64,000 nucleotides of DNA from Poseidonibacter ostreae. Its GTDB lineage: Bacteria > Campylobacterota > Campylobacteria > Campylobacterales > Arcobacteraceae. Under the pieces are notes generated by a model that saw only the letters and a list, made by a program, of their open reading frames with translations, was not told the origin of the DNA and searched no databases. Below, one piece after another: positions 1 to 64,000 of the stretch. The DNA lies in the NCBI RefSeq assembly GCF_009208075.1, contig NZ_WFKJ01000001.1, positions 62,001 to 126,000 on the forward strand, written 5' to 3'. The position numbers and the translations under genes are program-made. Within the stretch, counting starts at the first letter, position 1. Each line of letters opens with the position of its first letter.

Positions 1-186
1 TCATTTTTTAATAATAAAAGAAAAGACAATACTCATAATTTGAGTTTTAATTATGTATATAATATTAAAAAAGATGATGCAATTAGTTTATCATCTTCAT
101 TTAATAGAAATAATTCTAATCAAGATGCATATTCATATGAAACATTTGAAACAAAACTTAATTATATAAAAAAATATAATTGGTAA
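1..186 (+). CDS. C-terminal end of an outer-membrane beta-barrel protein (Slam-like), partial
   Basis: Frame 1 is open from the window edge to a TAA at 184-186 and gives 61 residues. Alternating polar and hydrophobic residues, many Asn/Ser/Tyr, and a final strand ending in Trp mark the last strands of an outer-membrane beta-barrel. The segment RNNSNQDAYSY followed by a last strand resembles, as I remember it, the end of the DUF560 barrel of surface lipoprotein assembly modifiers (Slam), which move TbpB-like proteins to the cell surface. The next gene carries two TbpB-like barrels, which supports this. The N-terminal part lies outside the window, so the family call is an inference. Confidence 0.5.
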   Translation, partial: SFFNNKRKDNTHNLSFNYVYNIKKDDAISLSSSFNRNNSNQDAYSYETFETKLNYIKKYNW

Positions 187-204
187 GAAGAAAAAAGGAA
201 AAAA

Positions 205-2064
205 ATGAAATTATTAGTATTAATACTATTATTTACAAATATTCTATTTGCTAATATTGGAAAAATTGTATCATTAAAAGGTGAAGCAACTATTACAAGG
301 GACAGTAAAACATTTGAAGTTACAAGAGATACTTATTTAAAAGAAAAAGATACCCTCATAACAAAAAACAATTCAAAAGTCCAAATTCTTTTTAAAGATG
401 AAACAATCATTTCTATTGGTAAAAACTCTATATTTAAAATTAATGACTACTTATTTGAAGATAAAAATAACGTAAATGCAGAATTCTCTATGATAAAAGG
501 TGTATTTAGAACTATTACTGGAAAAATTGGAAAAATCGCACCTCAAAACTTTAAATTAAAAACAAAAAGTGCTTCAATTGGTATTCGTGGTACTCAAATA
601 ATCACAGACTTATCAAATGGAAAAGAAAGAATATTTTGTACAGAAGGACAAATTGAGATTACTCAAACTTCAACAAATTTAAAAATCCTTGTAAATAAAG
701 GTGAATTTGTTGATATGGAAAAAAACAATGGTAATTCATTACAAAAAAATAGAACAAAAACAAAAGATTTAAAAGAAGTGAATGAAGATATATCCGTAAG
801 TGAAAATAAAGCACAAGATACTGCAACAGAAAAAGAAGATATTGAAACAACTGAAACAACTGAAACAACTGAAACAACTGAAACAACAGAAACAACAGAA
901 ACAACAGAAACAACAGAAACAACAGAAACAACAGAAACAACAGAAACAACAGAAACAACAGAAACAACAGAAACAACTGAAACTACTGAAGTAAGTGTTA
1001 ATACAGCAGATGATAATATATTGGAAAGTACTAACACCTTAGAGGAAACAGCTAAGGAGGAGGAAATAACACAAGAGGCTCAAGAACTTGCAGATGAACT
1101 TGCAGCAGAAGAAGCACAGAGACTTGCAGATGAACTTGCAGCAGAAGAAGAAGCTCAAAGACTTGCAACTTTAGAAGAACTAGGTAAAGAGCAAGAAGAA
1201 GCAGCTGATGCATTAACAGACAGTTTAGAATTGATTACTCCAGATTCTTTTTATACAAACAATACAAGTAAGGCAAGTTACCTTGGAACATTTAATGAAA
1301 ATAGTTTTGACTCGCAAACACAATATTATAAAAAAATAGGAAATAACGATAGGTTATTAATTCCAACAGACACTACAATTTCTATGGATATTGACTTTGG
1401 TAAAGATGATGATCAAGTAACAAATGGAAAAGTTTCTGTATCAGGTTATGCAGATTTAGAATTTGATGGTTATTTTAAAACAGATAATACATTAAAATTA
1501 AAAGCAGCAAATAGTACAGTAGGTGACGGTGGAGATGCTACTTTCTTTGGCTCTGAAGCAAATATTATAAGTGGAGATATTAAGTTACAAAATGATGAGA
1601 TTAAACTTGAAGGTGAATTTGATGCTGAAAAGTATGAATACGGAGATATTGATGAAATTACAAATACAGATTACTTTATAAATAATACATCAACAGCAAC
1701 ATACACTGGTAATTTTAATAGTACAAGATATGATGAAAGTTCACAATATAGCTCATCTTACTTTAATAAAAGTGCAATTGACCAAAATACAACTATTTCA
1801 ATGGACATTGATTTTGGAGCAACTCAAGATCATATAACTAATGGTAAGATTGATATGGTTTCTGTGCCAGATTTTGAATTTACTGGTCATATTAACCAAA
1901 ATAATGTTAGCTTATCTGGTGGAGATTTATGGGGAAGTGGAAGTGCAAAGTTTTATGGGAATGAAGCTAATACAATGAAAGGAAATGTTTATTTTCAGAA
2001 TTTAACTAATAGTATAAAAGGTGACTTTGAAGCGAGTAAAACTACTGCAGATCAAGCAAATTAA
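205..2064 (+). CDS. FecR-domain protein with (ETT)16 tract and two TbpB-like barrel repeats
   Basis: This 619-residue protein starts at an ATG behind an AAGGA ribosome site. Residues 1-16 are a signal peptide (cleavage after LFA, no lipobox Cys). Residues 20-170 look like a FecR domain (SIGIRGTQ near 124-131). Residues 214-261 are sixteen Glu-Thr-Thr triplets, followed by an Ala/Glu-rich linker. From about 348 a 136-residue unit occurs twice; each has ISMDIDFG, then FFGSEAN (near 448) or FYGNEAN (near 583), then a closing strand near GEF or GDF. This is like the TbpB/hemophilin barrel signature. It is probably an exported or surface protein handled by the upstream Slam-like barrel. No ligand can be inferred. 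Confidence 0.7.
   Translation: MKLLVLILLFTNILFANIGKIVSLKGEATITRDSKTFEVTRDTYLKEKDTLITKNNSKVQILFKDETIISIGKNSIFKINDYLFEDKNNVNAEFSMIKGVFRTITGKIGKIAPQNFKLKTKSASIGIRGTQIITDLSNGKERIFCTEGQIEITQTSTNLKILVNKGEFVDMEKNNGNSLQKNRTKTKDLKEVNEDISVSENKAQDTATEKEDIETTETTETTETTETTETTETTETTETTETTETTETTETTETTETTETTEVSVNTADDNILESTNTLEETAKEEEITQEAQELADELAAEEAQRLADELAAEEEAQRLATLEELGKEQEEAADALTDSLELITPDSFYTNNTSKASYLGTFNENSFDSQTQYYKKIGNNDRLLIPTDTTISMDIDFGKDDDQVTNGKVSVSGYADLEFDGYFKTDNTLKLKAANSTVGDGGDATFFGSEANIISGDIKLQNDEIKLEGEFDAEKYEYGDIDEITNTDYFINNTSTATYTGNFNSTRYDESSQYSSSYFNKSAIDQNTTISMDIDFGATQDHITNGKIDMVSVPDFEFTGHINQNNVSLSGGDLWGSGSAKFYGNEANTMKGNVYFQNLTNSIKGDFEASKTTADQAN
844..987 (+). repeat. 9-bp tandem repeat, 16 units (GAAACAACW, Glu-Thr-Thr)
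   Basis: Sixteen 9-bp units run without interruption inside the FecR-domain gene. The first four and fifteenth end in ACT, most of the others in ACA, and the last is GAAACTACT. The unit is a multiple of three, so gain or loss of copies changes protein length, not frame. The long open frames on other strands and frames here are products of the repeat. Confidence 0.97.
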
Positions 2065-2135
2065 TGTATTTATAAGCTACTAATTATTTTTTAGATAAAC
2101 TCCTTTCAACTAAAAATTAGGATAAGTAAAAATAT

Positions 2136-4094
2136 ATGGCATTAATCGACCTACAAAACATTTCAAAACAATATGACACAAAAGTAATTTTGAAAAATGC
2201 AAACTTTACTTTAAATCAAGGTCAAAGAATTGCAGTAATTGGCCAAAATGGTCAAGGAAAATCAACATTACTTAAGATAATTACAGAAGAAGTTGAACCA
2301 GATGATGGTATAAAAGCAATTGATAAATCTATTAAAATAGAAATGCTAGCACAGCATCCAAAATTTGATGATAATTTACTTGTTCGAGATGCGATTGAGA
2401 ATCAACTTCAAGAGTTAAAAGATGCAAGAATTGAATATGAAGAAATATCTGTTAAAATTGTAGATGATTATGAAAATACAGAATTAATCAATAGACAAAG
2501 CGAACTTGCAACATTTTTAGAATTCCATAATGCTTGGGATTTAGACAATATGATTGAACGAGTATTAAAAGAATTTCATTTAAAAGAGTATGAATTTAAA
2601 GATGTTAATCTACTTTCTGGAGGGGAGCAAAGAAGGGTTTCTCTTGCAGGACTTCTTCTTAAAAAACCTGATGTTTTACTTTTAGATGAGCCTACGAATC
2701 ATCTTGATGTTTATATGGTCGAGTTCTTAGAACAACTTCTAATTAAAAACAATTTTACTCTTATTTTTATTTCACATGATAGATATTTTATTGATAATAT
2801 TGCAACTTCTGTTATTGAAGTTGAAAATGGAACATTACGTAAGTTCCAAGGTGGGTATTCATCATACTTAGAACAAAAACAGCAACTTTTAGAAAATATG
2901 CAAAAAGACCATCATAATATGATTAGATTATTTAAAAGAGAAGCTCACTGGATGCAAAGAGGTGTTACTGCAAGACGGAAAAGAAATGTAAGAAGAAAAG
3001 CAGAATACTTAGATTTAAAACAAAAAGTTAAATCAAATCCAGCAGCAATTAGAAAAATGAGTGTTGAACTTCAAAGAGAACAAAAGTCTTTTAATACAGA
3101 TGAAAATACAAGAACTCAAAATAAAAAGAAAATGCTTTTTGAACTTGATGATATAGCTATAACTCTTGGAGATAAACTTTTAATTAAAGATTTTACTACT
3201 AGAATTTTACAAAAAGATACTATTGCAATTGTAGGACCAAATGGTACTGGAAAATCTACAATGCTTAAAATATTTATGGAAAAACTTAAAATCGATTCAG
3301 GTCGATTTAAAAAAGGTGATTTTAAAGTAGGATATTTTGACCAACATAGAGAGATGCTAAATGATAATCAAAGTATTATGCACACTTTCTGTCCAAATGG
3401 TGGAGATTTAGTTGAACTTCAAGATGGAAGAACAATGCATGTTTATGGTTACTTAAAAAACTTCTTATTCCCAAAAGAGTATTTAGAAAAAAAGATTGGT
3501 GTATTAAGTGGTGGAGAGAAAAATAGAGTAGCTCTTGCACTTTTATTTACTAAAAATATAGATTGTTTAGTTTTAGATGAGCCTACAAATGATTTAGATT
3601 TGCCTACGATTAATATTTTAGAAGAGTACTTAGAAAACTTTCAAGGTGCAATAATTCTTGTATCTCATGATAGATATTTTGTTGATAAAATTGCAAAAAA
3701 ACTATTTGTTTTCAAAGGTAAAAATGGACAAGTTGAAGAGAGTTTCCAGCCTTATAGTGAATACTTAGAGATTGAAAAAGAGTTAAAAGATTTAAGCTCG
3801 CTAGAAAAAAGTATAAAAAAAGAAGAATCTGAAAAAACAAAAGAAATAACAAAAAAGAGGCAAGTAAAACTGTCATTTAATGAGCAACGAGATTATGAAA
3901 TGCTTCCTGATGAAATAGAAACTTTAGAAGAGAAAATTGAAGAAATCAATAAATGCCTTATGGATTCAAAATGTTATGAAGCTAAAGGGATAGTAGCAGT
4001 TTCTAAAGAGCTTGAAGAAGTTGAAGCAATTTATGAAACAAAAGTTGAAAGATTTTTACAGCTAGAAGAGTTAATAGAAAGTTTTAACTCTTAA
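2136..4094 (+). CDS. uup: ABC-F family ATPase, Uup-like
   Basis: A 652-residue soluble protein with two ABC cassettes and no membrane segment, as in ribosome-associated ABC-F proteins. Cassette 1 has GQNGQGKST (36-44), LSGGEQRR (near 159) and LLLDEPTNHLD (near 182). Cassette 2 has GPNGTGKST (near 367), LSGGEKNR (near 458) and LVLDEPTNDLD (near 479). The basic linker between them and a charged coiled-coil tail (about 545-650) favour the Uup branch over EttA. ABC-F proteins act on the ribosome, and Uup is also linked to DNA-intermediate handling. It stands 45 bp before the YqeY gene. Its start has an AGGATAAG ribosome site. The subfamily call is less certain than the family. Confidence 0.9.
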   Translation: MALIDLQNISKQYDTKVILKNANFTLNQGQRIAVIGQNGQGKSTLLKIITEEVEPDDGIKAIDKSIKIEMLAQHPKFDDNLLVRDAIENQLQELKDARIEYEEISVKIVDDYENTELINRQSELATFLEFHNAWDLDNMIERVLKEFHLKEYEFKDVNLLSGGEQRRVSLAGLLLKKPDVLLLDEPTNHLDVYMVEFLEQLLIKNNFTLIFISHDRYFIDNIATSVIEVENGTLRKFQGGYSSYLEQKQQLLENMQKDHHNMIRLFKREAHWMQRGVTARRKRNVRRKAEYLDLKQKVKSNPAAIRKMSVELQREQKSFNTDENTRTQNKKKMLFELDDIAITLGDKLLIKDFTTRILQKDTIAIVGPNGTGKSTMLKIFMEKLKIDSGRFKKGDFKVGYFDQHREMLNDNQSIMHTFCPNGGDLVELQDGRTMHVYGYLKNFLFPKEYLEKKIGVLSGGEKNRVALALLFTKNIDCLVLDEPTNDLDLPTINILEEYLENFQGAIILVSHDRYFVDKIAKKLFVFKGKNGQVEESFQPYSEYLEIEKELKDLSSLEKSIKKEESEKTKEITKKRQVKLSFNEQRDYEMLPDEIETLEEKIEEINKCLMDSKCYEAKGIVAVSKELEEVEAIYETKVERFLQLEELIESFNS

Positions 4095-4139
4095 AAAGAT
4101 ATAATAATAATATAACTAATAAATAATATAAGGATTGAA

Positions 4140-4583
4140 ATGAGTTTAAAGCAACAACTTAAAGATGATGTTAAAATAGCTATGAGAGAAAAAAATATAG
4201 TTAAAAGAGATTCAATTAGATCAATTAATACAATGATTAAACAAATTGAAGTTGATGAAAGAATTGAATTAACAGATGAAGATATTATTAAACTAATTCA
4301 AAAAGGTATTAAACAAAGAGAAGAAGCTATTTCTCAATATAAGGCTGCTTCAAGAGATGATTTAGTTGAAAAAGAAGCTGAACAAATTGAAGTATTTAGA
4401 CTTTATTTACCTGTTCAAGCAAGTGATGAAGAACTTGAAGCTGGAATGAAAGAAATCATTGCTCAAGTAAATGCACAATCTATGAAAGATATGGGAAAAG
4501 TAATGGGAACTGCTAGTAAAAAATTTGCAGGTATTGCTGATGGAAAAAGAATTAATGAAATGGTTAAAAAACTTTTAGCTTAA
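4140..4583 (+). CDS. GatB/YqeY domain-containing protein
   Basis: This 147-residue protein matches the YqeY family in length and pattern: an N-terminal helical part with RDSIRSINTMIKQIE, a middle KQREEAISQYKAASRDDL, and a C-terminal GKVMGTASKKFAGIADGKR. The domain is shared with the tail of the GatB amidotransferase subunit, where it contacts tRNA. The role of free-standing YqeY is not well defined; a link to charged tRNA metabolism is family knowledge only. An AAGGATTG ribosome site precedes the ATG. It lies 21 bp upstream of the diguanylate cyclase gene and is probably co-transcribed. Confidence 0.92.
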   Translation: MSLKQQLKDDVKIAMREKNIVKRDSIRSINTMIKQIEVDERIELTDEDIIKLIQKGIKQREEAISQYKAASRDDLVEKEAEQIEVFRLYLPVQASDEELEAGMKEIIAQVNAQSMKDMGKVMGTASKKFAGIADGKRINEMVKKLLA

Positions 4584-4604
4584 TAATATATTTTAGGATT
4601 AAAT

Positions 4605-5732
4605 ATGAGTAATGAATTTAAAGAAATTTTTTCAAAACTATCTGTAATTGAGAAGAATGAAGTAACAAAAAACAAAATTGAAAAAACTCTAGAAATCATT
4701 CCAATCCTTCTAAAAAGAGTTTCTACACAAAATGTAGATGTTTTAGCAGGTATTCTTAAACAATCAGTTCTGCCATCAATATGTCCAGAAACAGATGATG
4801 AGATTGAACAAGTATTTGAAAGTATAAATAAAAATCCAAATTTATTATTTGAAAAAGAAATTCAAGAAAAAATACAAAGATTTATCGAACAAAGATTTCA
4901 AAGAGATAAGCAAATTGTAATACAAAGAACTTCTGATATTTCAAAATTTGTTACACTAATGGGACAATATCTAAATGATGCTATTTCAAGTAGTGGTTCT
5001 GGTTCTAAAAATGTATTAAGTATAAAAGAAAAAATACAATCTATTGATTTAACAAACAATGGTGCAATAGAATTATCAGATCTTCAAACAGAACTTATAA
5101 ATGCTGCTTCATCAATTGAAGAAGAGATGAATCAAGTAAGTAATAAACTACAAACTGGAAAAACTCAAGTTCAAGAGCTTGAAGAAAAAGTAAATTCATT
5201 AGAAGAAGAACTTACTAAAACTAAAAATGAAAGTATGAAAGATCATTTAACAGGTTTACTTACGAGAAGAGCTTATAATGAAGAAATCAAAAAAATCGAA
5301 AGTTCTTATAAAAGACATAATACACAATACGCAGTAGTATTTTTTGACCTAGATTTTTTCAAGAAAGTAAATGATACTCATGGACATGAATGTGGAGATG
5401 TGATTTTATCAACATTTGCAAAAATATTAGAAAAAAATACAAGAGACCATGATATTGTTGGAAGATATGGAGGAGAAGAATTTGTTGCTATTGTTCACTT
5501 TAATCTAAATAGAGAACTTCTTCAATACCTAAAAAGAATTAAAACAATAGTTACTTCTAATAACTTTAAATATAAAGAGCATGAAATTAAAGTAACATTT
5601 TCAGCTGGTGTTGCAATTAGATCTGATCATGAGTCTTATGATAGTGCAATTCAAAAAGCAGATATGCTTTTATATGAAGCAAAAGAAAATGGTAGAAACC
5701 AAATTAAACTTGAAGATGGAAAAACTATTTAG
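4605..5732 (+). CDS. Diguanylate cyclase (GGDEF domain) with helical N-terminal region
   Basis: A 375-residue protein likely to make cyclic di-GMP from two GTP. The C-terminal GGDEF domain (about 210-372) has an active GGEEF site near 289-293. It is preceded by RDHD five residues upstream, which fits the RxxD inhibitory product-binding site. Residues about 165-210 form a coiled coil leading into the domain. The first 160 residues are helical and hydrophilic, with no membrane segment and no PAS, GAF or REC signature I can recognise, so the input signal is unknown. The gene closes an operon with the YqeY gene; a terminator hairpin overlaps its stop codon. Confidence 0.93.
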   Translation: MSNEFKEIFSKLSVIEKNEVTKNKIEKTLEIIPILLKRVSTQNVDVLAGILKQSVLPSICPETDDEIEQVFESINKNPNLLFEKEIQEKIQRFIEQRFQRDKQIVIQRTSDISKFVTLMGQYLNDAISSSGSGSKNVLSIKEKIQSIDLTNNGAIELSDLQTELINAASSIEEEMNQVSNKLQTGKTQVQELEEKVNSLEEELTKTKNESMKDHLTGLLTRRAYNEEIKKIESSYKRHNTQYAVVFFDLDFFKKVNDTHGHECGDVILSTFAKILEKNTRDHDIVGRYGGEEFVAIVHFNLNRELLQYLKRIKTIVTSNNFKYKEHEIKVTFSAGVAIRSDHESYDSAIQKADMLLYEAKENGRNQIKLEDGKTI

Positions 5733-5740
5733 TTTTTCCA
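5717..5740 (+). terminator. Rho-independent terminator after the GGDEF gene
   Basis: TGGAAAAACT and AGTTTTTCCA form a perfect 10-bp stem with an ATTT loop. The stem overlaps the last codons and stop of the diguanylate cyclase gene; the downstream tract (ctatttact) is only moderately T-rich. Confidence 0.65.
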
Positions 5741-5973
5741 CTATTTACTAAAAATTCAGCTACAATTCTTTCAATATTTATAGTACTTGATCTGTATTAT
5801 AATATCGTTTTTGCAATCTTTCAAAAACATAAAAACAATCTATTGATAGCCTAGATCTACGCTAAATTATTACTCAATAATTAAATGTTAGGCTTCTTTC
5901 ATGCATATATAATTTATTATATCTTTTTAAATATTCTAAAATTAATGCACTATTTTTATGGAGTAAAAATAAA

Positions 5974-6687
5974 ATGGTACAAATAAGTAACCAGATATTT
6001 TGTAAGAAATTTCTTACTCAAATGGATATCAAAACAGGAATATTACCAAATCCTTATTATGATCTTCCATTTATGATTATAAAAAACTTTTTATCAGAAA
6101 AAACTTGTGATGAGATTACTTCTTCTATGAGATTAAATCAAGATATTTGCGAAGCAGAGATTAGGAAATATGAAGCAATTAAAAACTTAACAGGAAAAGA
6201 TACTTCAATAAGAAAGACTAATATTCATAAGTTAAGCCCCACTCAAACAAATCTTTATAATGAAAACTTCTTAAAACATAAAAAGGATATCGAAAAGTTT
6301 TTTAATTTGTGTATTACAACATCTACAGAGATACAAGCCTTAGAGTATACAAAAGGCTCATTCTATAAACAACATAGCGATGACTCAAGCGTATTGCTTA
6401 AAGATGATGAAGTTGTTGGTTTTCTTCCTGTTGCTTTAGAGCGAAAAATCACATCTGTTTTATTTACAACAAATCATAGTGATATTGTTTCAAAAAATAA
6501 TTTTGATGGTGGAGAATTGATTTTTAATTACTTATATGATAGAAAAGGAGAAATAGTTCAAATCAAACCAAAAGCTGGGGATATGATATTATTTTTTAGT
6601 AATCCTTATTTTACACATGAAGTTTTAGAAGTAAAAAAAGGGTTTAGAGTATCTTTAGTTCAATGGCATGATGCCATTATTTACTAA
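5974..6687 (+). CDS. 2-oxoglutarate/Fe(II)-dependent oxygenase, prolyl-hydroxylase type
   Basis: A 237-residue protein with the iron facial triad of 2OG-Fe(II) dioxygenases: H134-S-D136 in YKQHSDDS, a distal His near 215 in YFTHEV, and an Arg ten residues later (GFRVSLVQW) that would bind 2-oxoglutarate. The GGELIFNYLYD segment and the layout fit the prolyl 4-hydroxylase-like branch. The substrate cannot be told from sequence; bacterial relatives act on proteins or small molecules. It stands alone, with a 241-bp upstream gap and a convergent gene downstream. A TATAAT at 5908-5913 may serve as a -10 box. Confidence 0.85.
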   Translation: MVQISNQIFCKKFLTQMDIKTGILPNPYYDLPFMIIKNFLSEKTCDEITSSMRLNQDICEAEIRKYEAIKNLTGKDTSIRKTNIHKLSPTQTNLYNENFLKHKKDIEKFFNLCITTSTEIQALEYTKGSFYKQHSDDSSVLLKDDEVVGFLPVALERKITSVLFTTNHSDIVSKNNFDGGELIFNYLYDRKGEIVQIKPKAGDMILFFSNPYFTHEVLEVKKGFRVSLVQWHDAIIY

Positions 6688-6699
6688 AGATATAAATTC

Positions 6700-7056
6700 T
6701 TATATTTCGTACTCTAATAATACTTCTTTTGGAATAAAAGCTATTGTTGCATTTGAAGTTGCTTCTACAATTATCTTAGGTGCACAACCAGCTTCATAGG
6801 CTTCTTTCCATCTTAAGGCACACAAACACCATTTATCACCCTCTTTAAGTCCAGGAAAGCCATATTGAGGAACAGGAGTTGTTAAATCATTTCCTTGTTC
6901 TTTGGAGAAAACTAAGAACTCCTTTGTAAGAACTGCACATACGGTATGTTTACTTGTATCTTCAGGAGATGTTCTACAAACGCCATCTCTATAAAATCCA
7001 GTCATTGGACTTGTACAACAAATTTCTAAATTAGTTCCTAATATATTAGTTTGCAT
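6700..7056 (-). CDS. DUF2237 family protein
   Basis: 118 residues from the start I choose. The family pattern is clear: TSPMTGFYRDGVCRTSPED, HTVCAVLT, GNDLTTP and GDKWCLCALRW, with several conserved Cys. DUF2237 has no established function. The open frame extends 16 codons upstream to 7104, but ATG 7056 has an AAAAGGAT ribosome site and gives the family-length N-terminus (MQTNILGTN), while the extension would overlap the lipocalin gene. It is the last gene of the four-gene minus-strand operon that starts at 8905. Confidence 0.9.
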   Translation of the reverse strand: MQTNILGTNLEICCTSPMTGFYRDGVCRTSPEDTSKHTVCAVLTKEFLVFSKEQGNDLTTPVPQYGFPGLKEGDKWCLCALRWKEAYEAGCAPKIIVEATSNATIAFIPKEVLLEYEI

Positions 7057-7066
7057 TTTTATCCTT

Positions 7067-7579
7067 TTATTCTTGTATTGTCCAAATAAATTTACTTTTA
7101 TCAAACTTATGGAATGAAAGTTTTTCTAAAATACTATTTTTAATATCTTCATTTATTGTTTTAGTTCTACTTAAAATCCATAAATACTCTCTGTTTGGAC
7201 TACCTACTAAGGCATAATTATAATTTTTATCTAAATCAATTATCCAATAATCTCCATAAAAAGGTTTGAAAAAACTAACTTTTAATTTTGAGTTTGTAGA
7301 ATCAAGAGCATAAGCTTCGCCTATTGCTTCTTTTTTCTCTCCATTATCAATATTTGTACATTTGTTAATTACTTTTATTTTTCCATTATCTTTTAACTCA
7401 TAAGTTGCAGTTACGTTTTTACATCCTTTTTCAAAGAAATGCTCAAACCTTGCAATTTCATACCAAGTACCTTTATACTTTTGTATATCAACACTGTCAA
7501 CAGTTTTTAGATATGGATTTTTTGCACCACATCCAATAAAGAAAAAGGCTATAAAAACTGCCATTAAAACTTTTAACAT
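7067..7579 (-). CDS. blc: Outer-membrane lipocalin lipoprotein (Blc-like)
   Basis: A 170-residue bacterial lipocalin. Residues 1-17 are a lipoprotein signal with lipobox IGCG (Cys17). The lipocalin signature GTWYEIARFEHFFEKGC follows, then an eight-strand pattern with YALVGSPNREYLWILSR near the end. Blc proteins are outer-membrane anchored and bind fatty acids and lysophospholipids, typically under envelope stress. It follows the SRPBCC gene by 2 bp and is in an operon with TIGR01777 and DUF2237 genes. A second lipocalin gene lies in a nearby operon at 11612. Confidence 0.92.
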   Translation of the reverse strand: MLKVLMAVFIAFFFIGCGAKNPYLKTVDSVDIQKYKGTWYEIARFEHFFEKGCKNVTATYELKDNGKIKVINKCTNIDNGEKKEAIGEAYALDSTNSKLKVSFFKPFYGDYWIIDLDKNYNYALVGSPNREYLWILSRTKTINEDIKNSILEKLSFHKFDKSKFIWTIQE

Positions 7580-7581
7580 AA

Positions 7582-8037
7582 TTACTTCCTTGATTTATAA
7601 TTTAATATTTCTTTTGTAACTTTATGTCTGTAATCAAACATCTTTTTAAGTTCATTTTGAATAAAAAAATCAAATAAATCCCCAATTTTTCCAAAAGGTA
7701 ATTCATATTCAACAATATCTTTTAATTCACAAATGTTACCTTTTTGTGTAAAAACATGAGAATGTTTCCAATATTTAAAAGGCGATTTAAGTGCAATATC
7801 AACTAAAATATTTGGTTTTTGAATTTTGGCAATTTGTACTTCCCAAGTAGTAGGAATAAAACTTTTTACAGTCTTGATTTTTAACACTCCACCCTCAACT
7901 GGAACAAAATCTTTATTTAATAAATTAACTTTTGTATCAGGAGGAGTAATGTTTTGTAAATTTTTTATATCTATGTGAAACTCAAATAGATCTTCTATTT
8001 TACAGTTTATAGTAGATATTTTTTCAAATTTTTTCAA
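7582..8037 (-). CDS. SRPBCC (START-like) ligand-binding protein
   Basis: A 151-residue soluble protein with the SRPBCC/polyketide-cyclase-like layout: MKKFEKISTI as the first strand, a helix with LFEFHIDIKNLQNITPP, a middle beta sheet, and a long C-terminal helix with a DYRHKVTKEIL pattern. Proteins of this type bind hydrophobic ligands. It sits between the TIGR01777 gene (10 bp upstream) and the lipocalin gene (2 bp downstream), a pairing I recall from photolyase-linked clusters in gammaproteobacteria. No catalytic residues can be named. Confidence 0.85.
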   Translation of the reverse strand: MKKFEKISTINCKIEDLFEFHIDIKNLQNITPPDTKVNLLNKDFVPVEGGVLKIKTVKSFIPTTWEVQIAKIQKPNILVDIALKSPFKYWKHSHVFTQKGNICELKDIVEYELPFGKIGDLFDFFIQNELKKMFDYRHKVTKEILNYKSRK

Positions 8038-8047
8038 ATTTCTTCCT

Positions 8048-8905
8048 TTATTTTACTAAATCATCAACACATGATTTTATATCTTCAAATTCAAATTCAA
8101 AGCCATTATCAAGTAGTTTTTTAGGTTTGACACATTGGCCATCAGTAAGAACTTTTGCACCCTCGCTAAATATAATATTTAGTACAAATTCAGGGATAGG
8201 CAAAATAGTAGGTCTATTTAAACTCTTTCCTAGTGCTTTTGTAAAATCATAATTAGTACTTGGTTCTGGAGCAGTTAAATTAAAAACTCCTTCTAAATCT
8301 TTGTTTTCATAAACAAAACTATATGCATTTAATAAATCTTCTAAATGAATAAAAGAAAAACTTTGTAATCCATAGCCAATAGTACCACCAAGTCCTAATT
8401 TAAACGGTGTTAGCATTTTATCCAATGCTCCACCACCTTTTCCTAGAACAATTCCAAACCTAAAAATTGCAGTTCTTATTCCTAATTCTTTTGCTTTTAA
8501 TGCTTCATTTTCCCAATCCTTGCAAAGATTTGCTAAAAAATCATCTTCATATTCATAATACTCTTCATCATAACAAGTAGAGTTTTTATATATTCCTACA
8601 GCAGAAGTTGAAATAAAAAGTTCTGGCTTTTTTTCTGCTTTTTGCATAGCAGAAACTAACGCTTTTGTAGTATCTAATCTACTGTTGTAAAGTGTTTTTT
8701 TATAAGATTCTGTCCATCGACTGATTATATTTGCACCAGCTAAATTTATTATAATATCTGAAGTCTCAATAATTGTTAATAGTTTTTTATCATCTTTTAA
8801 TTCATCTCTTTTAATTCCAATTACATTGAAACCATTATTTTCAAAAAGTTTTCGTAAATTTGTTCCAACAAATCCACTTGAACCTGTTATTGCTAAAGTT
8901 TTCAT
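8048..8905 (-). CDS. TIGR01777 family NAD(P)-dependent epimerase-like oxidoreductase
   Basis: 285 residues. The Rossmann start is ITGSSGFVGTNLRKLF (7-22). Family motifs follow: IINLAGANI, RWTESYKKTLYNSR, FISTSAVGIY, RFGIVLGKGGGAL and SFIHLEDLLNA. This is the extended-SDR family that includes E. coli YfcH and relatives of plant/cyanobacterial SulA; the substrate is unknown. It is the first gene of a minus-strand operon (with SRPBCC, lipocalin, DUF2237) and is divergent from the SDR operon at 9076. A copy of the shared promoter element lies 54-80 bp upstream. Confidence 0.93.
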   Translation of the reverse strand: MKTLAITGSSGFVGTNLRKLFENNGFNVIGIKRDELKDDKKLLTIIETSDIIINLAGANIISRWTESYKKTLYNSRLDTTKALVSAMQKAEKKPELFISTSAVGIYKNSTCYDEEYYEYEDDFLANLCKDWENEALKAKELGIRTAIFRFGIVLGKGGGALDKMLTPFKLGLGGTIGYGLQSFSFIHLEDLLNAYSFVYENKDLEGVFNLTAPEPSTNYDFTKALGKSLNRPTILPIPEFVLNIIFSEGAKVLTDGQCVKPKKLLDNGFEFEFEDIKSCVDDLVK

Positions 8906-8937
8906 AGTCTACTCCTTTGAAGTAACTTAATTGCATT

Positions 8938-8985
8938 ATTATATACGTTTTAATGATTATTTGTATTATAAAAATGTTAATTGAG
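8938..8985 (-). promoter_or_regulatory. Promoter with degenerate LytTR-like direct repeat, TIGR01777 operon
   Basis: On the minus strand AATTAACA (8982-8975), 8 bp, then ATACAAAT (8966-8959) matches the element found at three other promoters here, with three mismatches to the AACWRACA-N8-CTACWAAA consensus. A TATAAT -10 box follows at 8943-8938 after 15 bp, so the second half occupies the -35 position. The start codon is 32 bp further on. This is the weakest of the four copies. Confidence 0.5.
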
Positions 8986-9006
8986 AAGTTTTCTTTCATA
9001 AAATAC

Positions 9007-9054
9007 ATAAACTGACACACTAGGTCTACTAAAAGTATAGTATAACTCTATAAT
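9007..9054 (+). promoter_or_regulatory. Promoter with LytTR-like direct repeat, SDR-NTF2-MFS operon
   Basis: AACTGACA (9010-9017), 8 bp, CTACTAAA (9026-9033), 15 bp, TATAAT (9049-9054). Read as LytTR boxes, ATAAACTGA (9007-9015) is a full reverse-strand match to [TA][AC][CA]GTTN[AG][TG], and ACTAAAAGT (9028-9036) is a partial match exactly 21 bp downstream. The second half overlaps the -35 position. An alternative -10 (TATAGT, 9036-9041) exists. Confidence 0.6.
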
Positions 9055-9075
9055 ATAAATAAAAAAGGCTTCAAT

Positions 9076-9852
9076 ATGGAACCTAAAAAAAGATTTTGGA
9101 TTGTTGGTGGGAGTTCTGGAATTGGTCTAGAGGTAGTGAAGTTGTGTCTTTTAAAAAACTATCTAGTTATTGCTAGTTCTAGAACGGCTACTACAAATGA
9201 AGAATTAAAAAATTTAAAAAAACAATTTCCAAAACAGTTAAGTTTACTTGACATTGATGTATCTTCAAAAGAGGATATAAAACAAAAAGTCAAACTTGCT
9301 TATTTAATATATGATGGCTTAGATATTTGGTTTTATAATGCTGCGGCTTATGATGTAATGAGTATTGATTCTTGGGATATTGAAAAATTTGAGCAAATGA
9401 ATGAAACAAATTATCTAGGAGTAGTTAGAATAATGTCTAATCTTCTACCCTATTTTAAAAGTAAAGAAAATCTAAAAAAAGAAAGTATAAAATGGATATG
9501 GAATTGTAGCTTATCTTCATATTTTGGTCTTCCTCAAGGTGGCGGGTATTCTGCACCAAAAGCAGCTTTAGTTAATCTTGCAGAATCTATTTATCCTGAA
9601 TTAGAACTTTCAAATATAAAATTACAAATAATAAATCATGGTTTTGTAAAAACTAGATTGACATTAAAAAATGAATTTCAAATGCCACAATTAATGGAAG
9701 CAAAAGATACTGCAAAAAAAATACTTGAAAGTATTGAGAACTCATCCTCTTTTGAAATCAGATTTCCTTTTGGTTTATCTTCATTTTTAAGTTTATTAAA
9801 ATTTCTTCCATATAAAGTTTCTCTTGCTTTAACAAAAAAGATGCTTCCATGA
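9076..9852 (+). CDS. Short-chain dehydrogenase/reductase (SDR)
   Basis: 258 residues. The NAD(P)-binding motif GGSSGIG is near residues 11-17, WFYNAAA takes the place of the NNAG motif, and the active-site YSAPK gives the Y-x3-K pair. The C-terminal FPFGLSSFLSLLKFLP stretch is hydrophobic and may sit at a membrane. It is the first gene of an operon with an NTF2-like protein (ATGA overlap) and an MFS transporter. This trio also occurs, as I recall, in light- or singlet-oxygen-induced clusters of gammaproteobacteria beside a CFA-type methyltransferase. The substrate is unknown; a lipid-derived aldehyde or ketone is a guess. Confidence 0.9.
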   Translation: MEPKKRFWIVGGSSGIGLEVVKLCLLKNYLVIASSRTATTNEELKNLKKQFPKQLSLLDIDVSSKEDIKQKVKLAYLIYDGLDIWFYNAAAYDVMSIDSWDIEKFEQMNETNYLGVVRIMSNLLPYFKSKENLKKESIKWIWNCSLSSYFGLPQGGGYSAPKAALVNLAESIYPELELSNIKLQIINHGFVKTRLTLKNEFQMPQLMEAKDTAKKILESIENSSSFEIRFPFGLSSFLSLLKFLPYKVSLALTKKMLP

Positions 9853-10268
9853 ATGCCTTTACTTATGCTGCATTTTTTGAAGAAATAGATAAAAATACTT
9901 CTATTGAAGTTTATAGAAAAATATTTGACAAAAATGTACAATTTAAAGACCCTTTTCATGATATTGTAGGAGTTGATAAGTTATATAAAATATTCGAAGA
10001 TATGTATATAAAGCTTGATAATCCAAGTTTTAAAGTTACTGAAATAGTTGAACAAAACAATATTGCTTATTTAAAATGGAGTTTTCATTTCTCATTTAAA
10101 GGTAGTAATAAAGATGAGTCTTTTGTAGGTGTTAGTAGAGTTGAGTTTAATAAAGAAGGAAGAGTAATATCGCATATTGATTACTGGGATTCAGCTAGCA
10201 ATTTATATGAAAAAATCCCAATTCTTTCTTTTTTTATGAAATTTATTAAAAGTAAAATAAATAGTTAA
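9849..10268 (+). CDS. NTF2-like / SnoaL-like family protein
   Basis: A 139-residue protein with the NTF2 cone fold pattern: an N-terminal helix (FFEEIDKNTSIEVYRKIFD), then VQFKDPFHDIVGVDKLYKIFEDM, then strands with KVTEIVEQNNIAYLKWSFHFSF and a closing GRVISHIDYWD. Proteins of this fold are small enzymes or binding proteins for hydrophobic ligands. Its ATG overlaps the stop of the SDR gene by 4 bp, so the two are translationally coupled and probably work in one pathway. The reaction is not known. Confidence 0.85.
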   Translation: MNAFTYAAFFEEIDKNTSIEVYRKIFDKNVQFKDPFHDIVGVDKLYKIFEDMYIKLDNPSFKVTEIVEQNNIAYLKWSFHFSFKGSNKDESFVGVSRVEFNKEGRVISHIDYWDSASNLYEKIPILSFFMKFIKSKINS

Positions 10269-10270
10269 TC

Positions 10271-11530
10271 ATGCAAAATAAACAATTAGTATTTTACTAT
10301 AGTCTTTTAGCAATTCCCTTAGCAATTGTAGGCTTGCCTCTTTATATATATTTACCAACTTTTTATGCAACTACTGTTGATATAGAAATTGCAACTGTGG
10401 GCTTGATAATTTTTTTAGCAAGATTAAGTGATGTATTTACTGACCCATATTTTGGGTATTTAAGTGATAAAAGTATTGAGTATTTTAATAGTAGAAAACC
10501 TATTATGATTTTAGGTTCTATTATTTTAATTTTCAGTTTTTATGCACTTATAAATCCAAATTTAGACTTTCCTAAGCTTTGGCTTTTTACTTTTTCTATT
10601 TTAGTTTATATAGCATGGAGTATGATAAATATTCCATATCTTACATGGAGTAGTGAGATAAGTCAAAAATATGAAGATAAAACTCTTTTAAATAGTTCAA
10701 GAGAATTATTTACAATTATAGGGGTTTTAATAGCTTTACTTATTCCTTATATATATAAAGTCTCAGAAGATTTCGAGCAAACTTTAAACATATTATATAT
10801 CTCATTTTTAATTCTTTTTATTCCTTTATTTTTTATAACTTTAAAAAAAGTCATAATTAAGACAAATATAAAAGTAGAAAAATATACTCTTGAAAATCTT
10901 AAAAACATCTATAAAAACATGAATGATTTAAAGTATTTACAAATAGGATATTTTTTCAATAACTTAGCAAATGCACTTCCTGCAACTTTATTTTTACTTT
11001 TTATTGAGTTAGTTATTCAAGAAAAAAGTTCTTCTGGAATGATTTTAATTTTGTATTTTTTCGCAGGAATTACTGCTCTTCCTTTTTGGAATTTTTTATC
11101 AAGTAAAATTGGTAAAAAAAACACTTGGATTACATCAATAGTATTAGCTTCAACTGCTTTTGCATTTGTACCTTTTTTACAAGAAGGAGATTTAAATGCT
11201 TTTATAATCATAAGTTTAGTTTCTGGATTATCTCTAGGAGCAGATATGGCACTTCCAACTGCTATTCAAAGTGATTTAGTACAGAAATCTAAAAATTATG
11301 AGAGCAATATCTCTGGTTTATTATTTGGTATATGGACTATGATTACAAAGTTATCCCTAGCTTTTGCAGTTGCTTTAAGTTTTACTATTCTTGGTATTTT
11401 TAATTTTGAAGCTTCTAATCCAACATCAACTTCTTTATTTGTACTATCTTTTCTTTATGGTATTTTTCCTGTAATCTTAAAATTAATATCAATATTTTTT
11501 ATTAATAAATATGAAGATTCAAAAGTATAG
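10271..11530 (+). CDS. MFS transporter, GPH-like
   Basis: A 419-residue integral membrane protein with about 12 predicted segments. The first loop carries RLSDVFTDPYFGYLSDKS, which resembles the conserved RxSDxxxDPxxGxxSD motif of the glycoside-pentoside-hexuronide (GPH) branch and its bacterial relatives. The gene starts 2 bp after the NTF2-like gene and has no strong ribosome site of its own, which supports coupling. GPH-type carriers in this kind of cluster are probably not sugar importers; a lipid or fatty-acid related cargo is an inference from the neighbours. Confidence 0.85.
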   Translation: MQNKQLVFYYSLLAIPLAIVGLPLYIYLPTFYATTVDIEIATVGLIIFLARLSDVFTDPYFGYLSDKSIEYFNSRKPIMILGSIILIFSFYALINPNLDFPKLWLFTFSILVYIAWSMINIPYLTWSSEISQKYEDKTLLNSSRELFTIIGVLIALLIPYIYKVSEDFEQTLNILYISFLILFIPLFFITLKKVIIKTNIKVEKYTLENLKNIYKNMNDLKYLQIGYFFNNLANALPATLFLLFIELVIQEKSSSGMILILYFFAGITALPFWNFLSSKIGKKNTWITSIVLASTAFAFVPFLQEGDLNAFIIISLVSGLSLGADMALPTAIQSDLVQKSKNYESNISGLLFGIWTMITKLSLAFAVALSFTILGIFNFEASNPTSTSLFVLSFLYGIFPVILKLISIFFINKYEDSKV

Positions 11531-11542
11531 TCTTTTTATCTT

Positions 11543-11591
11543 ATTAACAAACATTTTATTACTACAAAAACTCTTAATATAATCATAAAAT
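11543..11591 (+). promoter_or_regulatory. Promoter with LytTR-like direct repeat, lipocalin-CFA operon
   Basis: AACAAACA (11546-11553), 8 bp, CTACAAAA (11562-11569), then 16 bp to TAAAAT (11586-11591), which takes the same place as the -10 box at the sister promoters. A better -10, TATAAT, lies at 11578-11583 with different spacing. The core AAC of the first half is kept. The leader to the lipocalin ATG is about 20 bp. Confidence 0.52.
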
Positions 11592-11611
11592 AACAGTACA
11601 AGGAGTTTGAG

Positions 11612-12151
11612 ATGAAGATACTTTTTATAACTATTATTACTTTTTCTATTCTTTATTCACAAACTCCTCCAAAATACTTAAAAGCACCAAAACCTGTTGA
11701 TTATGTATCAGCAAAAAAGTTTAGTGGCTTATGGTATGAAATTGCAAGAACATACAATAGTTTTGAAAAAGATTGTGTGGCTGCAACTGTTGAGTACATA
11801 CTCACAGAAGATATGAATTTTCAAATCAAAAACAGATGTTTTGACACTGTAATTGGTGGAGATTTAATTGAATTTAACGGAACAGCAAAACCATTAAACC
11901 AAAATACGATGGCACAAATACAAATGACTTATTTCTGGATATTTACTAAAAACTATAGAGTCGTATATTTAAATGAAGACTATTCCAGTGCCGTAGTAGT
12001 TGATAATAATATGAATAATTTATGGATTATGAGTAGAACACCCTTTATGAAAAAAGAGAGACTAGATTATATAGTCTCTTTTTTATCTAAATACATGGAT
12101 ACTAAAAGATTAATATATACTCCACAAGATTCGCAAGGACGATACAAATGA
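11612..12151 (+). CDS. Second lipocalin family protein, secreted or periplasmic
   Basis: 179 residues. A signal peptide covers about residues 1-16 (ILFITIITFSILYSQ) with no lipobox Cys, so unlike the lipocalin at 7067 this one is probably soluble or differently anchored. The lipocalin signature is GLWYEIARTYNSFEKDC, and the late motif is NNNLWIMSR. The first gene of a six-gene operon (lipocalin, flavoprotein, DUF1365, CFA-type methyltransferase, DUF3833, HD-GYP), it overlaps the flavoprotein gene by 4 bp. A role in carrying a modified or damaged lipid is inferred from the operon. A strong AAGGAG ribosome site precedes it. Confidence 0.9.
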   Translation: MKILFITIITFSILYSQTPPKYLKAPKPVDYVSAKKFSGLWYEIARTYNSFEKDCVAATVEYILTEDMNFQIKNRCFDTVIGGDLIEFNGTAKPLNQNTMAQIQMTYFWIFTKNYRVVYLNEDYSSAVVVDNNMNNLWIMSRTPFMKKERLDYIVSFLSKYMDTKRLIYTPQDSQGRYK

Positions 12152-13401
12152 ATAATGAAAAAAAATTGAAAATAGCAGTCTTAGGAGCAGGAATAAGCGG
12201 ACTTGGAAGTGCTTACTTATTAAGTAAAAAACATGATGTTGATTTATATGAAAAAGATAATAGATTAGGTGGACATGCTAGAACTTCTCAAGTTGAAGAA
12301 GATGGCAAAACATTTGGTGTTGATACAGGATTTTTAGTATTTAACCTTCCTACTTATCCCTTACTTACAAAACTTTTTAAACAACTAGATGTAAAAATTG
12401 AAAATAGTGATATGAGTTTTGCTTTTTGGGATCAAAAGAGTAATTTAGCTTATAATGGAGAGTCTTTAAAAGGTATGTATTTTCAAAAGAAAAACATCTT
12501 TTCTTACTCTCACAATAAAATGATTCTTGATGTATTAAAATTCAATAAAAAAGCAAATGAAGATTTAGAAAACAATAGTAGTGATTTAGATTTATCTTTA
12601 GGTGAATATTTAAAAGATTATTCAAAGTACTTTAAAGAAAGATATATTATTCCAATGGGTTCATCAATTTGGTCAACACCTAGTGATAAAATGAGTGATT
12701 TTCCTGCACGTGCATTTTTACGTTTTTTTAAAAATCACGGTTTATTAGGAGTTGATACTCATCATCAGTGGTTAACAGTTAGTGGTGGTTCTATTAATTA
12801 TGTTGAAAAAATATCAAAGGAAATATCTGGGAAAATATTCAAGAATTCTGATGTAATATCTGTAGTAAGAGAAGATGATAAAGTAATTTTAATACATGAG
12901 GATAATTCACAATCAGTTTATGACAAAGTAATCTTTGCAATGCATGCACCTGATGCACTTAACTTAATAGATGAACCAAGTGTAGATGAACTTAGAATTC
13001 TCTCATGTTTTGAATATAAAGAAAACAAAGCAGTTTTACATAATGACAAAAAAGCTTTATATCCTGATAAAAAAGTTTATGCGGCATGGAATTATAAAAC
13101 AAATGGAAAAGATAAAAATGTAACTTTATCATATTGGATAAATAGACTACAAAACTTAAACACTAAAAAAGAGTATTTTGTATCTTTAAATGAAACAGAA
13201 CAATTAGGTGAAGTAATAGAAAACATTAGCTATGAACATCCTCAATTTGATGCAAAAGCAATTGATGCACAAAGTAAAAGATCTTTAATAAATGGCAAAA
13301 ACAATACATATTTCGCAGGCGCTTATTGGAGATATGGTTTTCATGAAGATGGTTTATATAGTGCAAATACAATTGCACAAGAGTTTGGATGCCAATTATG
13401 A
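12148..13401 (+). CDS. FAD-dependent oxidoreductase, amine-oxidase-like (COG2907)
   Basis: 417 residues. The FAD-binding beta-alpha-beta unit has VLGAGISGLGSAYLL (11-25) and a downstream YEKDNRLGGHART motif; GFLVFNLPTYPLL and the late TYFAGAYWRYGFHEDGL are typical of the COG2907 flavoproteins that sit beside DUF1365 and CFA-type genes. In Rhodobacter sphaeroides a flavoprotein desaturase (UfaD) acts on methylated phospholipid tails on the way to furan fatty acids; whether this protein is its counterpart is only a suggestion from context. It overlaps both neighbours by 4 bp (ATGA). Confidence 0.88.
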   Translation: MNNEKKLKIAVLGAGISGLGSAYLLSKKHDVDLYEKDNRLGGHARTSQVEEDGKTFGVDTGFLVFNLPTYPLLTKLFKQLDVKIENSDMSFAFWDQKSNLAYNGESLKGMYFQKKNIFSYSHNKMILDVLKFNKKANEDLENNSSDLDLSLGEYLKDYSKYFKERYIIPMGSSIWSTPSDKMSDFPARAFLRFFKNHGLLGVDTHHQWLTVSGGSINYVEKISKEISGKIFKNSDVISVVREDDKVILIHEDNSQSVYDKVIFAMHAPDALNLIDEPSVDELRILSCFEYKENKAVLHNDKKALYPDKKVYAAWNYKTNGKDKNVTLSYWINRLQNLNTKKEYFVSLNETEQLGEVIENISYEHPQFDAKAIDAQSKRSLINGKNNTYFAGAYWRYGFHEDGLYSANTIAQEFGCQL

Positions 13402-14138
13402 GTCATAAATTTTTTGAAGGAAATATTTACCATAAAAGGTATAGCCCCAAAGTGCATGATTTTAAATATAAGTTTTTTATGATTGATATAAATATATCTA
13501 AACTAGAAAAGCTAGATAATAAGTACTTTTCTCAAAACAGTTTTAATCTTTTCTCTTTTAATACAAAAGACCATTTTGGGAATAGTAGTGATTTTAAAGA
13601 GAATATAAAAAATTTATTAAAACAATATGACTTAGAACCTACAGAAAAAATGAGGTTTGTTACCTTACCTAGAATTATTGGTTATGTATTTAATCCTATT
13701 AGTATTTTAATACTTTTTGAAAATGATAAACCTAGTACTATGCTAGCAGAAGTACATAATTACAATGGTGGAAGAGTTATCTATCATGTCAAATTAGAAA
13801 CAAATGATAATAAACACTTTAAAGGTAAAACTTTAAAAGATATGTATGTTTCTCCATTTTTTAAAAGAGATGGAGAATATACATTTGATTTAACATATAC
13901 AAGTAACAATTTTTCAATAGGAATAAATCTTTTTGAAAATGATAAGAAAGTCTTAACTTCTACTTTTGTAGGGAAAAGTCTTGTCTTTAATGAAGTAAAT
14001 ATCATTTCATTATTTTTAAGACATACATTACTTACATTCTGGGTAGTTACAAGAACAATCTGGCAGAGTTTAAAACTTAAATTAAAAGGTCTAAAATGGA
14101 ATGGACCACAAGCTATTGATCAAATTAGGAGGGCTTAA
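13398..14138 (+). CDS. DUF1365 family protein
   Basis: 246 residues from the ATG that overlaps the flavoprotein stop (ATGA, 13398-13401); an in-frame ATG three codons upstream is possible but lies inside the previous gene. Family motifs are visible: HKRYSPKVHDFKYKFFM at the start, RFVTLPRIIGYVFNPISI in the middle and HVKLET later, with SPFF in MYVSPFFKRDGEY. DUF1365 proteins almost always accompany a COG2907 flavoprotein and a CFA-type methyltransferase, which points to a joint step in fatty-acyl chain modification. Its reaction is unknown. It lies 2 bp before the methyltransferase gene. Confidence 0.92.
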   Translation: MSHKFFEGNIYHKRYSPKVHDFKYKFFMIDINISKLEKLDNKYFSQNSFNLFSFNTKDHFGNSSDFKENIKNLLKQYDLEPTEKMRFVTLPRIIGYVFNPISILILFENDKPSTMLAEVHNYNGGRVIYHVKLETNDNKHFKGKTLKDMYVSPFFKRDGEYTFDLTYTSNNFSIGINLFENDKKVLTSTFVGKSLVFNEVNIISLFLRHTLLTFWVVTRTIWQSLKLKLKGLKWNGPQAIDQIRRA

Positions 14139-14140
14139 TA

Positions 14141-15367
14141 ATGAAATCATTTTGGAATAACCTAGGAGATAAGTATTTCTCAAAAATCACAAAAGGAACA
14201 TTAGAAGTAACATTTTGTGATGGAAAAGTAAAAGTATATGGAAATAATCAAGAACCAAAAGCAAAAATGCATTTAACTAATGCAGATTTATTTAGAAGAC
14301 TTACTCTTTTTGGTGATATTGGTTTTGCAGAAAGTTATATGGATAAAGATTTTGAATGTGATGATTTAACGTCTCTAATTAAAATAGGAATTATAAACTC
14401 TGATGCTTTACAAACAAAAAGTGAAGATGAAAAGAAATTCAGTCTTTACAACCTATTTCCAGTTGTAAACAAACTAAAACATATTATGAGAAAAAACTCA
14501 AAAACACGTTCTGCTAAAAATATTCAAGAGCACTATGACTTATCAAATGATTTTTTTGAACTGTTTTTAGATGATACTATGATGTACTCTTCTGCTGTAT
14601 TTGAAAAACCAGATGAACCTTTATTTGAAGCACAAAAAAGAAAAATTGATTTATTAGCAAAAAAATTAAATCTTAAAAAAGGTTCAAAAGTTTTAGAAAT
14701 TGGTTCTGGTTGGGGAGCAATGGCTATGCACTTAGTAAAAGAGTATGGTTGTGAAGTTACAACTCTAACACTATCAAAAGAGCAAAAAAAGCTTTGTGAG
14801 GGTAGATTTAAAGAGAGTAATATAGAAGAGTCTGTAGATGTTATGCTAAAAGATTATAGAGATATGGAAGGACAGTTTGATGCTGTAATTGCTGTTGAAA
14901 TGTTTGAAGCAGTAGGTCGTGAGTATTTTGATGTATTCTTTAAAAAATGTGAATCTTTATTAAAACCAAGTGGTATTCTTGTTATGCAAATAATCACAAT
15001 GCCAGATCAAAGATATAGTTCATACTGTAAAGGAACTGATTTCATTCAAAAGTATATCTTCCCAGGAGGACATCTTCCAAGTGTAGGAAAAATATTAGAT
15101 GTAACTACAAAAAACACAAAATTAAATCTTTTACATATGGAAGAGTTTACTGAGCATTATGCAAAAACTTTAAATATTTGGCATGAAAACTTTAATCAAA
15201 AACTAGAAGAAGTTAAAAATTTAGGTTTTGATGAATATTTTATTAGAATGTGGAAAATGTATCTTTGTTATTGTGAAGCAGCATTTTTAACTAGAAATAT
15301 AAACCTAGTTCAAATTGCTTTTACAAGATATCAAAATATGGATTTAAACGAAGGGCTTGTAGCATGA
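14141..15367 (+). CDS. cfa: Cyclopropane-fatty-acyl-phospholipid synthase-type SAM methyltransferase
   Basis: 408 residues. The family block HYDLSNDFFELFLDDTMMYSSA starts at residue 131 and the SAM motif LEIGSGWG is at 185-192; VEMFEAVG and KYIFPGGHLPS also match. CFA synthases transfer a methylene group from SAM to double bonds of phospholipid acyl chains at the membrane surface. In clusters with COG2907, DUF1365 and DUF3833 the relative may instead add a methyl group, as in furan-fatty-acid or 10-methyl branched lipid routes. It is in the middle of the operon and overlaps the DUF3833 gene by 4 bp. The exact product is open. Confidence 0.9.
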   Translation: MKSFWNNLGDKYFSKITKGTLEVTFCDGKVKVYGNNQEPKAKMHLTNADLFRRLTLFGDIGFAESYMDKDFECDDLTSLIKIGIINSDALQTKSEDEKKFSLYNLFPVVNKLKHIMRKNSKTRSAKNIQEHYDLSNDFFELFLDDTMMYSSAVFEKPDEPLFEAQKRKIDLLAKKLNLKKGSKVLEIGSGWGAMAMHLVKEYGCEVTTLTLSKEQKKLCEGRFKESNIEESVDVMLKDYRDMEGQFDAVIAVEMFEAVGREYFDVFFKKCESLLKPSGILVMQIITMPDQRYSSYCKGTDFIQKYIFPGGHLPSVGKILDVTTKNTKLNLLHMEEFTEHYAKTLNIWHENFNQKLEEVKNLGFDEYFIRMWKMYLCYCEAAFLTRNINLVQIAFTRYQNMDLNEGLVA

Positions 15368-15894
15368 AACTACAATTCTTCTTCTTAAGTGCAATATTTC
15401 TAATTTTTACAGGATGTTCAAAAATGCAAATAGAAGATTTTACAAACAAGGGACCTGAATTTATTCCTCAAGAATATTTCAATGGAAAACTAACTGCTTA
15501 TGGAATGGTTAAAGATAGAAGTGGAAAAATCATCAAAACTTTTAAAGGTGACTTAGTAGGCTCTTGGGATAAAAATGGTGTTGGAACACTAGATGAAAAA
15601 TTTGTTTATGATAACGGAGAAAAGCAAACAAGAGTTTGGACATTAACTCCAACAGGAGATAAAACTTTTATAGGAACAGCCGGTGATATAGTTGGTGAAG
15701 CAGAAATGATTGCAAATGGAAATACTGTAATGATAGATTATACTATGAGAGTTCCATACAATGATTCTACAATAGATATAAACGTAAAAGATTGGTTACA
15801 TCTTCAAGAGGATGGAGTTATATTAAATCACACAAAAATGAAAAAGTTTGGTTTTACTGTAGGTGAACTTGTGATTACAATAATAAAAGAATAA
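15364..15894 (+). CDS. DUF3833 lipoprotein
   Basis: 176 residues with a lipoprotein signal; the lipobox FTGC puts the lipidated Cys at residue 18. The FNGKLTAYGMVKDRSGKI segment, the repeated short beta-strand pattern, and DWLHLQEDGVILNHTKMKKFG match DUF3833. The family is commonly the last member of flavoprotein/DUF1365/CFA clusters. Its job is unknown; a lipid-facing periplasmic or outer-membrane role is likely from the lipid anchor. The ATG overlaps the stop of the methyltransferase gene. Confidence 0.9.
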   Translation: MKLQFFFLSAIFLIFTGCSKMQIEDFTNKGPEFIPQEYFNGKLTAYGMVKDRSGKIIKTFKGDLVGSWDKNGVGTLDEKFVYDNGEKQTRVWTLTPTGDKTFIGTAGDIVGEAEMIANGNTVMIDYTMRVPYNDSTIDINVKDWLHLQEDGVILNHTKMKKFGFTVGELVITIIKE

Positions 15895-15895
15895 T

Positions 15896-17074
15896 ATGAA
15901 AAATAACTTTGCAATTAGAAAGAGACAAGTGGAATCAATTTTATATTTAATGATAACATTTTTACCTCTATCTTCAATTGCAAACTATTTCCATAATAGA
16001 ATTGAGTTCACTTATTTATATACAATATCTTCAATAATAACACTATATATTTTCTATAAATACAAAAAGAAAAAACATATAAGTAAAATTGCAAAGCAAA
16101 TTTTAATTCTTCTTTATATAATTTTTTTTAGCTTCCTAATTTTAGGGGATCAAAGAAGTTTTGATATTTTTTGGGTTTTAACACTACCTTTGATTGTAGT
16201 AACAATTGAAAATTACAAAAACTTAAAAAAGTGGCTATATTTATTTTTATTTTTACTTATTTTATCACTAGTCTTATCTTACTTAGATTTAGAAATTATA
16301 AGCTATGACAGTTTTGCTTTATGGTCTTTACTTTGGGCTGGTATTTTTATATCTTATATGTCGTATGATTATAAAAGAAATCAAAATGATTTAAAAAAAC
16401 AGATTAAAGAGTATCAAAATAATTTAGAAAAAAAAGTTGAAAAAGCAACAGAAAAAATTTTAGATTTAAATACAGACTTAGAAGAAACACAAAAAGAAAT
16501 CATACAAAGACTAGGAACCTTAGGAGAATACAGATCAAATGAAACAGGAGCTCATGTTTATCGAGTTGGTCTTTATTCAAAAAAATTAGCACTTTTGGCT
16601 GGTTTAGATGAACATACAGCCGAACAACTAAATTTAACTGCACCCCTTCATGATATTGGTAAAGTTGGAATTGAAGACTCAATTTTAAATAAAGCAGGGA
16701 AATTAACAAATCAAGAATTTACAATAATGAAAGCTCACTCAAAAATAGGTGCAGCCATACTATCAAACTCAAAAAAACCTTTAATTCAAATGGCTTGTGA
16801 AATTGCAGGAGGTCATCATGAAAAATGGGATGGTTCTGGATATCCAAGAGGTTTAAAAAAAGAAGAAATACCATTAAGTGCTCGAATTGTTGCAATTGCA
16901 GATGTTTTTGATGCCCTATTTTCTAAAAGAGTTTATAAAGAAAAATGGAATTTAACTGAGATTGAAAACTTTTTTAAAGAAAATAGTAGTTTTCATTTTG
17001 ATCCTAAACTTTGTGATTTATTTTTACAAAACATCGATCAATTTAGAAACATATATAATGAAAACCCAAACTAA
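15896..17074 (+). CDS. Membrane-anchored HD-GYP phosphodiesterase
   Basis: 392 residues. About six hydrophobic segments fill residues 12-165, a coiled coil follows (about 165-205), then an HD-GYP domain: HDIGK near 260 and HHEKWDGSGYP near 310. HD-GYP enzymes degrade cyclic di-GMP. The key motif residues are all present, so it should be active. The N-terminal membrane part is not a sensor domain I can name. It begins one base after the DUF3833 stop, which makes it the last gene of the lipid operon, an unexpected partner for lipid enzymes. It ends 8 bp from the convergent LytTR gene. Confidence 0.93.
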   Translation: MKNNFAIRKRQVESILYLMITFLPLSSIANYFHNRIEFTYLYTISSIITLYIFYKYKKKKHISKIAKQILILLYIIFFSFLILGDQRSFDIFWVLTLPLIVVTIENYKNLKKWLYLFLFLLILSLVLSYLDLEIISYDSFALWSLLWAGIFISYMSYDYKRNQNDLKKQIKEYQNNLEKKVEKATEKILDLNTDLEETQKEIIQRLGTLGEYRSNETGAHVYRVGLYSKKLALLAGLDEHTAEQLNLTAPLHDIGKVGIEDSILNKAGKLTNQEFTIMKAHSKIGAAILSNSKKPLIQMACEIAGGHHEKWDGSGYPRGLKKEEIPLSARIVAIADVFDALFSKRVYKEKWNLTEIENFFKENSSFHFDPKLCDLFLQNIDQFRNIYNENPN

Positions 17075-17082
17075 ATTAGGTT

Positions 17083-17796
17083 TTATAAGATTCTTTTTTC
17101 AAGATATTCTCTAAACTCTTTAGCTCCATCTTTTGAGCTTGTTACAACATCATCAATTCCTTCAAATGATATCTCTAATTTGGATTGTTCCATACTTTGC
17201 ATAGATTTGATTTTATCTACATTTACAATACAAGACCTATGAATTCTAAAGAAGTTTTTTCCCTTCAGTAGTTTTTCCATATCACCTATTTTTTTTCTTA
17301 CATAAGCATCTGTATGTTTAATTTTAATAATAACTTCATCCAAATCTGCTTTAATATAAAAAATATCTTCTATATCAATCAAATAGAGTTTATTCCCTCT
17401 TTTTGCCATAATTCTTTTTGAACTATCAATATCTTCTTTAATCATATATTTTTCAATCTTCTCTAAAGATTTTTTTATACTTTCATTCGATATAGGTTTT
17501 AATAAGTAATCAACACCACCACTTTGGAAAGCTTCTAAGGCATGTTCAGAGTATGCTGTTTGAAAGATTATAAAAGTCTTAGGGTTAATATCTAAGATAG
17601 CTTGAGCAAGCTCTAAACCACTCATATTTGGCATAGATATATCTAAAAATGCGATATCAAACTTCTCTTTTGATACAAGTTTTATAGCATCAATTGGATT
17701 ATTACACTCTTGTATATCTGTAACACCCTCTTCTTCTAAAAGTCTTTTTAATCTACTAAGTGCCAGTTTTTCATCATCTACTATAAGTGTTTTCAA
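17083..17796 (-). CDS. LytTR family response regulator
   Basis: 237 residues. The receiver domain (1-118) has acidic D7-D8, phosphorylation site D52 (FLDISMP) and the late Lys in DYLLKPI. The DNA-binding LytTR domain covers about 130-235 (LYLIDIEDIFYIKADLDEV, RIHRSCIVNVDKI). LytTR regulators bind paired 9-bp direct repeats about 12 bp apart and usually activate transcription. The gene is the last of a five-gene operon with its kinase, a flavoprotein, photolyase and the DUF523-DUF1722 gene. It is the obvious candidate to bind the shared element found at four promoters between 8938 and 22548. Confidence 0.95.
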   Translation of the reverse strand: MKTLIVDDEKLALSRLKRLLEEEGVTDIQECNNPIDAIKLVSKEKFDIAFLDISMPNMSGLELAQAILDINPKTFIIFQTAYSEHALEAFQSGGVDYLLKPISNESIKKSLEKIEKYMIKEDIDSSKRIMAKRGNKLYLIDIEDIFYIKADLDEVIIKIKHTDAYVRKKIGDMEKLLKGKNFFRIHRSCIVNVDKIKSMQSMEQSKLEISFEGIDDVVTSSKDGAKEFREYLEKRIL

Positions 17797-18788
17797 TTTT
17801 TACCTTTTAATTCTATTATAAAATACATTTTATCATTCTCTTTCTTATAAGTTAAGTTTCCAATATTTAAAAGTTCTAATCGATTTTTTAGATTACTTAA
17901 ACCTGTTCCAAAACTTACATTTTCACTTAGTCTTCCATCATTAGAAACAATAATATTATCATCTTTAATTGTAATATCTATATTTAACTCTTTTGAATTA
18001 AATCCATGTTTAATAGCATTTTCTACAAGAAGTTGAATTGAAAACTTTGGTATTTCTATTTTTTTAAAATCTTTTGAAATATTTGTTTGAAGTTTAATAT
18101 TATCATCAAATCTAATATTTTCTATTTTTAAATAAGTTTCAACCATCTTTATTTCACTTTCAAGTTCAATCAGTGAATCCCTAGTAATTGCATTTCTTAA
18201 AAACTTCGATAAATCTAAAGTTGCCTTCTCTGCTTTTTTTTGATCTAAATATATAAGTTCTGAAATAGAATTCAAAGCATTAAACAAAAAATGAGGATTC
18301 AATTCATTTTCTAAGGCTTTTATTTTAGAATCAAGAACTTCACTTTTTATAGATTCATTCTTATATTTCATTGAAATAAATTGATGTAGAATTAAACCAA
18401 TTAAAAAAGTAAAAAAACCAATCACAATACTAATATAAATCCAAATAGGTTTTAAAAAACTTATAATTGGAAAATCAGTAAATGAAAAAAGAGCATAAGA
18501 AACTACAAAGCCTAAAAAGCCAGAAAGAAAAGAGAATATAAAACTAATTAAATACCAAAACTTTTCATTTATTCTAGGAAGAATTAAATCATTTGATATA
18601 GATATAAAAACAAAAGCACTTAAAGAAATAGATACAGCACTAGTTGTACCAAAAAGTATAGTTGAGAATTCTTTTAAATTAGCATTTATTAAAAATAAGA
18701 AAAATGAAATAAAGAAACCAAAAAAGGCTCCAATTATAATAATATACACCCAATCAAGTCTTGATATTTTAAGCTCTACATTAGACAT
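17793..18788 (-). CDS. LytS-type sensor histidine kinase
   Basis: 331 residues. Four hydrophobic segments (about 13-35, 43-65, 79-102 and 113-136) form the membrane part, with short loops and no PAS, GAF, LOV or B12 domain. The catalytic part is of the His_kinase/LytS type: phospho-acceptor H166 in LNPHFLFNALNSI, N box VENAIKHG (255-262) and G box FGTGLSNLKNRL (293-304). It overlaps the LytTR gene by 4 bp (ATGA) and the upstream flavoprotein gene by 8 bp. The signal is unknown; a membrane-borne cue such as lipid damage or redox state fits the operon but is inference. Confidence 0.94.
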   Translation of the reverse strand: MSNVELKISRLDWVYIIIIGAFFGFFISFFLFLINANLKEFSTILFGTTSAVSISLSAFVFISISNDLILPRINEKFWYLISFIFSFLSGFLGFVVSYALFSFTDFPIISFLKPIWIYISIVIGFFTFLIGLILHQFISMKYKNESIKSEVLDSKIKALENELNPHFLFNALNSISELIYLDQKKAEKATLDLSKFLRNAITRDSLIELESEIKMVETYLKIENIRFDDNIKLQTNISKDFKKIEIPKFSIQLLVENAIKHGFNSKELNIDITIKDDNIIVSNDGRLSENVSFGTGLSNLKNRLELLNIGNLTYKKENDKMYFIIELKGKN

Positions 18789-20196
18789 TTAACTCCTTAT
18801 TTAAAACCTCTACACCAATAGCAACACCTGGCCATCCTTGACCTGCAAATATTGTATCACCAACATTGAATAATCCTTCAAAAGGAGTTCTACAACTAGG
18901 CGTTTGTAAAATATTTTTAAATGTTATTGCTTTTCCGCCACAATTGTATCTATTTATATACTTTTTAAAAGTATTAGAAGTAGCGCTATGAATATCTATT
19001 ATATCTTCTTTTTTCAAGCTTTCAAAGTTTTCTAAAAAATTGTTTATTATAAAATTTTGAGTTATTTCTTTTTGTTTTTTATACTCTTCTTTTGAAAGAC
19101 TTTTCCAAAAAACTGCTTTTGTATGAGTTGAAATTGTGACACTGTAGCCATTTTTTGAAAGTTTCTCATCATCTTTTGAAGAAAATGATATAAAAAAAGA
19201 TTGAGATATAGCATTTGGAATATTTTTATCTAATATAATTTGATAATGATGTAAAAAGTCTTCTTTTGAATCAAGTGTTAAATTTATTACAAAAGCACTT
19301 TGATCTGAGAAAGAAAAGCTATCATAATATTTTTTAATTTTCACATCATCAAAAAGTGAAGCACTATCATAAATAGATGAGTTTAAAATAACTTGTTTTG
19401 CTTTATACTCATTTTTTGAAGAAATTACTCTATAAAACTCTTTTTCTTTTATAATTTTTAAAATTTGTTCTTTTTTATGTACATTTATATCTTTTAATAA
19501 ACCATCAAACAAACTTCCCATTCCATTATTTACATAAAAAACATCATGAAAAGGATAAGACAATCCTAAAGCAAGTGATAGCAAAGGAATATCTTTTGAG
19601 GTAGTTTGTATAGTAATAAGCAATTGTGAGTCTATAAAGGCTCTATATTCATCACTAATACCATATAAAGTTTCATCTATGAAGCTATTTGCACTTTTTA
19701 ATACATCTAGTTTAAAAACTTTTAATATTTCTATTACGGCATTTGCAGTTTTAAAATATGAAGAAAAGTTGTATTTAGCGTAATGTAGTTTTTGTAAACT
19801 CCAAAACTTCTCATCTAAAGTTTTAATAGTATTCCAAAATATTCTATTATTTTTATGAGGATAAACCCTGTCCATATTATCAATAAAAGTATCAAAATCT
19901 TTTACTCTATCAACAGCTTTTTTATTTTGAATAACTCTAATAGCAACTTCACTTTTTTTAATATCTGGAGTATAATTTGCTTTATCAAAAATCTTTTTTA
20001 TAGGATGATTCTGTTCATATCCAACAAATGTTGTAGCTCCTGAATTATAATAGTTTCCTTTTCTTTTAAAAGTACTTCCACATCCTCCAAGATTAGAATC
20101 TTTTTCAAATAGTATTAGGTTTTTATCACTATTGAGTGCAGAGATTAAAGAACCTCCCATTCCTGAACCTATTACAGCTATATCAAAATTGTTCAT
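18781..20196 (-). CDS. CrtI/CrtISO-like NAD(P)/FAD-dependent oxidoreductase
   Basis: 471 residues. The N-terminal dinucleotide-binding motif is GSGMGGSLIS (10-19), followed by FEKDSNLGGCGSTFKRKGNYYNSGAT, as in phytoene dehydrogenase and carotene isomerase relatives. The C-terminal FNVGDTIFAGQGWPGVAIG completes the FAD site. No phytoene synthase or prenyltransferase gene lies near, so a carotenoid substrate is doubtful; a desaturase or isomerase acting on acyl chains would suit the neighbourhood better. It overlaps photolyase (14 bp) and kinase (8 bp) genes, so it is tightly coupled to both. Confidence 0.85.
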   Translation of the reverse strand: MNNFDIAVIGSGMGGSLISALNSDKNLILFEKDSNLGGCGSTFKRKGNYYNSGATTFVGYEQNHPIKKIFDKANYTPDIKKSEVAIRVIQNKKAVDRVKDFDTFIDNMDRVYPHKNNRIFWNTIKTLDEKFWSLQKLHYAKYNFSSYFKTANAVIEILKVFKLDVLKSANSFIDETLYGISDEYRAFIDSQLLITIQTTSKDIPLLSLALGLSYPFHDVFYVNNGMGSLFDGLLKDINVHKKEQILKIIKEKEFYRVISSKNEYKAKQVILNSSIYDSASLFDDVKIKKYYDSFSFSDQSAFVINLTLDSKEDFLHHYQIILDKNIPNAISQSFFISFSSKDDEKLSKNGYSVTISTHTKAVFWKSLSKEEYKKQKEITQNFIINNFLENFESLKKEDIIDIHSATSNTFKKYINRYNCGGKAITFKNILQTPSCRTPFEGLFNVGDTIFAGQGWPGVAIGVEVLNKELNV

Positions 20197-21529
20197 TCTT
20201 AGCTTCTTTAAACTTATCTATTGCTCTTTGTCTTGATAGTTTTATATCTACAATTGCTTTTGGATATTCAACAAATAAGTTTGATTGTAAAGCATTTTCA
20301 ATATGAAATAATTTTGGCTCTATATTTTCAAACTCTTTAAATACACTTTTAATAAATATGCCATCTTTATCAAACTTTTGTGATTGAGTATAAGGATTAA
20401 AAACTCTAAAATATGGAGCAGCATCAGCACCAGTACTTGAACTCCATTGCCATGAACCTACATTTGAACTAGCTTCATAATCTAGTAGTTTTTTTGCAAA
20501 ATATTCTTCACCTTTTTTCCAATCTACAAATAAGTTTTTTGTCAAAAATGATGCAACTACCATTCGTAAACGATTATGCATAAGTCCAGTATTATTTAAG
20601 TGTATCATTGCAGCATCAATAATTGGAACACCAGTTTTACCTTCACACCACTTTATAAAATCCTCTTCATTTTCATTCCACTTAATTTCAAGTTTATTAA
20701 GATTATCAAATTCAGAATGTGGAAAATGAAATAGAATATAGTTATAAAACTCTCGCCAAAAAATCTCTCTTATAAAAAATTCGCAATCAGCAGAACCAAA
20801 AGATTTAAAGTAGTTAAAAACTTGTTTTGGTGAAATTAAACCAAATCTTAAATGAACTGATATTTTAGAGCTTGCATCTATATAAAAAAAATCTCTTTCT
20901 TCTTGATACTTATTTACTTTTGCTCTAAACTCTTCTAAAAGTTCAATTGCATCTTTAGATAAAAACTCTGGCAACTCTTGGGATTCAAATCCCATTTGCT
21001 CTAAAGTAGGTATAAAAGAGTAATCAAACTCTATTTTTTCTAGATTTTTATTAAAAGAATACTCTTCAATGTTATACGATTGTGTGATTATATTTAAAGA
21101 TTTATAAAATGGTGTAAATACTTTATATGGAGTATTGTCTTTTTTCAAATGTGAATTTGGATTTAAAATAAAAGAATCAATAAACCTTTTTATAGGAAGT
21201 ATAGACTCAATTTCTTCATCTCTATTTTTTGCATAAGAGTCAAAATCAACTGAGCATAATACCTCATCAAAACCATCTTTTTTTAAGTTTGTGAAAACAT
21301 TTTTTGGTTCATCAAAAAATATAGCTAAATCAAGATTTAATCCCTGTAGTTTTTTCTTTAGTTCTAAAACAGATTTATAAATAAAAGTAACTCTTTTATC
21401 ATTTTTATCAAGTTTTTTTAAGATATTTTTATCAAAAATAAAAATTGGCAATACATTTTTGCTAGCATTTGCTAAAAGTGCACTATCTTCTACTCTTAAA
21501 TCTCTTCTAAACCAAAGAACTTGTCTCAT
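20183..21529 (-). CDS. phrB: Deoxyribodipyrimidine photolyase, class I
   Basis: 448 residues. The antenna-binding alpha/beta domain is at 1-130 (VLWFRRDLRVEDS). The FAD domain has FWREFYNY, NNTGLMHNRLRMVVASFLTK, DYEASSNVGSWQWSSSTGADAAPYFRVFNP, all diagnostic of CPD photolyases. The enzyme reverses UV pyrimidine dimers using blue light. It is unusually embedded with a two-component system: DUF523-DUF1722, photolyase, CrtI-like, LytS, LytTR, each overlapping the next. The ybgA-phr pairing is also known from E. coli. Photolyase is a classic member of photo-oxidative regulons. Confidence 0.96.
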   Translation of the reverse strand: MRQVLWFRRDLRVEDSALLANASKNVLPIFIFDKNILKKLDKNDKRVTFIYKSVLELKKKLQGLNLDLAIFFDEPKNVFTNLKKDGFDEVLCSVDFDSYAKNRDEEIESILPIKRFIDSFILNPNSHLKKDNTPYKVFTPFYKSLNIITQSYNIEEYSFNKNLEKIEFDYSFIPTLEQMGFESQELPEFLSKDAIELLEEFRAKVNKYQEERDFFYIDASSKISVHLRFGLISPKQVFNYFKSFGSADCEFFIREIFWREFYNYILFHFPHSEFDNLNKLEIKWNENEEDFIKWCEGKTGVPIIDAAMIHLNNTGLMHNRLRMVVASFLTKNLFVDWKKGEEYFAKKLLDYEASSNVGSWQWSSSTGADAAPYFRVFNPYTQSQKFDKDGIFIKSVFKEFENIEPKLFHIENALQSNLFVEYPKAIVDIKLSRQRAIDKFKEAKNEQF

Positions 21530-22482
21530 CGATACGCCTCTACTTTTGATCTTAAAGCTAATTCTTTAGGATAAGGGTTTAAAAACTTTTGTGTTTTTAA
21601 GTACTCGATATTAAATCTTTTAATATAAAGATTAAGTATTTTTATAACAGCAATTAGAGGAATCACTTCATTTTTAAACTCTTCTAATGTATCTAATATC
21701 TCTGTTTTTTCATCTTTTGATATATCTTTTTTAAAGTACCCATATAAGTGAAGTAATACATTGTAAGTATTTGAAATACTTCCTTTTAAGCTAATAGCAT
21801 TTAAAAATGCATGCTTATAATCTTCTAAAACAATTTTGATATCTTTTTTATCATGGTTTGCTACAATTTGTCCTAATTCTTTATATGACTGATGTGATTT
21901 TGCATAAATCATATATTTGTATGAAGTGTGGAACTCTACTAAGTCTTTTGCAGATGGATTATTTTTTAAAAATTCAAAAATATTTTTGTATGAAAATATT
22001 TGCATTAAGAAGTTTTCTCTAAGCCAAGCATCGCCTAGTCTTCCCTCTTCTTCTAAAGGCAATAAAGGATATTTATCTTTTAATTCTTTAGCAAATACAC
22101 CTATTCCATTTTTTTCACTCATTGCATTTTTTTTAGATGCATAAACTTTTACACGCTCTAAACCACAAGTAGGAGACTTTGATTTTAAAATAAAACCACA
22201 TAAATCATCATCTTGAATCTGGTTTGCAAGCTGTTTTGAAATATCTACTAATTTAGAAGTTACATCAACATTCTCTGTAGATGTTTTTACTCTTATATCC
22301 TCATCTTCAGTTCTAACTAACCTAATAGCTTCTCTTGGTGTTGTAAAAATCATCTTTTCTGGACAATAAGGTACAAACTCAAAATAATCACCTAACATAT
22401 CAGTAATAAACCTATCTCTTGAATGACCACCATCATAACGACAATTTGTTCCTAGTAAACAAGAAGAAATCCCTAATTTCAT
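21526..22482 (-). CDS. DUF523-DUF1722 fusion protein (YbgA-like)
   Basis: 318 residues. The N-terminal DUF523 part starts GISSCLLGTNCRYDGGHSRD and includes SPTCGLERVKVY (Cys near 109), with conserved Cys residues that may hold a metal. The C-terminal DUF1722 part (about 190-310) includes FHTSYKYMIYAKSHQSYKELG, as in E. coli YbgA. The gene leads the photolyase operon and overlaps phrB by 4 bp. DUF1722 proteins are photolyase neighbours across many bacteria. The biochemical role is unknown. A strong copy of the shared promoter element lies directly upstream. Confidence 0.93.
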   Translation of the reverse strand: MKLGISSCLLGTNCRYDGGHSRDRFITDMLGDYFEFVPYCPEKMIFTTPREAIRLVRTEDEDIRVKTSTENVDVTSKLVDISKQLANQIQDDDLCGFILKSKSPTCGLERVKVYASKKNAMSEKNGIGVFAKELKDKYPLLPLEEEGRLGDAWLRENFLMQIFSYKNIFEFLKNNPSAKDLVEFHTSYKYMIYAKSHQSYKELGQIVANHDKKDIKIVLEDYKHAFLNAISLKGSISNTYNVLLHLYGYFKKDISKDEKTEILDTLEEFKNEVIPLIAVIKILNLYIKRFNIEYLKTQKFLNPYPKELALRSKVEAYR

Positions 22483-22499
22483 ATCAAATCCTTTTGTGA

Positions 22500-22548
22500 A
22501 TTATATTACATTAGTATATTCTTTAGTAGCTAAAAAATGTTAGTTTAT
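22500..22548 (-). promoter_or_regulatory. Promoter with LytTR-like direct repeat, photolyase-LytSR operon
   Basis: On the minus strand AACTAACA (22545-22538), 8 bp, CTACTAAA (22529-22522), 16 bp, TATAAT (22505-22500). As LytTR boxes, ATAAACTAA (22548-22540) matches the reverse consensus at 8 of 9 positions, and ACTAAAGAA lies 21 bp downstream. The -10 box is 17 bp before the DUF523-DUF1722 start, giving a leader of only about 10 bases. If the LytTR protein binds here, the system is autoregulated. Confidence 0.6.
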
Positions 22549-22560
22549 AAATATCTATAT

Positions 22561-23328
22561 TTAAATAATCTTTTCTTGCCCAATTCTATAAAGTGCAAAA
22601 TCATATTTGATTGGGTCAGAAAAATCAAACTCTTTTAATTTTTCTGTTATTAACAATGCTGATTTTAAATCATAAGTTTTTCTACTTAATAATCCTAGTT
22701 TTTGAGATACTTTAAAAGTATGAGTATCTAAAGGTAAAATCAAATCTTTTTTATCAATTCCATTCCATAAGCCTAAATCAAGCTCATCAGACCTTACCAT
22801 CCAACGTAAGAACATATTCCATCTTTTATATGGTGCATTTCCAATCTCTTTTATATTTCCCTCTTTATCTCTTTTAAGAGGACTTGAAACTAAAAAAGTA
22901 AAACCTTGTGATTTGTAGTTTGCAACTTGATGTATTTTACTTATAACAAAATCTAATCCCTCTAGTGTTGAATTATTTTTAGAATATCCTTCTAAAAAAA
23001 GTTCATTTAAACTATAAGATTGTTTTAGTTTTTTAAATGTTTTGAATACTACTTTTATATCTTCACTTGTTTGAAATCTATAATAAAAAGAGTCTAACTC
23101 TTTATCTATTTTTTCATCACTTGCATTAAGAAGTGAAAAATCTAAAGTATCTAAAAACTTCACTATCATAGAAGCTTTTCCATAAGCAAAAAGTGCACAT
23201 AAAAGTATTACATATTCATCTTTGTATCTACTTGCAACTAAAAGTGGGTCTGGTTTATCGTATGATAATTCATAGTGCTTATTTCGTGAAGAAACTTCGT
23301 CATTTAAAAGTTTTTTTATCTTATTCAT
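22561..23328 (-). CDS. TIGR02757 / DUF2400 family protein
   Basis: 255 residues. The pattern YDKPDPLLVASRYKDEYVILLCALFAYGKASMIVKFLD near the start, SPLKRDKEGNIKEIGNAPYKRWNMFLRWMVRSDELDLGLW in the middle and LPLDTHTFKVSQKLGLLSRK later are typical of TIGR02757, a family I recall as related to helix-hairpin-helix DNA glycosylases. No direct functional data are known to me. It is monocistronic or nearly so: the photolyase operon starts 78 bp downstream in the same direction, and the SDR at 23386 is divergent. Confidence 0.88.
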   Translation of the reverse strand: MNKIKKLLNDEVSSRNKHYELSYDKPDPLLVASRYKDEYVILLCALFAYGKASMIVKFLDTLDFSLLNASDEKIDKELDSFYYRFQTSEDIKVVFKTFKKLKQSYSLNELFLEGYSKNNSTLEGLDFVISKIHQVANYKSQGFTFLVSSPLKRDKEGNIKEIGNAPYKRWNMFLRWMVRSDELDLGLWNGIDKKDLILPLDTHTFKVSQKLGLLSRKTYDLKSALLITEKLKEFDFSDPIKYDFALYRIGQEKII

Positions 23329-23385
23329 TAAGTATCCAATATTTGATTTGCTATAATACCGATAATTAAAGAAAAAGAGTGTTAA

Positions 23386-24207
23386 ATGAATAATATATTA
23401 ATTACAGGATGTTCTACAGGTATTGGATTAGAAGCAGCATTGGTTCTTAAGAACAATGGTTTTAAAGTCTATGCAAGTGCTAGAAAAGAAGAAGATGTAA
23501 AAAAACTTGAAAACCTTGGCTTTGAGGCATTTAAAATAGATGTTACAAATAAAGAAGAAATTACAAATGCTTTTACTACTATTTTACAAAATGATAAAAA
23601 ATTAGACGCAGTATTTAACAATGCAGGATTTGGGCAACCAGGTGCAATTGAAGATATTACAACTGAGGTTTTAAAAGAGCAATTTGAAACAAACTTTTTT
23701 GGACTACATGAAGTTACTATTCAAGCTATGAAAATATTTAGAAAACAAGGCTTTGGAAAAATAATCCAACATAGTTCAGTTTTAGGAATAATATCACTGA
23801 AATTTAGAGGTGCTTATAATGCAAGTAAATATGCGATTGAGGGATTAAATGATACATTAAGACAAGAAGTAATGGGTTCAAATATATTTATTAGTACTAT
23901 AAACACAGGACCAGTAACTTCAGAGTTTAGAGCAAATGCTTTAAAAAACTTTGATAAAAATGTAGATATAGAAAATAGCTATTTTAACAAAGTATATAAA
24001 GAAGAATTAAAAAAAAGATTAGAATCAAAAGAAGATAATACTCCATTTACACTTCCAGCATCTTCTGTTGCAAATGTGGTATTTGATATTATGAATACTA
24101 AGAAACCAAAGCCTAGATATTATGTGACAAAAGCAACTTATCTTTTAGGCTTCTTTAAAAGAATCCTATCCACTTCACTTATGGATAAACTTCTTAATAA
24201 AATGTAA
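23386..24207 (+). CDS. Short-chain dehydrogenase/reductase (SDR)
   Basis: 273 residues. GCSTGIGLEAAL (8-19) binds NAD(P), NNAG is near 79, a Ser in HSSVLG is near 132, and YNASK gives the catalytic Tyr-Lys pair. The C-terminal region after 220 (TKKPKPRYYVTKATYLLGFFKRIL) is like the retinol-dehydrogenase-like SDRs that act on hydrophobic alcohols or ketones. No LytTR-like element precedes it; a TATAAT at 23352-23357 is the probable -10 box. A bidirectional terminator separates it from the convergent lipoprotein gene. Confidence 0.9.
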   Translation: MNNILITGCSTGIGLEAALVLKNNGFKVYASARKEEDVKKLENLGFEAFKIDVTNKEEITNAFTTILQNDKKLDAVFNNAGFGQPGAIEDITTEVLKEQFETNFFGLHEVTIQAMKIFRKQGFGKIIQHSSVLGIISLKFRGAYNASKYAIEGLNDTLRQEVMGSNIFISTINTGPVTSEFRANALKNFDKNVDIENSYFNKVYKEELKKRLESKEDNTPFTLPASSVANVVFDIMNTKKPKPRYYVTKATYLLGFFKRILSTSLMDKLLNKM

Positions 24208-24226
24208 GAAAAGCTTAGCTTTTCTT
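24206..24226. terminator. Bidirectional terminator between convergent genes
   Basis: AAGAAAAGCT, T, AGCTTTTCTT is a near-perfect palindrome that overlaps the SDR stop (24205-24207) and the lipoprotein stop (24215-24217). A and T runs on both sides serve as U tracts in both directions. Confidence 0.7.
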
Positions 24227-24850
24227 CATATTTATAATCAATTCTTGAATTGATTTTTGTACAGATGTTTTTAAAGCATCTTCAAGCAGTACTTTATTAT
24301 TTAGTAAATCATCTTCTCTGTAATACTTAGAATCATTTACAACTCTATCACTATAGATTACAACACCATTTTTATTTACTATTTCTAAGTCTAGAAAAAC
24401 TTTTAAGTATGCATTTGAAGTTAATATTGCTCTATCAATTACATATTTAGGTACAAATAAATGAACTTGATAATCTGCTCCAAAAGCTACATACTTATTT
24501 TTATAATATGCATCATTCCTCATAGCATTTGAAAACTCATTTTTTACTATATCTTGTAAAGATACATTATGAACAGCAATACTTTTTTCTAAATCTAAGG
24601 CTTCGTCATTTACTATATCAGGTCTTAAAACTGTATTCATACTAACACCCACATGTCTAGAAAGACTTCCCCCTACTCCTAATCCAATTGAAAAAGGGCT
24701 AGGTACAGTTTTTGGAGCTGACAGAATTACTACCTTCTTATATAAAGAAAAAGTATTCATTTGTTCATTTATTTTTACTTGATTTTTTGAAGAACAAGCT
24801 GTGAAAAGTAGTATTATTGAAAGAAGTAAAATATTTGATATATATTTCAT
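24215..24850 (-). CDS. Lipoprotein of unknown function
   Basis: 211 residues with a lipoprotein signal (lipobox FTACS, Cys near 19). The rest is a soluble mixed alpha/beta domain with VVILSAPKTVPSPFSIGLGVGG, a Gly-rich loop, and a late helical tail (LLEDALKTSVQKSIQELI). The overall look is like small envelope proteins that prepare for outer-membrane complex formation, but I do not recognise the family. It faces the SDR gene and stands 57 bp downstream of the OppC-like gene in the same direction. Confidence 0.75.
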   Translation of the reverse strand: MKYISNILLLSIILLFTACSSKNQVKINEQMNTFSLYKKVVILSAPKTVPSPFSIGLGVGGSLSRHVGVSMNTVLRPDIVNDEALDLEKSIAVHNVSLQDIVKNEFSNAMRNDAYYKNKYVAFGADYQVHLFVPKYVIDRAILTSNAYLKVFLDLEIVNKNGVVIYSDRVVNDSKYYREDDLLNNKVLLEDALKTSVQKSIQELIINMKKS

Positions 24851-24906
24851 GATAAGTTTCCTAGTTATTTTTAATACATATTAACATAAGAAATTAAAAA
24901 TTTTAA

Positions 24907-25707
24907 TTATGGGTTTTGTATTTCTTTAGTATTAAATTTACTTTGTAAATAATCCGAGATTTGAATAAGACAAAAGGTGATTAAAAATATCATTAAACCT
25001 GGAAAGAAACTAACCCACCAAGCTATATCAATTACGCTTTTTCCATCACTAAGTAATGAACCCCAAGACATTTGTGGAGGATTAATCCCTAAACCTAGAA
25101 ACGAAAGCCCTGACTCAGCTAAAATAGAACCCCCTACTCCAAAAGTAAATGATATTAAAAAAATTGGTGCTAATAAGGGAGCAAAGTACTTAAAAATGAT
25201 TTTCATAGTTGAAACATTTGATAGTTTTAGTATTTTAATATAAGGTTTATTTCCAATTGCAAAACTTTCACTTCTAATTAATCTTGCCATCCCCATCCAT
25301 CCTGTAATTGAAATAACAATTATCAAAATAACAGAAGATGCTTGAATATATGAAACTAATGCTAAAAGAAGAAAAAAGGTAGGGAAAGTTAAAAATAAAT
25401 CAATAACAATAGTAATCGTTTTATCAATATTACCTTTAAAATATCCTGCGTTTATTCCAATAAATAAACCAATCAGTGAAGAAATACTTGCAGCTAAAAA
25501 CCCTATTATAAGAGAGGTTTGTCCACCTTGAAGTATTCTAGCTAGTACATCTCTTCCTAATCTATCTGTTCCAAATAGATGTTGTAAAGATGGGCTTTCT
25601 AGTATTTTTAAAGGATTTAATTCGTAAGCAGATGTTGTGTAAAAAAATGGCAATAAAAAAACTAATCCAATTAGCGAAATTAATAAATATACTGCAAATT
25701 TAAACAT
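24907..25707 (-). CDS. ABC transporter permease, OppC/DppC type, without partner genes
   Basis: 266 residues, about six membrane segments. DRLGRDVLARILQGGQTSLIIG and the EAA loop GLSFLGLGINPPQMSWGSLLSDG are diagnostic for the OppC/DppC/NikC branch of peptide and nickel importers. The usual neighbours (substrate-binding protein, OppB-type permease, ATPases) are absent from the window; the gene closes the fthC-rny-rsmD operon instead, 18 bp after rsmD. It therefore works with components encoded elsewhere, or has been left behind. The cargo cannot be inferred. Confidence 0.92.
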   Translation of the reverse strand: MFKFAVYLLISLIGLVFLLPFFYTTSAYELNPLKILESPSLQHLFGTDRLGRDVLARILQGGQTSLIIGFLAASISSLIGLFIGINAGYFKGNIDKTITIVIDLFLTFPTFFLLLALVSYIQASSVILIIVISITGWMGMARLIRSESFAIGNKPYIKILKLSNVSTMKIIFKYFAPLLAPIFLISFTFGVGGSILAESGLSFLGLGINPPQMSWGSLLSDGKSVIDIAWWVSFFPGLMIFLITFCLIQISDYLQSKFNTKEIQNP

Positions 25708-25725
25708 CTTACTTTTTCTTCTTTT

Positions 25726-26316
25726 CTATGAGTATTTATAATATGATAAAGAACTCTTCCCAAACTTTTTAGTCTTAGATAAAGAAAATTTACCAAGTGT
25801 TTGTGGAATCTCTAAAGTTGATACATGTTCAACAATAATCATAAAAATATTTTCATTTTCTATTTCTTCAATCATTTTAAATGACTTTTGATAAATATCT
25901 TCCATTCCATCTCTGTAATCAAATGGTGGGTCAATATATAAAATCACTTCATCATTTGAGTTTTTTACTGATGAAAGAATATTTGGTGTTTGTACAAAAG
26001 TATCACCTAATTGTGTTTCACACTTGTTCATATCAATAGCTTTACAGTTTTTAATAAGAATGCTATATGAATTTTTATTTAATTCTACAAAATATGCTCT
26101 TTTAGCATCTCTTGAAATCGCTTCAAGTCCAATAGAACCTGAACCTGCAAAAGATTCAATAAAAATCTTATCAATTATATCAAATTGTAAAACATTAAAT
26201 AGTGATTCTTTAAGTCTTGACTTTGAACTTCTTGTAACTTCTAGTGAAGGTAAAGATATAGTTTTACCTTTATATTTACCTGCTATTATTTTTGTTGTTG
26301 GTGTATTAACTTTCAT
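25726..26316 (-). CDS. rsmD: 16S rRNA (guanine(966)-N(2))-methyltransferase RsmD
   Basis: 196 residues. The family start AGKYKGKTISLP, the SRLKESLFNVLQ block, the SAM site ESFAGSGSIGLEAISR (about 54-69) and the catalytic DPPFDYRDG (near 129) identify RsmD, which methylates G966 of 16S rRNA. It lies 23 bp after rny and 18 bp before the permease gene, in the fthC-rny-rsmD operon. Confidence 0.93.
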   Translation of the reverse strand: MKVNTPTTKIIAGKYKGKTISLPSLEVTRSSKSRLKESLFNVLQFDIIDKIFIESFAGSGSIGLEAISRDAKRAYFVELNKNSYSILIKNCKAIDMNKCETQLGDTFVQTPNILSSVKNSNDEVILYIDPPFDYRDGMEDIYQKSFKMIEEIENENIFMIIVEHVSTLEIPQTLGKFSLSKTKKFGKSSLSYYKYS

Positions 26317-26339
26317 TTTTCTCTTATATCTTTTATTTT

Positions 26340-27890
26340 TTATCTAGCGTATGATAAAGCTCGTAATTCTCTGATTACATTAACTTTAATCTCACCTGGA
26401 TATTGAACTTTTTCTTCAATCTCTTTTGCAATTTCAGTTGCTAATATAACTGCCTCATCATCATTTACTAATTCAGCTTTAACTATTACTCTAACTTCTC
26501 GACCTGCGTTAATTGCATAAGCATTTAACACACCTGGTTTAGCTGTTGAAATATTTTCAACCTCTTCTACTCTTTTTAAGAAGCTTTCTAATACTTCTCT
26601 TCTTGCACCTGGTCGTGCCGCACTTAATGCATCTGCTGCACAAACTGCTGCTGATTCAACATTTATAGGCTCTTCATGTCCATGATGTGCATAAATTGCA
26701 TTTATAACAGTATCAGGTTCTTCATATCTTCTACAAATATCTGCACCTAAATCGACATGAGATCCTGGCATTTCATGAGTTAAAGCTTTACCAATATCAT
26801 GTAATAATCCAGCACGTCGTGCTAAAATCGCATCTCCACCCATTTGTGATGCTAATAATCCAGCTAAATGAGAAACTTCTAAAGTATGTGCTAATGCATT
26901 TTGACCATAAGAAGCTCTATATCTTAGACGTCCTACAAGTTTTATAAGCTCAGAATGCATAGTTTTAATTCCAAGTTCATGAATTACATCTTCACCCTCT
27001 TTTTGAATGTTATTATCAAATTCAGTTTTTACTTTTGAATAAACTTCTTCAATTCTAGCAGGTTGGATTCTTCCATCTTCTAATAAAACTTCAATTGTTT
27101 TAGTAGCAATTGCACGTCTATAAAGATTAAAAGAAGAGATAGTAATAGTATTTGGAGTATCATCAATAATAACATCAACACCTAATAACATCTCAAGAGC
27201 TTTAATATTTCGCCCCTCTTTACCAATAATTTTTCCCTTTGTTTCATCATCTTTAATAGGTAAATTATTAATAAGTCTCTCAGCTGCAAACTCACCTGCA
27301 TATCTAGTAACTGCATGTGAAAGCATATTATTAATCTCATTTTTTGTATTTGCTTCTGCGATTTTATATTTTTTTCTAAAAATAGAAGAAATTTGAGCTC
27401 TTGAGTCTTCTTTTACTTTTTCAAGCATTAGCTCTTTTGCTTCTTCAACTGTAAGACCACAGCCATTTTCAAGAATTTTAATTGCTTCTTGTGTTTTTAA
27501 TTCATAACTCTTTTTTTGTTTTTCTAAACCATCTTTAATTGTAGTGATTTTTTTGTTTTTTTCTACAATCTCTTCTTTTTCAGATTTAATTATTCTTAAT
27601 TCTGATTCAAGATGTTCGTTTAATTCTCTCTCTTTTTTTTCAATCTTAGAAAGCATAGTGTCATATTCACGTCTTGCATTTTTGAACTCTCTATCACAAT
27701 CAATTTTTGCTTTTAATTGAGAATCTTTTAAAGAAACTTCTGCCTCATGCTCTATAACTTTTGCTTTTGCCTTTGCTTGTTCAATAAAAACTTGAAACTT
27801 AGCCTTATCAATTTTTCTAACTACTATTGTACTAATAATTGCAGTAATAATTGCAACTAGTACACATCCAATAATATATTCCATATTCAA
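26340..27890 (-). CDS. rny: Ribonuclease Y
   Basis: 516 residues with the full RNase Y layout: one N-terminal membrane helix (about 5-25), a long coiled coil (about 30-190), a KH domain (IIGKEGRNIKALE near 220) and an HD domain with the metal motif HDIGKA near 365 (GLLHDIGKALTHE). It is an endoribonuclease that starts mRNA decay at the membrane. It is 4 bp downstream of the folate enzyme gene and 23 bp upstream of rsmD. Campylobacter carries the same pair next to ftsY, as I recall. Confidence 0.96.
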   Translation of the reverse strand: MNMEYIIGCVLVAIITAIISTIVVRKIDKAKFQVFIEQAKAKAKVIEHEAEVSLKDSQLKAKIDCDREFKNARREYDTMLSKIEKKERELNEHLESELRIIKSEKEEIVEKNKKITTIKDGLEKQKKSYELKTQEAIKILENGCGLTVEEAKELMLEKVKEDSRAQISSIFRKKYKIAEANTKNEINNMLSHAVTRYAGEFAAERLINNLPIKDDETKGKIIGKEGRNIKALEMLLGVDVIIDDTPNTITISSFNLYRRAIATKTIEVLLEDGRIQPARIEEVYSKVKTEFDNNIQKEGEDVIHELGIKTMHSELIKLVGRLRYRASYGQNALAHTLEVSHLAGLLASQMGGDAILARRAGLLHDIGKALTHEMPGSHVDLGADICRRYEEPDTVINAIYAHHGHEEPINVESAAVCAADALSAARPGARREVLESFLKRVEEVENISTAKPGVLNAYAINAGREVRVIVKAELVNDDEAVILATEIAKEIEEKVQYPGEIKVNVIRELRALSYAR

Positions 27891-27894
27891 AACC

Positions 27895-28428
27895 TTAATT
27901 AGTTATTATATAATCTGCTTGAATATCGTAACTTTCAGATAAAATTTTGTCGCTTTGACAAAGTATTAATTGTGTAAAAACTAGTGTTGGTTTATAAGAT
28001 ATTCTGTCAAAAAACCTATCATACATCCCTTTACCATAGCCTATTCGTTTACCAATAGCGTCTATTCCTACAACAGGTACTATTGCTAAATCAATCTTTT
28101 TAGGTTTTAAAAAAGAGTTATTAGGTTCCTTAATTCCAAACTTCTTTTTTTGTAAAGGTAATCTATACTTGACTATCTTAAAACTGTCACCTTCCATATA
28201 AGGAACATAAACATTTTTGTTTTTTCTTAATTTATTAATTAATGGATTTACATTAACTTCAATACCTAGTGGTATATATAATAAAATATTTTTTGCTTTG
28301 CTTCTATTTATAAAATTTTCTAATTTTTTAATTACAATTTTGTCTTTATAATACTTTGAAGTGACACTTGTAAATTTTAATCTTTTTATACACGATTTTC
28401 TAAAATCACTTTTGTGATTCAATTCCAT
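27895..28428 (-). CDS. 5-formyltetrahydrofolate cyclo-ligase
   Basis: 177 residues. The signature VPVVGIDAIGKRIGYGKGMYDRFFDR and the early RKSCIKRL motif identify the family, which converts 5-formyl-THF to 5,10-methenyl-THF with ATP. The sequence is very Lys-rich and slightly short compared with typical members, but the nucleotide and folate-binding parts are present. It is the first gene of the rny operon and is divergent from the TlpA-like gene at 28490, with a compact shared promoter region. Confidence 0.88.
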   Translation of the reverse strand: MELNHKSDFRKSCIKRLKFTSVTSKYYKDKIVIKKLENFINRSKAKNILLYIPLGIEVNVNPLINKLRKNKNVYVPYMEGDSFKIVKYRLPLQKKKFGIKEPNNSFLKPKKIDLAIVPVVGIDAIGKRIGYGKGMYDRFFDRISYKPTLVFTQLILCQSDKILSESYDIQADYIITN

Positions 28429-28489
28429 TTTTAAGCCTCACTTGGGTAAAATTCCTACCCAACAAATAATTTTACCAAAAGGAATTAAA

Positions 28490-29050
28490 ATGCAGTTTAA
28501 AACATTAGCATTTTTGTCAATATTATCAATTTTAGTACTAAGTGGATGTGATTCAAAGACAGAAAATGAAAGTTCTAATAAAGCAGAGAAAAAAGAAGTA
28601 GTAGTTAAAAAAACAAACTTTATATTAAAGACAACAGATAATCTAGATTTAAATGTAAAAGTTGATGGTGATAAAATAATCTTTAAAGATTATCCTGAAA
28701 AATTAGTATTATTAAACTTTTTTGCAACTTGGTGTCCACCATGTAAAGCAGAGATTCCAAACCTTATTGAGCTACAAAATAAATATGCAAATGATTTTAA
28801 AGTTGTATCAGTTTTACTAGAAGATAATAAATCAAATGAAGATATTATTGAATTTATAAATGAATATAAAATCAATTATGCTGTTACAAATGGAAAACAA
28901 AACTTCCTTTTATCAGAAGCATTAGGTGAAATCAAATCTATTCCAACTATGTTCTTATTAGATAAAGAATCAAAAATCTTCCAAAAATATGTAGGCATAG
29001 TTCCTGTTGAAATGATGGAAATTGATATTAAAAAACTTTTAGAAAAATAG
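28490..29050 (+). CDS. TlpA-like thiol:disulfide oxidoreductase, lipoprotein
   Basis: 186 residues from ATG 28490, chosen because it has an AAGGA ribosome site and gives a clean lipoprotein signal (VLSGC, Cys near 18); the frame stays open 16 codons upstream but without these. The thioredoxin fold has the active site WCPPC and the cis-Pro loop SIPTMFLLD. Such proteins reduce disulfides in the periplasm, for example during cytochrome c maturation. It sits 8 bp before ftsY, an order I also recall from Campylobacter. Confidence 0.92.
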   Translation: MQFKTLAFLSILSILVLSGCDSKTENESSNKAEKKEVVVKKTNFILKTTDNLDLNVKVDGDKIIFKDYPEKLVLLNFFATWCPPCKAEIPNLIELQNKYANDFKVVSVLLEDNKSNEDIIEFINEYKINYAVTNGKQNFLLSEALGEIKSIPTMFLLDKESKIFQKYVGIVPVEMMEIDIKKLLEK

Positions 29051-29058
29051 AGGTATAA

Positions 29059-30177
29059 ATGTTTAGTTTTTTTAAAAAGAAAAAAGTTGAAAAAGAAGAG
29101 CCTAAAGAAGAGCTTGTAGTAAAAGAAGAAATTCCAAAAGAGAGTGAAGAAAAAGCTCAAGAGTCAATTGAAGAAACTATTGCTGAAAAAGTTGAAGAGA
29201 TTGCAGTTCAAGAAGAAAAGATAGAAGAAGTTATTGAAGAAAAACTTGAAGAAGTTCAAGAAGTAATAGCTCCACAAAAAGAACCTAAAGAAGAGAAAAA
29301 AGGCTTTTTCTCAAGAGCTTTAGAAAAAACATTTGGAACTATTAAAACAGTAATTCCAACAAAAAAAGAAAAAATTGCTTTTGATGATATTGAAGAGATG
29401 CTTATTGAAGCAGATATGGAATATGAAATTATTGAAAAAGCAATGGACGGATTACCTGAAGAGATTACAAGAAAACAGTTAAGACACAGACTTGTAATGC
29501 TTTTTGAACACGCACCAGAAGTTGATTTAAACAATTTGCCAAAACCTTTTGTAAGATTAATCATAGGTGTTAATGGAGCTGGAAAAACTACAACTATTGC
29601 AAAATTAGCAAATAGATCAAAAAAAGAGGGGAAATCTGTAATCTTAGGAGCAGGTGATACTTTTAGAGCAGCAGCAATTGAACAGCTTTCAACTTGGGCA
29701 GATAAATTAGATGTTCCTATTATAAAAACAAAACAAGGTCATGATTCAAGTGCAGTAGCCTATGATACTATTTCTTCAGCAATTGCTAGAAATATTGATA
29801 ATGTTATTATTGATACAGCAGGAAGACTACAAACACAAAAAAATCTTAATAATGAACTTATTAAAATTGTAAAAGTTTGTAATAAAGCACAAGAAAATGC
29901 ACCACATCAAAAACTTATGATTTTAGACGGAACTCAAGGAAATACAGCGATTGCTCAAGCTAAAGCATTTAATGAAATGGTTGGTATTGATGGAATTATT
30001 GTAACTAAACTTGATGGTACTGCAAAAGGTGGAGCATTGTTCTCTATTTCAAATCAACTTGAACTTCCAATATTCTTTGTAGGAGTTGGTGAAAAGCAAG
30101 ATGATTTAATCGAATTTTCACCTGATAATTTTGTAGATTCATTACTTGATGAAATTTATATAGAAGAAGAAAAATAG
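29059..30177 (+). CDS. ftsY: Signal recognition particle receptor FtsY
   Basis: 372 residues. An acidic, Glu/Lys-rich N-terminal A domain (1-75) precedes the NG domain. GTPase motifs are GVNGAGKTTTIAKLA (near 173), DTFRAAA, DTAGR and TKLDGTAKGG. FtsY receives ribosome-nascent chain-SRP complexes at the inner membrane. It is 8 bp downstream of the TlpA-like gene. A long AT-rich hairpin follows at 30193-30230. Confidence 0.97.
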   Translation: MFSFFKKKKVEKEEPKEELVVKEEIPKESEEKAQESIEETIAEKVEEIAVQEEKIEEVIEEKLEEVQEVIAPQKEPKEEKKGFFSRALEKTFGTIKTVIPTKKEKIAFDDIEEMLIEADMEYEIIEKAMDGLPEEITRKQLRHRLVMLFEHAPEVDLNNLPKPFVRLIIGVNGAGKTTTIAKLANRSKKEGKSVILGAGDTFRAAAIEQLSTWADKLDVPIIKTKQGHDSSAVAYDTISSAIARNIDNVIIDTAGRLQTQKNLNNELIKIVKVCNKAQENAPHQKLMILDGTQGNTAIAQAKAFNEMVGIDGIIVTKLDGTAKGGALFSISNQLELPIFFVGVGEKQDDLIEFSPDNFVDSLLDEIYIEEEK

Positions 30178-30192
30178 TTATTCTAAAAATAA

Positions 30193-30230
30193 ATATAGAT
30201 ATTATTTAAATTAATATTTAATATCTATAT
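30193..30230 (+). terminator. AT-rich hairpin downstream of ftsY
   Basis: ATATAGATATTA (30193-30204) and TAATATCTATAT (30219-30230) form a perfect 12-bp stem with a 14-base loop, 16 bp after the ftsY stop. The stem has only one G-C pair and no clean T run follows, so terminator function is plausible rather than clear. Confidence 0.4.
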
Positions 30231-30296
30231 ATTATATATCAATACTTTTAAATATTATTAAATTAAAAAAGTGTATACTCTATTAAGGATTATACT

Positions 30297-31241
30297 ATGA
30301 AAACATCTATTATAATTACAAGTATTTTTTTTACACTTACAGCTTATTCACAAAGTTTATCTCTTTACCTTGAAAATGATGTTATAGATAAAGAAGACAA
30401 ACACTATACAAATGGAACTTCTATTGTATATGTAAGTAATTCATATGAAAATAGTTTTATTAATAAAATTCCAACACCTTTTTCTCAAACTAAAAATGCA
30501 AATTTTGGATTAGCTTTTAGTAGATTGACTTTTACGCCAAGTACTATAAAACAAAAGAATAAAATAGTTGGTGACTTGCCATATGCAGGTATTGTAAATT
30601 TAGATTTTTTTATTTATAAATGGAATGAATCTTTTTTTCATAAGTATATGTTAACTTTAGGAATGGTTGGAAAGAGTACTAAAAGTGAGCAGTTTCAAAA
30701 AGCCTTTCATAATATTACAGGGAATACCCAACCCAAAGGATGGGATAATCAACTAAAAGATGATTTTTTATATAATTTTTCTTATAATTTTGGACATAAA
30801 TCTTATAAAAAAACCTTTGACTATGGGAAACTAGATATAAATAATAGTTTTAGAATTGATTTAGGAAACTATAATCGTGCGGTAAATATAAGCTCTATGA
30901 TTAGATATGGAAAAGGATACCCTGATAACTTTAATACAGTAGGAAGACTTATAGGTTCAAATGAAAATAAACAATTAAATATTAAAAGAAAAAACAGTAA
31001 AGATATAAATTGGTCTATATCTTATGGTTTAGCTTATACATATACTGATTTTTTTTACGTAAATGATTATGATAAGTCTTATAATCTTGAAAAAATCAAA
31101 GGAACATTAAGTCAAATAATTTCTCTTGATAGCTATTTTCAAGATTATATAATATCATTTAATTATAAAACTAATAAATCTCTATTTATAAAAAATGATA
31201 ATTCAAATTGGGCTGGAATATCTTTAGTATATTTATTCTAA
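30297..31241 (+). CDS. LpxR-type lipid A 3'-O-deacylase (DUF2219)
   Basis: 314 residues: signal peptide (about 1-20, AYSQS), then an outer-membrane barrel. Family motifs are LYLENDVID followed by HYTNG, GDLPYAGIV, and QKAFHNITGNTQPKGWDNQLKDD; the Asn-Asp pair near the start and the His in AFHN match the catalytic residues known for Salmonella LpxR. The last residues LVYLF fit a barrel end. LpxR removes the 3'-acyloxyacyl chain of lipid A. It is a single gene whose 3' end overlaps the convergent esterase gene by 9 bp. Confidence 0.85.
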   Translation: MKTSIIITSIFFTLTAYSQSLSLYLENDVIDKEDKHYTNGTSIVYVSNSYENSFINKIPTPFSQTKNANFGLAFSRLTFTPSTIKQKNKIVGDLPYAGIVNLDFFIYKWNESFFHKYMLTLGMVGKSTKSEQFQKAFHNITGNTQPKGWDNQLKDDFLYNFSYNFGHKSYKKTFDYGKLDINNSFRIDLGNYNRAVNISSMIRYGKGYPDNFNTVGRLIGSNENKQLNIKRKNSKDINWSISYGLAYTYTDFFYVNDYDKSYNLEKIKGTLSQIISLDSYFQDYIISFNYKTNKSLFIKNDNSNWAGISLVYLF

Positions 31242-31799
31242 AAAAGTAGAAACTTTTCTAAAATATCTTTCAATATCTTCAAAAGAGTGACTTCCACCAT
31301 CTTCTATAATAAGCTCTGTTTCTTCTAATTTATCAGCAGCTTCATTATAATCCAATACCTCATCATCTGTTTGTAAAAGTGTTAAAATATTACTAGGATT
31401 CTTAAGCATTACAACTTCAAAGTTTCTTAGAGATTGCACATGAGAATGATTAAATTCAAATTTTGAATTATCGTAATAATTTATAGCCATCTCTTCTTCA
31501 TCTTTTCTATAGCTTTCTAAAGTAATCCAGGGAATTACAGCAGGGTTTATTAATACAGCTTTTAAATCATACTTATTTGCAAGAAAAAGGGCATAAAATC
31601 CACCAAGTGATGAACCTATTAAAGATACTTTTATTCCACGATTTATAAAAGCTTCAATTATTTGCTCTAAAGTTGCTATTGCTAAAGCAGGAATTGTTGG
31701 CAGAGTTGGAGTTATCATTTCTTCTTCAAAATATTCTAAAAACTTTTGTGCTTTAACACCAAAGCCTGCACTTGCAAATCCATGTATATATATAATCAT
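31233..31799 (-). CDS. YqiA-like alpha/beta-hydrolase (esterase)
   Basis: 188 residues. IYIHGFASAGFGVKAQKF opens the fold, the nucleophile elbow is GSSLGGFYA (Ser near 64), and the late DDEVLDY and GGSHSFEDIERY give the acid and His of the triad. The family includes E. coli YqiA and YcfP. Substrates are short acyl esters in vitro; the cell role is unclear. It overlaps the DUF3095 gene by 4 bp, and its 3' end overlaps the LpxR-like gene on the other strand. Confidence 0.9.
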   Translation of the reverse strand: MIIYIHGFASAGFGVKAQKFLEYFEEEMITPTLPTIPALAIATLEQIIEAFINRGIKVSLIGSSLGGFYALFLANKYDLKAVLINPAVIPWITLESYRKDEEEMAINYYDNSKFEFNHSHVQSLRNFEVVMLKNPSNILTLLQTDDEVLDYNEAADKLEETELIIEDGGSHSFEDIERYFRKVSTFLE

Positions 31800-32929
31800 T
31801 TTTGTCCTTTTAAACTATTTTTCAAATTTTTCGCTGCACTTGCATATCCACCATTTGAACCATCAACAAAATGTATATGTTTCCCATGTCTTTGAAAAAT
31901 AAGACATGTCATTAAAGATGAATCTGACTTATGCAAACCATATTGTAAATTTTTATTTTTTGATTCATCTTCTAAATAAGTTTCAAGCTTTTTTGTTTGT
32001 TCAAAACTAGTTGCAACTACCATTCGTAGCATATCATCAAATTTTTCAGTATCTGCAGTTTTTATTATTTTATCTTTATAATTACCCCATAATGATACTT
32101 TATTTTTTATTAAATAAGCACCTAATGCATTAATTAACTTAAATTTTAAACTTATCAAATGTTTTATAATATAACTTTTAGAATAAATAGAAGCTTCTAC
32201 ATTTAATTCTTTACTTTTAAAACTTAGTTTTAAATTTTCATCTATAATTGGATGTCTAAGAGTATTATTACCTAAAATTTCATCTAAGTCTCTTAATATT
32301 TTTTCATAATGACTTTCATCAAAAGCTTTAATAATTATAGAAAGATTCTCTTCTTTTGGAGTTTTTATAGCTTTCCATCTACACTCTAAGCCACTTATAT
32401 CAAGCTTAAAAGTATCATCAACTTTTTCTTTTATTAGATATTCATCACTTGATTTTAAAAGCTCATCACATAACTCTAAGCCTCCACCTTTGATTAAAGC
32501 TTGAGTATAATCTTTTGAAACTTTATATTTAGTAATTAAAATTTGCTTATGTCTTTTAATAATCTCTTCAATAGAAATAATACCAACTCGTAAATTTAAA
32601 GAATAAGACTCTTTAGCAATTTTTTTTACAGCAAGCAGTGCTTGTGCAGTTTGATTGTATATTGATTTAGGAATTAATAAAAAAGAACCATCACCTCCAA
32701 ACACAAAAGGTATATCCAAACTCTTCTTGATATTTAAAATAGAGATAATACTCAAAGCTCCAACCATATTTACTTCTTTATACTTTCCTGCCTCAATTGC
32801 CTTAGTTGATCCTATTACATCAGAAACAACAACAAACCAATCTTTAGGAGCACTTTCATAAAACTCATTGTTTGATAAAGAGTATAAATCATCTATTTGC
32901 TTTAAATTTAAATAAAAATCTTCATTCAT
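31796..32929 (-). CDS. DUF3095 family protein
   Basis: 377 residues. The start of the family pattern is DWFVVVSDVIGSTKAIEAGKYKEVNMVGA, then VFGGDGSFLLIP, and later RMVVATSFEQTKKLE. The VSDVIGST and GGDG segments recall class III nucleotidyl cyclase folds (metal Asp in both), so nucleotide cyclase activity is conceivable but is my inference; the family is officially uncharacterised. It lies between the RNase H-like gene (8 bp overlap) and the esterase gene (4 bp overlap), so the three are translationally coupled. Confidence 0.88.
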   Translation of the reverse strand: MNEDFYLNLKQIDDLYSLSNNEFYESAPKDWFVVVSDVIGSTKAIEAGKYKEVNMVGALSIISILNIKKSLDIPFVFGGDGSFLLIPKSIYNQTAQALLAVKKIAKESYSLNLRVGIISIEEIIKRHKQILITKYKVSKDYTQALIKGGGLELCDELLKSSDEYLIKEKVDDTFKLDISGLECRWKAIKTPKEENLSIIIKAFDESHYEKILRDLDEILGNNTLRHPIIDENLKLSFKSKELNVEASIYSKSYIIKHLISLKFKLINALGAYLIKNKVSLWGNYKDKIIKTADTEKFDDMLRMVVATSFEQTKKLETYLEDESKNKNLQYGLHKSDSSLMTCLIFQRHGKHIHFVDGSNGGYASAAKNLKNSLKGQK

Positions 32930-33416
32930 TACAATTTTCTTCTTTTAAATATTCACGTAAAGCTTTTCTTGAAGCTTTATCTACTAAATTAAATAGCTTA
33001 TCAATCTCATCTTTTTCTTTTGTTTTCTTATGACCCTTTACTTTTTTAAAACTACAGTTAGTATTTTCATTTATAGCATCTATTCTTTTATAAAATTTCT
33101 TATAAAGCTCATGGTTTTTAACTATTTTGCCAGTACTTGTATAATAATCATTTAACTCTAATTTTTCTCTTCTTTTCTCTAGCCCAAGTATATTTTGACA
33201 ATCAGTATATATTAGAATTTCATCTTTTTCAAATTTTAAATCATCAAAGGCCCAAAGTAAAACCTCAAGTTCTAATTTAGTTGAAGAAGTCTCTTCAAAC
33301 TTTTTAATTTTTATATTTTGATTTATTAGTTTTTGATTATAAATAAAATAAGCTCCAAAGCCTATTTTTCTTTGTGGATTAACACTTCCATCACAAAATA
33401 ATATTATTTGTTCCAT
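32922..33416 (-). CDS. RNase H-like protein
   Basis: 164 residues from the third of three consecutive ATG codons, chosen because the AAGAGG ribosome site abuts the first one and is 6 bases from the third (33416). The RNase H fold is suggested by FCDGSVNPQ (first Asp), STKLELEVLLWA (Glu), YTDCQNI (second Asp) and LVDKASRKAL (last Asp), so all four metal ligands seem present. The Lys/Glu-rich middle and KKVKGHKKTKE basic loop are unusual. It may cleave RNA of RNA-DNA hybrids. It leads a coupled operon with DUF3095 and the esterase. Confidence 0.8.
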   Translation of the reverse strand: MEQIILFCDGSVNPQRKIGFGAYFIYNQKLINQNIKIKKFEETSSTKLELEVLLWAFDDLKFEKDEILIYTDCQNILGLEKRREKLELNDYYTSTGKIVKNHELYKKFYKRIDAINENTNCSFKKVKGHKKTKEKDEIDKLFNLVDKASRKALREYLKEENCNE

Positions 33417-33454
33417 CATCATCCTCTTTAATGATGAATAATAACATTATTTAA

Positions 33455-34753
33455 CTATTTTTTTCTTTGAAAAGAGTATAAAAATGCTCCAATTGTAAGA
33501 ACAATATACAAGCTAGCTATAAAATAGAGTTGCTCAACTTGTGTTGTATATTCATAATATAAAATCAACACCATTCCTAGAAATAATCCAAACATAGCTA
33601 AAATTGTAAGAAATAAAGAGGATGAAGTTTTTTTGTATATTTTAAAATTTGCATAAGCCATAAGAAGTGAAACTAATAAAAAAGTAACACTACTAAACTC
33701 TAAAATAACTTTTAAATCTCCAAGTAAAATCAATAAAAAAGAGAATACAGCCATAATAATTATTGCCATATATGGAATATTGTTTTTACGTTTACTTAAA
33801 ATTTGAGGGGAATACCCATCTTTAGCAATTACAGACATTTGTCTTGATGCACCAAAAAGTGTACCACTAATTGCACTACTTGTTGCTAATAAAGCTCCAA
33901 GTATTACTAAATCTGTTCCCCAATGTCCTAATATTTTTTCAGCTCCTGATGCTAGAGCATACTCTTCATTTTGAATTATTACATCAAAAGGTATTGATAT
34001 TATTGCACCATAAGAGAGTATAAAATAAATTAGCATTGCTAAAAACAATGATATATATATTGATTTAGGAATATTAATTTCTGGTTTTTCCATTTCATTA
34101 ACGGCATTAATTACAAGTTGGAACCCTTCAAAAGCAACAAATGTTAAAGAAGCTACAAGCAAAATTGAAAAGATATTTAATTCTTCATTATTTTGTATTA
34201 AAACAGGAATTGTTGTATTTGAATTATTTATAAGAACAAATGAGATTATTGTTAAAATCACAAGTTTTGTATAAACCATTATGTCTTCAAGCTTACCCAT
34301 TCCTTTTACACTCCAGATATTTACTAATGTAAAAATCAATATAATAAGACCAGCAACTATTTTTCTAATTATTTCATTATCTGCAAAAGTAAAAGCACTA
34401 ATTGCATAAGAAGAAAAAGTATATGCATATAAAGCTAAAGTACTTATATAACCAAAGATAACCCACCAAGCAATTAAAGATGCAGCTAAGCTTGAGTTTG
34501 GAAATGTTCTTTTAAAAAAAGAGTATGTTGCTCCCTCATCTTTATAAAAGACTGCCAATTTTATATATGAATAAACAGCAAGAAATGCTAAGGCACCTCC
34601 TACAATAAAAGCTAAAGGAGTATAAACACCAATCATAGAAACAGAAATACCTAAAACAGTAAATATTCCACCACCTACCATTCCACCTAAGGCAATGGCC
34701 ACGAGTTCAAGAACTCCTAAATTTTTATCTCTTTTTCTATGAATATGTGACAT
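33455..34753 (-). CDS. APC family amino acid/amine permease
   Basis: 432 residues, about 12 membrane segments. The first helix motif ALGGMVGGGIFTVLG and later FVAFEGFQLVINAVNEMEKPEINIPKS are typical of APC superfamily carriers. The substrate cannot be told. It stands 17 bp downstream of the acyltransferase gene and is probably co-transcribed with the three phospholipid genes, which suggests import of a head-group precursor as one possibility, but this is inference. Confidence 0.9.
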   Translation of the reverse strand: MSHIHRKRDKNLGVLELVAIALGGMVGGGIFTVLGISVSMIGVYTPLAFIVGGALAFLAVYSYIKLAVFYKDEGATYSFFKRTFPNSSLAASLIAWWVIFGYISTLALYAYTFSSYAISAFTFADNEIIRKIVAGLIILIFTLVNIWSVKGMGKLEDIMVYTKLVILTIISFVLINNSNTTIPVLIQNNEELNIFSILLVASLTFVAFEGFQLVINAVNEMEKPEINIPKSIYISLFLAMLIYFILSYGAIISIPFDVIIQNEEYALASGAEKILGHWGTDLVILGALLATSSAISGTLFGASRQMSVIAKDGYSPQILSKRKNNIPYMAIIIMAVFSFLLILLGDLKVILEFSSVTFLLVSLLMAYANFKIYKKTSSSLFLTILAMFGLFLGMVLILYYEYTTQVEQLYFIASLYIVLTIGAFLYSFQRKK

Positions 34754-34770
34754 ATAATTATAATCTTTCT

Positions 34771-35391
34771 TTACTTCACTGAATTTTCAAAGAAGGTTTT
34801 TAATTGTTGATTAAACTCTTTTGAATTACTTGAAGGTAGTAATGCATCACCAATACAAACATCACAGTTAAAAGGTACAAATAAAGCTTCACCTTTTGGC
34901 AAAGAATTTCCTAAACCTTCCATATGAATAGGAATAACAGGAGTATTAGCTCTGTCTTTAATCATATAATAAAGCCCTTTTTTTAAACGACTTATCTCTT
35001 CAGGTTTTCCTCTACTTCCTTCTGGAAATAGTATTAAAATATCTCCATTATCTAAAGCTTCATAAGATTCTTTAAATAACTCTTCAGGTGATGCAGAACC
35101 TGATCTATCAAGTGGAATAATTCCAATACAATTTATTGAAATCCATGATGTGAACTTATTTTTCATAAAATAATCAGCAGCAGCAACTGGTCTTATTTTA
35201 TGAATTTGATTTAATGGATATAAACTCATAATTACCATCGTATCAAGATGACTATTATGATTTGGTGCAATAATTGCTCCTTCTCCAAATGGTAGTTTTT
35301 CACGATTTTTTATATTTAAACCTAAAATTACAAATACAATAGGACGTATAATTAAAGCAAAAAATAGTACTTTTATATATCTACTACTCAC
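34771..35391 (-). CDS. 1-acylglycerol-3-phosphate acyltransferase-like (PlsC family)
   Basis: 206 residues. The acyltransferase motifs are NHNSHLD (HX4D, near 44-50), FPEGSRGKPEE (near 120) and the TPVIPIHMEG block. One N-terminal membrane helix is present. The family transfers an acyl chain to lysophospholipids. The gene starts 2 bp after the CDP-diglyceride synthase gene and completes a local set for making a phospholipid from lysophosphatidate. Confidence 0.9.
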   Translation of the reverse strand: MSSRYIKVLFFALIIRPIVFVILGLNIKNREKLPFGEGAIIAPNHNSHLDTMVIMSLYPLNQIHKIRPVAAADYFMKNKFTSWISINCIGIIPLDRSGSASPEELFKESYEALDNGDILILFPEGSRGKPEEISRLKKGLYYMIKDRANTPVIPIHMEGLGNSLPKGEALFVPFNCDVCIGDALLPSSNSKEFNQQLKTFFENSVK

Positions 35392-35393
35392 GA

Positions 35394-36326
35394 CTAATAC
35401 TTCACATAATATAAAAAGTGAAAGAAAATAGGAGCAGTATAAAGTAAACTATCTAATCTATCTAAGATTCCACCATGTCCTGGAATTAAAGTTCCTGTAT
35501 CTTTTATCTTTATATCTCTTTTTAAACTTGAAATTACTACATCGCCAAAGAAACCAAACACAGAGATTAGAAATCCTGCTAAAAATCCATATAACATATC
35601 TAATGATGTTAAATAAGGTGCAACTAATCCTGAAATTAAAGTTACAGTTACAACTCCACCTATAAAACCTTCCCATGTTTTATTTGGACTAACTTTTGGA
35701 ATGATTTTATTTTTACCAAATAACTTACCAAAAACATATTGAGATACATCGTTAAACTGTGTCATAAAAAGTAAAAATAAAACAGGACCTATACTTCCAG
35801 CAAGAGAGTTTTGAACAGGTAAAGTCAATAAATAAGCAATATGACTAATACTAAAAACAGTAAGCATAGCAGCCCAATGAATTACAGAAGCTGAGTTTAT
35901 AAAACCATCTGTTTCTCCAATAATTACTAATCTAATTGGTATAAATAAGAATAAAAAGATTGGTATAAAGATAATAAACATTCCATACCATTCAATACTT
36001 ACCCAATAATACTGCAATGGAATAGATAAATAAACCCAAAATATTGCACGTCTATCTACATGTCTAATTGAGATAATTGATAAAAACTCTTTTAAAGCTA
36101 AAAATGAAAGAAAAGCAAAAAATATAATTGCAGTTTGTGAACTAAAACTAAGTGATATAAATACAATAGCAATCATCCACCACCAAGATTTTATTCTAAG
36201 TTTTAACTCAGTGTAATCAACTTCTTTGTTCTTATTTTGTTTATATAAATATATTAGAGTTGATATAAGTAATACAAGTATAACTGCAATCATGCCATTT
36301 AATGAATTTTGTTCAATACTAAACAT
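35394..36326 (-). CDS. Phosphatidate cytidylyltransferase (CdsA family, YnbB-like)
   Basis: 310 residues, about eight membrane segments. The C-terminal signature is SPNKTWEGFIGG followed by GFFGDVVISSLKRDIKIKDTGTLIPGHGGILDRLDSL, which holds the catalytic Asp residues. It makes CDP-diacylglycerol from phosphatidate and CTP. It is placed directly between a CDP-alcohol phosphatidyltransferase (1 bp) and an acyltransferase (2 bp), as in the E. coli ynbAB set, so it is probably a second copy rather than the housekeeping enzyme. Confidence 0.92.
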   Translation of the reverse strand: MFSIEQNSLNGMIAVILVLLISTLIYLYKQNKNKEVDYTELKLRIKSWWWMIAIVFISLSFSSQTAIIFFAFLSFLALKEFLSIISIRHVDRRAIFWVYLSIPLQYYWVSIEWYGMFIIFIPIFLFLFIPIRLVIIGETDGFINSASVIHWAAMLTVFSISHIAYLLTLPVQNSLAGSIGPVLFLLFMTQFNDVSQYVFGKLFGKNKIIPKVSPNKTWEGFIGGVVTVTLISGLVAPYLTSLDMLYGFLAGFLISVFGFFGDVVISSLKRDIKIKDTGTLIPGHGGILDRLDSLLYTAPIFFHFLYYVKY

Positions 36327-36327
36327 C

Positions 36328-36981
36328 TTATTTACCTTCTAAAGTTTTATATATAAAAAAAGTACGATTTACTACAGTTAAAAAAGACCCTATTGTAATA
36401 ATAAGAAGTGCAATAAAAAGTATATAGTTTTGTTCAAATATCATACTTTCAAAAATACTAAAGATTAAAGAAAAAGTTAAAATTGCCATTCTATGTTGTT
36501 TTGCCATAGGACCTTTAAAACAAGCCCCTGCATTCATACTTGAACCTAATACTCTTATATACGCAGTCATCATTGCAAATAATGCTGCTAAATATCCTAA
36601 TTCAATAGAAAATGTAAAAGTTGTTAGTGAATATCCAAGTGCTATAAACAAAATAGAATCAGAAACTCTATCTGGTATATCGTTATAAAGCTCACCTGAT
36701 TTAGTACTTTTTCCACCCTCAAGAGCAACCATTCCATCAAATAAATTACATAAAAGCCTCATTTGAATAAATATAGTAGCCAAAATTGGAAATAAAATTT
36801 CTTGATATGAAATAGCAGATGGTATTAATAAAATAAATATAGAAGCGATTATACTAAAAACTATACTTGCAATAGATATTTGGTTTGGAGTTATATCTTT
36901 CTTACTTAAGTAACTTGCTATATTTTTTGACCATGTAGCACCTCTAACTTTAAGAGGTCTTCTTAAGTCTTCATTTGACAT
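36328..36981 (-). CDS. CDP-alcohol phosphatidyltransferase (YnbA-like)
   Basis: 217 residues, about six membrane segments. The CDP-alcohol motif is present as DGMVALEGGKSTKSGELYNDIPDRVSD (D-G-x2-A...G...D...D); the usual Arg after the Ala is replaced, so the match is close but not perfect. The protein transfers the diacylglycerol-phosphate from CDP-DAG to an alcohol head group of unknown identity. It is the first gene of the set with CdsA- and PlsC-like enzymes and an APC permease. pgsA at 53245 is the ordinary relative in this window. Confidence 0.88.
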   Translation of the reverse strand: MSNEDLRRPLKVRGATWSKNIASYLSKKDITPNQISIASIVFSIIASIFILLIPSAISYQEILFPILATIFIQMRLLCNLFDGMVALEGGKSTKSGELYNDIPDRVSDSILFIALGYSLTTFTFSIELGYLAALFAMMTAYIRVLGSSMNAGACFKGPMAKQHRMAILTFSLIFSIFESMIFEQNYILFIALLIITIGSFLTVVNRTFFIYKTLEGK

Positions 36982-37043
36982 ATTAATTTTCCTTAGGAAT
37001 TTTGAACGTATTATAAACTAATTAGTCTAAAAAATATAGCTTT

Positions 37044-37084
37044 CTGCTTTTATCAGAATAAAAGTAGTTTCATTATGTGAAACT
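37044..37084 (+). other. Two consecutive hairpins upstream of the DJ-1 gene
   Basis: CTGCTTTTAT-CAGA-ATAAAAGTAG (37044-37067) is a 10-pair stem with one G-T wobble. AGTTTCA-TTATG-TGAAACT (37066-37084) is a perfect 7-bp stem sharing two bases with it. Both lie in the gap between divergent genes at 36981 and 37167. Neither is followed by a T run. Confidence 0.45.
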
Positions 37085-37166
37085 CATAAAAAGTACATTT
37101 TAAATAAATTTTTGTTTAATTTTTATTTTCTTAAACTATTCAAAATATAAAATAAAAGGATTATAA

Positions 37167-37730
37167 ATGACAAAGAAAATTTTAGTTTTAGCAGGTGACT
37201 TTGTAGAAGACTACGAGATAATGGTTCCTTTTCAGTGTTTGAAAATGTTAGGTTACAAAGTTGATGTTGTATGCCCAGATAAAAAAGAAGGTGAGCAAAT
37301 AAAAACAGCTATTCATGATTTTGAAGGTGATCAAACATATACTGAAAAGCCAGGACATAACTTTACTCTAAATGCATCTTTTGAAGATATTAATGAAAAT
37401 GATTATGATGCTTTATTAATTCCAGGAGGAAGATCTCCTGAATATATTAGGTTAAATCAAAGAGTTATCCAAATTGTACAAAACTTTAATAATTCAAATA
37501 AACCAATTGCTTCTGTTTGTCATGGTATTTTATTATTAGCAGCAGCTAATGTAATTCAAGATAAAACTTGTTCTTGTTATCCTGCTTGTGCTCCAGATGT
37601 ATCACTAGCTGGTGGAACATGGACTGACATTGGTTTTGAAAGTGCAATAGTTGATGGCAACTTAGTAACAGCAGCAGCATGGCCCGCTCATCCTGAATGG
37701 TTAGCTAAATTTCACGAAATGATAAAATAA
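37167..37730 (+). CDS. DJ-1/PfpI family protein
   Basis: 187 residues. The flavodoxin-like fold begins KKILVLAGDFVEDYEIMVPFQCLKMLGYKVDVV; LIPGGRSPEYIR and the nucleophile elbow ASVCHGILLLAAANV hold the conserved Glu, Cys and His of the family. Members act as glyoxalases, deglycases, chaperones or proteases; the insert ending CSCYPACAPD with three extra Cys is notable. It lies 42 bp upstream of an IclR-type regulator in the same direction. AAAAGGAT is the ribosome site. Confidence 0.93.
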   Translation: MTKKILVLAGDFVEDYEIMVPFQCLKMLGYKVDVVCPDKKEGEQIKTAIHDFEGDQTYTEKPGHNFTLNASFEDINENDYDALLIPGGRSPEYIRLNQRVIQIVQNFNNSNKPIASVCHGILLLAAANVIQDKTCSCYPACAPDVSLAGGTWTDIGFESAIVDGNLVTAAAWPAHPEWLAKFHEMIK

Positions 37731-37772
37731 AAATCATAGTATATGATATAATTATTCAAAAAAGAGTGCTTC

Positions 37773-38507
37773 ATGCCAAATCAAATAAAATCTTTATCAA
37801 AGGGTTTAAAAGTATATAAAAGTATTGTTGACCATGGAAAACCAATACTTGCAAAAACTTTATGTAAAAGTCTGAATATTGACAAAAGTACAATGTCAAG
37901 ACTTTTACAAACGCTAAAAGATGAAGGTTTTATTTCTTATTTAGAAAACTCAAATGAAATAATTGCAAACTCAATTGCAGATAAAACAAATCAAAGTACA
38001 AAAATAGAACTTCTGATTAATAAAACAAATATTTTATTAGAAGATATAGCAAAAAGCACAGGAGAATGTGCATATATTGGAATATTTGATAATTATAAGA
38101 TGTTATATTTAAATCAAATTGATTTTTCAAAAAGGGCTATTAAAACACGAAATAATATAGGTGTTCATGCTCAGCTTCATACAAATGCAATTGGTAAATC
38201 TATTCTAGCCTTTGGAAACTATGACTTAGAAAAAATAAAACTCAATCAGTATACAAGTACTACAATTACAGATATAAAAAAATTAGAAGATGATTTGCAA
38301 AAAGTAAGAAACAGAGGGTTTTCAATAGATAACAAAGAATATCAAGATGGTATGTGTTGTGTTGCTGTTCCTTTATTTAATAAGGAAAACATCCTAATAG
38401 CTGCTGTTGGTATTTCAGGAAGTTCTACACGTTTGGATTTAAATAAGATATTAGAAATTGGAAATAATATTTCTGATTTAGTATCAAAATATGAGATAGT
38501 ATATTAA
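37773..38507 (+). CDS. IclR family transcriptional regulator
   Basis: 244 residues. The N-terminal winged helix (about 5-70) has SLSKGLKVYKSIVDHG and a recognition helix with SLNIDKSTMSRLLQTLKDEGFI. The C-terminal effector domain (about 75-240) has GECAYIGIFDNYKMLYLNQI, HAQLHTNAIGKSILAF and GMCCVAVPLFNKE. IclR proteins respond to small metabolites. It follows the DJ-1 gene and a TATAAT is close before the ATG, so it may have its own promoter. The target genes are not visible here; DJ-1 is the simplest candidate. Confidence 0.93.
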   Translation: MPNQIKSLSKGLKVYKSIVDHGKPILAKTLCKSLNIDKSTMSRLLQTLKDEGFISYLENSNEIIANSIADKTNQSTKIELLINKTNILLEDIAKSTGECAYIGIFDNYKMLYLNQIDFSKRAIKTRNNIGVHAQLHTNAIGKSILAFGNYDLEKIKLNQYTSTTITDIKKLEDDLQKVRNRGFSIDNKEYQDGMCCVAVPLFNKENILIAAVGISGSSTRLDLNKILEIGNNISDLVSKYEIVY

Positions 38508-38610
38508 TATATCACAAATTGTAATATTTTAGTAGCTTTTCTTCACTTTACTATAAAATATATTAAACAAAAACAATATACAATCAGCGTAAGATTTAAA
38601 AGGTTAAAAT

Positions 38611-39960
38611 ATGGCAAAGAAAAAAACATCACTATTTGAATGTCAACACTGTGGAGAACAAGCTACAAAATGGCTAGGAAAATGTCCAAACTGTGGCTCA
38701 TGGGATTCATTTGTAGAGTTAAATCAAGACCAACAAGAAGTTTTAAAACAGACATCAAAAGTTATAAACACTGATACTAAAGCAGTTCCAATTACTCAAA
38801 TAAAACAAGATGATGTAATAAGATTCTCATCAAATAATGATGAGTTTGATTTAGTTTTAGGTGGAGGAATAGTTCCAGGAAGTCTTACTTTAATTGGGGG
38901 AAGTCCAGGAGTTGGAAAGTCAACTTTACTTTTAAAAGTAGCAGGTTCAATTGCAGCAAGCGGGAAAAAAGTACTTTATGTATCAGGAGAAGAGAGCGCT
39001 GGACAGATAAAGCTACGTGCAAATAGACTAGAAGCAAACCATGATGATGTATATTTATTAAGTGAGATTAAACTTGAAGAGATTCAAGATGAGCTTTTAA
39101 GAGTAAATTATGAAGTTGTTATTATTGATTCTATTCAAACTATTTACTCATCAAATCTTACAAGTGCACCTGGTTCTGTATCACAAGTTAGAGAAATCAC
39201 CTTTGAACTTATGAGAAAAGCAAAAGAATCAAATATTGCAATGTTTATAATTGGACATATTACAAAAGATGGAAGTATCGCTGGACCTAGAGTTTTAGAG
39301 CATATGGTTGATACTGTATTATACTTTGAGGGTGAATCTAGTAAAGAGCTTAGAATGCTTAGAGGTTTTAAAAATAGATTTGGTTCCACTTCTGAAATTG
39401 GTATTTTTGAAATGACAAATGAAGGTTTAGTAAGTGCTAAAGATATTACATCAAAATTTTTTGATAAATCTAAAGCTCAAAGTGGTTCAGCCCTTACTAT
39501 TGTAATGGAAGGAAGTAGAGCTTTAATCCTAGAAGTTCAAGCTTTAGTAACAGAGAGTACAAACCCAAATCCAAAACGAAGTGCTACAGGATTTGATGGA
39601 GCAAGATTAAATATGCTTTTAGCCCTATTAGAAAAAAAGATTGATTTACCATTAAATCACTATGATGTATTTGTAAATATAAGTGGTGGCATAAAAATAA
39701 AAGAGAGTTCTGCTGATTTGGCTGTTGTTGCTGCTATTATTTCATCTTTTAGAGATAGACCAATTTCTAAAGAGTCAGTATTTATTGGAGAAGTTTCATT
39801 AACAGGTGAAATAAAAGATGTTTTCTCAATAGATATGAGATTAAAAGAAGCTCAAGCACAAGGTATTCAAAAAGCAGTAATTGCTCAAAAACCTAATATG
39901 AAACTAAATCTTAAATGCTTCCCTGTAGATGAAGTATCAAAAATGATAGAACTATTTTAA
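38611..39960 (+). CDS. radA: DNA repair protein RadA
   Basis: 449 residues. The N-terminal zinc finger is CQHCGEQATKWLGKCPNCGSW (four Cys). The RecA-like ATPase has GGSPGVGKST (Walker A near 95) and the RadA-specific KNRFG motif (near 254). A C-terminal Lon-like domain (about 290-449) follows. RadA helps branch migration in recombination repair. It ends in a 26-bp palindrome shared with the convergent thioesterase gene. Confidence 0.97.
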   Translation: MAKKKTSLFECQHCGEQATKWLGKCPNCGSWDSFVELNQDQQEVLKQTSKVINTDTKAVPITQIKQDDVIRFSSNNDEFDLVLGGGIVPGSLTLIGGSPGVGKSTLLLKVAGSIAASGKKVLYVSGEESAGQIKLRANRLEANHDDVYLLSEIKLEEIQDELLRVNYEVVIIDSIQTIYSSNLTSAPGSVSQVREITFELMRKAKESNIAMFIIGHITKDGSIAGPRVLEHMVDTVLYFEGESSKELRMLRGFKNRFGSTSEIGIFEMTNEGLVSAKDITSKFFDKSKAQSGSALTIVMEGSRALILEVQALVTESTNPNPKRSATGFDGARLNMLLALLEKKIDLPLNHYDVFVNISGGIKIKESSADLAVVAAIISSFRDRPISKESVFIGEVSLTGEIKDVFSIDMRLKEAQAQGIQKAVIAQKPNMKLNLKCFPVDEVSKMIELF

Positions 39961-39971
39961 AATAGTTCTAT
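39946..39971. terminator. 26-bp perfect palindrome, bidirectional terminator
   Basis: A 13-bp arm, ATAGAACTATTTT, is followed at once by its reverse complement. It covers the last codons and stop of radA and touches the stop of the convergent thioesterase gene (39971-39973). A TATTTA tail follows on the + strand. Confidence 0.75.
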
Positions 39972-40375
39972 TATTTACTAACTCTTTTCTTTGCCCCTGA
40001 CATTAATCTTTCAGTTGAAACTATAGCTCTTGTATGAGTTCCTGTTCCTATTTTTCCACCAGAATCAACAACTTCAATAGAAAACTTATAAAGTTTTCCT
40101 TCCATTCCATCAAAAGTTGCAGTTGATACAGCAATATCACCTTCTAATGTTGCAGCTAAATGTGTTACATTTACATTAACTCCAACTGAAAGTTCACCCT
40201 CTTTTAAGAAAGGTATTAATATTTTTGCAGCCGAACACTCCATTAAAGCGACAAGTCTTGCTGTTGCAAAAACATCAGGAAAACCATCATCTTTTGAAAT
40301 ATTTAAATTACTTGCTAAATCACTATTTTTAACTTTAAACTCAATACTATCTTTTGTTCCAATTTCTAAATTCAC
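39971..40375 (-). CDS. Hot-dog thioesterase, fluoroacetyl-CoA thioesterase (FlK)-like
   Basis: 134 residues. The hot-dog pattern has FATARLVALMECSAAKILIPFL, with the catalytic Glu, and SVGVNVNVTHLAAT with the His, both as in FlK-type thioesterases. Strands follow to a closing THTRAIV. FlK relatives hydrolyse small acyl-CoA esters. It is monocistronic, between radA (convergent) and ybeY (divergent). The natural acyl group cannot be told. Confidence 0.88.
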   Translation of the reverse strand: MNLEIGTKDSIEFKVKNSDLASNLNISKDDGFPDVFATARLVALMECSAAKILIPFLKEGELSVGVNVNVTHLAATLEGDIAVSTATFDGMEGKLYKFSIEVVDSGGKIGTGTHTRAIVSTERLMSGAKKRVSK

Positions 40376-40475
40376 ATTAACTCCTTACATAATTCTTATA
40401 CATAGATAACTTTATTATAATTAAACTTTTAATTTGCAAAAATTAGCTATACTCGCGAAAATTAAAAGGTAAATA

Positions 40476-40895
40476 ATGATTGATATAGAAAATAATACTT
40501 CATTTGATATAAATACTTCAATACTTGAAGATATTACTTCTTCTTTAACTTCAAAAGATATAGAATTACTTATTGTAAATAATGAGGAAATTCAAGAATT
40601 AAATAAGCAACACAGAAATATAGATAAAGCTACAGATGTTCTTAGCTTTCCTTTAGAGTTTGAAATGCCGAATATGCCATTAGGCTCTATTGTTATCTCT
40701 TTAGATTTTGTAGAAGAGAAAGCAAAAGAGTACAAACATACACAAGAAGAAGAGTTTTTTCTTTTATTTATTCATGGACTTTTACATTTACTAGGATTTG
40801 ATCATGAGATTGACTCAGGTGAACATAGAACAAAAGAAGAAGAATTAATCAAACAATTTAATTTACCAAATAGCTTAATAGTAAGGAATTCATAA
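40476..40895 (+). CDS. ybeY: Endoribonuclease YbeY, rRNA maturation factor
   Basis: 139 residues. The metal-binding signature HGLLHLLGFDH is near 108-118, and the NKQHRNIDKATDVLSFPL block matches the family. YbeY acts in 16S rRNA 3' maturation and ribosome quality control. It starts the two-gene unit with the antiporter gene (1 bp apart). A TATACT near 40449 is a likely -10. Confidence 0.95.
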   Translation: MIDIENNTSFDINTSILEDITSSLTSKDIELLIVNNEEIQELNKQHRNIDKATDVLSFPLEFEMPNMPLGSIVISLDFVEEKAKEYKHTQEEEFFLLFIHGLLHLLGFDHEIDSGEHRTKEEELIKQFNLPNSLIVRNS

Positions 40896-40896
40896 A

Positions 40897-41817
40897 ATGG
40901 ATATATTTATATTTGTCATCTCAATGGCAGCACTTATATATGGTGCTGACTTTATAATCGAACAAAGTGAAAAGATTGCACTACACTACAATATTTCAAG
41001 CTTTGTAATAGGTGCTACCTTAATTGCACTTGGAACTTCACTACCTGAAATGGCAGTTTCAATGTCAGCTTCAATGAAAGGAAGTGCAGATATTGCAGTT
41101 GCAAATGTTATAGGAAGTACAATATTTAATATCTCCTTGGTCTTAGGGGTTGTATTTTTAATAGCTAAAAAAGTTAATCCTACAAGAGATTTATTTGCAA
41201 AAGATTCAGCATGGTCTTTATTCCCAATATTAGCATTTATTCTAATGGGAATTGATGGAAAAATAAATTTTGTTGATGGTATCTTATTTCTAATTTTAAT
41301 GGCTGGTTATTTAATGTTCTTAATTTCTAGTGATTCAATTGAAGAGTTAGATGAAGAGATTTTAAAAGAGAAATTTGAATGGGGAAAAACTTCAGGTTTA
41401 TTAATAATTGGATTTATATTCGTTGTTGCTGGTGCTGATTTTGCAATTGATAGTGCATCAAATATTGCAAGAGAGTTTGGTATTTCAGAATGGATTATTG
41501 GACTATTTTTAATAGCCTTTGGTACATCTTTACCTGAACTTACTATTTCAATTAAATCTGCTTTAAATAATAATACAGATTTAGCTATTGGAAATATTAT
41601 AGGTTCAAATGTTGCAAACTTTACAATGGTTTTAGGAGTATCATCTTTAATAAATCCATTAAATGTAGATTTTAACGCAAACTTCTTTGATATTACAGCT
41701 GCATTTATTGCATCTTTAATGCTAGTATTTATAACTGCAAATAAACTTTATAATAAATCTGCGGGAATTGCTTTGATGGTAATTTTAGCTTTAGTAGTAC
41801 AAAATAGTCTAGCTTAA
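40897..41817 (+). CDS. Calcium/sodium antiporter, YrbG-like
   Basis: 306 residues with ten membrane segments in two inverted halves. The alpha repeats are ATLIALGTSLPEMAVS (near 45) and FLIAFGTSLPELTIS (near 205), each with the G-T-S-L-P-E cation-binding signature. It exchanges Na+ for Ca2+ at the inner membrane. The gene follows ybeY by one base and ends in a bidirectional terminator shared with perR. Confidence 0.95.
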   Translation: MDIFIFVISMAALIYGADFIIEQSEKIALHYNISSFVIGATLIALGTSLPEMAVSMSASMKGSADIAVANVIGSTIFNISLVLGVVFLIAKKVNPTRDLFAKDSAWSLFPILAFILMGIDGKINFVDGILFLILMAGYLMFLISSDSIEELDEEILKEKFEWGKTSGLLIIGFIFVVAGADFAIDSASNIAREFGISEWIIGLFLIAFGTSLPELTISIKSALNNNTDLAIGNIIGSNVANFTMVLGVSSLINPLNVDFNANFFDITAAFIASLMLVFITANKLYNKSAGIALMVILALVVQNSLA

Positions 41818-41828
41818 GAGCTAGACTA
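41805..41828. terminator. Bidirectional terminator, antiporter / perR
   Basis: TAGTCTAGCT, TAAG, AGCTAGACTA is a perfect 10-bp stem. It overlaps the antiporter stop and is followed on the + strand by a TAATATTTTATT tract. Confidence 0.8.
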
Positions 41829-41835
41829 TAATATT

Positions 41836-42240
41836 TTATTTATTACAGTTACAACATAGTCCTGAAAGAACTAAATTTGTAGAGTCAATTTTAAATTGAC
41901 TCTTAGAAGTAACCTCAGTTAAAACGCTTGAAATATCTAAACTTACATCTTCAATATTTCCACATTCAGAACACACTAAATGAGCATGCTCTTCTTTTAC
42001 TAACTCAAAAACTGACTTAGCATTTGGTACTTTTACTTCTGAAAGAAAAACCTTTTCAACCATTGCATTAATATTCTTATATATAGTAGCAAGTGAAATA
42101 GAAGGAAACTTTGCAAGTAACTTATGGTATAAATCATCAATATTCATATGACCATTTAAATAAAGTTCTTCAACAATAGCAACTCTTTGAGGTGTTACTT
42201 TCAAATCATAATTTTTTAATAAAACTGTATAATTTGTCAT
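41836..42240 (-). CDS. perR: Fur family regulator, PerR-like
   Basis: 134 residues from ATG 42240, which has a GGAAGAG ribosome site; a ten-codon extension upstream has none. The winged helix has LKVTPQRVAIVEELYLNGHMNIDDLYHKLLAKFPSISLATIYKNI. The C-terminal domain has HAHLVC-SECG and LCCNC, i.e. Zn-binding Cys pairs, and the His/Asp metal-sensing residues. It is divergent from two desulforubrerythrin genes, which are typical PerR targets, so a peroxide-sensing role fits better than iron control. It could still be a Fur-type regulator. Confidence 0.9.
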   Translation of the reverse strand: MTNYTVLLKNYDLKVTPQRVAIVEELYLNGHMNIDDLYHKLLAKFPSISLATIYKNINAMVEKVFLSEVKVPNAKSVFELVKEEHAHLVCSECGNIEDVSLDISSVLTEVTSKSQFKIDSTNLVLSGLCCNCNK

Positions 42241-42255
42241 GTTTACTCTTCCTTT

Positions 42256-42291
42256 TGTGAAATAATACAATATTCTATATTTATTTTCACA
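42256..42291 (-). other. Inverted repeat in the perR leader
   Basis: TGTGAAATAA (42256-42265) and TTATTTTCACA (42281-42291) form a 10-bp stem with one unpaired base and a 15-base loop, directly upstream of the perR ribosome site. It may be an operator with wide half-sites or an RNA hairpin in the leader. Confidence 0.4.
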
Positions 42292-42380
42292 TAATTTTAT
42301 ATTTTGTAATTTATTTTAAAAATATAGTATAACATAAATTTTCTTATATGATAATAATTTTCCTTTAAGTTTAGTTCCAC

Positions 42381-42410
42381 TATAATTCTTCAAAGGATAA
42401 AAATTATCCT
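42381..42410 (+). promoter_or_regulatory. Promoter and candidate PerR/Fur operator of the first desulforubrerythrin gene
   Basis: TATAAT at 42381-42386 is a probable -10 box. From 8 bp downstream, AGGATAA-AAA-TTATCCT (42394-42410) is a perfect 7-bp inverted repeat that would cover the start site, a position suited to repression. The palindrome is close to Fur/PerR-type AT-rich 7-1-7 operators. Confidence 0.55.
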
Positions 42411-42444
42411 CTAATAAAAATTAAGCTAAATAGGAAATAAGAAA

Positions 42445-43110
42445 ATGAAACAATATCAAACATATAAATGTAACGCATGTGGATGTGAAGTAGAAGTACA
42501 AGAAGCAAACGATAAAGCAAAATTATCATGTTGTGGAACTGAAATGGATATGATTACAGAAAACTTAACTGCGGTTAATTTAATGAAAGCTTTTGCTGGT
42601 GAATCACAAGCTAGAAATAAATATGAATTTTTTGCAGAAATTGCATTTGAAGAAGGTTTACATAGAATTGCAAGATTTTTTAAAGAAGCAGCTGAAAATG
42701 AAAAATACCATGCAATTGCTGAATTAAAAGCTTATAATAAATTAGTTAATAATGTTGAGTTAGACTCTACTGCTAAAAATATTCAATATGCAGCTGATGG
42801 TGAAAAATATGAACATGAAGAGATGTATCCAAACTTTGAAGCAATTGCAAAAGAAGAAGGTTTAAAAGAAATAGCAAGAATGTTTAAAGGAATTGGAAAA
42901 GTTGAAGTTGAACATGAAAGAGAATACTTAGAATTAAAAGAAGAGTTAATTAATGAAGGCTTTTTAGAATCAGATGATAAAGATGAAGAGTGGGTTTGTG
43001 AAGTATGTGGTCATGTTCATAGAGGTAAAAAGCCACCAAAACAATGTCCTTTATGTGCAGTTGAAAAAGAGTACTTCAAAAAAAGAAATAAAGACGTAAC
43101 TGTAGGATAA
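42445..43110 (+). CDS. Desulforubrerythrin (copy 1)
   Basis: 221 residues in three parts: an N-terminal desulforedoxin-like iron centre (CNACG...SCCGTEM, residues 8-35), a four-helix diiron domain (about 40-170; EYFAE-type helices ESQARNKYEFF, ENEKYHA, EHEREYLE) and a C-terminal rubredoxin (CEVCGHVHRG...CPLC, 188-206). This order is that of Campylobacter desulforubrerythrin, which reduces hydrogen peroxide in the cytosol. It follows a PerR-type gene on the other strand and precedes a second copy by 64 bp. Confidence 0.95.
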   Translation: MKQYQTYKCNACGCEVEVQEANDKAKLSCCGTEMDMITENLTAVNLMKAFAGESQARNKYEFFAEIAFEEGLHRIARFFKEAAENEKYHAIAELKAYNKLVNNVELDSTAKNIQYAADGEKYEHEEMYPNFEAIAKEEGLKEIARMFKGIGKVEVEHEREYLELKEELINEGFLESDDKDEEWVCEVCGHVHRGKKPPKQCPLCAVEKEYFKKRNKDVTVG

Positions 43111-43174
43111 TTTAAGAGTAATTTTATAAGAATAGGAATAGAATTACTTATATTAAAATATAAGAGGAACTAAT

Positions 43175-43828
43175 ATGAGACAGTATGAAACGTATAGATG
43201 TAATAAATGTGGAAATGAAGTAGAAGTACAAAATGTTGGTGGTGGAGCACTTCACTGTTGTGGTGAAAAAATGGAAATGATTACAGAAAACTTAACTGCT
43301 GTTAATTTAATGAAAGCTTTTGCTGGTGAATCAATGGCTAGAAACAAGTATGAATATTTTGCAAAAATAGCTCAAAAAGAGGGTTATAGAGATATTGCAG
43401 AACATTTCCAAAGAGCTGCAAATAATGAAAAAATGCATGCAAAACTTGAGCTTAAAATGTATAACCAAATGACAATGGGTAAAGAGTTTGGAGATACTGT
43501 TGAAAACCTTAAATATGCAATTGAAGGTGAATCTTATGAAAATGTTACAATGTATCCAGACTTTGCAGCAATTGCAAAAGAAGAAGAGCATAAAGAAGTA
43601 GCAAGAATATTAGCAGGTATTGGTAAGATTGAAGTTGAACATGAAAACATGTATCGAAATCTATTAAAAAGACTTGAAACTGGTGCAGAGCATGAAAGTG
43701 ATGATGCAGATGAAGAGTGGATTTGTGAAGTATGTGGACATGTTCATAGAGGGAAAAAAGCTTTAAAAGTTTGTCCTGTTTGTAAGCATCCTCAAGAGTA
43801 TCAATCAAGATTAAATTCTAAAAAGTAA
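43175..43828 (+). CDS. Desulforubrerythrin (copy 2)
   Basis: 217 residues with the same three-part layout as copy 1: Cys-rich start (CNKCG...HCCGEKM), diiron domain (ESMARNKYEYF, NNEKMHA, EHENMYRN) and rubredoxin (CEVCGHVHRG...CPVC). The N-terminal segment is shorter by two residues. A 57-bp stretch (43277-43333) differs from copy 1 (42550-42606) at one base, although the genes diverge elsewhere. It peroxidises with copy 1 and may differ in electron donor. Confidence 0.94.
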   Translation: MRQYETYRCNKCGNEVEVQNVGGGALHCCGEKMEMITENLTAVNLMKAFAGESMARNKYEYFAKIAQKEGYRDIAEHFQRAANNEKMHAKLELKMYNQMTMGKEFGDTVENLKYAIEGESYENVTMYPDFAAIAKEEEHKEVARILAGIGKIEVEHENMYRNLLKRLETGAEHESDDADEEWICEVCGHVHRGKKALKVCPVCKHPQEYQSRLNSKK

Positions 43829-43837
43829 TAAAAAAAA

Positions 43838-43880
43838 GGATATCTTTGGTAATATAAGAAAAAATTACCGGAGATATTCC
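43838..43880 (+). promoter_or_regulatory. Hairpin enclosing the ribosome site of the downstream TTG-started gene
   Basis: GGA-TATCT-TT-GGTAAT (43838-43853) pairs with ATTACC-GG-AGATA-T-TCC (43864-43880): 14 Watson-Crick pairs, two T-G wobbles and one bulge, with a 10-base loop. The 3' arm contains the GGAG ribosome site (43870-43873) and ends right before the TTG start. A weak TTGTTT tract follows, so it may also terminate the rubrerythrin transcript. Confidence 0.65.
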
Positions 43881-45479
43881 TTGTTTAAAATAGTTCTATT
43901 ATGTTTATTTGCATTAAATATATATGCAAAAGATTTCGTCATTGCTAGTTATAACGCTGAAAATTTATTTGATTTAAAAAAACAAAATAGCGAATATAAA
44001 GAGTTTATTCCAAATACTTCTTCAAAATGGAATCAAAATAACTTCAATATTAAGATAAATAATGCAGTAAAAGTAATAAAAGATATTAATGCTGATATTA
44101 TTGCTCTTCAAGAAATAGAAAATAGAGCTGTACTTCAACTTTTATTAAAAAAACTACCCTCTTATAAATATTCCTCTTTTGCAAAATATTCAAGATCATC
44201 AGTTGGCGTTGGATTTTTATCAAAAATTAAAATAAAAAGCAATAGACAAATTGATGTAAAGTTTACAAATAAAATCTTTAGACCTATTTTAGAAACTACT
44301 TTTGAAATTGAAAATAAAGAGTTTAAAATTTTCAACAATCATTGGCCTTCAAAAAGAGTAGCTGAAAGTTATAGAGTTAAGTTTGCTAAAAAGCTTCAAG
44401 ATAGACTTTCAAAACTTCCAAGAGATTATGACTATATTTTATTAGGAGATTTTAATTCGAATTATGATGAAAATAGAAGTTTTAAATATAATAAAAAATT
44501 AAATAATACTTCTGGTATTACTGGAATAAATCAAGTATTAAATACAACAGTAGAAAATAAATATATTACTTATGATGATGTTTTAAAACAAAAAAGAAAA
44601 GTGCATTTCAATCTTTGGTTAGACCTTCCATCAAATGATAGATTTTCAAATAAATATAGAACACAAAGTAATACTCCTGATAATATTATTCTATCTCCTG
44701 CACTTCTTGATACAAAAAATATTTCGTATATTCACAAATCTTTTAAAGTTTTTAAGCCAAATTATCTTTATAGAAATAACAAAGTTTTAAGATGGCAAAT
44801 GAAAGGGAATAGGTACAATAAAGTTCACGTAGGAGCTGGGTATTCTGACCATTTACCAATTTATGCTTCATTTTCAACATCAAAAGAGAAAACAAATCCT
44901 ATTAAAGAAATTAAAAAAAATAGTAAAAAAGAGCTAAATAAGATTAGTGACTTATATAATAAAATGAAACTCATTGAACCTGCAATTATAAAAGATGCAG
45001 TTGTTATTTATAAAACAAAAACAGGTGCTATTATAAAACAAAAAAACAATAGAGCTATTTATATTTATAAGCATGCACAAGAACTAAAATTAGGATATTC
45101 ATATACTTTACAAATAAATGAAATAGTTGATTATAATGGCTTAAAAGAAGTAGATTCATTTTCAGTTTTAGAAGAAAATGGCCGATTTAAAAACTATAAA
45201 TCTTTATTTATAAATGCTAAGAAAAATGATATTTTCAATCCAAATAATCAAAATGAAATAGCTTTTAATTTAAGAGGCGTGATAAAAAAAAGAAAACTAT
45301 ATATAGATGATTCAAATACTATCTTAAAAGGTAAATCAATAAAAATATTTGCAAAAAACAAACAAGACCTACCAAAACAAAATGAAACTATAACTTTTAA
45401 AAATGCACATATTGGAGTTTATAGAGGTGTTCCACAAGTACTAATTCATTCAAGTTCTGATTATCAAGTAGGAAATTAA
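43881..45479 (+). CDS. Secreted endonuclease/exonuclease/phosphatase family protein
   Basis: 532 residues starting at TTG 43881, supported by GGAG seven bases upstream and a signal peptide right after it (FKIVLLCLFALNIYA). The nuclease domain (about 18-335) has SYNAENLFD, ALQEIENRA, FNNHWPSK, LGDFNSNYDENRS and SDHLPIYASF, i.e. the DNase I-like metal and catalytic residues. The last 190 residues have no motif I recognise; they are rich in Lys and strands, with IKDAVVIYKTKTGAIIKQ and KIFAKNKQDLPK. It is probably an extracellular or periplasmic nuclease. It overlaps murJ by one base. Confidence 0.88.
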   Translation: MFKIVLLCLFALNIYAKDFVIASYNAENLFDLKKQNSEYKEFIPNTSSKWNQNNFNIKINNAVKVIKDINADIIALQEIENRAVLQLLLKKLPSYKYSSFAKYSRSSVGVGFLSKIKIKSNRQIDVKFTNKIFRPILETTFEIENKEFKIFNNHWPSKRVAESYRVKFAKKLQDRLSKLPRDYDYILLGDFNSNYDENRSFKYNKKLNNTSGITGINQVLNTTVENKYITYDDVLKQKRKVHFNLWLDLPSNDRFSNKYRTQSNTPDNIILSPALLDTKNISYIHKSFKVFKPNYLYRNNKVLRWQMKGNRYNKVHVGAGYSDHLPIYASFSTSKEKTNPIKEIKKNSKKELNKISDLYNKMKLIEPAIIKDAVVIYKTKTGAIIKQKNNRAIYIYKHAQELKLGYSYTLQINEIVDYNGLKEVDSFSVLEENGRFKNYKSLFINAKKNDIFNPNNQNEIAFNLRGVIKKRKLYIDDSNTILKGKSIKIFAKNKQDLPKQNETITFKNAHIGVYRGVPQVLIHSSSDYQVGN

Positions 45480-46780
45480 TGCTATTAAAATCAATTTTTA
45501 CAAATAGTACAGGTATTTTGACATCTAGAATTTTAGGATTTATAAGAGATTTATTAACAGCTTCTATTTTAGGAGCGAATATCTATTCTGATATCTTCTT
45601 TGTTGCTTTTAAACTACCAAATTTATTTAGAAGAATCTTTGCAGAAGGGGCTTTTACACAAGCTTTTATTCCAGCTTATGCAAAATCAAATCATAAAATC
45701 AGATTCTCTTCTGTAGTCTTTTTACAACTATTTGGATTTTTGATTATTCTTTCACTTTTAGTAAGTCTATTTTCATCACTTGTTGCAAAAGCAGTTGCAA
45801 TTGGTTTTGATCAAGAAACAATAGATTTAGCAGCTCCTTTATTTGCTATAAATTTTTACTATTTACCAATGATATTTATAGTTACCTTTATGGCTGCACT
45901 TTTACAATATAAAAATCACTTTGCAACAACAGCTTACTCAACAGCTCTTTTAAATCTAACAATGATAACTGCACTTTTAATATCACAAAATATGGAAAAA
46001 TATGAGATTACATTTTATTTATCTTATGGTGTATTAGCAGGTGGATTATTACAAATTTTAGTTCATTTATATGCAATTAAAAGATTAAACTTATGTAAAA
46101 TATTTCATTTTAAAAAGCATAAGAAAAAAGAAGAAAACAAATTTTATAAAAACTTTATGTCTGCAACAGTTGGCTCTTCAACAACTCATCTTTCGGCATT
46201 TATAGATACTTGGCTAGCCTCATTTTTAATGACAGGTTCAATTTCTTATCTTTATTATGGAAATAGAGTTTTTCAACTTCCACTTGCCCTATTTGCAATA
46301 GCTACTTCTGTTGCACTTTTTCCAATGATTGCAAGAAGTATTAAAAATAAAGATGAAAATAAAGCATTAGCTTTAATGAAAAAGTCTTCTCTAATTTTAT
46401 TAGGTCTACTTTCAATTTCTACTTTTATTGGTATTTTTTTTAATGAATTTATTATTAGTTTACTATTTGAACGTGGAGCATTTACAAGTACTGATACTAC
46501 AAATACTGCATTAATTTTATCTATGTACTTAATTGGACTTATTCCTTTTGGAATTGGAAAAATTTTCTCTCTTTGGTTATATGCAAAAGAACAACAATTC
46601 TTAGCAGCAAAAATATCTGTATATAGCTTAGGATGGAATATAGTTTTTTCACTACTTTTAATTCAACCTTTTGGAGCTGCTGGTCTTGCATTTGCAAGTA
46701 CTCTTAGTGGTTTTATTCTATTTTTTCTTACAATAAAAGCTTTTGGATTTCAGAAATTTATTGTGATGTTTAAAAAATAA
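45479..46780 (+). CDS. murJ: Lipid II flippase MurJ
   Basis: 433 residues with 12 or more membrane segments. TSRILGFIRDLLTASILGA near the start, LPNLFRRIFAEGAFTQAFIP and the later ISYLYYGNRVFQLPLALFAIATSVALFP are diagnostic of MurJ/MviN. It flips the peptidoglycan precursor lipid II. The protein is somewhat shorter than the usual 470-520 residues. Its ATG overlaps the nuclease stop (TAATG). A terminator hairpin follows. Confidence 0.95.
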   Translation: MLLKSIFTNSTGILTSRILGFIRDLLTASILGANIYSDIFFVAFKLPNLFRRIFAEGAFTQAFIPAYAKSNHKIRFSSVVFLQLFGFLIILSLLVSLFSSLVAKAVAIGFDQETIDLAAPLFAINFYYLPMIFIVTFMAALLQYKNHFATTAYSTALLNLTMITALLISQNMEKYEITFYLSYGVLAGGLLQILVHLYAIKRLNLCKIFHFKKHKKKEENKFYKNFMSATVGSSTTHLSAFIDTWLASFLMTGSISYLYYGNRVFQLPLALFAIATSVALFPMIARSIKNKDENKALALMKKSSLILLGLLSISTFIGIFFNEFIISLLFERGAFTSTDTTNTALILSMYLIGLIPFGIGKIFSLWLYAKEQQFLAAKISVYSLGWNIVFSLLLIQPFGAAGLAFASTLSGFILFFLTIKAFGFQKFIVMFKK

Positions 46781-46796
46781 AAATAGCCCTATTTTT
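46779..46796 (+). terminator. Terminator after murJ
   Basis: AAAAATAG, CC, CTATTTTT, a self-complementary 8-bp arm pair ending in a T run, immediately downstream of the murJ stop (46778-46780) and overlapping it. Confidence 0.6.
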
Positions 46797-46861
46797 AAAT
46801 TTTAGTAATTAATTACAATTTAGCTATAATGGCTTTTTTAATAAATATTACTAGGATTTAA

Positions 46862-48571
46862 ATGAAAGAATTTTTCAAACAATACTCCCCTTTTTATAAA
46901 AACTATAAACTTCAATTTATATATGCCTTCATAGGAATTATTTTAGTTGCAAGTGCAACAGCAGGAACTGCTTATGCTATTCAGCCTTTATTAGATGATA
47001 TTTTTATTAATAAAGATGAAGAAATGCTATATATGATGCCTGTTTTTGTTATTCTTTTATATACAGCAAAAGGTTTTGGACGATATATTCAAGCATATTA
47101 TATCTCTTTTATTGGACAAGATATTACAAGAATTGTAAGAGATAGACTTTTTTCACATGTTCTAAACTTAGATATGGATTTCTTTCAAAAAAAACATGGT
47201 GGGGAACTTGTAAGTAGAATTATAAATGATATAAATAGAATTCAACAAGCAGTCTCAAACTATGTTGCAGAATTTATAAGAGAAGTTCTTACAATTGTTG
47301 CACTTATTGGTTTAGTAATTTATCACTCACCTGAACTTGCTTTTTATGGACTAGTTGTTCTTCCACTTGCAATTTGGCCTTTATCAAAACTTGCTAAAAG
47401 AATGAAAAAACTTTCATTCAAATCACAAGAATCAAATGCTGATATTACATCATCATTAAGTGAATCTTTCAATAATATAGAAATAATCAAAGCAAATTCT
47501 ACAGAAGAAATAGAAGCAAAGAAATTCTCAATTCATAATCTAAATTTCTTTAAATATAATATGAAAGCAGTTAGAACAAATGAATTAACCTCTCCTTTAA
47601 TGGAAATAATTGGATCACTAGCTTTTGCAGCTGTTATTTTAGTTGGAGGTTCAAAAGTAATTTCAGGAGAGCTTACAACAGGAACATTTAGTTCATTTAT
47701 TGCTGCTTTATTTATGTTATATACACCTATTAAAAGATTATCTTCATTATATAATAAAATGCAAGATGCCCTTGCAGCAAACGATAGAATTAATGAAATG
47801 CTTAATTCTAAAGCTACAATTATTTCAGGAAATAAAGAGTTTCCAGAAAATATAGAAAAAATATCATTTAATAATGTCTCATTAAACTATGGAGATTTTC
47901 AAGCTTTAAAAAGTATTAGTTTTGAAGCAAAAAAAGGTGATAAAATTGCACTTGTAGGAGATAGTGGAGGAGGAAAGTCTTCTTTAATCAATACTATAAT
48001 TAGATTTTATGATATTTCTGAGGGTGAAATAAAATTAAATGACAACTTATTAAATGAGCTTTCATTAAAATCTTTAAGAGAAAACATTTCAATAGTAACA
48101 CAAAGAGTTTATATATTTAATGACACAATAAGTGCAAACGTTGCTTATGGTTATGAAATAGATGAGAAAAGAGTAATTGAAGTATTAAAGCAAGCTCACG
48201 CTTATGATTTTGTATCGAAAATGGAAGATGGTATAAATACAAAACTTGATGAGTTTGGAACAAACTTATCAGGAGGTCAAAGACAAAGAATTGCAATTGC
48301 AAGAGCATTATATAAAAAGCCTAAAATACTTATTTTAGATGAAGCAACTTCTGCTCTTGATAATGAAAGTGAGTCAATTATCTCACAAGTAATAGATGAT
48401 GTAAGTGTTGATAAAATTACATTTATAATTGCACATAGATTAAGTACTATTAAAAATGCTAGTAAAATTGCCGTATTTAAAGATGGTGAAATTATTGATA
48501 TGAATACAGAAGAAAATCTTTTAAAATCTTGTAAAGAGTATCAAAGATTATATAACTTAGCAAATATTTAA
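46862..48571 (+). CDS. msbA: ABC transporter, fused permease/ATPase, MsbA-like
   Basis: 569 residues. Six membrane segments fill about 20-305, with RDRLFSHVLNLDMDFFQKKHGGELVSRIINDI in the coupling region. The ATPase has GDSGGGKSS (near 371), LSGGQRQRIAIARALY and LILDEATSALD. This is the half-transporter layout of lipid exporters; the place beside pyrD, an M16 peptidase and dapA matches msbA in Campylobacter as I recall. It would flip lipid A-core. A paralogous exporter cannot be ruled out by sequence alone. Confidence 0.85.
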   Translation: MKEFFKQYSPFYKNYKLQFIYAFIGIILVASATAGTAYAIQPLLDDIFINKDEEMLYMMPVFVILLYTAKGFGRYIQAYYISFIGQDITRIVRDRLFSHVLNLDMDFFQKKHGGELVSRIINDINRIQQAVSNYVAEFIREVLTIVALIGLVIYHSPELAFYGLVVLPLAIWPLSKLAKRMKKLSFKSQESNADITSSLSESFNNIEIIKANSTEEIEAKKFSIHNLNFFKYNMKAVRTNELTSPLMEIIGSLAFAAVILVGGSKVISGELTTGTFSSFIAALFMLYTPIKRLSSLYNKMQDALAANDRINEMLNSKATIISGNKEFPENIEKISFNNVSLNYGDFQALKSISFEAKKGDKIALVGDSGGGKSSLINTIIRFYDISEGEIKLNDNLLNELSLKSLRENISIVTQRVYIFNDTISANVAYGYEIDEKRVIEVLKQAHAYDFVSKMEDGINTKLDEFGTNLSGGQRQRIAIARALYKKPKILILDEATSALDNESESIISQVIDDVSVDKITFIIAHRLSTIKNASKIAVFKDGEIIDMNTEENLLKSCKEYQRLYNLANI

Positions 48572-48579
48572 CTCTCCCT

Positions 48580-48606
48580 TTAAAGAGCTATTATATAGCT
48601 CTTTAA
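48580..48606 (+). terminator. Terminator after the MsbA-like gene
   Basis: TTAAAGAGCTA, TTATA, TAGCTCTTTAA is a perfect 11-bp stem, 8 bp after the stop codon. The tract beyond it (gacttttaaa) is partly T-rich. Confidence 0.7.
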
Positions 48607-48692
48607 GACTTTTAAAACAACATTTATTTTCATTAAAACTTATATTTAACGATTTTTAGATAAAATATCTAAATTTTAAAAAAAGGCCATTC

Positions 48693-49751
48693 TTGTTTTG
48701 TTATAACACAGTAAAAAAAGTACTATTCAAATTTGAACCAGAAACAGCTCACAATATCGCTGAATGCGGTTTAAGAATTGTAGGAAAATGTAAAATTTTA
48801 AAAAATATGATGGAAAAGAAGAACTTTAAAAATAATTCTAAACTTTCTCAAGAACTATTTGGTGTAACTTTTACAAACCCAGTTGGACTTGCTGCTGGTT
48901 TTGATAAAAATGCAACAATGGTAAAAGCAATGCCTTCACTAGGATTTGGTTTTACAGAAATTGGAACAATGACACCAAAACCTCAAGATGGAAATGCTAA
49001 ACCTCGAATGTTTAGATATCCAGAAGAAAAAAGTGTACAAAATGCAATGGGATTTAACAACGAAGGTGCTCATAAAGTTTTAAAAAACTTAAAAGAGGTT
49101 TATCCTGCAGCTATTCCTGTTGGAGTAAATATTGGTAAAAACAAAACTACTCCAGAAGAGTTTGCATTAAGCGATTATAAAATGTTAATTAAAAAATTTG
49201 AAGCAACAAGTGATTATTTAGTAATAAATATTTCAAGTCCAAATACTCCAAATTTAAGAGATTTACAAAATGAAAAGTTTATTACTGAACTATTTACTAT
49301 GGCAAAAGAGTTTACAAATAAACCAATTTTATTAAAAATTGCTCCAGATATGGAAGCACAACAAGCAATTGAACTTTGTAAAAGTGCAGTAAATGCAGGA
49401 GCAGCTGGAATAATTGCTACAAATACAACTATTGATTACTCACTAGTTCCAAATTGTCAAGATTTTGGAGGATTAAGTGGTGCATGTTTAACAGAAAAAT
49501 CTTATTCGATTTTTAAAGAAATTGCAAAAGAATTATATGGAAAAACAATACTAATTTCTGCTGGTGGAATATCAACAGGAGAGCAAGCATATGCAAGAAT
49601 AAAAGCAGGAGCTTCTTTAGTACAATCATATTCAGGACTGATTTTTGAAGGACCTTCAATGGTTCGAAAAATAAATGAAGAAATTTTAGAGCTAATGGCA
49701 AAAGATGGATATGAAAATATCACTGAAGCTATCGGATCTGATTTAAAATAA
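48693..49751 (+). CDS. pyrD: Dihydroorotate dehydrogenase (quinone), class 2
   Basis: 352 residues from TTG 48693 (AAGG ribosome site ten bases upstream). The N-terminal helices (FCYNTVKKVLFKFEPETAHNI) are those of the membrane-associated class 2 enzymes. NPVGLAAGFDKNA, FGFTEIGTMTPKPQDGN, NAMGFNNEG, VNISSPNTPNLRDLQ (catalytic Ser/Asn) and GGLSG are all present. It oxidises dihydroorotate with FMN and menaquinone in pyrimidine synthesis. It is 11 bp before the M16 gene. Confidence 0.95.
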   Translation: MFCYNTVKKVLFKFEPETAHNIAECGLRIVGKCKILKNMMEKKNFKNNSKLSQELFGVTFTNPVGLAAGFDKNATMVKAMPSLGFGFTEIGTMTPKPQDGNAKPRMFRYPEEKSVQNAMGFNNEGAHKVLKNLKEVYPAAIPVGVNIGKNKTTPEEFALSDYKMLIKKFEATSDYLVINISSPNTPNLRDLQNEKFITELFTMAKEFTNKPILLKIAPDMEAQQAIELCKSAVNAGAAGIIATNTTIDYSLVPNCQDFGGLSGACLTEKSYSIFKEIAKELYGKTILISAGGISTGEQAYARIKAGASLVQSYSGLIFEGPSMVRKINEEILELMAKDGYENITEAIGSDLK

Positions 49752-49762
49752 GTAGAGATAAA

Positions 49763-51106
49763 ATGAATTTAACGAAATCAACAAAAATTATAAAAACTTT
49801 TTTATTCTTTCTTGTTTCATTATTCATTCTTACAGGAGAATTAATGGCTAATAGCTTACCAAAATATTATACTAAGACATTAGAAAATGGATTACAAATA
49901 GTTGCAATTCCTATGAAAAATGGCTCAAATGTAGTTTCAACTGATATATTTTATAAAGTTGGAAGTAGAGATGAGAAAATGGGGAAAAGTGGAATAGCAC
50001 ATATGCTTGAACACTTAAACTTTAAATCAACAAAAAATTTAGAAGCTGGTGAATTTGATGAAATCGTTAAAGGTTTTGGAGGAGTTAATAATGCTTCTAC
50101 TTCTTTTGACTTTACCCACTATTATATCAAATCAGCATCAAAAAACATGGATAAATCTTTAGATTTATTTGCTGATTTAATGCAAAACTTAACTTTAAAA
50201 GATGAAGAGTTTCAACCTGAAAGAAATGTAGTTGCAGAAGAGAGACGATGGAGAACTGATAATAGTCCAATGGGTTATTTACAATTTAGATTATTTAACA
50301 ATGCATATATTTATCATCCATACCATTGGACTCCAATTGGATTTATGAGTGATATTAAAAACTGGTCTATTGATGATATTCGTGATTTTCATTCTACTTA
50401 TTATCAACCAAAAAATGCAATTATTGTAGTTGCAGGAGATATTGATAAAGAAGAAGTATTTACATCTTCAGAGAAATATTTTAAAGATATTAAAAATAAA
50501 AAAGAAATAATTTCTAAAATTCATACAGTTGAACCAAAACAAGATGGGGCTAAAAAAGTTACTATTTTAAAAGATTCAGCAGTTCAAATGCTTGCAATTA
50601 CTTATCATATTCCAAACTTTGAACATAAAGATCAAGTTGCACTTTCTGCATTAAGTGAATTCTTTAGTTCAGGAAAAAGTTCAATATTACAAAAAAGACT
50701 TGTAGATGAAAAAAGATTAGTTAACTCTGTATATGCTTATAATTTAGAGCTTAAAGACCCTGGATTATTTATGTTTATGGCAGTTGCTAATGAAGGTGTT
50801 AAAGCTAAAGATGTTGAGAAAGAGATTTTAGCAATTATTGATGAAGTAAAAAAAGGGAATATTAGTAAAAAAGATCTTGATAAAATTAAGATTAATACTA
50901 AAGCTGATTTTATATTCTCTTTAGAGAGTTCATCATCAGTAGCATCTTTATATGGTTCATACTTTGTAAGAGATAATATTAAGCCATTATTCGATTATGA
51001 GAAAAAAGTTGATGCATTAAATAAAAAAGATTTAATTAAAGCTGCAAATAAATACTTTACAAAAAATAATTCTACTACTGTTATTTTGAAGCAGGAAAAG
51101 AAATAG
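49763..51106 (+). CDS. M16 family zinc metallopeptidase, exported
   Basis: 447 residues. A signal peptide covers about 1-29 (FLFFLVSLFILTGELMA). The inverted zinc motif HXXEH is H80-M-L-E83-H84, and the third ligand is in the helix ERNVVAEERRW about 75 residues on. The second inactive half-domain (about 220-440) is present, so it is a complete single-chain PqqL/processing-peptidase-like protein. It likely degrades or trims periplasmic peptides. The GTG of the globin gene overlaps its stop by one base. Confidence 0.92.
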   Translation: MNLTKSTKIIKTFLFFLVSLFILTGELMANSLPKYYTKTLENGLQIVAIPMKNGSNVVSTDIFYKVGSRDEKMGKSGIAHMLEHLNFKSTKNLEAGEFDEIVKGFGGVNNASTSFDFTHYYIKSASKNMDKSLDLFADLMQNLTLKDEEFQPERNVVAEERRWRTDNSPMGYLQFRLFNNAYIYHPYHWTPIGFMSDIKNWSIDDIRDFHSTYYQPKNAIIVVAGDIDKEEVFTSSEKYFKDIKNKKEIISKIHTVEPKQDGAKKVTILKDSAVQMLAITYHIPNFEHKDQVALSALSEFFSSGKSSILQKRLVDEKRLVNSVYAYNLELKDPGLFMFMAVANEGVKAKDVEKEILAIIDEVKKGNISKKDLDKIKINTKADFIFSLESSSSVASLYGSYFVRDNIKPLFDYEKKVDALNKKDLIKAANKYFTKNNSTTVILKQEKK

Positions 51107-51573
51107 TGAACTATCATGTAAGTAAAACAACTTTGGGTGAGAATCCAAAGTTTGAATACCCTAAGCCAATATTTCTTGAAGAAATGGGTGAAGAAGGTCT
51201 TAAAAAACTATTTAGCGAATTCTATGATTTAATAGTAGATAGTGATATAGGAAATTTCTTTCCTCAAGATGAAGAAGAGTTAGAAAAAGTAAAAGCTCAT
51301 AATGTTAAGTTTTTTATAGAAGCTGCAGGTGGTCCTAAAGATTATACAAAAGCAGTTGGACATTTTGATATGTTAAAAACTCATGAACAATTCTCAATTA
51401 CTGAAAAAGCAAGAAGAGAATGGTTAGGAACGATGGAAGAAGTTTTAAGAAAAACAGATATTTCAGATGAGGCAAAACAGAGTTTTTGGGACTTTTTAGA
51501 AACATTTTCAAAACACACAGTAAATGTAGATGAAAAACAAGAATTAGAAGATTTAGTAGTAAAAAAAGGATAA
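51106..51573 (+). CDS. Truncated hemoglobin-like globin
   Basis: 155 residues starting at GTG 51106 on the TAGTG overlap with the M16 gene. The globin pattern has [19 protein letters not shown] (B helix Tyr), [13 protein letters not shown] (His of KTHEQF is the probable heme ligand, F8) and [11 protein letters not shown] (G helix Trp). The layout is closest to group II truncated hemoglobins. It would bind O2 or NO in the cytosol. The first 25 residues precede the globin fold. It lies 2 bp before dapA. Confidence 0.85.
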
Positions 51574-51575
51574 AT

Positions 51576-52463
51576 ATGGAAATTATTACAGGTGCAATGA
51601 CTGCACTAATTACCCCATTTAAAGATGGAAAAGTTGATTTAGAAAAATATGAGTCTTTAATTAAAAGACAAATAGCACAAGGTATGGATGCCGTAGTACC
51701 TGTTGGAACTACAGGTGAGAGTGCAACATTATCACATGCTGAACATAAAGCTTGTATTGAAGTTGCAGTTGCAGCTTGTAAAGGTACTGGTGTTAAAGTA
51801 ATTGCTGGAGCTGGTTCAAATGCTACACATGAAGCAGTTGAAATTGCTAAACATGCACAAGCAGTAGGAGCAGATGGACTTTTATCTGTAACTCCATACT
51901 ATAATAAACCAACTCAAGAGGGTTTATATCAACACTATAAAGCAATTGCAACATCTGTTGAAATTCCTTTTATGTTATATAATGTACCAGGACGTACTGG
52001 TGTTGATTTAACAGCAGATACAACTATTAGACTTTTTGATGATATTCCAAATATTTATGCTACAAAAGAAGCTACTGGTTCACTAGATAGAACAATAGAG
52101 TTATTATCTCAAAGAAGTGATTTAGTTATCGTTTCAGGTGATGATGCAATTGATTTCCCTATGTTAGTAAATGGTTGTAAAGGAATTATTTCTGTAACTG
52201 CAAACTTACTTCCAAATCTAAAATCTAGATTAGTTCATGCAATAGAAGAAGGAAAGTTAGATGAAGCAAGAAAAATAAATGAAGATTTATATGCTTTAAA
52301 CTGTGTATTATTCTGTGAAAGTAATCCAATTCCAATTAAAGCAGCAATGTACTTGGCTGGATTATTAGATACATTAGAATACAGACTTCCATTAACTCCT
52401 CCAAGCACAGAGACAATGGACAAATTAGAAAATATATTAAAACAATACGAGGTAATAAAATAA
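51576..52463 (+). CDS. dapA: 4-hydroxy-tetrahydrodipicolinate synthase
   Basis: 295 residues, TIM barrel. [28 protein letters not shown] (Tyr of the catalytic triad), NVPGRTG and YATKEATGS (Schiff-base Lys near 162) are diagnostic. It condenses pyruvate and aspartate semialdehyde in lysine and diaminopimelate synthesis. It overlaps the SDR gene by one base (TAATG). The order M16-dapA-SDR is conserved in Campylobacter, as I recall, apart from the inserted globin. Confidence 0.97.
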
Positions 52464-53245
52464 TGAGTGAGAATACAATGCAAGGAAAAACTTTAGTAAT
52501 ATCTGGTGGTACAAAAGGTATCGGTAAAGAGTGTGTTTATAAATTTGCACAAAATGGTGTTAATGTTGCGTTTACTTACAATTCAAACAAAGAATTTGCA
52601 GAAGATATCTGTAAAGATGTTGAAGAAACTTATGGTGTAAAATGTAAATGTTACCCATTTAATATTTTAGAGCCAGAAATGTATAAAGAGCTATTTTTAG
52701 AAATAGACAAAGATTTTGATAGAGTTGATTTCTTTATCTCAAATGCGATGATTTACGGTCGTGCTGTTGTTGGTGGATATGGTAAATTTATGAAATTAAA
52801 ACCTAGAGGTTTAAATAATATTTATACTGCAACTGTTAATGCTTTTGTTTGTGGTGCGCAACAAGCTGCTAAAAGAATGCAAAAAATTGGTGGTGGAGCA
52901 ATAGTATCTTTATCATCAACTGGTAACTTAGTATATATTCCAAACTATTCAGGTCATGGTACAAATAAAGCAGCAGTTGAAGCAATGGTAAGATATGCAG
53001 CAACTGAATTAGGTGAATTTAATATTAGAGTAAATGCAGTTTCAGGTGGTCCTATTGATACTGATGCACTAAAAGCATTTACAAATTATGAAGAAGTTAA
53101 ACAAAAAACTATCGACTTATCTGCTTTAAATAGAATTGGTCAACCAAAAGATTTAGCACAATCTTGTTATTTCTTATGTACTGATGATGCTTCTTGGATT
53201 ACATCTCAAACTTTAGTTGTTGATGGTGGAACAACTTTCAGATAA
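52463..53245 (+). CDS. SDR, enoyl-ACP reductase-like (FabL type)
   Basis: 260 residues. ISGGTKGIGKE binds the cofactor. The active site is YSGHGTNK, a Tyr-x6-Lys pair, which marks enoyl-ACP reductases (FabI/FabL) rather than the Tyr-x3-Lys of ordinary SDRs. The end QTLVVDGGTTFR is typical. It may reduce enoyl-ACP in fatty-acid synthesis; a FabI could exist elsewhere. It lies between dapA and pgsA, each overlapping by one base. Confidence 0.85.
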   Translation: MSENTMQGKTLVISGGTKGIGKECVYKFAQNGVNVAFTYNSNKEFAEDICKDVEETYGVKCKCYPFNILEPEMYKELFLEIDKDFDRVDFFISNAMIYGRAVVGGYGKFMKLKPRGLNNIYTATVNAFVCGAQQAAKRMQKIGGGAIVSLSSTGNLVYIPNYSGHGTNKAAVEAMVRYAATELGEFNIRVNAVSGGPIDTDALKAFTNYEEVKQKTIDLSALNRIGQPKDLAQSCYFLCTDDASWITSQTLVVDGGTTFR

Positions 53246-53790
53246 TGAAAGAAAAAGTTCTTAACCTTCCAAATGTTTTAGCACTGTTTAGAATAGCATT
53301 AGCTCCGCTAATGCTATGGTTTTTTATAGATAGAGATAATACTATCTTTTCTTCATGGCATCCTTCATGGTTTGATTATTTTGCAGGTCTTATTTTTGTA
53401 ATTGCATCAGTTACTGATTTTTTTGATGGCTATATTGCAAGGTCTTGGAATCAAATGACAAAACTAGGTGGGATTTTAGATCCACTTGCTGATAAGATGT
53501 TGGTACTTGCTGGATTTATAGGTCTTATGGTAATTGATAGAGCATCAGCTTGGGCTGTTTTTATTATACTTTCAAGAGAGTTTTTTATAACAGGACTTCG
53601 AGTAGTAGCAGCAGATGAGGGTAAAAATGTAGCTTCAACAATGGCTGGAAAAGTAAAAACAGTAGTTCAAATGATTGCTATTGGTTTTTTAATTATGAAT
53701 TGGCCATTTGCAACTGAACTTCTATGGTTAGCAGTTGTTTTAACAGTATATTCAGGATATGAATATATTAGAGATTATTTTAAAATATAG
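53245..53790 (+). CDS. pgsA: CDP-diacylglycerol-glycerol-3-phosphate 3-phosphatidyltransferase
   Basis: 181 residues, about four membrane segments. The full CDP-alcohol motif is TDFFDGYIARSWNQMTKLGGILDPLADK (D-G-x2-A-R-x8-G-x3-D-x3-D). The protein makes phosphatidylglycerol phosphate. The LPNVLALFRIALAPLM start is typical of PgsA. It overlaps the SDR gene by one base and precedes rseP by 9 bp. Confidence 0.95.
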   Translation: MKEKVLNLPNVLALFRIALAPLMLWFFIDRDNTIFSSWHPSWFDYFAGLIFVIASVTDFFDGYIARSWNQMTKLGGILDPLADKMLVLAGFIGLMVIDRASAWAVFIILSREFFITGLRVVAADEGKNVASTMAGKVKTVVQMIAIGFLIMNWPFATELLWLAVVLTVYSGYEYIRDYFKI

Positions 53791-53799
53791 AGGTTTTTC

Positions 53800-54855
53800 T
53801 TGGGTACTATAACATTTTTACTTGTTCTTTCATTTTTAGTGTTTTTTCATGAGTTAGGACATTTTGTTGCTGCTCGTTATTTTGGTGTAAAAGTTCACGT
53901 TTTTTCAATTGGTTTTGGAAAACAACTTTTTGCAAAAGAGTGGAGAGGTACAACTTGGCAGTTTTCATTAATCCCTCTTGGTGGTTATGTAAAAATGAAA
54001 GGTCAAGATGACTCAAATCCAGCTTTAATTGAATCTGGTGATGATTCTTATAATACGAAAAAACCTTGGCAAAGAATTGTAATATTATTTGCAGGTCCCT
54101 TTGCAAACTTTTTACTAGCAGCCATTCTTTATTTTTCAATTGCAATTATGGGTGCAAGTACATTTGCAGCACAAATTGGAACTGTACAAAAAGACTCACC
54201 TGCTTTTCATGCAGGAATTTTAAAAGATGATTTAATTGTAAGAATAAATGAGCATGAAATTAAATCTTGGGAAGATATTGGAAAAATAATTGTTAACTCA
54301 CAAGGAGCTTTAAAGTTCTATATTAAAAGAGATAATAAACTTATTGCAAAAACTATAAATCCACATATTTCAGATTCGCAAAATATGTTTAAAGAAAAAA
54401 TCAAAAAAAGAATGATTGGTATTTCCCCATCTGGAAAAGTAGTTCAACTAGATTTATCACTTAGTGAGTCATTAGTATATGCATATGAAAAAACAATTTT
54501 TTCTTCAACAATGATTTTTCAAGGTGTTCAAAAACTGATTCAAGGAATTATTCCAAGTAGTGAAATTGGTGGAGTTATTACAATTGGTAAAGTAATTTCT
54601 GATGCAAGCCAATCAAGTATAATTGCACTATTTACAATAACTGCTTTAATTTCTGTTAACTTAGGAGTTTTAAACCTACTTCCAATTCCAGCACTTGATG
54701 GTGGACATATTATGTTTAATATCTATGAAATGATTACAAAAAGAAAACCAAGTGATAAGGTTTTTATGTTTTTAACAATCGCTGGATGGGTAATACTTGG
54801 TAGTTTAATGTTACTTGGAATTTACAACGACATAAATAGAATTTTTCTAAAATAA
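53800..54855 (+). CDS. rseP: Site-2 zinc metalloprotease RseP
   Basis: 351 residues from TTG 53800 (AGAGG ribosome site). The zinc motif is HELGH (17-21); LIPLGGYVKMKGQDD, one PDZ domain (about 110-190, IGTVQKDSPAFHAGI) and the late NLLPIPALDGGH (metal Asp) complete the family. It cuts membrane-embedded substrates, such as signal-peptide remnants or anti-sigma factors. Single-PDZ forms are usual outside gammaproteobacteria. It follows pgsA and precedes the YggS gene by 21 bp. Confidence 0.95.
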   Translation: MGTITFLLVLSFLVFFHELGHFVAARYFGVKVHVFSIGFGKQLFAKEWRGTTWQFSLIPLGGYVKMKGQDDSNPALIESGDDSYNTKKPWQRIVILFAGPFANFLLAAILYFSIAIMGASTFAAQIGTVQKDSPAFHAGILKDDLIVRINEHEIKSWEDIGKIIVNSQGALKFYIKRDNKLIAKTINPHISDSQNMFKEKIKKRMIGISPSGKVVQLDLSLSESLVYAYEKTIFSSTMIFQGVQKLIQGIIPSSEIGGVITIGKVISDASQSSIIALFTITALISVNLGVLNLLPIPALDGGHIMFNIYEMITKRKPSDKVFMFLTIAGWVILGSLMLLGIYNDINRIFLK

Positions 54856-54876
54856 TAAAATATATAAAGAGATAAA

Positions 54877-55557
54877 ATGAATAAATTAACTGCAACAAGA
54901 AATTTAGATGATGTAATAACTAGAGTTGAAGGTGCTAGACTTAAAATATCTGAGCATCATATTGTTAAAATAATTGGTATTAGTAAATATTCAACTTCAA
55001 AAGAGATAGAAGAGCTTTATAACGTAGGGCAAAGAGCTTTTGGAGAAAATAAAGTGCAAGACTTAAAAACAAAAGTTGAGGAATTAGAAGAACTTCCTTT
55101 AGAATGGCATTTTGTAGGAACTTTACAAAAAAATAAAATCAATAATTTAATTGATTTAAATCCATCATTAATTCAATCAATTGATTCTTTAGAACTTGCA
55201 CAAGAGTTAGATAAAAAACTTCAAGCTAAAAATAAAAAGCTTAGTATTTTACTTCAAGTAAATTCTGCGTATGAAGATACAAAATCAGGTGTAATGCCAG
55301 AAGTTGCAGTCGAAATATATAAACAAATATTAGATACTTGTCCGAACTTAAGAGTAAAAGGTATTATGAGTATTGGAGCACATGTTGAAGATGAAAAAGT
55401 TATAAGAGAATCATTTAAAACAACTAAAAAGATTTATGATGAATTAGTACCACTAGGAGCAAAATATTGTTCAATGGGTATGAGTTCTGATTATGAACTT
55501 GCAATTGCTTGTGGTTCTAATATGATTAGAGTTGGTTCTACTTTATTTAAAGACTAA
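54877..55557 (+). CDS. YggS family PLP-binding protein
   Basis: 226 residues. The PLP Lys is in IIGISKYSTS; FGENKVQDLKTKVEEL, WHFVGTLQKNK, QSIDS and SMGMSSDYELAI are family motifs. YggS proteins keep PLP homeostasis and have no known catalytic activity. It is the last gene of the run that begins with pyrD (48693); a shared terminator lies before the convergent tautomerase gene. Confidence 0.95.
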   Translation: MNKLTATRNLDDVITRVEGARLKISEHHIVKIIGISKYSTSKEIEELYNVGQRAFGENKVQDLKTKVEELEELPLEWHFVGTLQKNKINNLIDLNPSLIQSIDSLELAQELDKKLQAKNKKLSILLQVNSAYEDTKSGVMPEVAVEIYKQILDTCPNLRVKGIMSIGAHVEDEKVIRESFKTTKKIYDELVPLGAKYCSMGMSSDYELAIACGSNMIRVGSTLFKD

Positions 55558-55570
55558 GAATTAAATCTAA

Positions 55571-55598
55571 AGAGAAAAGCTTATTTAGCTTCTTCTCT
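55571..55598. terminator. Bidirectional terminator, YggS / tautomerase
   Basis: AGAGAAAAGCT (55571-55581) pairs with AGCTTCTTCTCT (55587-55598) with one bulged base and a 5-base loop. It overlaps the last codons of the minus-strand tautomerase gene. Confidence 0.5.
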
Positions 55599-55793
55599 TA
55601 TTTGACTTACTGTTTTTCCACCTATTGCATAATTATCCATATTAACTTCTTCTATTATTACAACAGCAGATTTTGCACCTCGACCATCAAAAATACTAGC
55701 AAATAGTTCTGTTATACCTTTACTTAGTGCTTCTTTTTGTTCTTTTGTAGCACCTCCATCTTCATGTGTCATTTTTACGTTTATTAGTGGCAT
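55581..55793 (-). CDS. 4-oxalocrotonate tautomerase family protein
   Basis: 70 residues. The catalytic Pro follows the start Met (MPLINVKM). The later GITELFASIFDGRGAKSAVVIIEEVNMDNYAIGG matches the family helix-strand layout. Members assemble as hexamers and tautomerise small keto acids. It lies 25 bp downstream of the DUF711 gene, in the same direction. The substrate is unknown. Confidence 0.92.
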   Translation of the reverse strand: MPLINVKMTHEDGGATKEQKEALSKGITELFASIFDGRGAKSAVVIIEEVNMDNYAIGGKTVSQIREEAK

Positions 55794-55818
55794 ATTAAGT
55801 CTCCTTTTTCTTTTTTGA

Positions 55819-57060
55819 TTATGGTAATGCTAAAACAGCACTATTACATAAATCATCACTTTCAAACTTTGTAATATCACCCTCTTTTAAACCAGGAACT
55901 GGAAATAATCTTACAGTTAAGGGCTTATTTAATCTAAAAGCCATCGTTCCAGTATCTCTCATAATTTGTTCAATTTTTAAAGAAGGAGTATCTCCCTCAA
56001 TTGGAACAGTATCTAGTCCAATTCCGCAAATTGCACTATTTGTAAGAAGTGTTCTTACGTCAAAATCTTTATCAATTGTACCCTTCGCTAATCCTTCATC
56101 TTCAACAACAGCAAGCATTAAACCAGAGAATCCAACTAAAGGCAATTCTTTTACACTTTTAAAAACTTTTGTTAATAACGATGAAATTTCTACAGTACCA
56201 CTTCTTCCAAAAGAATTTAAACCCATTTGTTTATAAACCTCAACCATTGAGGAACAATTTTTAGATGGAGCTGCTGAAGAATCAATTCCTTTAAAAACAA
56301 AAGAAGATTTATTTTCGATTTTTTCTTCAAACCTATCTAATATATTTTTAATATTACTACAATGATAAGATAGCGCTTCTTTTAAAATATTAAAGTAAGA
56401 AGCAAGTGCAATATTATGAGATAAATCTGGATTTTTTTGATTAAAATCTTTTAAAACTTCAACTAATAAATCAGGTGTTTCTAAACCTATTACAAAAGCA
56501 TTTTCTAAACTTGAATCATGATATGAAGCAGGAAAATATGGAATAAAAGGTTTACAGTTAAAATTAACAGTAAAGTTAAAATTACCCTCACCTCTTGGTG
56601 TTATTTCTGATATTTTTTTGACTGCTTTTACAGATTCTTTTATAAGCGTATTATCTAAGATTTCATTTTCATCAATATTTACATTTACACAAGCATTTGC
56701 TAAATCACCAAAGCTTGAAATAAGTTCAGGAAGTAATGATATTTCATTAAAAGTTTTAGCTTCACCAATAGCAAATCTAATTCGTAAGCTTGTAGTGCTT
56801 TTCTTTAGAATACTTGAAATAAAAGACAAGTCATCTTTAGCTTTTTGTAAAGATGAAGTATCAAGGTATTCGCCAAAAGCATTTGTAACTATTCTTATTG
56901 ATTGGACTTGATAATTCTCTTGATTAAACTGTTTACTTACACTTTCACAAAAACTACAGGCACGAAGAAGTTCTTCTTCCCAAGTACTTTTATCATTTGA
57001 TAAAGTCAGAAAAGTTGTAATTGTTCGTATTTTACATAAATCTTTATTTTTATAAATCAA
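55819..57060 (-). CDS. DUF711 family protein (UPF0210-like)
   Basis: 413 residues. NPLTVRLFPVPGLKEGD near the end, the GFSGLMLAVVEDEGLA segment and CGIGLDTVPIEGD are typical of DUF711, a family with a pyruvate-formate-lyase-like fold of unknown role. It is divided from trpC by a terminator and is probably co-transcribed with the tautomerase gene. Gene product length fits the family. The start is preceded by AAAGGAT. Confidence 0.87.
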   Translation of the reverse strand: MIYKNKDLCKIRTITTFLTLSNDKSTWEEELLRACSFCESVSKQFNQENYQVQSIRIVTNAFGEYLDTSSLQKAKDDLSFISSILKKSTTSLRIRFAIGEAKTFNEISLLPELISSFGDLANACVNVNIDENEILDNTLIKESVKAVKKISEITPRGEGNFNFTVNFNCKPFIPYFPASYHDSSLENAFVIGLETPDLLVEVLKDFNQKNPDLSHNIALASYFNILKEALSYHCSNIKNILDRFEEKIENKSSFVFKGIDSSAAPSKNCSSMVEVYKQMGLNSFGRSGTVEISSLLTKVFKSVKELPLVGFSGLMLAVVEDEGLAKGTIDKDFDVRTLLTNSAICGIGLDTVPIEGDTPSLKIEQIMRDTGTMAFRLNKPLTVRLFPVPGLKEGDITKFESDDLCNSAVLALP

Positions 57061-57132
57061 AATAGATCCTTTAACTTAATATTAAATCACTATAACTAAA
57101 AATTTATAATTGAACAATCCAAATATTGCTAG

Positions 57133-57164
57133 AAATAAATAAACCCAAAAAGGTCTATTTATTT
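57133..57164 (-). terminator. Terminator of the trmN6-ykgJ-TPR-trpC operon
   Basis: AAATAAATAAACC (57133-57145) pairs with GGTCTATTTATTT (57152-57164) with one mismatch and a 6-base loop. It overlaps the trpC stop codon; on the minus strand it continues into a T-rich tract. Confidence 0.65.
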
Positions 57165-57954
57165 AGTTTAGTGAGTTTTTAAACTTAGTTACTTCATCTT
57201 CAATTGAAGCTTGTCTCATAAAGTGCTCACCAATTAAGAAAGCATCAGCACCAATTCCTGATAATCTTTTAATCGTGTCAACATTTGAAACTCCAGATTC
57301 AGCAACAATAATTTTTCCATTTGGAATCATTGGAATTAATTTATCACATAATTCCATATCCATTTCAAACGTATCAAGGTTTCTATGATTTATTCCAATT
57401 ATACTAGCACCACATTTAATAGCTTTTGTTAAATCTTCTTTATCATGAATCTCAACTAAAACTTCTAAGCCTAAATGTAAAGCATATTCATATAACTCTT
57501 TCATTTCTTTTGTACCTAAGGCTTTTGCAATAAGTAAAATAAAATCAGCTCCATAAACTAAGGCTTCAACAATTTGATATTTATCAACAATAAAATCTTT
57601 TCTTAAAAGTGGCGTTGGTACATATCTTCTAATTGCAGTTAAATACTCTAAGTTACCTTGAAAATAATGTGGTTCAGTTAATACTGAAATCGCATTTGCT
57701 CCACTATTACTATAAGCTTGTGCAATTTCCATAGGATTAAAATCTTCTTTTATAATACCTTTTGAAGGACTTGCTTTTTTAACTTCTGCAATTATTCTAA
57801 TTGGCTCTTCTTTAGTTGCAGTTAAAAATGGTTTAACATCTCTTGGAGCAAAAGGATTCGAAGCTAATGTTCTTCCTAATAAATCTAAAGGTATATCTTT
57901 TTGTCTTATCTCTAAATCTGCTTTTGTTCTTTCTATAATTTCATCTAATATCAC
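57163..57954 (-). CDS. trpC: Indole-3-glycerol phosphate synthase
   Basis: 263 residues, TIM barrel. [57 protein letters not shown] and VAESGV are diagnostic of TrpC, which closes the indole ring in tryptophan synthesis. It is the last gene in an operon with three non-trp genes, so it stands apart from the other trp genes. It overlaps the TPR gene by 4 bp. Confidence 0.97.
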
Positions 57955-59273
57955 TTAGTACACTCCTTAATTTTTTCCCAATGTAATTTAACTTCTTCAT
58001 CATCTAAACCTGCACTATCTACTACTTTTTTCATTTGAATATATGCATTTTTGCAATCTTTATTTTTATAAAGACCCCATGCTAAAGTATCAATAAAAGC
58101 AAGATTATCTGGTTCTAAAATTAATGCTTTTTTTATAAGAGTTAAACCTCTTTTAATATCTAAATCATAATCTATTAGAATATAAGCTAAATAATTCTCA
58201 TAAATTGGATTTGAGATTTTTGCTAGCACTTTATCAAATTTTGAAATAACATTAGGTAAAACCATTTGTTTATTTTTTGCCATTTCAAATTCAAGTATAG
58301 CTTGTTGACCTAAATAATCTAAATTATTTGTCTTTTTATATAACTTATCTAATAATAAATTAGCTTTATTTAATTCATTTTCATTTTTATATAATTGCAA
58401 TAAAATATTACTTTTTATACTGTTTTTTTCTAAAAACTCTATTGCTTTTTTACTATCTTCTTTAATTAAATATCTTATTAATAAATCTTGCGTTTTAATT
58501 AAAACTACTTTTTTGTTCATTTCTTTATATTCAAAATGCATTTTTTCAAGTAAAGGAACTATTTTATCTTTTTGCTTATCTTTTTCATAAAATGATAAAA
58601 GTTGTAATGATAAATTAAAAGGATAATTGTTTTTTTCTATATAGTTTAATATTCTATATTTAGATTCTTCTTTTTCATTTGTATAATTATATTGAATACT
58701 AGTTATTGTTTGAAATGTTTCAACTGTACCTTTAACTTTATAGGCTTTTTCAAACTCTTCAAGAGCTTTTTCATACTCTTGTAAATCAAGATAAATACTA
58801 GCTAATAAAGAATGATTACTATCATGATAAAACTTATTCACTAATTTTTTTGCATACTTAATTGTTTCTTCTTTTTCCTTAAGTTTTAGCAAAGAAAGAG
58901 TATACATTTTTAAAATCAACTCTTCTTCTTTAATATCTTCAATCATATTTAAAGAAGCATATTTTTTTACACTCTCATAATCTTTTAATATAAAAGATGA
59001 GTTTAAATAATTTACTAAATACTCATGATTATTTGTATTTTCAAAAAGTTTAAAATATATTTCTCGTGAAGCTTTATAGTTCTTTTGAGATTCATACTCT
59101 AATGCATACATTATATATTCATCTTCTAGATTAAAATATTTAGTATTTTGTTTTTTAAAACTTGCATTATTTATTGTTACTTCATTTGTAGCTATTTTAG
59201 GTTCTATATAATTGCAACCTGTTAATAAAAATAGTAAAGTACTTGTAACTAAATAGTTCTTATAGCTGGACAC
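57951..59273 (-). CDS. Tetratricopeptide-repeat lipoprotein
   Basis: 440 residues. The lipobox is LTGC (Cys near 19). The rest is helical with TPR-like units, for example [31 protein letters not shown] and [32 protein letters not shown]. It is most likely an outer-membrane scaffold protein; the partner is unknown. It overlaps the YkgJ gene by 25 bp and trpC by 4 bp, which shows close coupling. Lys and Asn content is high as in the rest of the genome. Confidence 0.9.
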
Positions 59274-59632
59274 TCTTCATAAACCTCTTTTACATTTTCT
59301 TTAAAATAATCCCAAAATGGGAAAGTACGACATTGCGTTGGTCTAGCTTCATAAATTGAGCATTGTTTCTTTTCTAAATTAAAAAATACACATGCAAAAT
59401 TATTTTTTGCTAATTTTACCTCTTTTATACTGTATTTATAACCTATTTTGTTTAAATACTTAACTCTTAACTCTTCTTGGCTTATTTCAAGATGCTTTGC
59501 TAAAAAATTTATCTCTTGAAGTGTGATCCAAATATAACCACTCTCTCCAATACAACAATTCCCAGCACATGTATCACAAGCACTTGCTTCAAAGGCATAA
59601 TCAAAGCCTTCTTTTTTAATTAAATTGCTCAA
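59249..59632 (-). CDS. YkgJ family zinc/iron-cysteine-cluster protein
   Basis: 127 residues. CDTCAGNCC near the start, CVFFNLEKKQCSIYEARPTQCRTFPFWDYF and a late CPAIR provide the conserved Cys of the YkgJ family, which probably bind a metal or Fe-S cluster. The role is unknown. It overlaps the methyltransferase gene by 17 bp and the TPR gene by 25 bp. Confidence 0.93.
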   Translation of the reverse strand: MSNLIKKEGFDYAFEASACDTCAGNCCIGESGYIWITLQEINFLAKHLEISQEELRVKYLNKIGYKYSIKEVKLAKNNFACVFFNLEKKQCSIYEARPTQCRTFPFWDYFKENVKEVYEECPAIRTI

Positions 59633-60338
59633 TATCTACCTTTATACTGTGAGTTGATGACTTTTCATATATTTTTTTAACTTCTTTTGTAAACTCTAAT
59701 CCATCAAAAACAAATAGTGGCTTCATGATTTTTGTTAATGATTTTGAATCTTTTCTAGCATATACTAAAATCAATGTAGCATCTTTTGAATCTTTTGGAT
59801 GAACAAATTGTAAAACTTCTAAATTAAAACTATATTTATTCAAGAATAATAGTATTTCATTAATTTGTTTCACATCGTAACAGAAGAATAGCTTCCCAGA
59901 ATTTTTTAAACTTTGAGAACTTTTTTGTATAAAATCTTCTAAAGGCATAGAGTCATTATATCTTGCTATCTTAATATTTTCATTTTCACTCTTGATTACA
60001 TTTGAATGGTAAAAGGGTGGATTTGAAATACATATATCAAATTTTTTTTCAAAATCTATTTGTAAAAATGAGCCTTTAAATAAGTTTGTTTTTTGATTAT
60101 TAGTTTCTGCATTTTTTAAAGAAAAAAACTGAAATGGTTTTTGAAGTTCACACTGGTTTAAATTCAAATTAGGATATTCTCTAGAAACTAGTAATCCTAG
60201 TATTCCACTACCACTTCCTATATCTAAAACTTCCCCTTTAACATTCTTAAATTTTTTCATATTTTCATAGATAAAGTTATATAAAAAATGTGTGTCACTA
60301 TTGTAGCAATAACCATCTAGTGGTTGATATAAAACCAA
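59616..60338 (-). CDS. tRNA1(Val) (adenine-N6)-methyltransferase-like protein
   Basis: 240 residues. The SAM site is VLDIGSGSGILGLLVSREYP (near 37-56) and the catalytic motif is ISNPPFYHS (N-P-P-F near 110). The start YQPLDGYCYNSDTHFLYNF matches the TrmN6/YfiC branch of amino-methylases acting on tRNA or rRNA adenines. It is the first gene of the trpC operon. It is divergent from oorD across a 296-bp gap. Confidence 0.88.
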   Translation of the reverse strand: MVLYQPLDGYCYNSDTHFLYNFIYENMKKFKNVKGEVLDIGSGSGILGLLVSREYPNLNLNQCELQKPFQFFSLKNAETNNQKTNLFKGSFLQIDFEKKFDICISNPPFYHSNVIKSENENIKIARYNDSMPLEDFIQKSSQSLKNSGKLFFCYDVKQINEILLFLNKYSFNLEVLQFVHPKDSKDATLILVYARKDSKSLTKIMKPLFVFDGLEFTKEVKKIYEKSSTHSIKVDIEQFN

Positions 60339-60465
60339 GTATTTTCCTTAATATATTTTAGATATTGTATCTAAGCTTAGCCTATATATGTTTTAAACAA
60401 TATTTTAAGTAATACTTCCTCCTAAATATTAGTTTTTTTTCTTAAGTTTTATTATAGTTTCAAAG

Positions 60466-60510
60466 ACACTTTAAATACACTTTGTAGCACTAGTGTAGCA
60501 AAATGTAACA
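60466..60510 (+). promoter_or_regulatory. Helically phased direct repeats upstream of oorD
   Basis: ACACTTT occurs at 60466-60472 and 60477-60483 (period 11). It is followed by TGTAGCA at 60483-60489 and 60494-60500 and TGTAACA at 60504-60510 (periods 11 and 10). Such one-turn direct repeats are the architecture of OmpR/PhoB-type sites. The array ends 124 bp before the oorD start. The rest of the 60339-60634 gap is AT-rich with no ORF. Confidence 0.5.
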
Positions 60511-60634
60511 AGAGCCGAATTAGCTTTCCCAAATGAAAGTTTTACTTATTCTTTAGATGTATTATAGGTTATTATTCAAACATAATAATTGAGTTTATTC
60601 AAATATTGATAAATAAAAAATTTAAGGGGAAATT

Positions 60635-60952
60635 ATGTCTAATATGGAAGCTCCTGCAAACACACCTGTTTGGGTAAATGAAGCTAGATGTAAAGCATGT
60701 GATAAATGTGTATCTGTTTGTCCAGCTGGTGTACTTGTAATGAGACAAGAAGTTCATTCAACTTTAGGTTCAATAATAAAAGTAGCGAATCCTGATTCGT
60801 GTATTGGTTGTACAGATTGTGAACTAGCGTGTCCAGACTTTGCAATATATGTAGCAGATAAAAAAGAATTTAAATTTGCAAAACTTTCTGATGAAGCAAA
60901 AGAAAGAAAAGAAGCTATCGTTAAAAATAACTATAGAGAATTAGAGGCATAA
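60635..60952 (+). CDS. oorD: 2-oxoglutarate:acceptor oxidoreductase, delta (ferredoxin) subunit
   Basis: 105 residues with two 4Fe-4S motifs: CKACDKCVSVCPAG (near 24-36) and CIGCTDCELACPDF (near 57-69). It carries electrons from the OorAB active site. The gene leads oorDABC, with 9 bp to oorA. The complex converts 2-oxoglutarate to succinyl-CoA and takes the place of the classical dehydrogenase in Campylobacterota. The start has an AAGGGGA ribosome site. Confidence 0.97.
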   Translation: MSNMEAPANTPVWVNEARCKACDKCVSVCPAGVLVMRQEVHSTLGSIIKVANPDSCIGCTDCELACPDFAIYVADKKEFKFAKLSDEAKERKEAIVKNNYRELEA

Positions 60953-60961
60953 GGAAAATTA

Positions 60962-62092
60962 ATGGCAAGAGAACTAATTTCAACAGGAAATGAATTAGCA
61001 GCAAAAGCTGCGCTTGACTCTGATGTTGAGTTTTTTGGGGGATACCCTATTACTCCATCTAGTGAAGTAATGCATATATTATCAACTGCATTACCAGCTA
61101 GAGGACATGCATGTATCCAAATGGAAGATGAAATTTCAGGAATTTGTACAGCATTAGGTGCTGCAATGTCTGGAAAAAGAGCATTAACAGCAACAAGTGG
61201 ACCTGGTATTTCTTTAAAAGCAGAAAACTTAGGGGTAGGATATATTTCTGAAATACCTTTAGTTGTAATCAATGTAATGAGAGGTGGTCCATCAACTGGT
61301 TTACCAACAAGAGTTGCACAAGGTGACTTATTACAAGCTAAAAATCCTACTCATGGTGATGTTAAATCAATCACTTTAGTACCAGGAAATTTAAATGAGT
61401 GTTATACAGAAGTTGCACGTGCTTTTAACTTAGCAGATAGATTTATGCAACCTGTATTTGTTTTATTAGATGAAACAATCGGTCACATGAGTGGTAAAGC
61501 TACTATTCCTGATTTAGAAACAGTACAAGCTGAAAAAATTTCTAGAAAGAAATTTGAAGGTGATAAGAAAGATTACAAGCCATATGATTGTGAAGATGAT
61601 CAACCAGCTGTATTAAATCCAATGTTTGAAGGTTATAGATACCACTTCACTGGTTTACATCATGGACCAACTGGACATCCAACTGAAGATGCTGATACTT
61701 GTGATGCTTTAATGAGAAGATTATTCAATAAAGTTGATGCACATATGGACGAAGTTGAATTAAATGAAGAGTATATGTTAGAAGATGCTGATATTATGAT
61801 TATTGCGTATGGTTCAGTTTCTTTAGGTGTAACTGAAGCTATTAACAGAATGAGAAAAGAAGGTATCAAAGTTGGTATGTTCAGACCAAAAACAATTTGG
61901 CCAAGTCCTGCTAATAGAATTAATGAATTGATGAAAAAATTTGACAAAGTATTAGTTGCTGAGTTAAACATGGGTCAATTCTCTGATGAAGTACAAAGAG
62001 TAAGTGGAAGAAATGACTTTGATAGATTATACAAAGTTAATGGTAGACCATTATCTCCACTAGAAATAATAGAAAAAGTGAAGGGAATGTAA
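60962..62092 (+). CDS. oorA: 2-oxoglutarate:acceptor oxidoreductase, alpha subunit
   Basis: 376 residues. GGYPITPSSEVMH, QMEDEISG, LTATSGPGISLKAENLG, NVMRGGPSTGLPT and GSVSLGVTEAINRMRKEGIKVGMFRPKTIWP are the pyrimidine-binding and domain II motifs of the KGOR/PFOR superfamily. The alpha subunit forms the thiamine diphosphate site together with OorB. The gene is 2 bp upstream of oorB. Confidence 0.97.
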   Translation: MARELISTGNELAAKAALDSDVEFFGGYPITPSSEVMHILSTALPARGHACIQMEDEISGICTALGAAMSGKRALTATSGPGISLKAENLGVGYISEIPLVVINVMRGGPSTGLPTRVAQGDLLQAKNPTHGDVKSITLVPGNLNECYTEVARAFNLADRFMQPVFVLLDETIGHMSGKATIPDLETVQAEKISRKKFEGDKKDYKPYDCEDDQPAVLNPMFEGYRYHFTGLHHGPTGHPTEDADTCDALMRRLFNKVDAHMDEVELNEEYMLEDADIMIIAYGSVSLGVTEAINRMRKEGIKVGMFRPKTIWPSPANRINELMKKFDKVLVAELNMGQFSDEVQRVSGRNDFDRLYKVNGRPLSPLEIIEKVKGM

Positions 62093-62094
62093 TT

Positions 62095-62928
62095 ATGGCA
62101 TTTAATTATGATGAATATTTAAGAACAGACAAAATGCCAACACTTTGGTGTTGGGGATGTGGTGATGGAGTTATTTTAAAATCTGTAATTAGAGCAATTG
62201 AAAAAACTGGTTGGAACATGGACGATGTTTGTGTTGTTTCTGGTATTGGTTGTTCAGGAAGATTCTCTTCATATATCAACTGTAACACAGTTCACACAAC
62301 TCACGGTAGAACTTTAGCATATGCAACTGGAATTAAATTAGCTAATCCAGAAAAGAAAGTTATCGTTGTTGGTGGTGATGGTGATGGTCTTGCTATTGGT
62401 GGAAACCATACAATCCATGCATCAAGAAGAAATATTGATTTAAATTATATTATTATCAATAACTTCATTTATGGATTAACTAACTCACAAACTTCTCCTA
62501 CAACACCACAAGGTATGTGGACAGTTACAATGAGTAAAGGAAATATTGATCCAACATTTGATGCTTGTAAATTAGTAGAAGCTGCTGGTGCATCTTTTGT
62601 TGCTAGAGAAACTATGTTAGATCCTAAGAAATTAGAAAGAATTTTAGTAAAAGGTTTCCAACATACAGGATTCTCATTTATTGAAGTATTCTCTAACTGT
62701 CACGTTAACTTAGGTAGAAAAAATAAAATGGCAACAGCTATGGCTAACTTAGAGTGGATTAAATCTATTTCTGTTGGAAAAGCTAAGTTTGAGAAATTAG
62801 AAGCAGAAGAGCAAGTTGGAAAATTCCCATTAGGAATTTTAAAACATGATGAAAATGCACCAGAGTACTGTCAGTCTTACGAAAAAGTAAAAGAGGCTAA
62901 TAGAACTAATACAATGATTCAATTCTAA
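62095..62928 (+). CDS. oorB: 2-oxoglutarate:acceptor oxidoreductase, beta subunit
   Basis: 277 residues. WCWGCGDG near the start holds one Fe-S-type Cys pair, the TPP motif is GGDGDGLAIGGNHTIHASRRN, and TTPQGMWT and CHVNLGRKNKM fit the beta subunit. It binds the diphosphate of thiamine diphosphate. It follows oorA by 2 bp and precedes oorC by 11 bp. Confidence 0.97.
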   Translation: MAFNYDEYLRTDKMPTLWCWGCGDGVILKSVIRAIEKTGWNMDDVCVVSGIGCSGRFSSYINCNTVHTTHGRTLAYATGIKLANPEKKVIVVGGDGDGLAIGGNHTIHASRRNIDLNYIIINNFIYGLTNSQTSPTTPQGMWTVTMSKGNIDPTFDACKLVEAAGASFVARETMLDPKKLERILVKGFQHTGFSFIEVFSNCHVNLGRKNKMATAMANLEWIKSISVGKAKFEKLEAEEQVGKFPLGILKHDENAPEYCQSYEKVKEANRTNTMIQF

Positions 62929-62939
62929 GGAGAAACAAC

Positions 62940-63503
62940 ATGAGTAAAACATTAATGAGATTTACAGGTGTTGGTGGACAAGGTGTTCTTCTAGCAGGTT
63001 CTATTTTTGCAGCAGCAAAAATTAATGATGGTGGTTATGGTTTAAAAACTGCAACATATACATCTCAAGTAAGAGGTGGTCCAACTGTTGTTGATATCAC
63101 TTTACAAGATGATGAAATTTTATACCCTTATGCAAATGATGGTGAAATTGATTTTATGTTATCTGTTGCTCAAGTTTCTTATGACCAATTTAAAAATGGT
63201 GTAAGAGATGGTGCAACAATTGTTGTTGAGCCAAACTTAGTTACTGCAACAGAAGAAGATAAAAAAAGATGGAATATCGTTGAAATTCCAATCATTACAA
63301 TTGCTAAAGAAGAAATTGGTAATGTTATTACTCAATCAGTATTAGCATTAGCAATGGCAAACTATTTTACAGGTGAAACTGTAGAAAATGAAGTACTTAG
63401 AACTACTATGCTTTCTAAAGTACCTGCAAAAGTACATGATATTAATAATAAAGCGTTTGACTTAGGTCTTAAATACGCTGCTGAAGCTTCTAAAGCTTCA
63501 TAA
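62940..63503 (+). CDS. oorC: 2-oxoglutarate:acceptor oxidoreductase, gamma subunit
   Basis: 187 residues. The family start FTGVGGQGVLLAGSIFAAA and VRGGPTVVDITL match the gamma subunits, which bind CoA in the superfamily. It closes the oorDABC operon. An AAGGAGA ribosome site precedes it, and a strong terminator follows directly. Confidence 0.97.
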   Translation: MSKTLMRFTGVGGQGVLLAGSIFAAAKINDGGYGLKTATYTSQVRGGPTVVDITLQDDEILYPYANDGEIDFMLSVAQVSYDQFKNGVRDGATIVVEPNLVTATEEDKKRWNIVEIPIITIAKEEIGNVITQSVLALAMANYFTGETVENEVLRTTMLSKVPAKVHDINNKAFDLGLKYAAEASKAS

Positions 63504-63533
63504 TTTAAAAGTAGTCTAAAGACTACTTTTAAA
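63504..63533 (+). terminator. Terminator of the oorDABC operon
   Basis: TTTAAAAGTAGTCT, AA, AGACTACTTTTAAA is a perfect 14-bp palindromic stem, directly after the oorC stop. It may also stop the convergent HD gene. Confidence 0.85.
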
Positions 63534-63560
63534 CTAAAATACTTTAAATAAAACTTCTAA

Positions 63561-64000
63561 CTAAACTATATATTTTTTATAATTTTCTATTTTTTCTTCT
63601 AATCTTTTTGATAAATAAATATTTGAATTTTTTAAACATGAATAAATAAAACTAGCCTCTTTTACATAAGCCTTTTTTTTATCATTATCCCAATGTTCTG
63701 GAGGAGTTGATAGATTTGTTATTCTATCTGCAAGTTTAACCATTTGAACCTCATAAGGTTGCTCTAGTAGCATTTCAATACTTTTTTTCATCTGTTCTTG
63801 TTTAGATTCTAAAGTCTTATCTTTACTTAGTGCTTCAACACCATTTGCAACACTTTCTGAGAAATCTACATACAAATCATCATATTTAATACTTGTATCT
63901 TCAATCACATCATGTAATAAAGCACAAGAAATCGCTAAATTAGATTTTTCAACTTCAAGTTTCGATTCTTCACATGCATGTATAACTTCCATGGTAACAG
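63561..64000 (-). CDS. HD-domain hydrolase, RelA/SpoT-hydrolase-like, partial at the N-terminus
   Basis: About 145 residues are visible; the frame stays open through the window edge, and VT precedes the in-frame Met at 63992, so that Met is probably internal. ISCALLHDVIEDTSIKYDDL holds the HD pair, and VQMVKLADRITNL the late Asp motif, both as in the hydrolase domain of RelA/SpoT proteins and of small alarmone hydrolases. No synthetase or TGS domain follows, so it would be a stand-alone metal-dependent hydrolase. The first metal-binding His lies outside the window. Confidence 0.85.
   Translation of the reverse strand, partial: VTMEVIHACEESKLEVEKSNLAISCALLHDVIEDTSIKYDDLYVDFSESVANGVEALSKDKTLESKQEQMKKSIEMLLEQPYEVQMVKLADRITNLSTPPEHWDNDKKKAYVKEASFIYSCLKNSNIYLSKRLEEKIENYKKYIV

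Follow-up and report, generated by a model that had tools for sequence, protein, structure and literature searches.

The analysed stretch of DNA (64,000 nucleotides of Poseidonibacter ostreae, contig NZ_WFKJ01000001.1, hereafter called the window) carries, in this order, a PerR/Fur-like gene on the − strand, two rubrerythrin genes, a hairpin, a gene for a nuclease of the endonuclease/exonuclease/phosphatase (EEP) family, and genes for MurJ and an MsbA-like exporter (Table 1). The nuclease reading frame comprises 532 open codons and matches Exo_endo_phos_3 with an E value of 1.1e-27, which bears out the original prediction of a TTG-started nuclease gene at this position, and relatives of the nuclease are present in 102 of 104 genomes of the family. 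The set of genomes from the same genus contains Poseidonibacter lekithochrous (L034), the locus of which is the same as that of G001 (L003). The stretch from 43281 to 43930, i.e., the second rubrerythrin gene and the intergenic region, is mostly nearer to the relative L007 (87–94%) than to L002 (86–91%), whereas the nuclease gene is nearer to L002, and recombination might have occurred close to the nuclease start. In the genome G002 (L005, upstream part), the stretch corresponding to the first rubrerythrin aligns to P. ostreae at only 48–62%, and another gene apparently lies there.

Table 1. Features of the rubrerythrin–nuclease locus and of a second hairpin of the same plan (positions refer to the window).
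Feature	Position	Strand	Remarks
First rubrerythrin gene	42445–43110	+	
Second rubrerythrin gene	43175–43828	+	Presumed origin of read-through RNA
A8 tract before the stem	43830–43837	+	Appears on the − strand as U8 following the hairpin; U-tract score of the − strand tail 6.16
Hairpin 5' arm	43836–43853	+	Contains CTTTGG, which pairs with the Shine-Dalgarno sequence; minimum free energy (MFE) structure, covariation
−10 box GGTAATAT	43848–43855	+	Overlaps the end of the 5' arm; gnTAnaAT type with one mismatch at the weak 'a'
Predicted start zone of nuclease transcription	43860–43864	+	In the loop or at the first 3'-arm base; placed by the 4–8 nt spacing of C. jejuni
Hairpin 3' arm	43864–43882	+	Bulge at 43877; contains the Shine-Dalgarno sequence and reaches the start codon; MFE structure
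Shine-Dalgarno sequence GGAG	43870–43873	+	Seven bases before the TTG at 43881; anti-Shine-Dalgarno duplex −6.6 kcal/mol
Nuclease gene	43881–45479	+	TTG start; signal-peptide-like N-terminus; EEP family
TTGTTT after the stem	43881–43886	+	Possible weak terminator tail; U-tract score 3.95
Second hairpin	46794–46862	+	Before the MsbA-like gene (46862–48571); AGGA in the 3' arm
−10 box GCTATAAT of the second hairpin	46823–46830	+	In the loop

The stem of the hairpin pairs 43838–43853 with 43864–43880 and consists of 16 pairs, two of them U·G, with a single bulged base in the 3' arm and a loop of 10 nucleotides. Folding thus confirmed the anatomy proposed in the original prediction, a 16-pair stem that ends at the base before the TTG and holds GGAG in its 3' arm, and the MFE structure adds two pairs (43836–43837 with 43881–43882) by which the stem enters the TTG codon by two bases. 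The fold has a free energy of −19.5 kcal/mol compared to a mean of −9.43 kcal/mol in shuffled sequences (z −3.73), and it was equalled by 1 of 200 shuffles. The hairpin was rejected as a repeated element, the only other match in the genome being one of 37 bp at 80% inside other sequence. On the − strand, the hairpin followed by U8 resembles a terminator for antisense RNA, although the stem there contains A·C mismatches.

The burial of the ribosome site, which had been proposed as well, is strong in the computed fold and depends on where the RNA begins. The predicted cost of opening the Shine-Dalgarno (SD) sequence at 37°C is 14.7 kcal/mol on RNA reading through from the rubrerythrins and 2.6 kcal/mol on RNA started by the nuclease's own promoter; it stays at 14.6–14.7 kcal/mol when about 50 to 280 upstream RNA bases are included and at 2.5–3.0 kcal/mol for all starts from 43858 to 43866. 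When the SD sequence was fixed and the upstream part shuffled, none of 100 shuffles buried it equally well, and the nuclease has the highest SD opening energy among 256 SD-bearing gene starts in 464 kb, comprising the window and 400 kb of the sister genome G003. In 41 regions with a rubrerythrin just upstream and a −10 box, the median opening cost is 8.7 kcal/mol on the long and 1.9 kcal/mol on the short RNA, and it is higher on the long RNA in 40 of the 41. As few as 5 or fewer of 100 SD-fixed shuffles reach the native value in 28 of these regions, while the remaining 13 are individually non-significant (e.g., L004, 26/100). A non-ATG start of the nuclease is kept throughout these 41 regions, TTG in 40 and GTG in one, as judged by a home-made start rule.

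The second element of the locus is a promoter nested in the 5' arm. In Campylobacter jejuni and Helicobacter pylori the sigma-70 −10 box is described as gnTAnaAT, located 4–8 nucleotides before the transcription start, and for C. jejuni it is reported that no −35 sequence was found (PMC3847290). Since the −10 box of the nuclease lies in the 5' arm, mRNA started from it should be without that arm; going by the sequence and this spacing, the nuclease's own mRNA should begin in the loop, too late for the hairpin to form. Conservation of the box was assessed in 94 distinct nuclease upstream regions, some of them from outside the family, by scoring the pattern G.TA..[AT]T at the right distance; start codons were assigned by a home-made rule, and duplicates and loci whose upstream sequence was too short had been dropped. 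Distant or partial loci of the family (G013, G015, G025, G028, G031, G032, G075, G082, G091, G092, G097) and matches consisting of fragments only (G112, G123, G124) were also left out of the counts. Among the 53 regions directly preceded by a rubrerythrin, 41 have the pattern (shuffle expectation 4.8). It is also found in all 16 regions that follow a divergent Fur-like gene (shuffle expectation 0.9) and in 5 of the 25 remaining regions (shuffle expectation 2.7). The other 12 rubrerythrin-linked genes lack this −10 box as well as the hairpin. In many relatives (L008, L010, L014, L075–L088) a stretch like TTTTACCTCTTAAAA, missing in P. ostreae, precedes the promoter; it is possibly an upstream promoter element or a terminator remnant.

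The architecture of the hairpin recurs across the Arcobacteraceae with compensatory changes. In 26 aligned hairpins, 89.8% of the cells pair, compared to 36–51% for structures slid by 1–3 columns, and 13 cells carry a double change (shuffle mean 5.3, as many in 0 of 500 shuffles; 1–5 in the slid structures). The covariation score is 0.177 versus 0.130 in shuffles (0/500 as high), four pairs show any double change (shuffle mean 2.2, 36/500 as high), and pair types are not more numerous than in shuffles. One-sided changes in the inner stem mostly preserve wobble pairing, the outer stem pairs are often unpaired in relatives, and RNAalifold, unaided, recovers 10 of the hairpin's pairs. In another genus group (L047, L106, L110, L111, L113) the hairpin is placed differently, with the partner of the SD sequence overlapping or following the −10 box, and in L106 it contains a double change, TGTC/GACA for TATC/GATA.

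One clade of an Aliarcobacter-like genus has no rubrerythrins at this place, and its upstream gene is divergent. Here all 16 regions retain the promoter, while the median SD opening cost is 3.3 kcal/mol and only 1 of the 16 lies above its SD-fixed shuffles. The difference in SD opening between divergent and rubrerythrin-linked regions gives a Mann-Whitney p of 5e-7, in which relatedness is not corrected for, and the nuclease genes of this clade also have weaker SD sequences. Eight divergent members have sequences long enough for a tree of 52 nuclease proteins, in which they group as one clade (100/100) that sits inside the hairpin-bearing relatives. The strong hairpin is lost where the source of read-through is lost, in one clade and hence in a single event.

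We consider it probable that the hairpin is a silencer of RNA reading through from the rubrerythrins, with the nuclease promoter nested in it. Transcription from the nuclease promoter itself would give an mRNA whose 5' end lies in the loop and whose SD sequence is free, polymerase arriving from the rubrerythrin operon would produce an RNA with both arms in which the hairpin hides the SD sequence, and a leaked rubrerythrin transcript would thus yield little or no nuclease. The fold and its conservation, the compensatory changes, the retention of the −10 box and the asymmetry between the strands are established computationally; we infer the precise start site, the occurrence of read-through and a real block of translation by the burial of the SD sequence.

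By analogy, the hairpin would work like the nested-promoter ribosome site hairpins of phage T4, such as those of gene e and I-TevI. In gene e, soc, and gene 49 of T4, the SD sequence or start codon is hidden in a helix on long RNAs started upstream, as predicted for the nuclease, and late promoters just upstream of gene e give a translated mRNA without the 5' strand (PMC3014915). For I-TevI, I-TevII, I-TevIII, and segB of T4 and mobE of Aeh1, a hairpin on read-through RNA and an RNA from a proximal promoter without the structure are described (PMC2988022); like the P. ostreae gene, these encode nucleases, and a comparable placement of the proximal promoter is predicted for the P. ostreae gene. 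However, T4 uses a late sigma factor for temporal control of a phage, while the nuclease lies on a chromosome with a housekeeping-type −10 box and no known timing signal, and the homing endonucleases are mobile elements of unrelated nuclease families, whereas the P. ostreae protein is a secreted-type nuclease of the EEP family and its gene neighbours are conserved. The transposase SD sequence of IS10/Tn10 and IS200 is likewise hidden by a fold of read-through RNA from outside. There the arms are inverted repeats of a mobile element, whereas around the nuclease no mobile element was detected and the arms do not represent the ends of one.

The hairpin might instead be mainly an intrinsic terminator of the rubrerythrin transcript that overlaps the nuclease start for want of space. 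P. ostreae and four relatives (L005, L006, L007, L011) lack a separate terminator, and their stem is longer and preceded by an A-tract; the terminator tail scores are 3.95 in P. ostreae and 3.4 in the four relatives. A simple terminator scan, which allows loops of 3–8 and is thus blind to a loop of 10, did not pick up the hairpin. In L002, L004, L008, L009, and L014, however, a separate hairpin with a T-rich tail lies between the rubrerythrin and the SD hairpin; such terminators resemble the nuclease hairpin in standing just past the rubrerythrin stop codon but are structures of their own located before it. The core hairpin is nevertheless retained in four of these relatives (L002, L004, L008, L014), so that termination is not its general role. 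Moreover, the tail is interrupted (TTGTTT, TTGATT) and the conservation of the 3' arm is centred on the SD sequence. Termination as the main function thus appears doubtful, and the proposal that the hairpin terminates the rubrerythrin transcript may apply in a narrower form: in the sub-lineage of P. ostreae, where a separate terminator is missing and the A-tract and TTGTTT are present, the hairpin may plausibly have taken over termination as well, if only weakly.

It had further been proposed that the hairpin could keep the nuclease untranslated as long as neither heat nor a protein nor an RNA opens it. Hairpins that hide the SD sequence in switches of this kind are found in other systems, and the start site at the nuclease is a predicted one; a switch on the nuclease's own mRNA (a thermometer or the target of a protein or sRNA) would need transcription to start upstream of the hairpin. 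The conserved −10 box within the 5' arm argues against this, because self-started mRNA should escape the hairpin: the predicted start lies in the loop, i.e., inside the hairpin, which does not fit a shut-off of the nuclease's own translation. Furthermore, the loop sequence varies among relatives, and the 64-kb window gave no Rfam match at the gathering score. The predicted SD opening cost falls from 18.5 kcal/mol at 20°C to 14.7 at 37°C and is still 11.6 at 50°C, for which reason an RNA thermometer was rejected and a heat switch is unlikely in this model. A switch on the nuclease's own mRNA is unlikely altogether, and silencing of read-through RNA stays the preferred reading.

At the level of DNA, the inverted repeat could be a palindromic operator overlapping the promoter and bound by a regulator such as a PerR-like protein. 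The repeat and the −10 box do overlap, and the PerR/Fur-like gene is found immediately beyond the rubrerythrin pair. An operator, however, is expected to be symmetric between the strands, while in 25 of 26 relatives the + strand folds more stably than the − strand because U·G pairs turn into A·C mismatches on the latter, and one U·G pair of the stem is invariant (26/26); this asymmetry points to a + strand RNA rather than a DNA palindrome. In addition, the promoter stays and the repeat goes upon loss of the rubrerythrins, the stem sequence differs from genus to genus, and GGTAAT-N(4-20)-ATTACC occurs at 6 sites in the genome compared to 4 for a reversed control, by which an operator with a regulon was rejected; the operator reading is very unlikely. 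Finally, it is highly improbable that a conserved promoter and a conserved SD sequence pair by chance and without function, since, although T-rich promoter sequence can pair with GGAG via U·G and 13 of the 41 linked regions lie inside the shuffle range, the hairpin itself exceeds all 100 SD-fixed shuffles, the stem shows compensatory changes and the divergent relatives keep the promoter and an SD sequence with pairing at shuffle level.

The same plan was observed at other genes. In the sister genome G003 (2.0 Mb), 1856 gene starts were examined, of which 1099 have an SD sequence by a home-made rule, and starts with a gap of 30–400 bases were compared to expectations from SD-fixed shuffles. An SD opening cost of at least 8 kcal/mol was found for 19 of 333 co-directional starts (2.4 expected) and 4 of 289 divergent starts (1.8 expected; Fisher p 0.003), and one of at least 6 kcal/mol for 47 (13.0 expected) and 15 (10.6 expected), respectively (p 1e-4). 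The nuclease ranks first among the 19. A −10 box could be scored for 32 of the co-directional cases that reach 6 kcal/mol, and for every one of these 32 the predicted transcription start lies past the arm that pairs with the SD sequence; with 29.4 expected from permutation, this is a weak test. In a 400-kb Aliarcobacter-like sample no clear excess of SD-burying structures was found among co-directional starts (5/72 with 2.6 expected at 6 kcal/mol, 1/72 with 0.5 expected at 8 kcal/mol); such structures may be widely used in Poseidonibacter only, or this sample may be too small. In all 8 genus members fetched, a thioredoxin-like gene (L281–L288; own genome L283) is preceded by an SD hairpin whose loop contains TATAAT-like boxes. 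Compensatory changes are visible by eye in these sequences, and pair counts are not given because the MAFFT alignment misplaced some of the 5' arms. The second hairpin of the window, before the MsbA-like gene, is found in P. ostreae, L033, L034, and L036 and not clearly in 11 other relatives. A ribA-like example of G003 (L251) was rejected as a conserved case, since it is weaker in L252 and L255, and L253 and L254 lack it. The G003 starts 1058340 (− strand) and 1170856 (+ strand; L183, L189) have identical upstream regions of 65 bases with SD hairpins and identical gene starts, apparently a repeated element.

We tentatively propose, as a possibility rather than an expectation, that promoter-nested SD hairpins are a common insulation between co-directional units in Poseidonibacter that adds to terminators by making leaked RNA untranslatable, the nuclease hairpin merging terminator, promoter, and ribosome site in one. 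While the trick is well known from phage biology, the nuclease hairpin is found on a bacterial chromosome, in several genera and seemingly at more than one gene of the sister genome; among papers under open licence no chromosomal case of such a nested-promoter SD hairpin was recognised, which is no proof of absence. The signature, an anti-SD sequence followed by a −10 box and then an SD sequence, is easily scored and can be tested on existing maps of transcription start sites. If the proposal is true, bacteria with small AT-rich intergenic gaps would separate adjacent genes at the level of translation, and both operon prediction and the interpretation of RNA-seq data would overlook this separation, as RNA covering a gene would not mean that the gene is translated.
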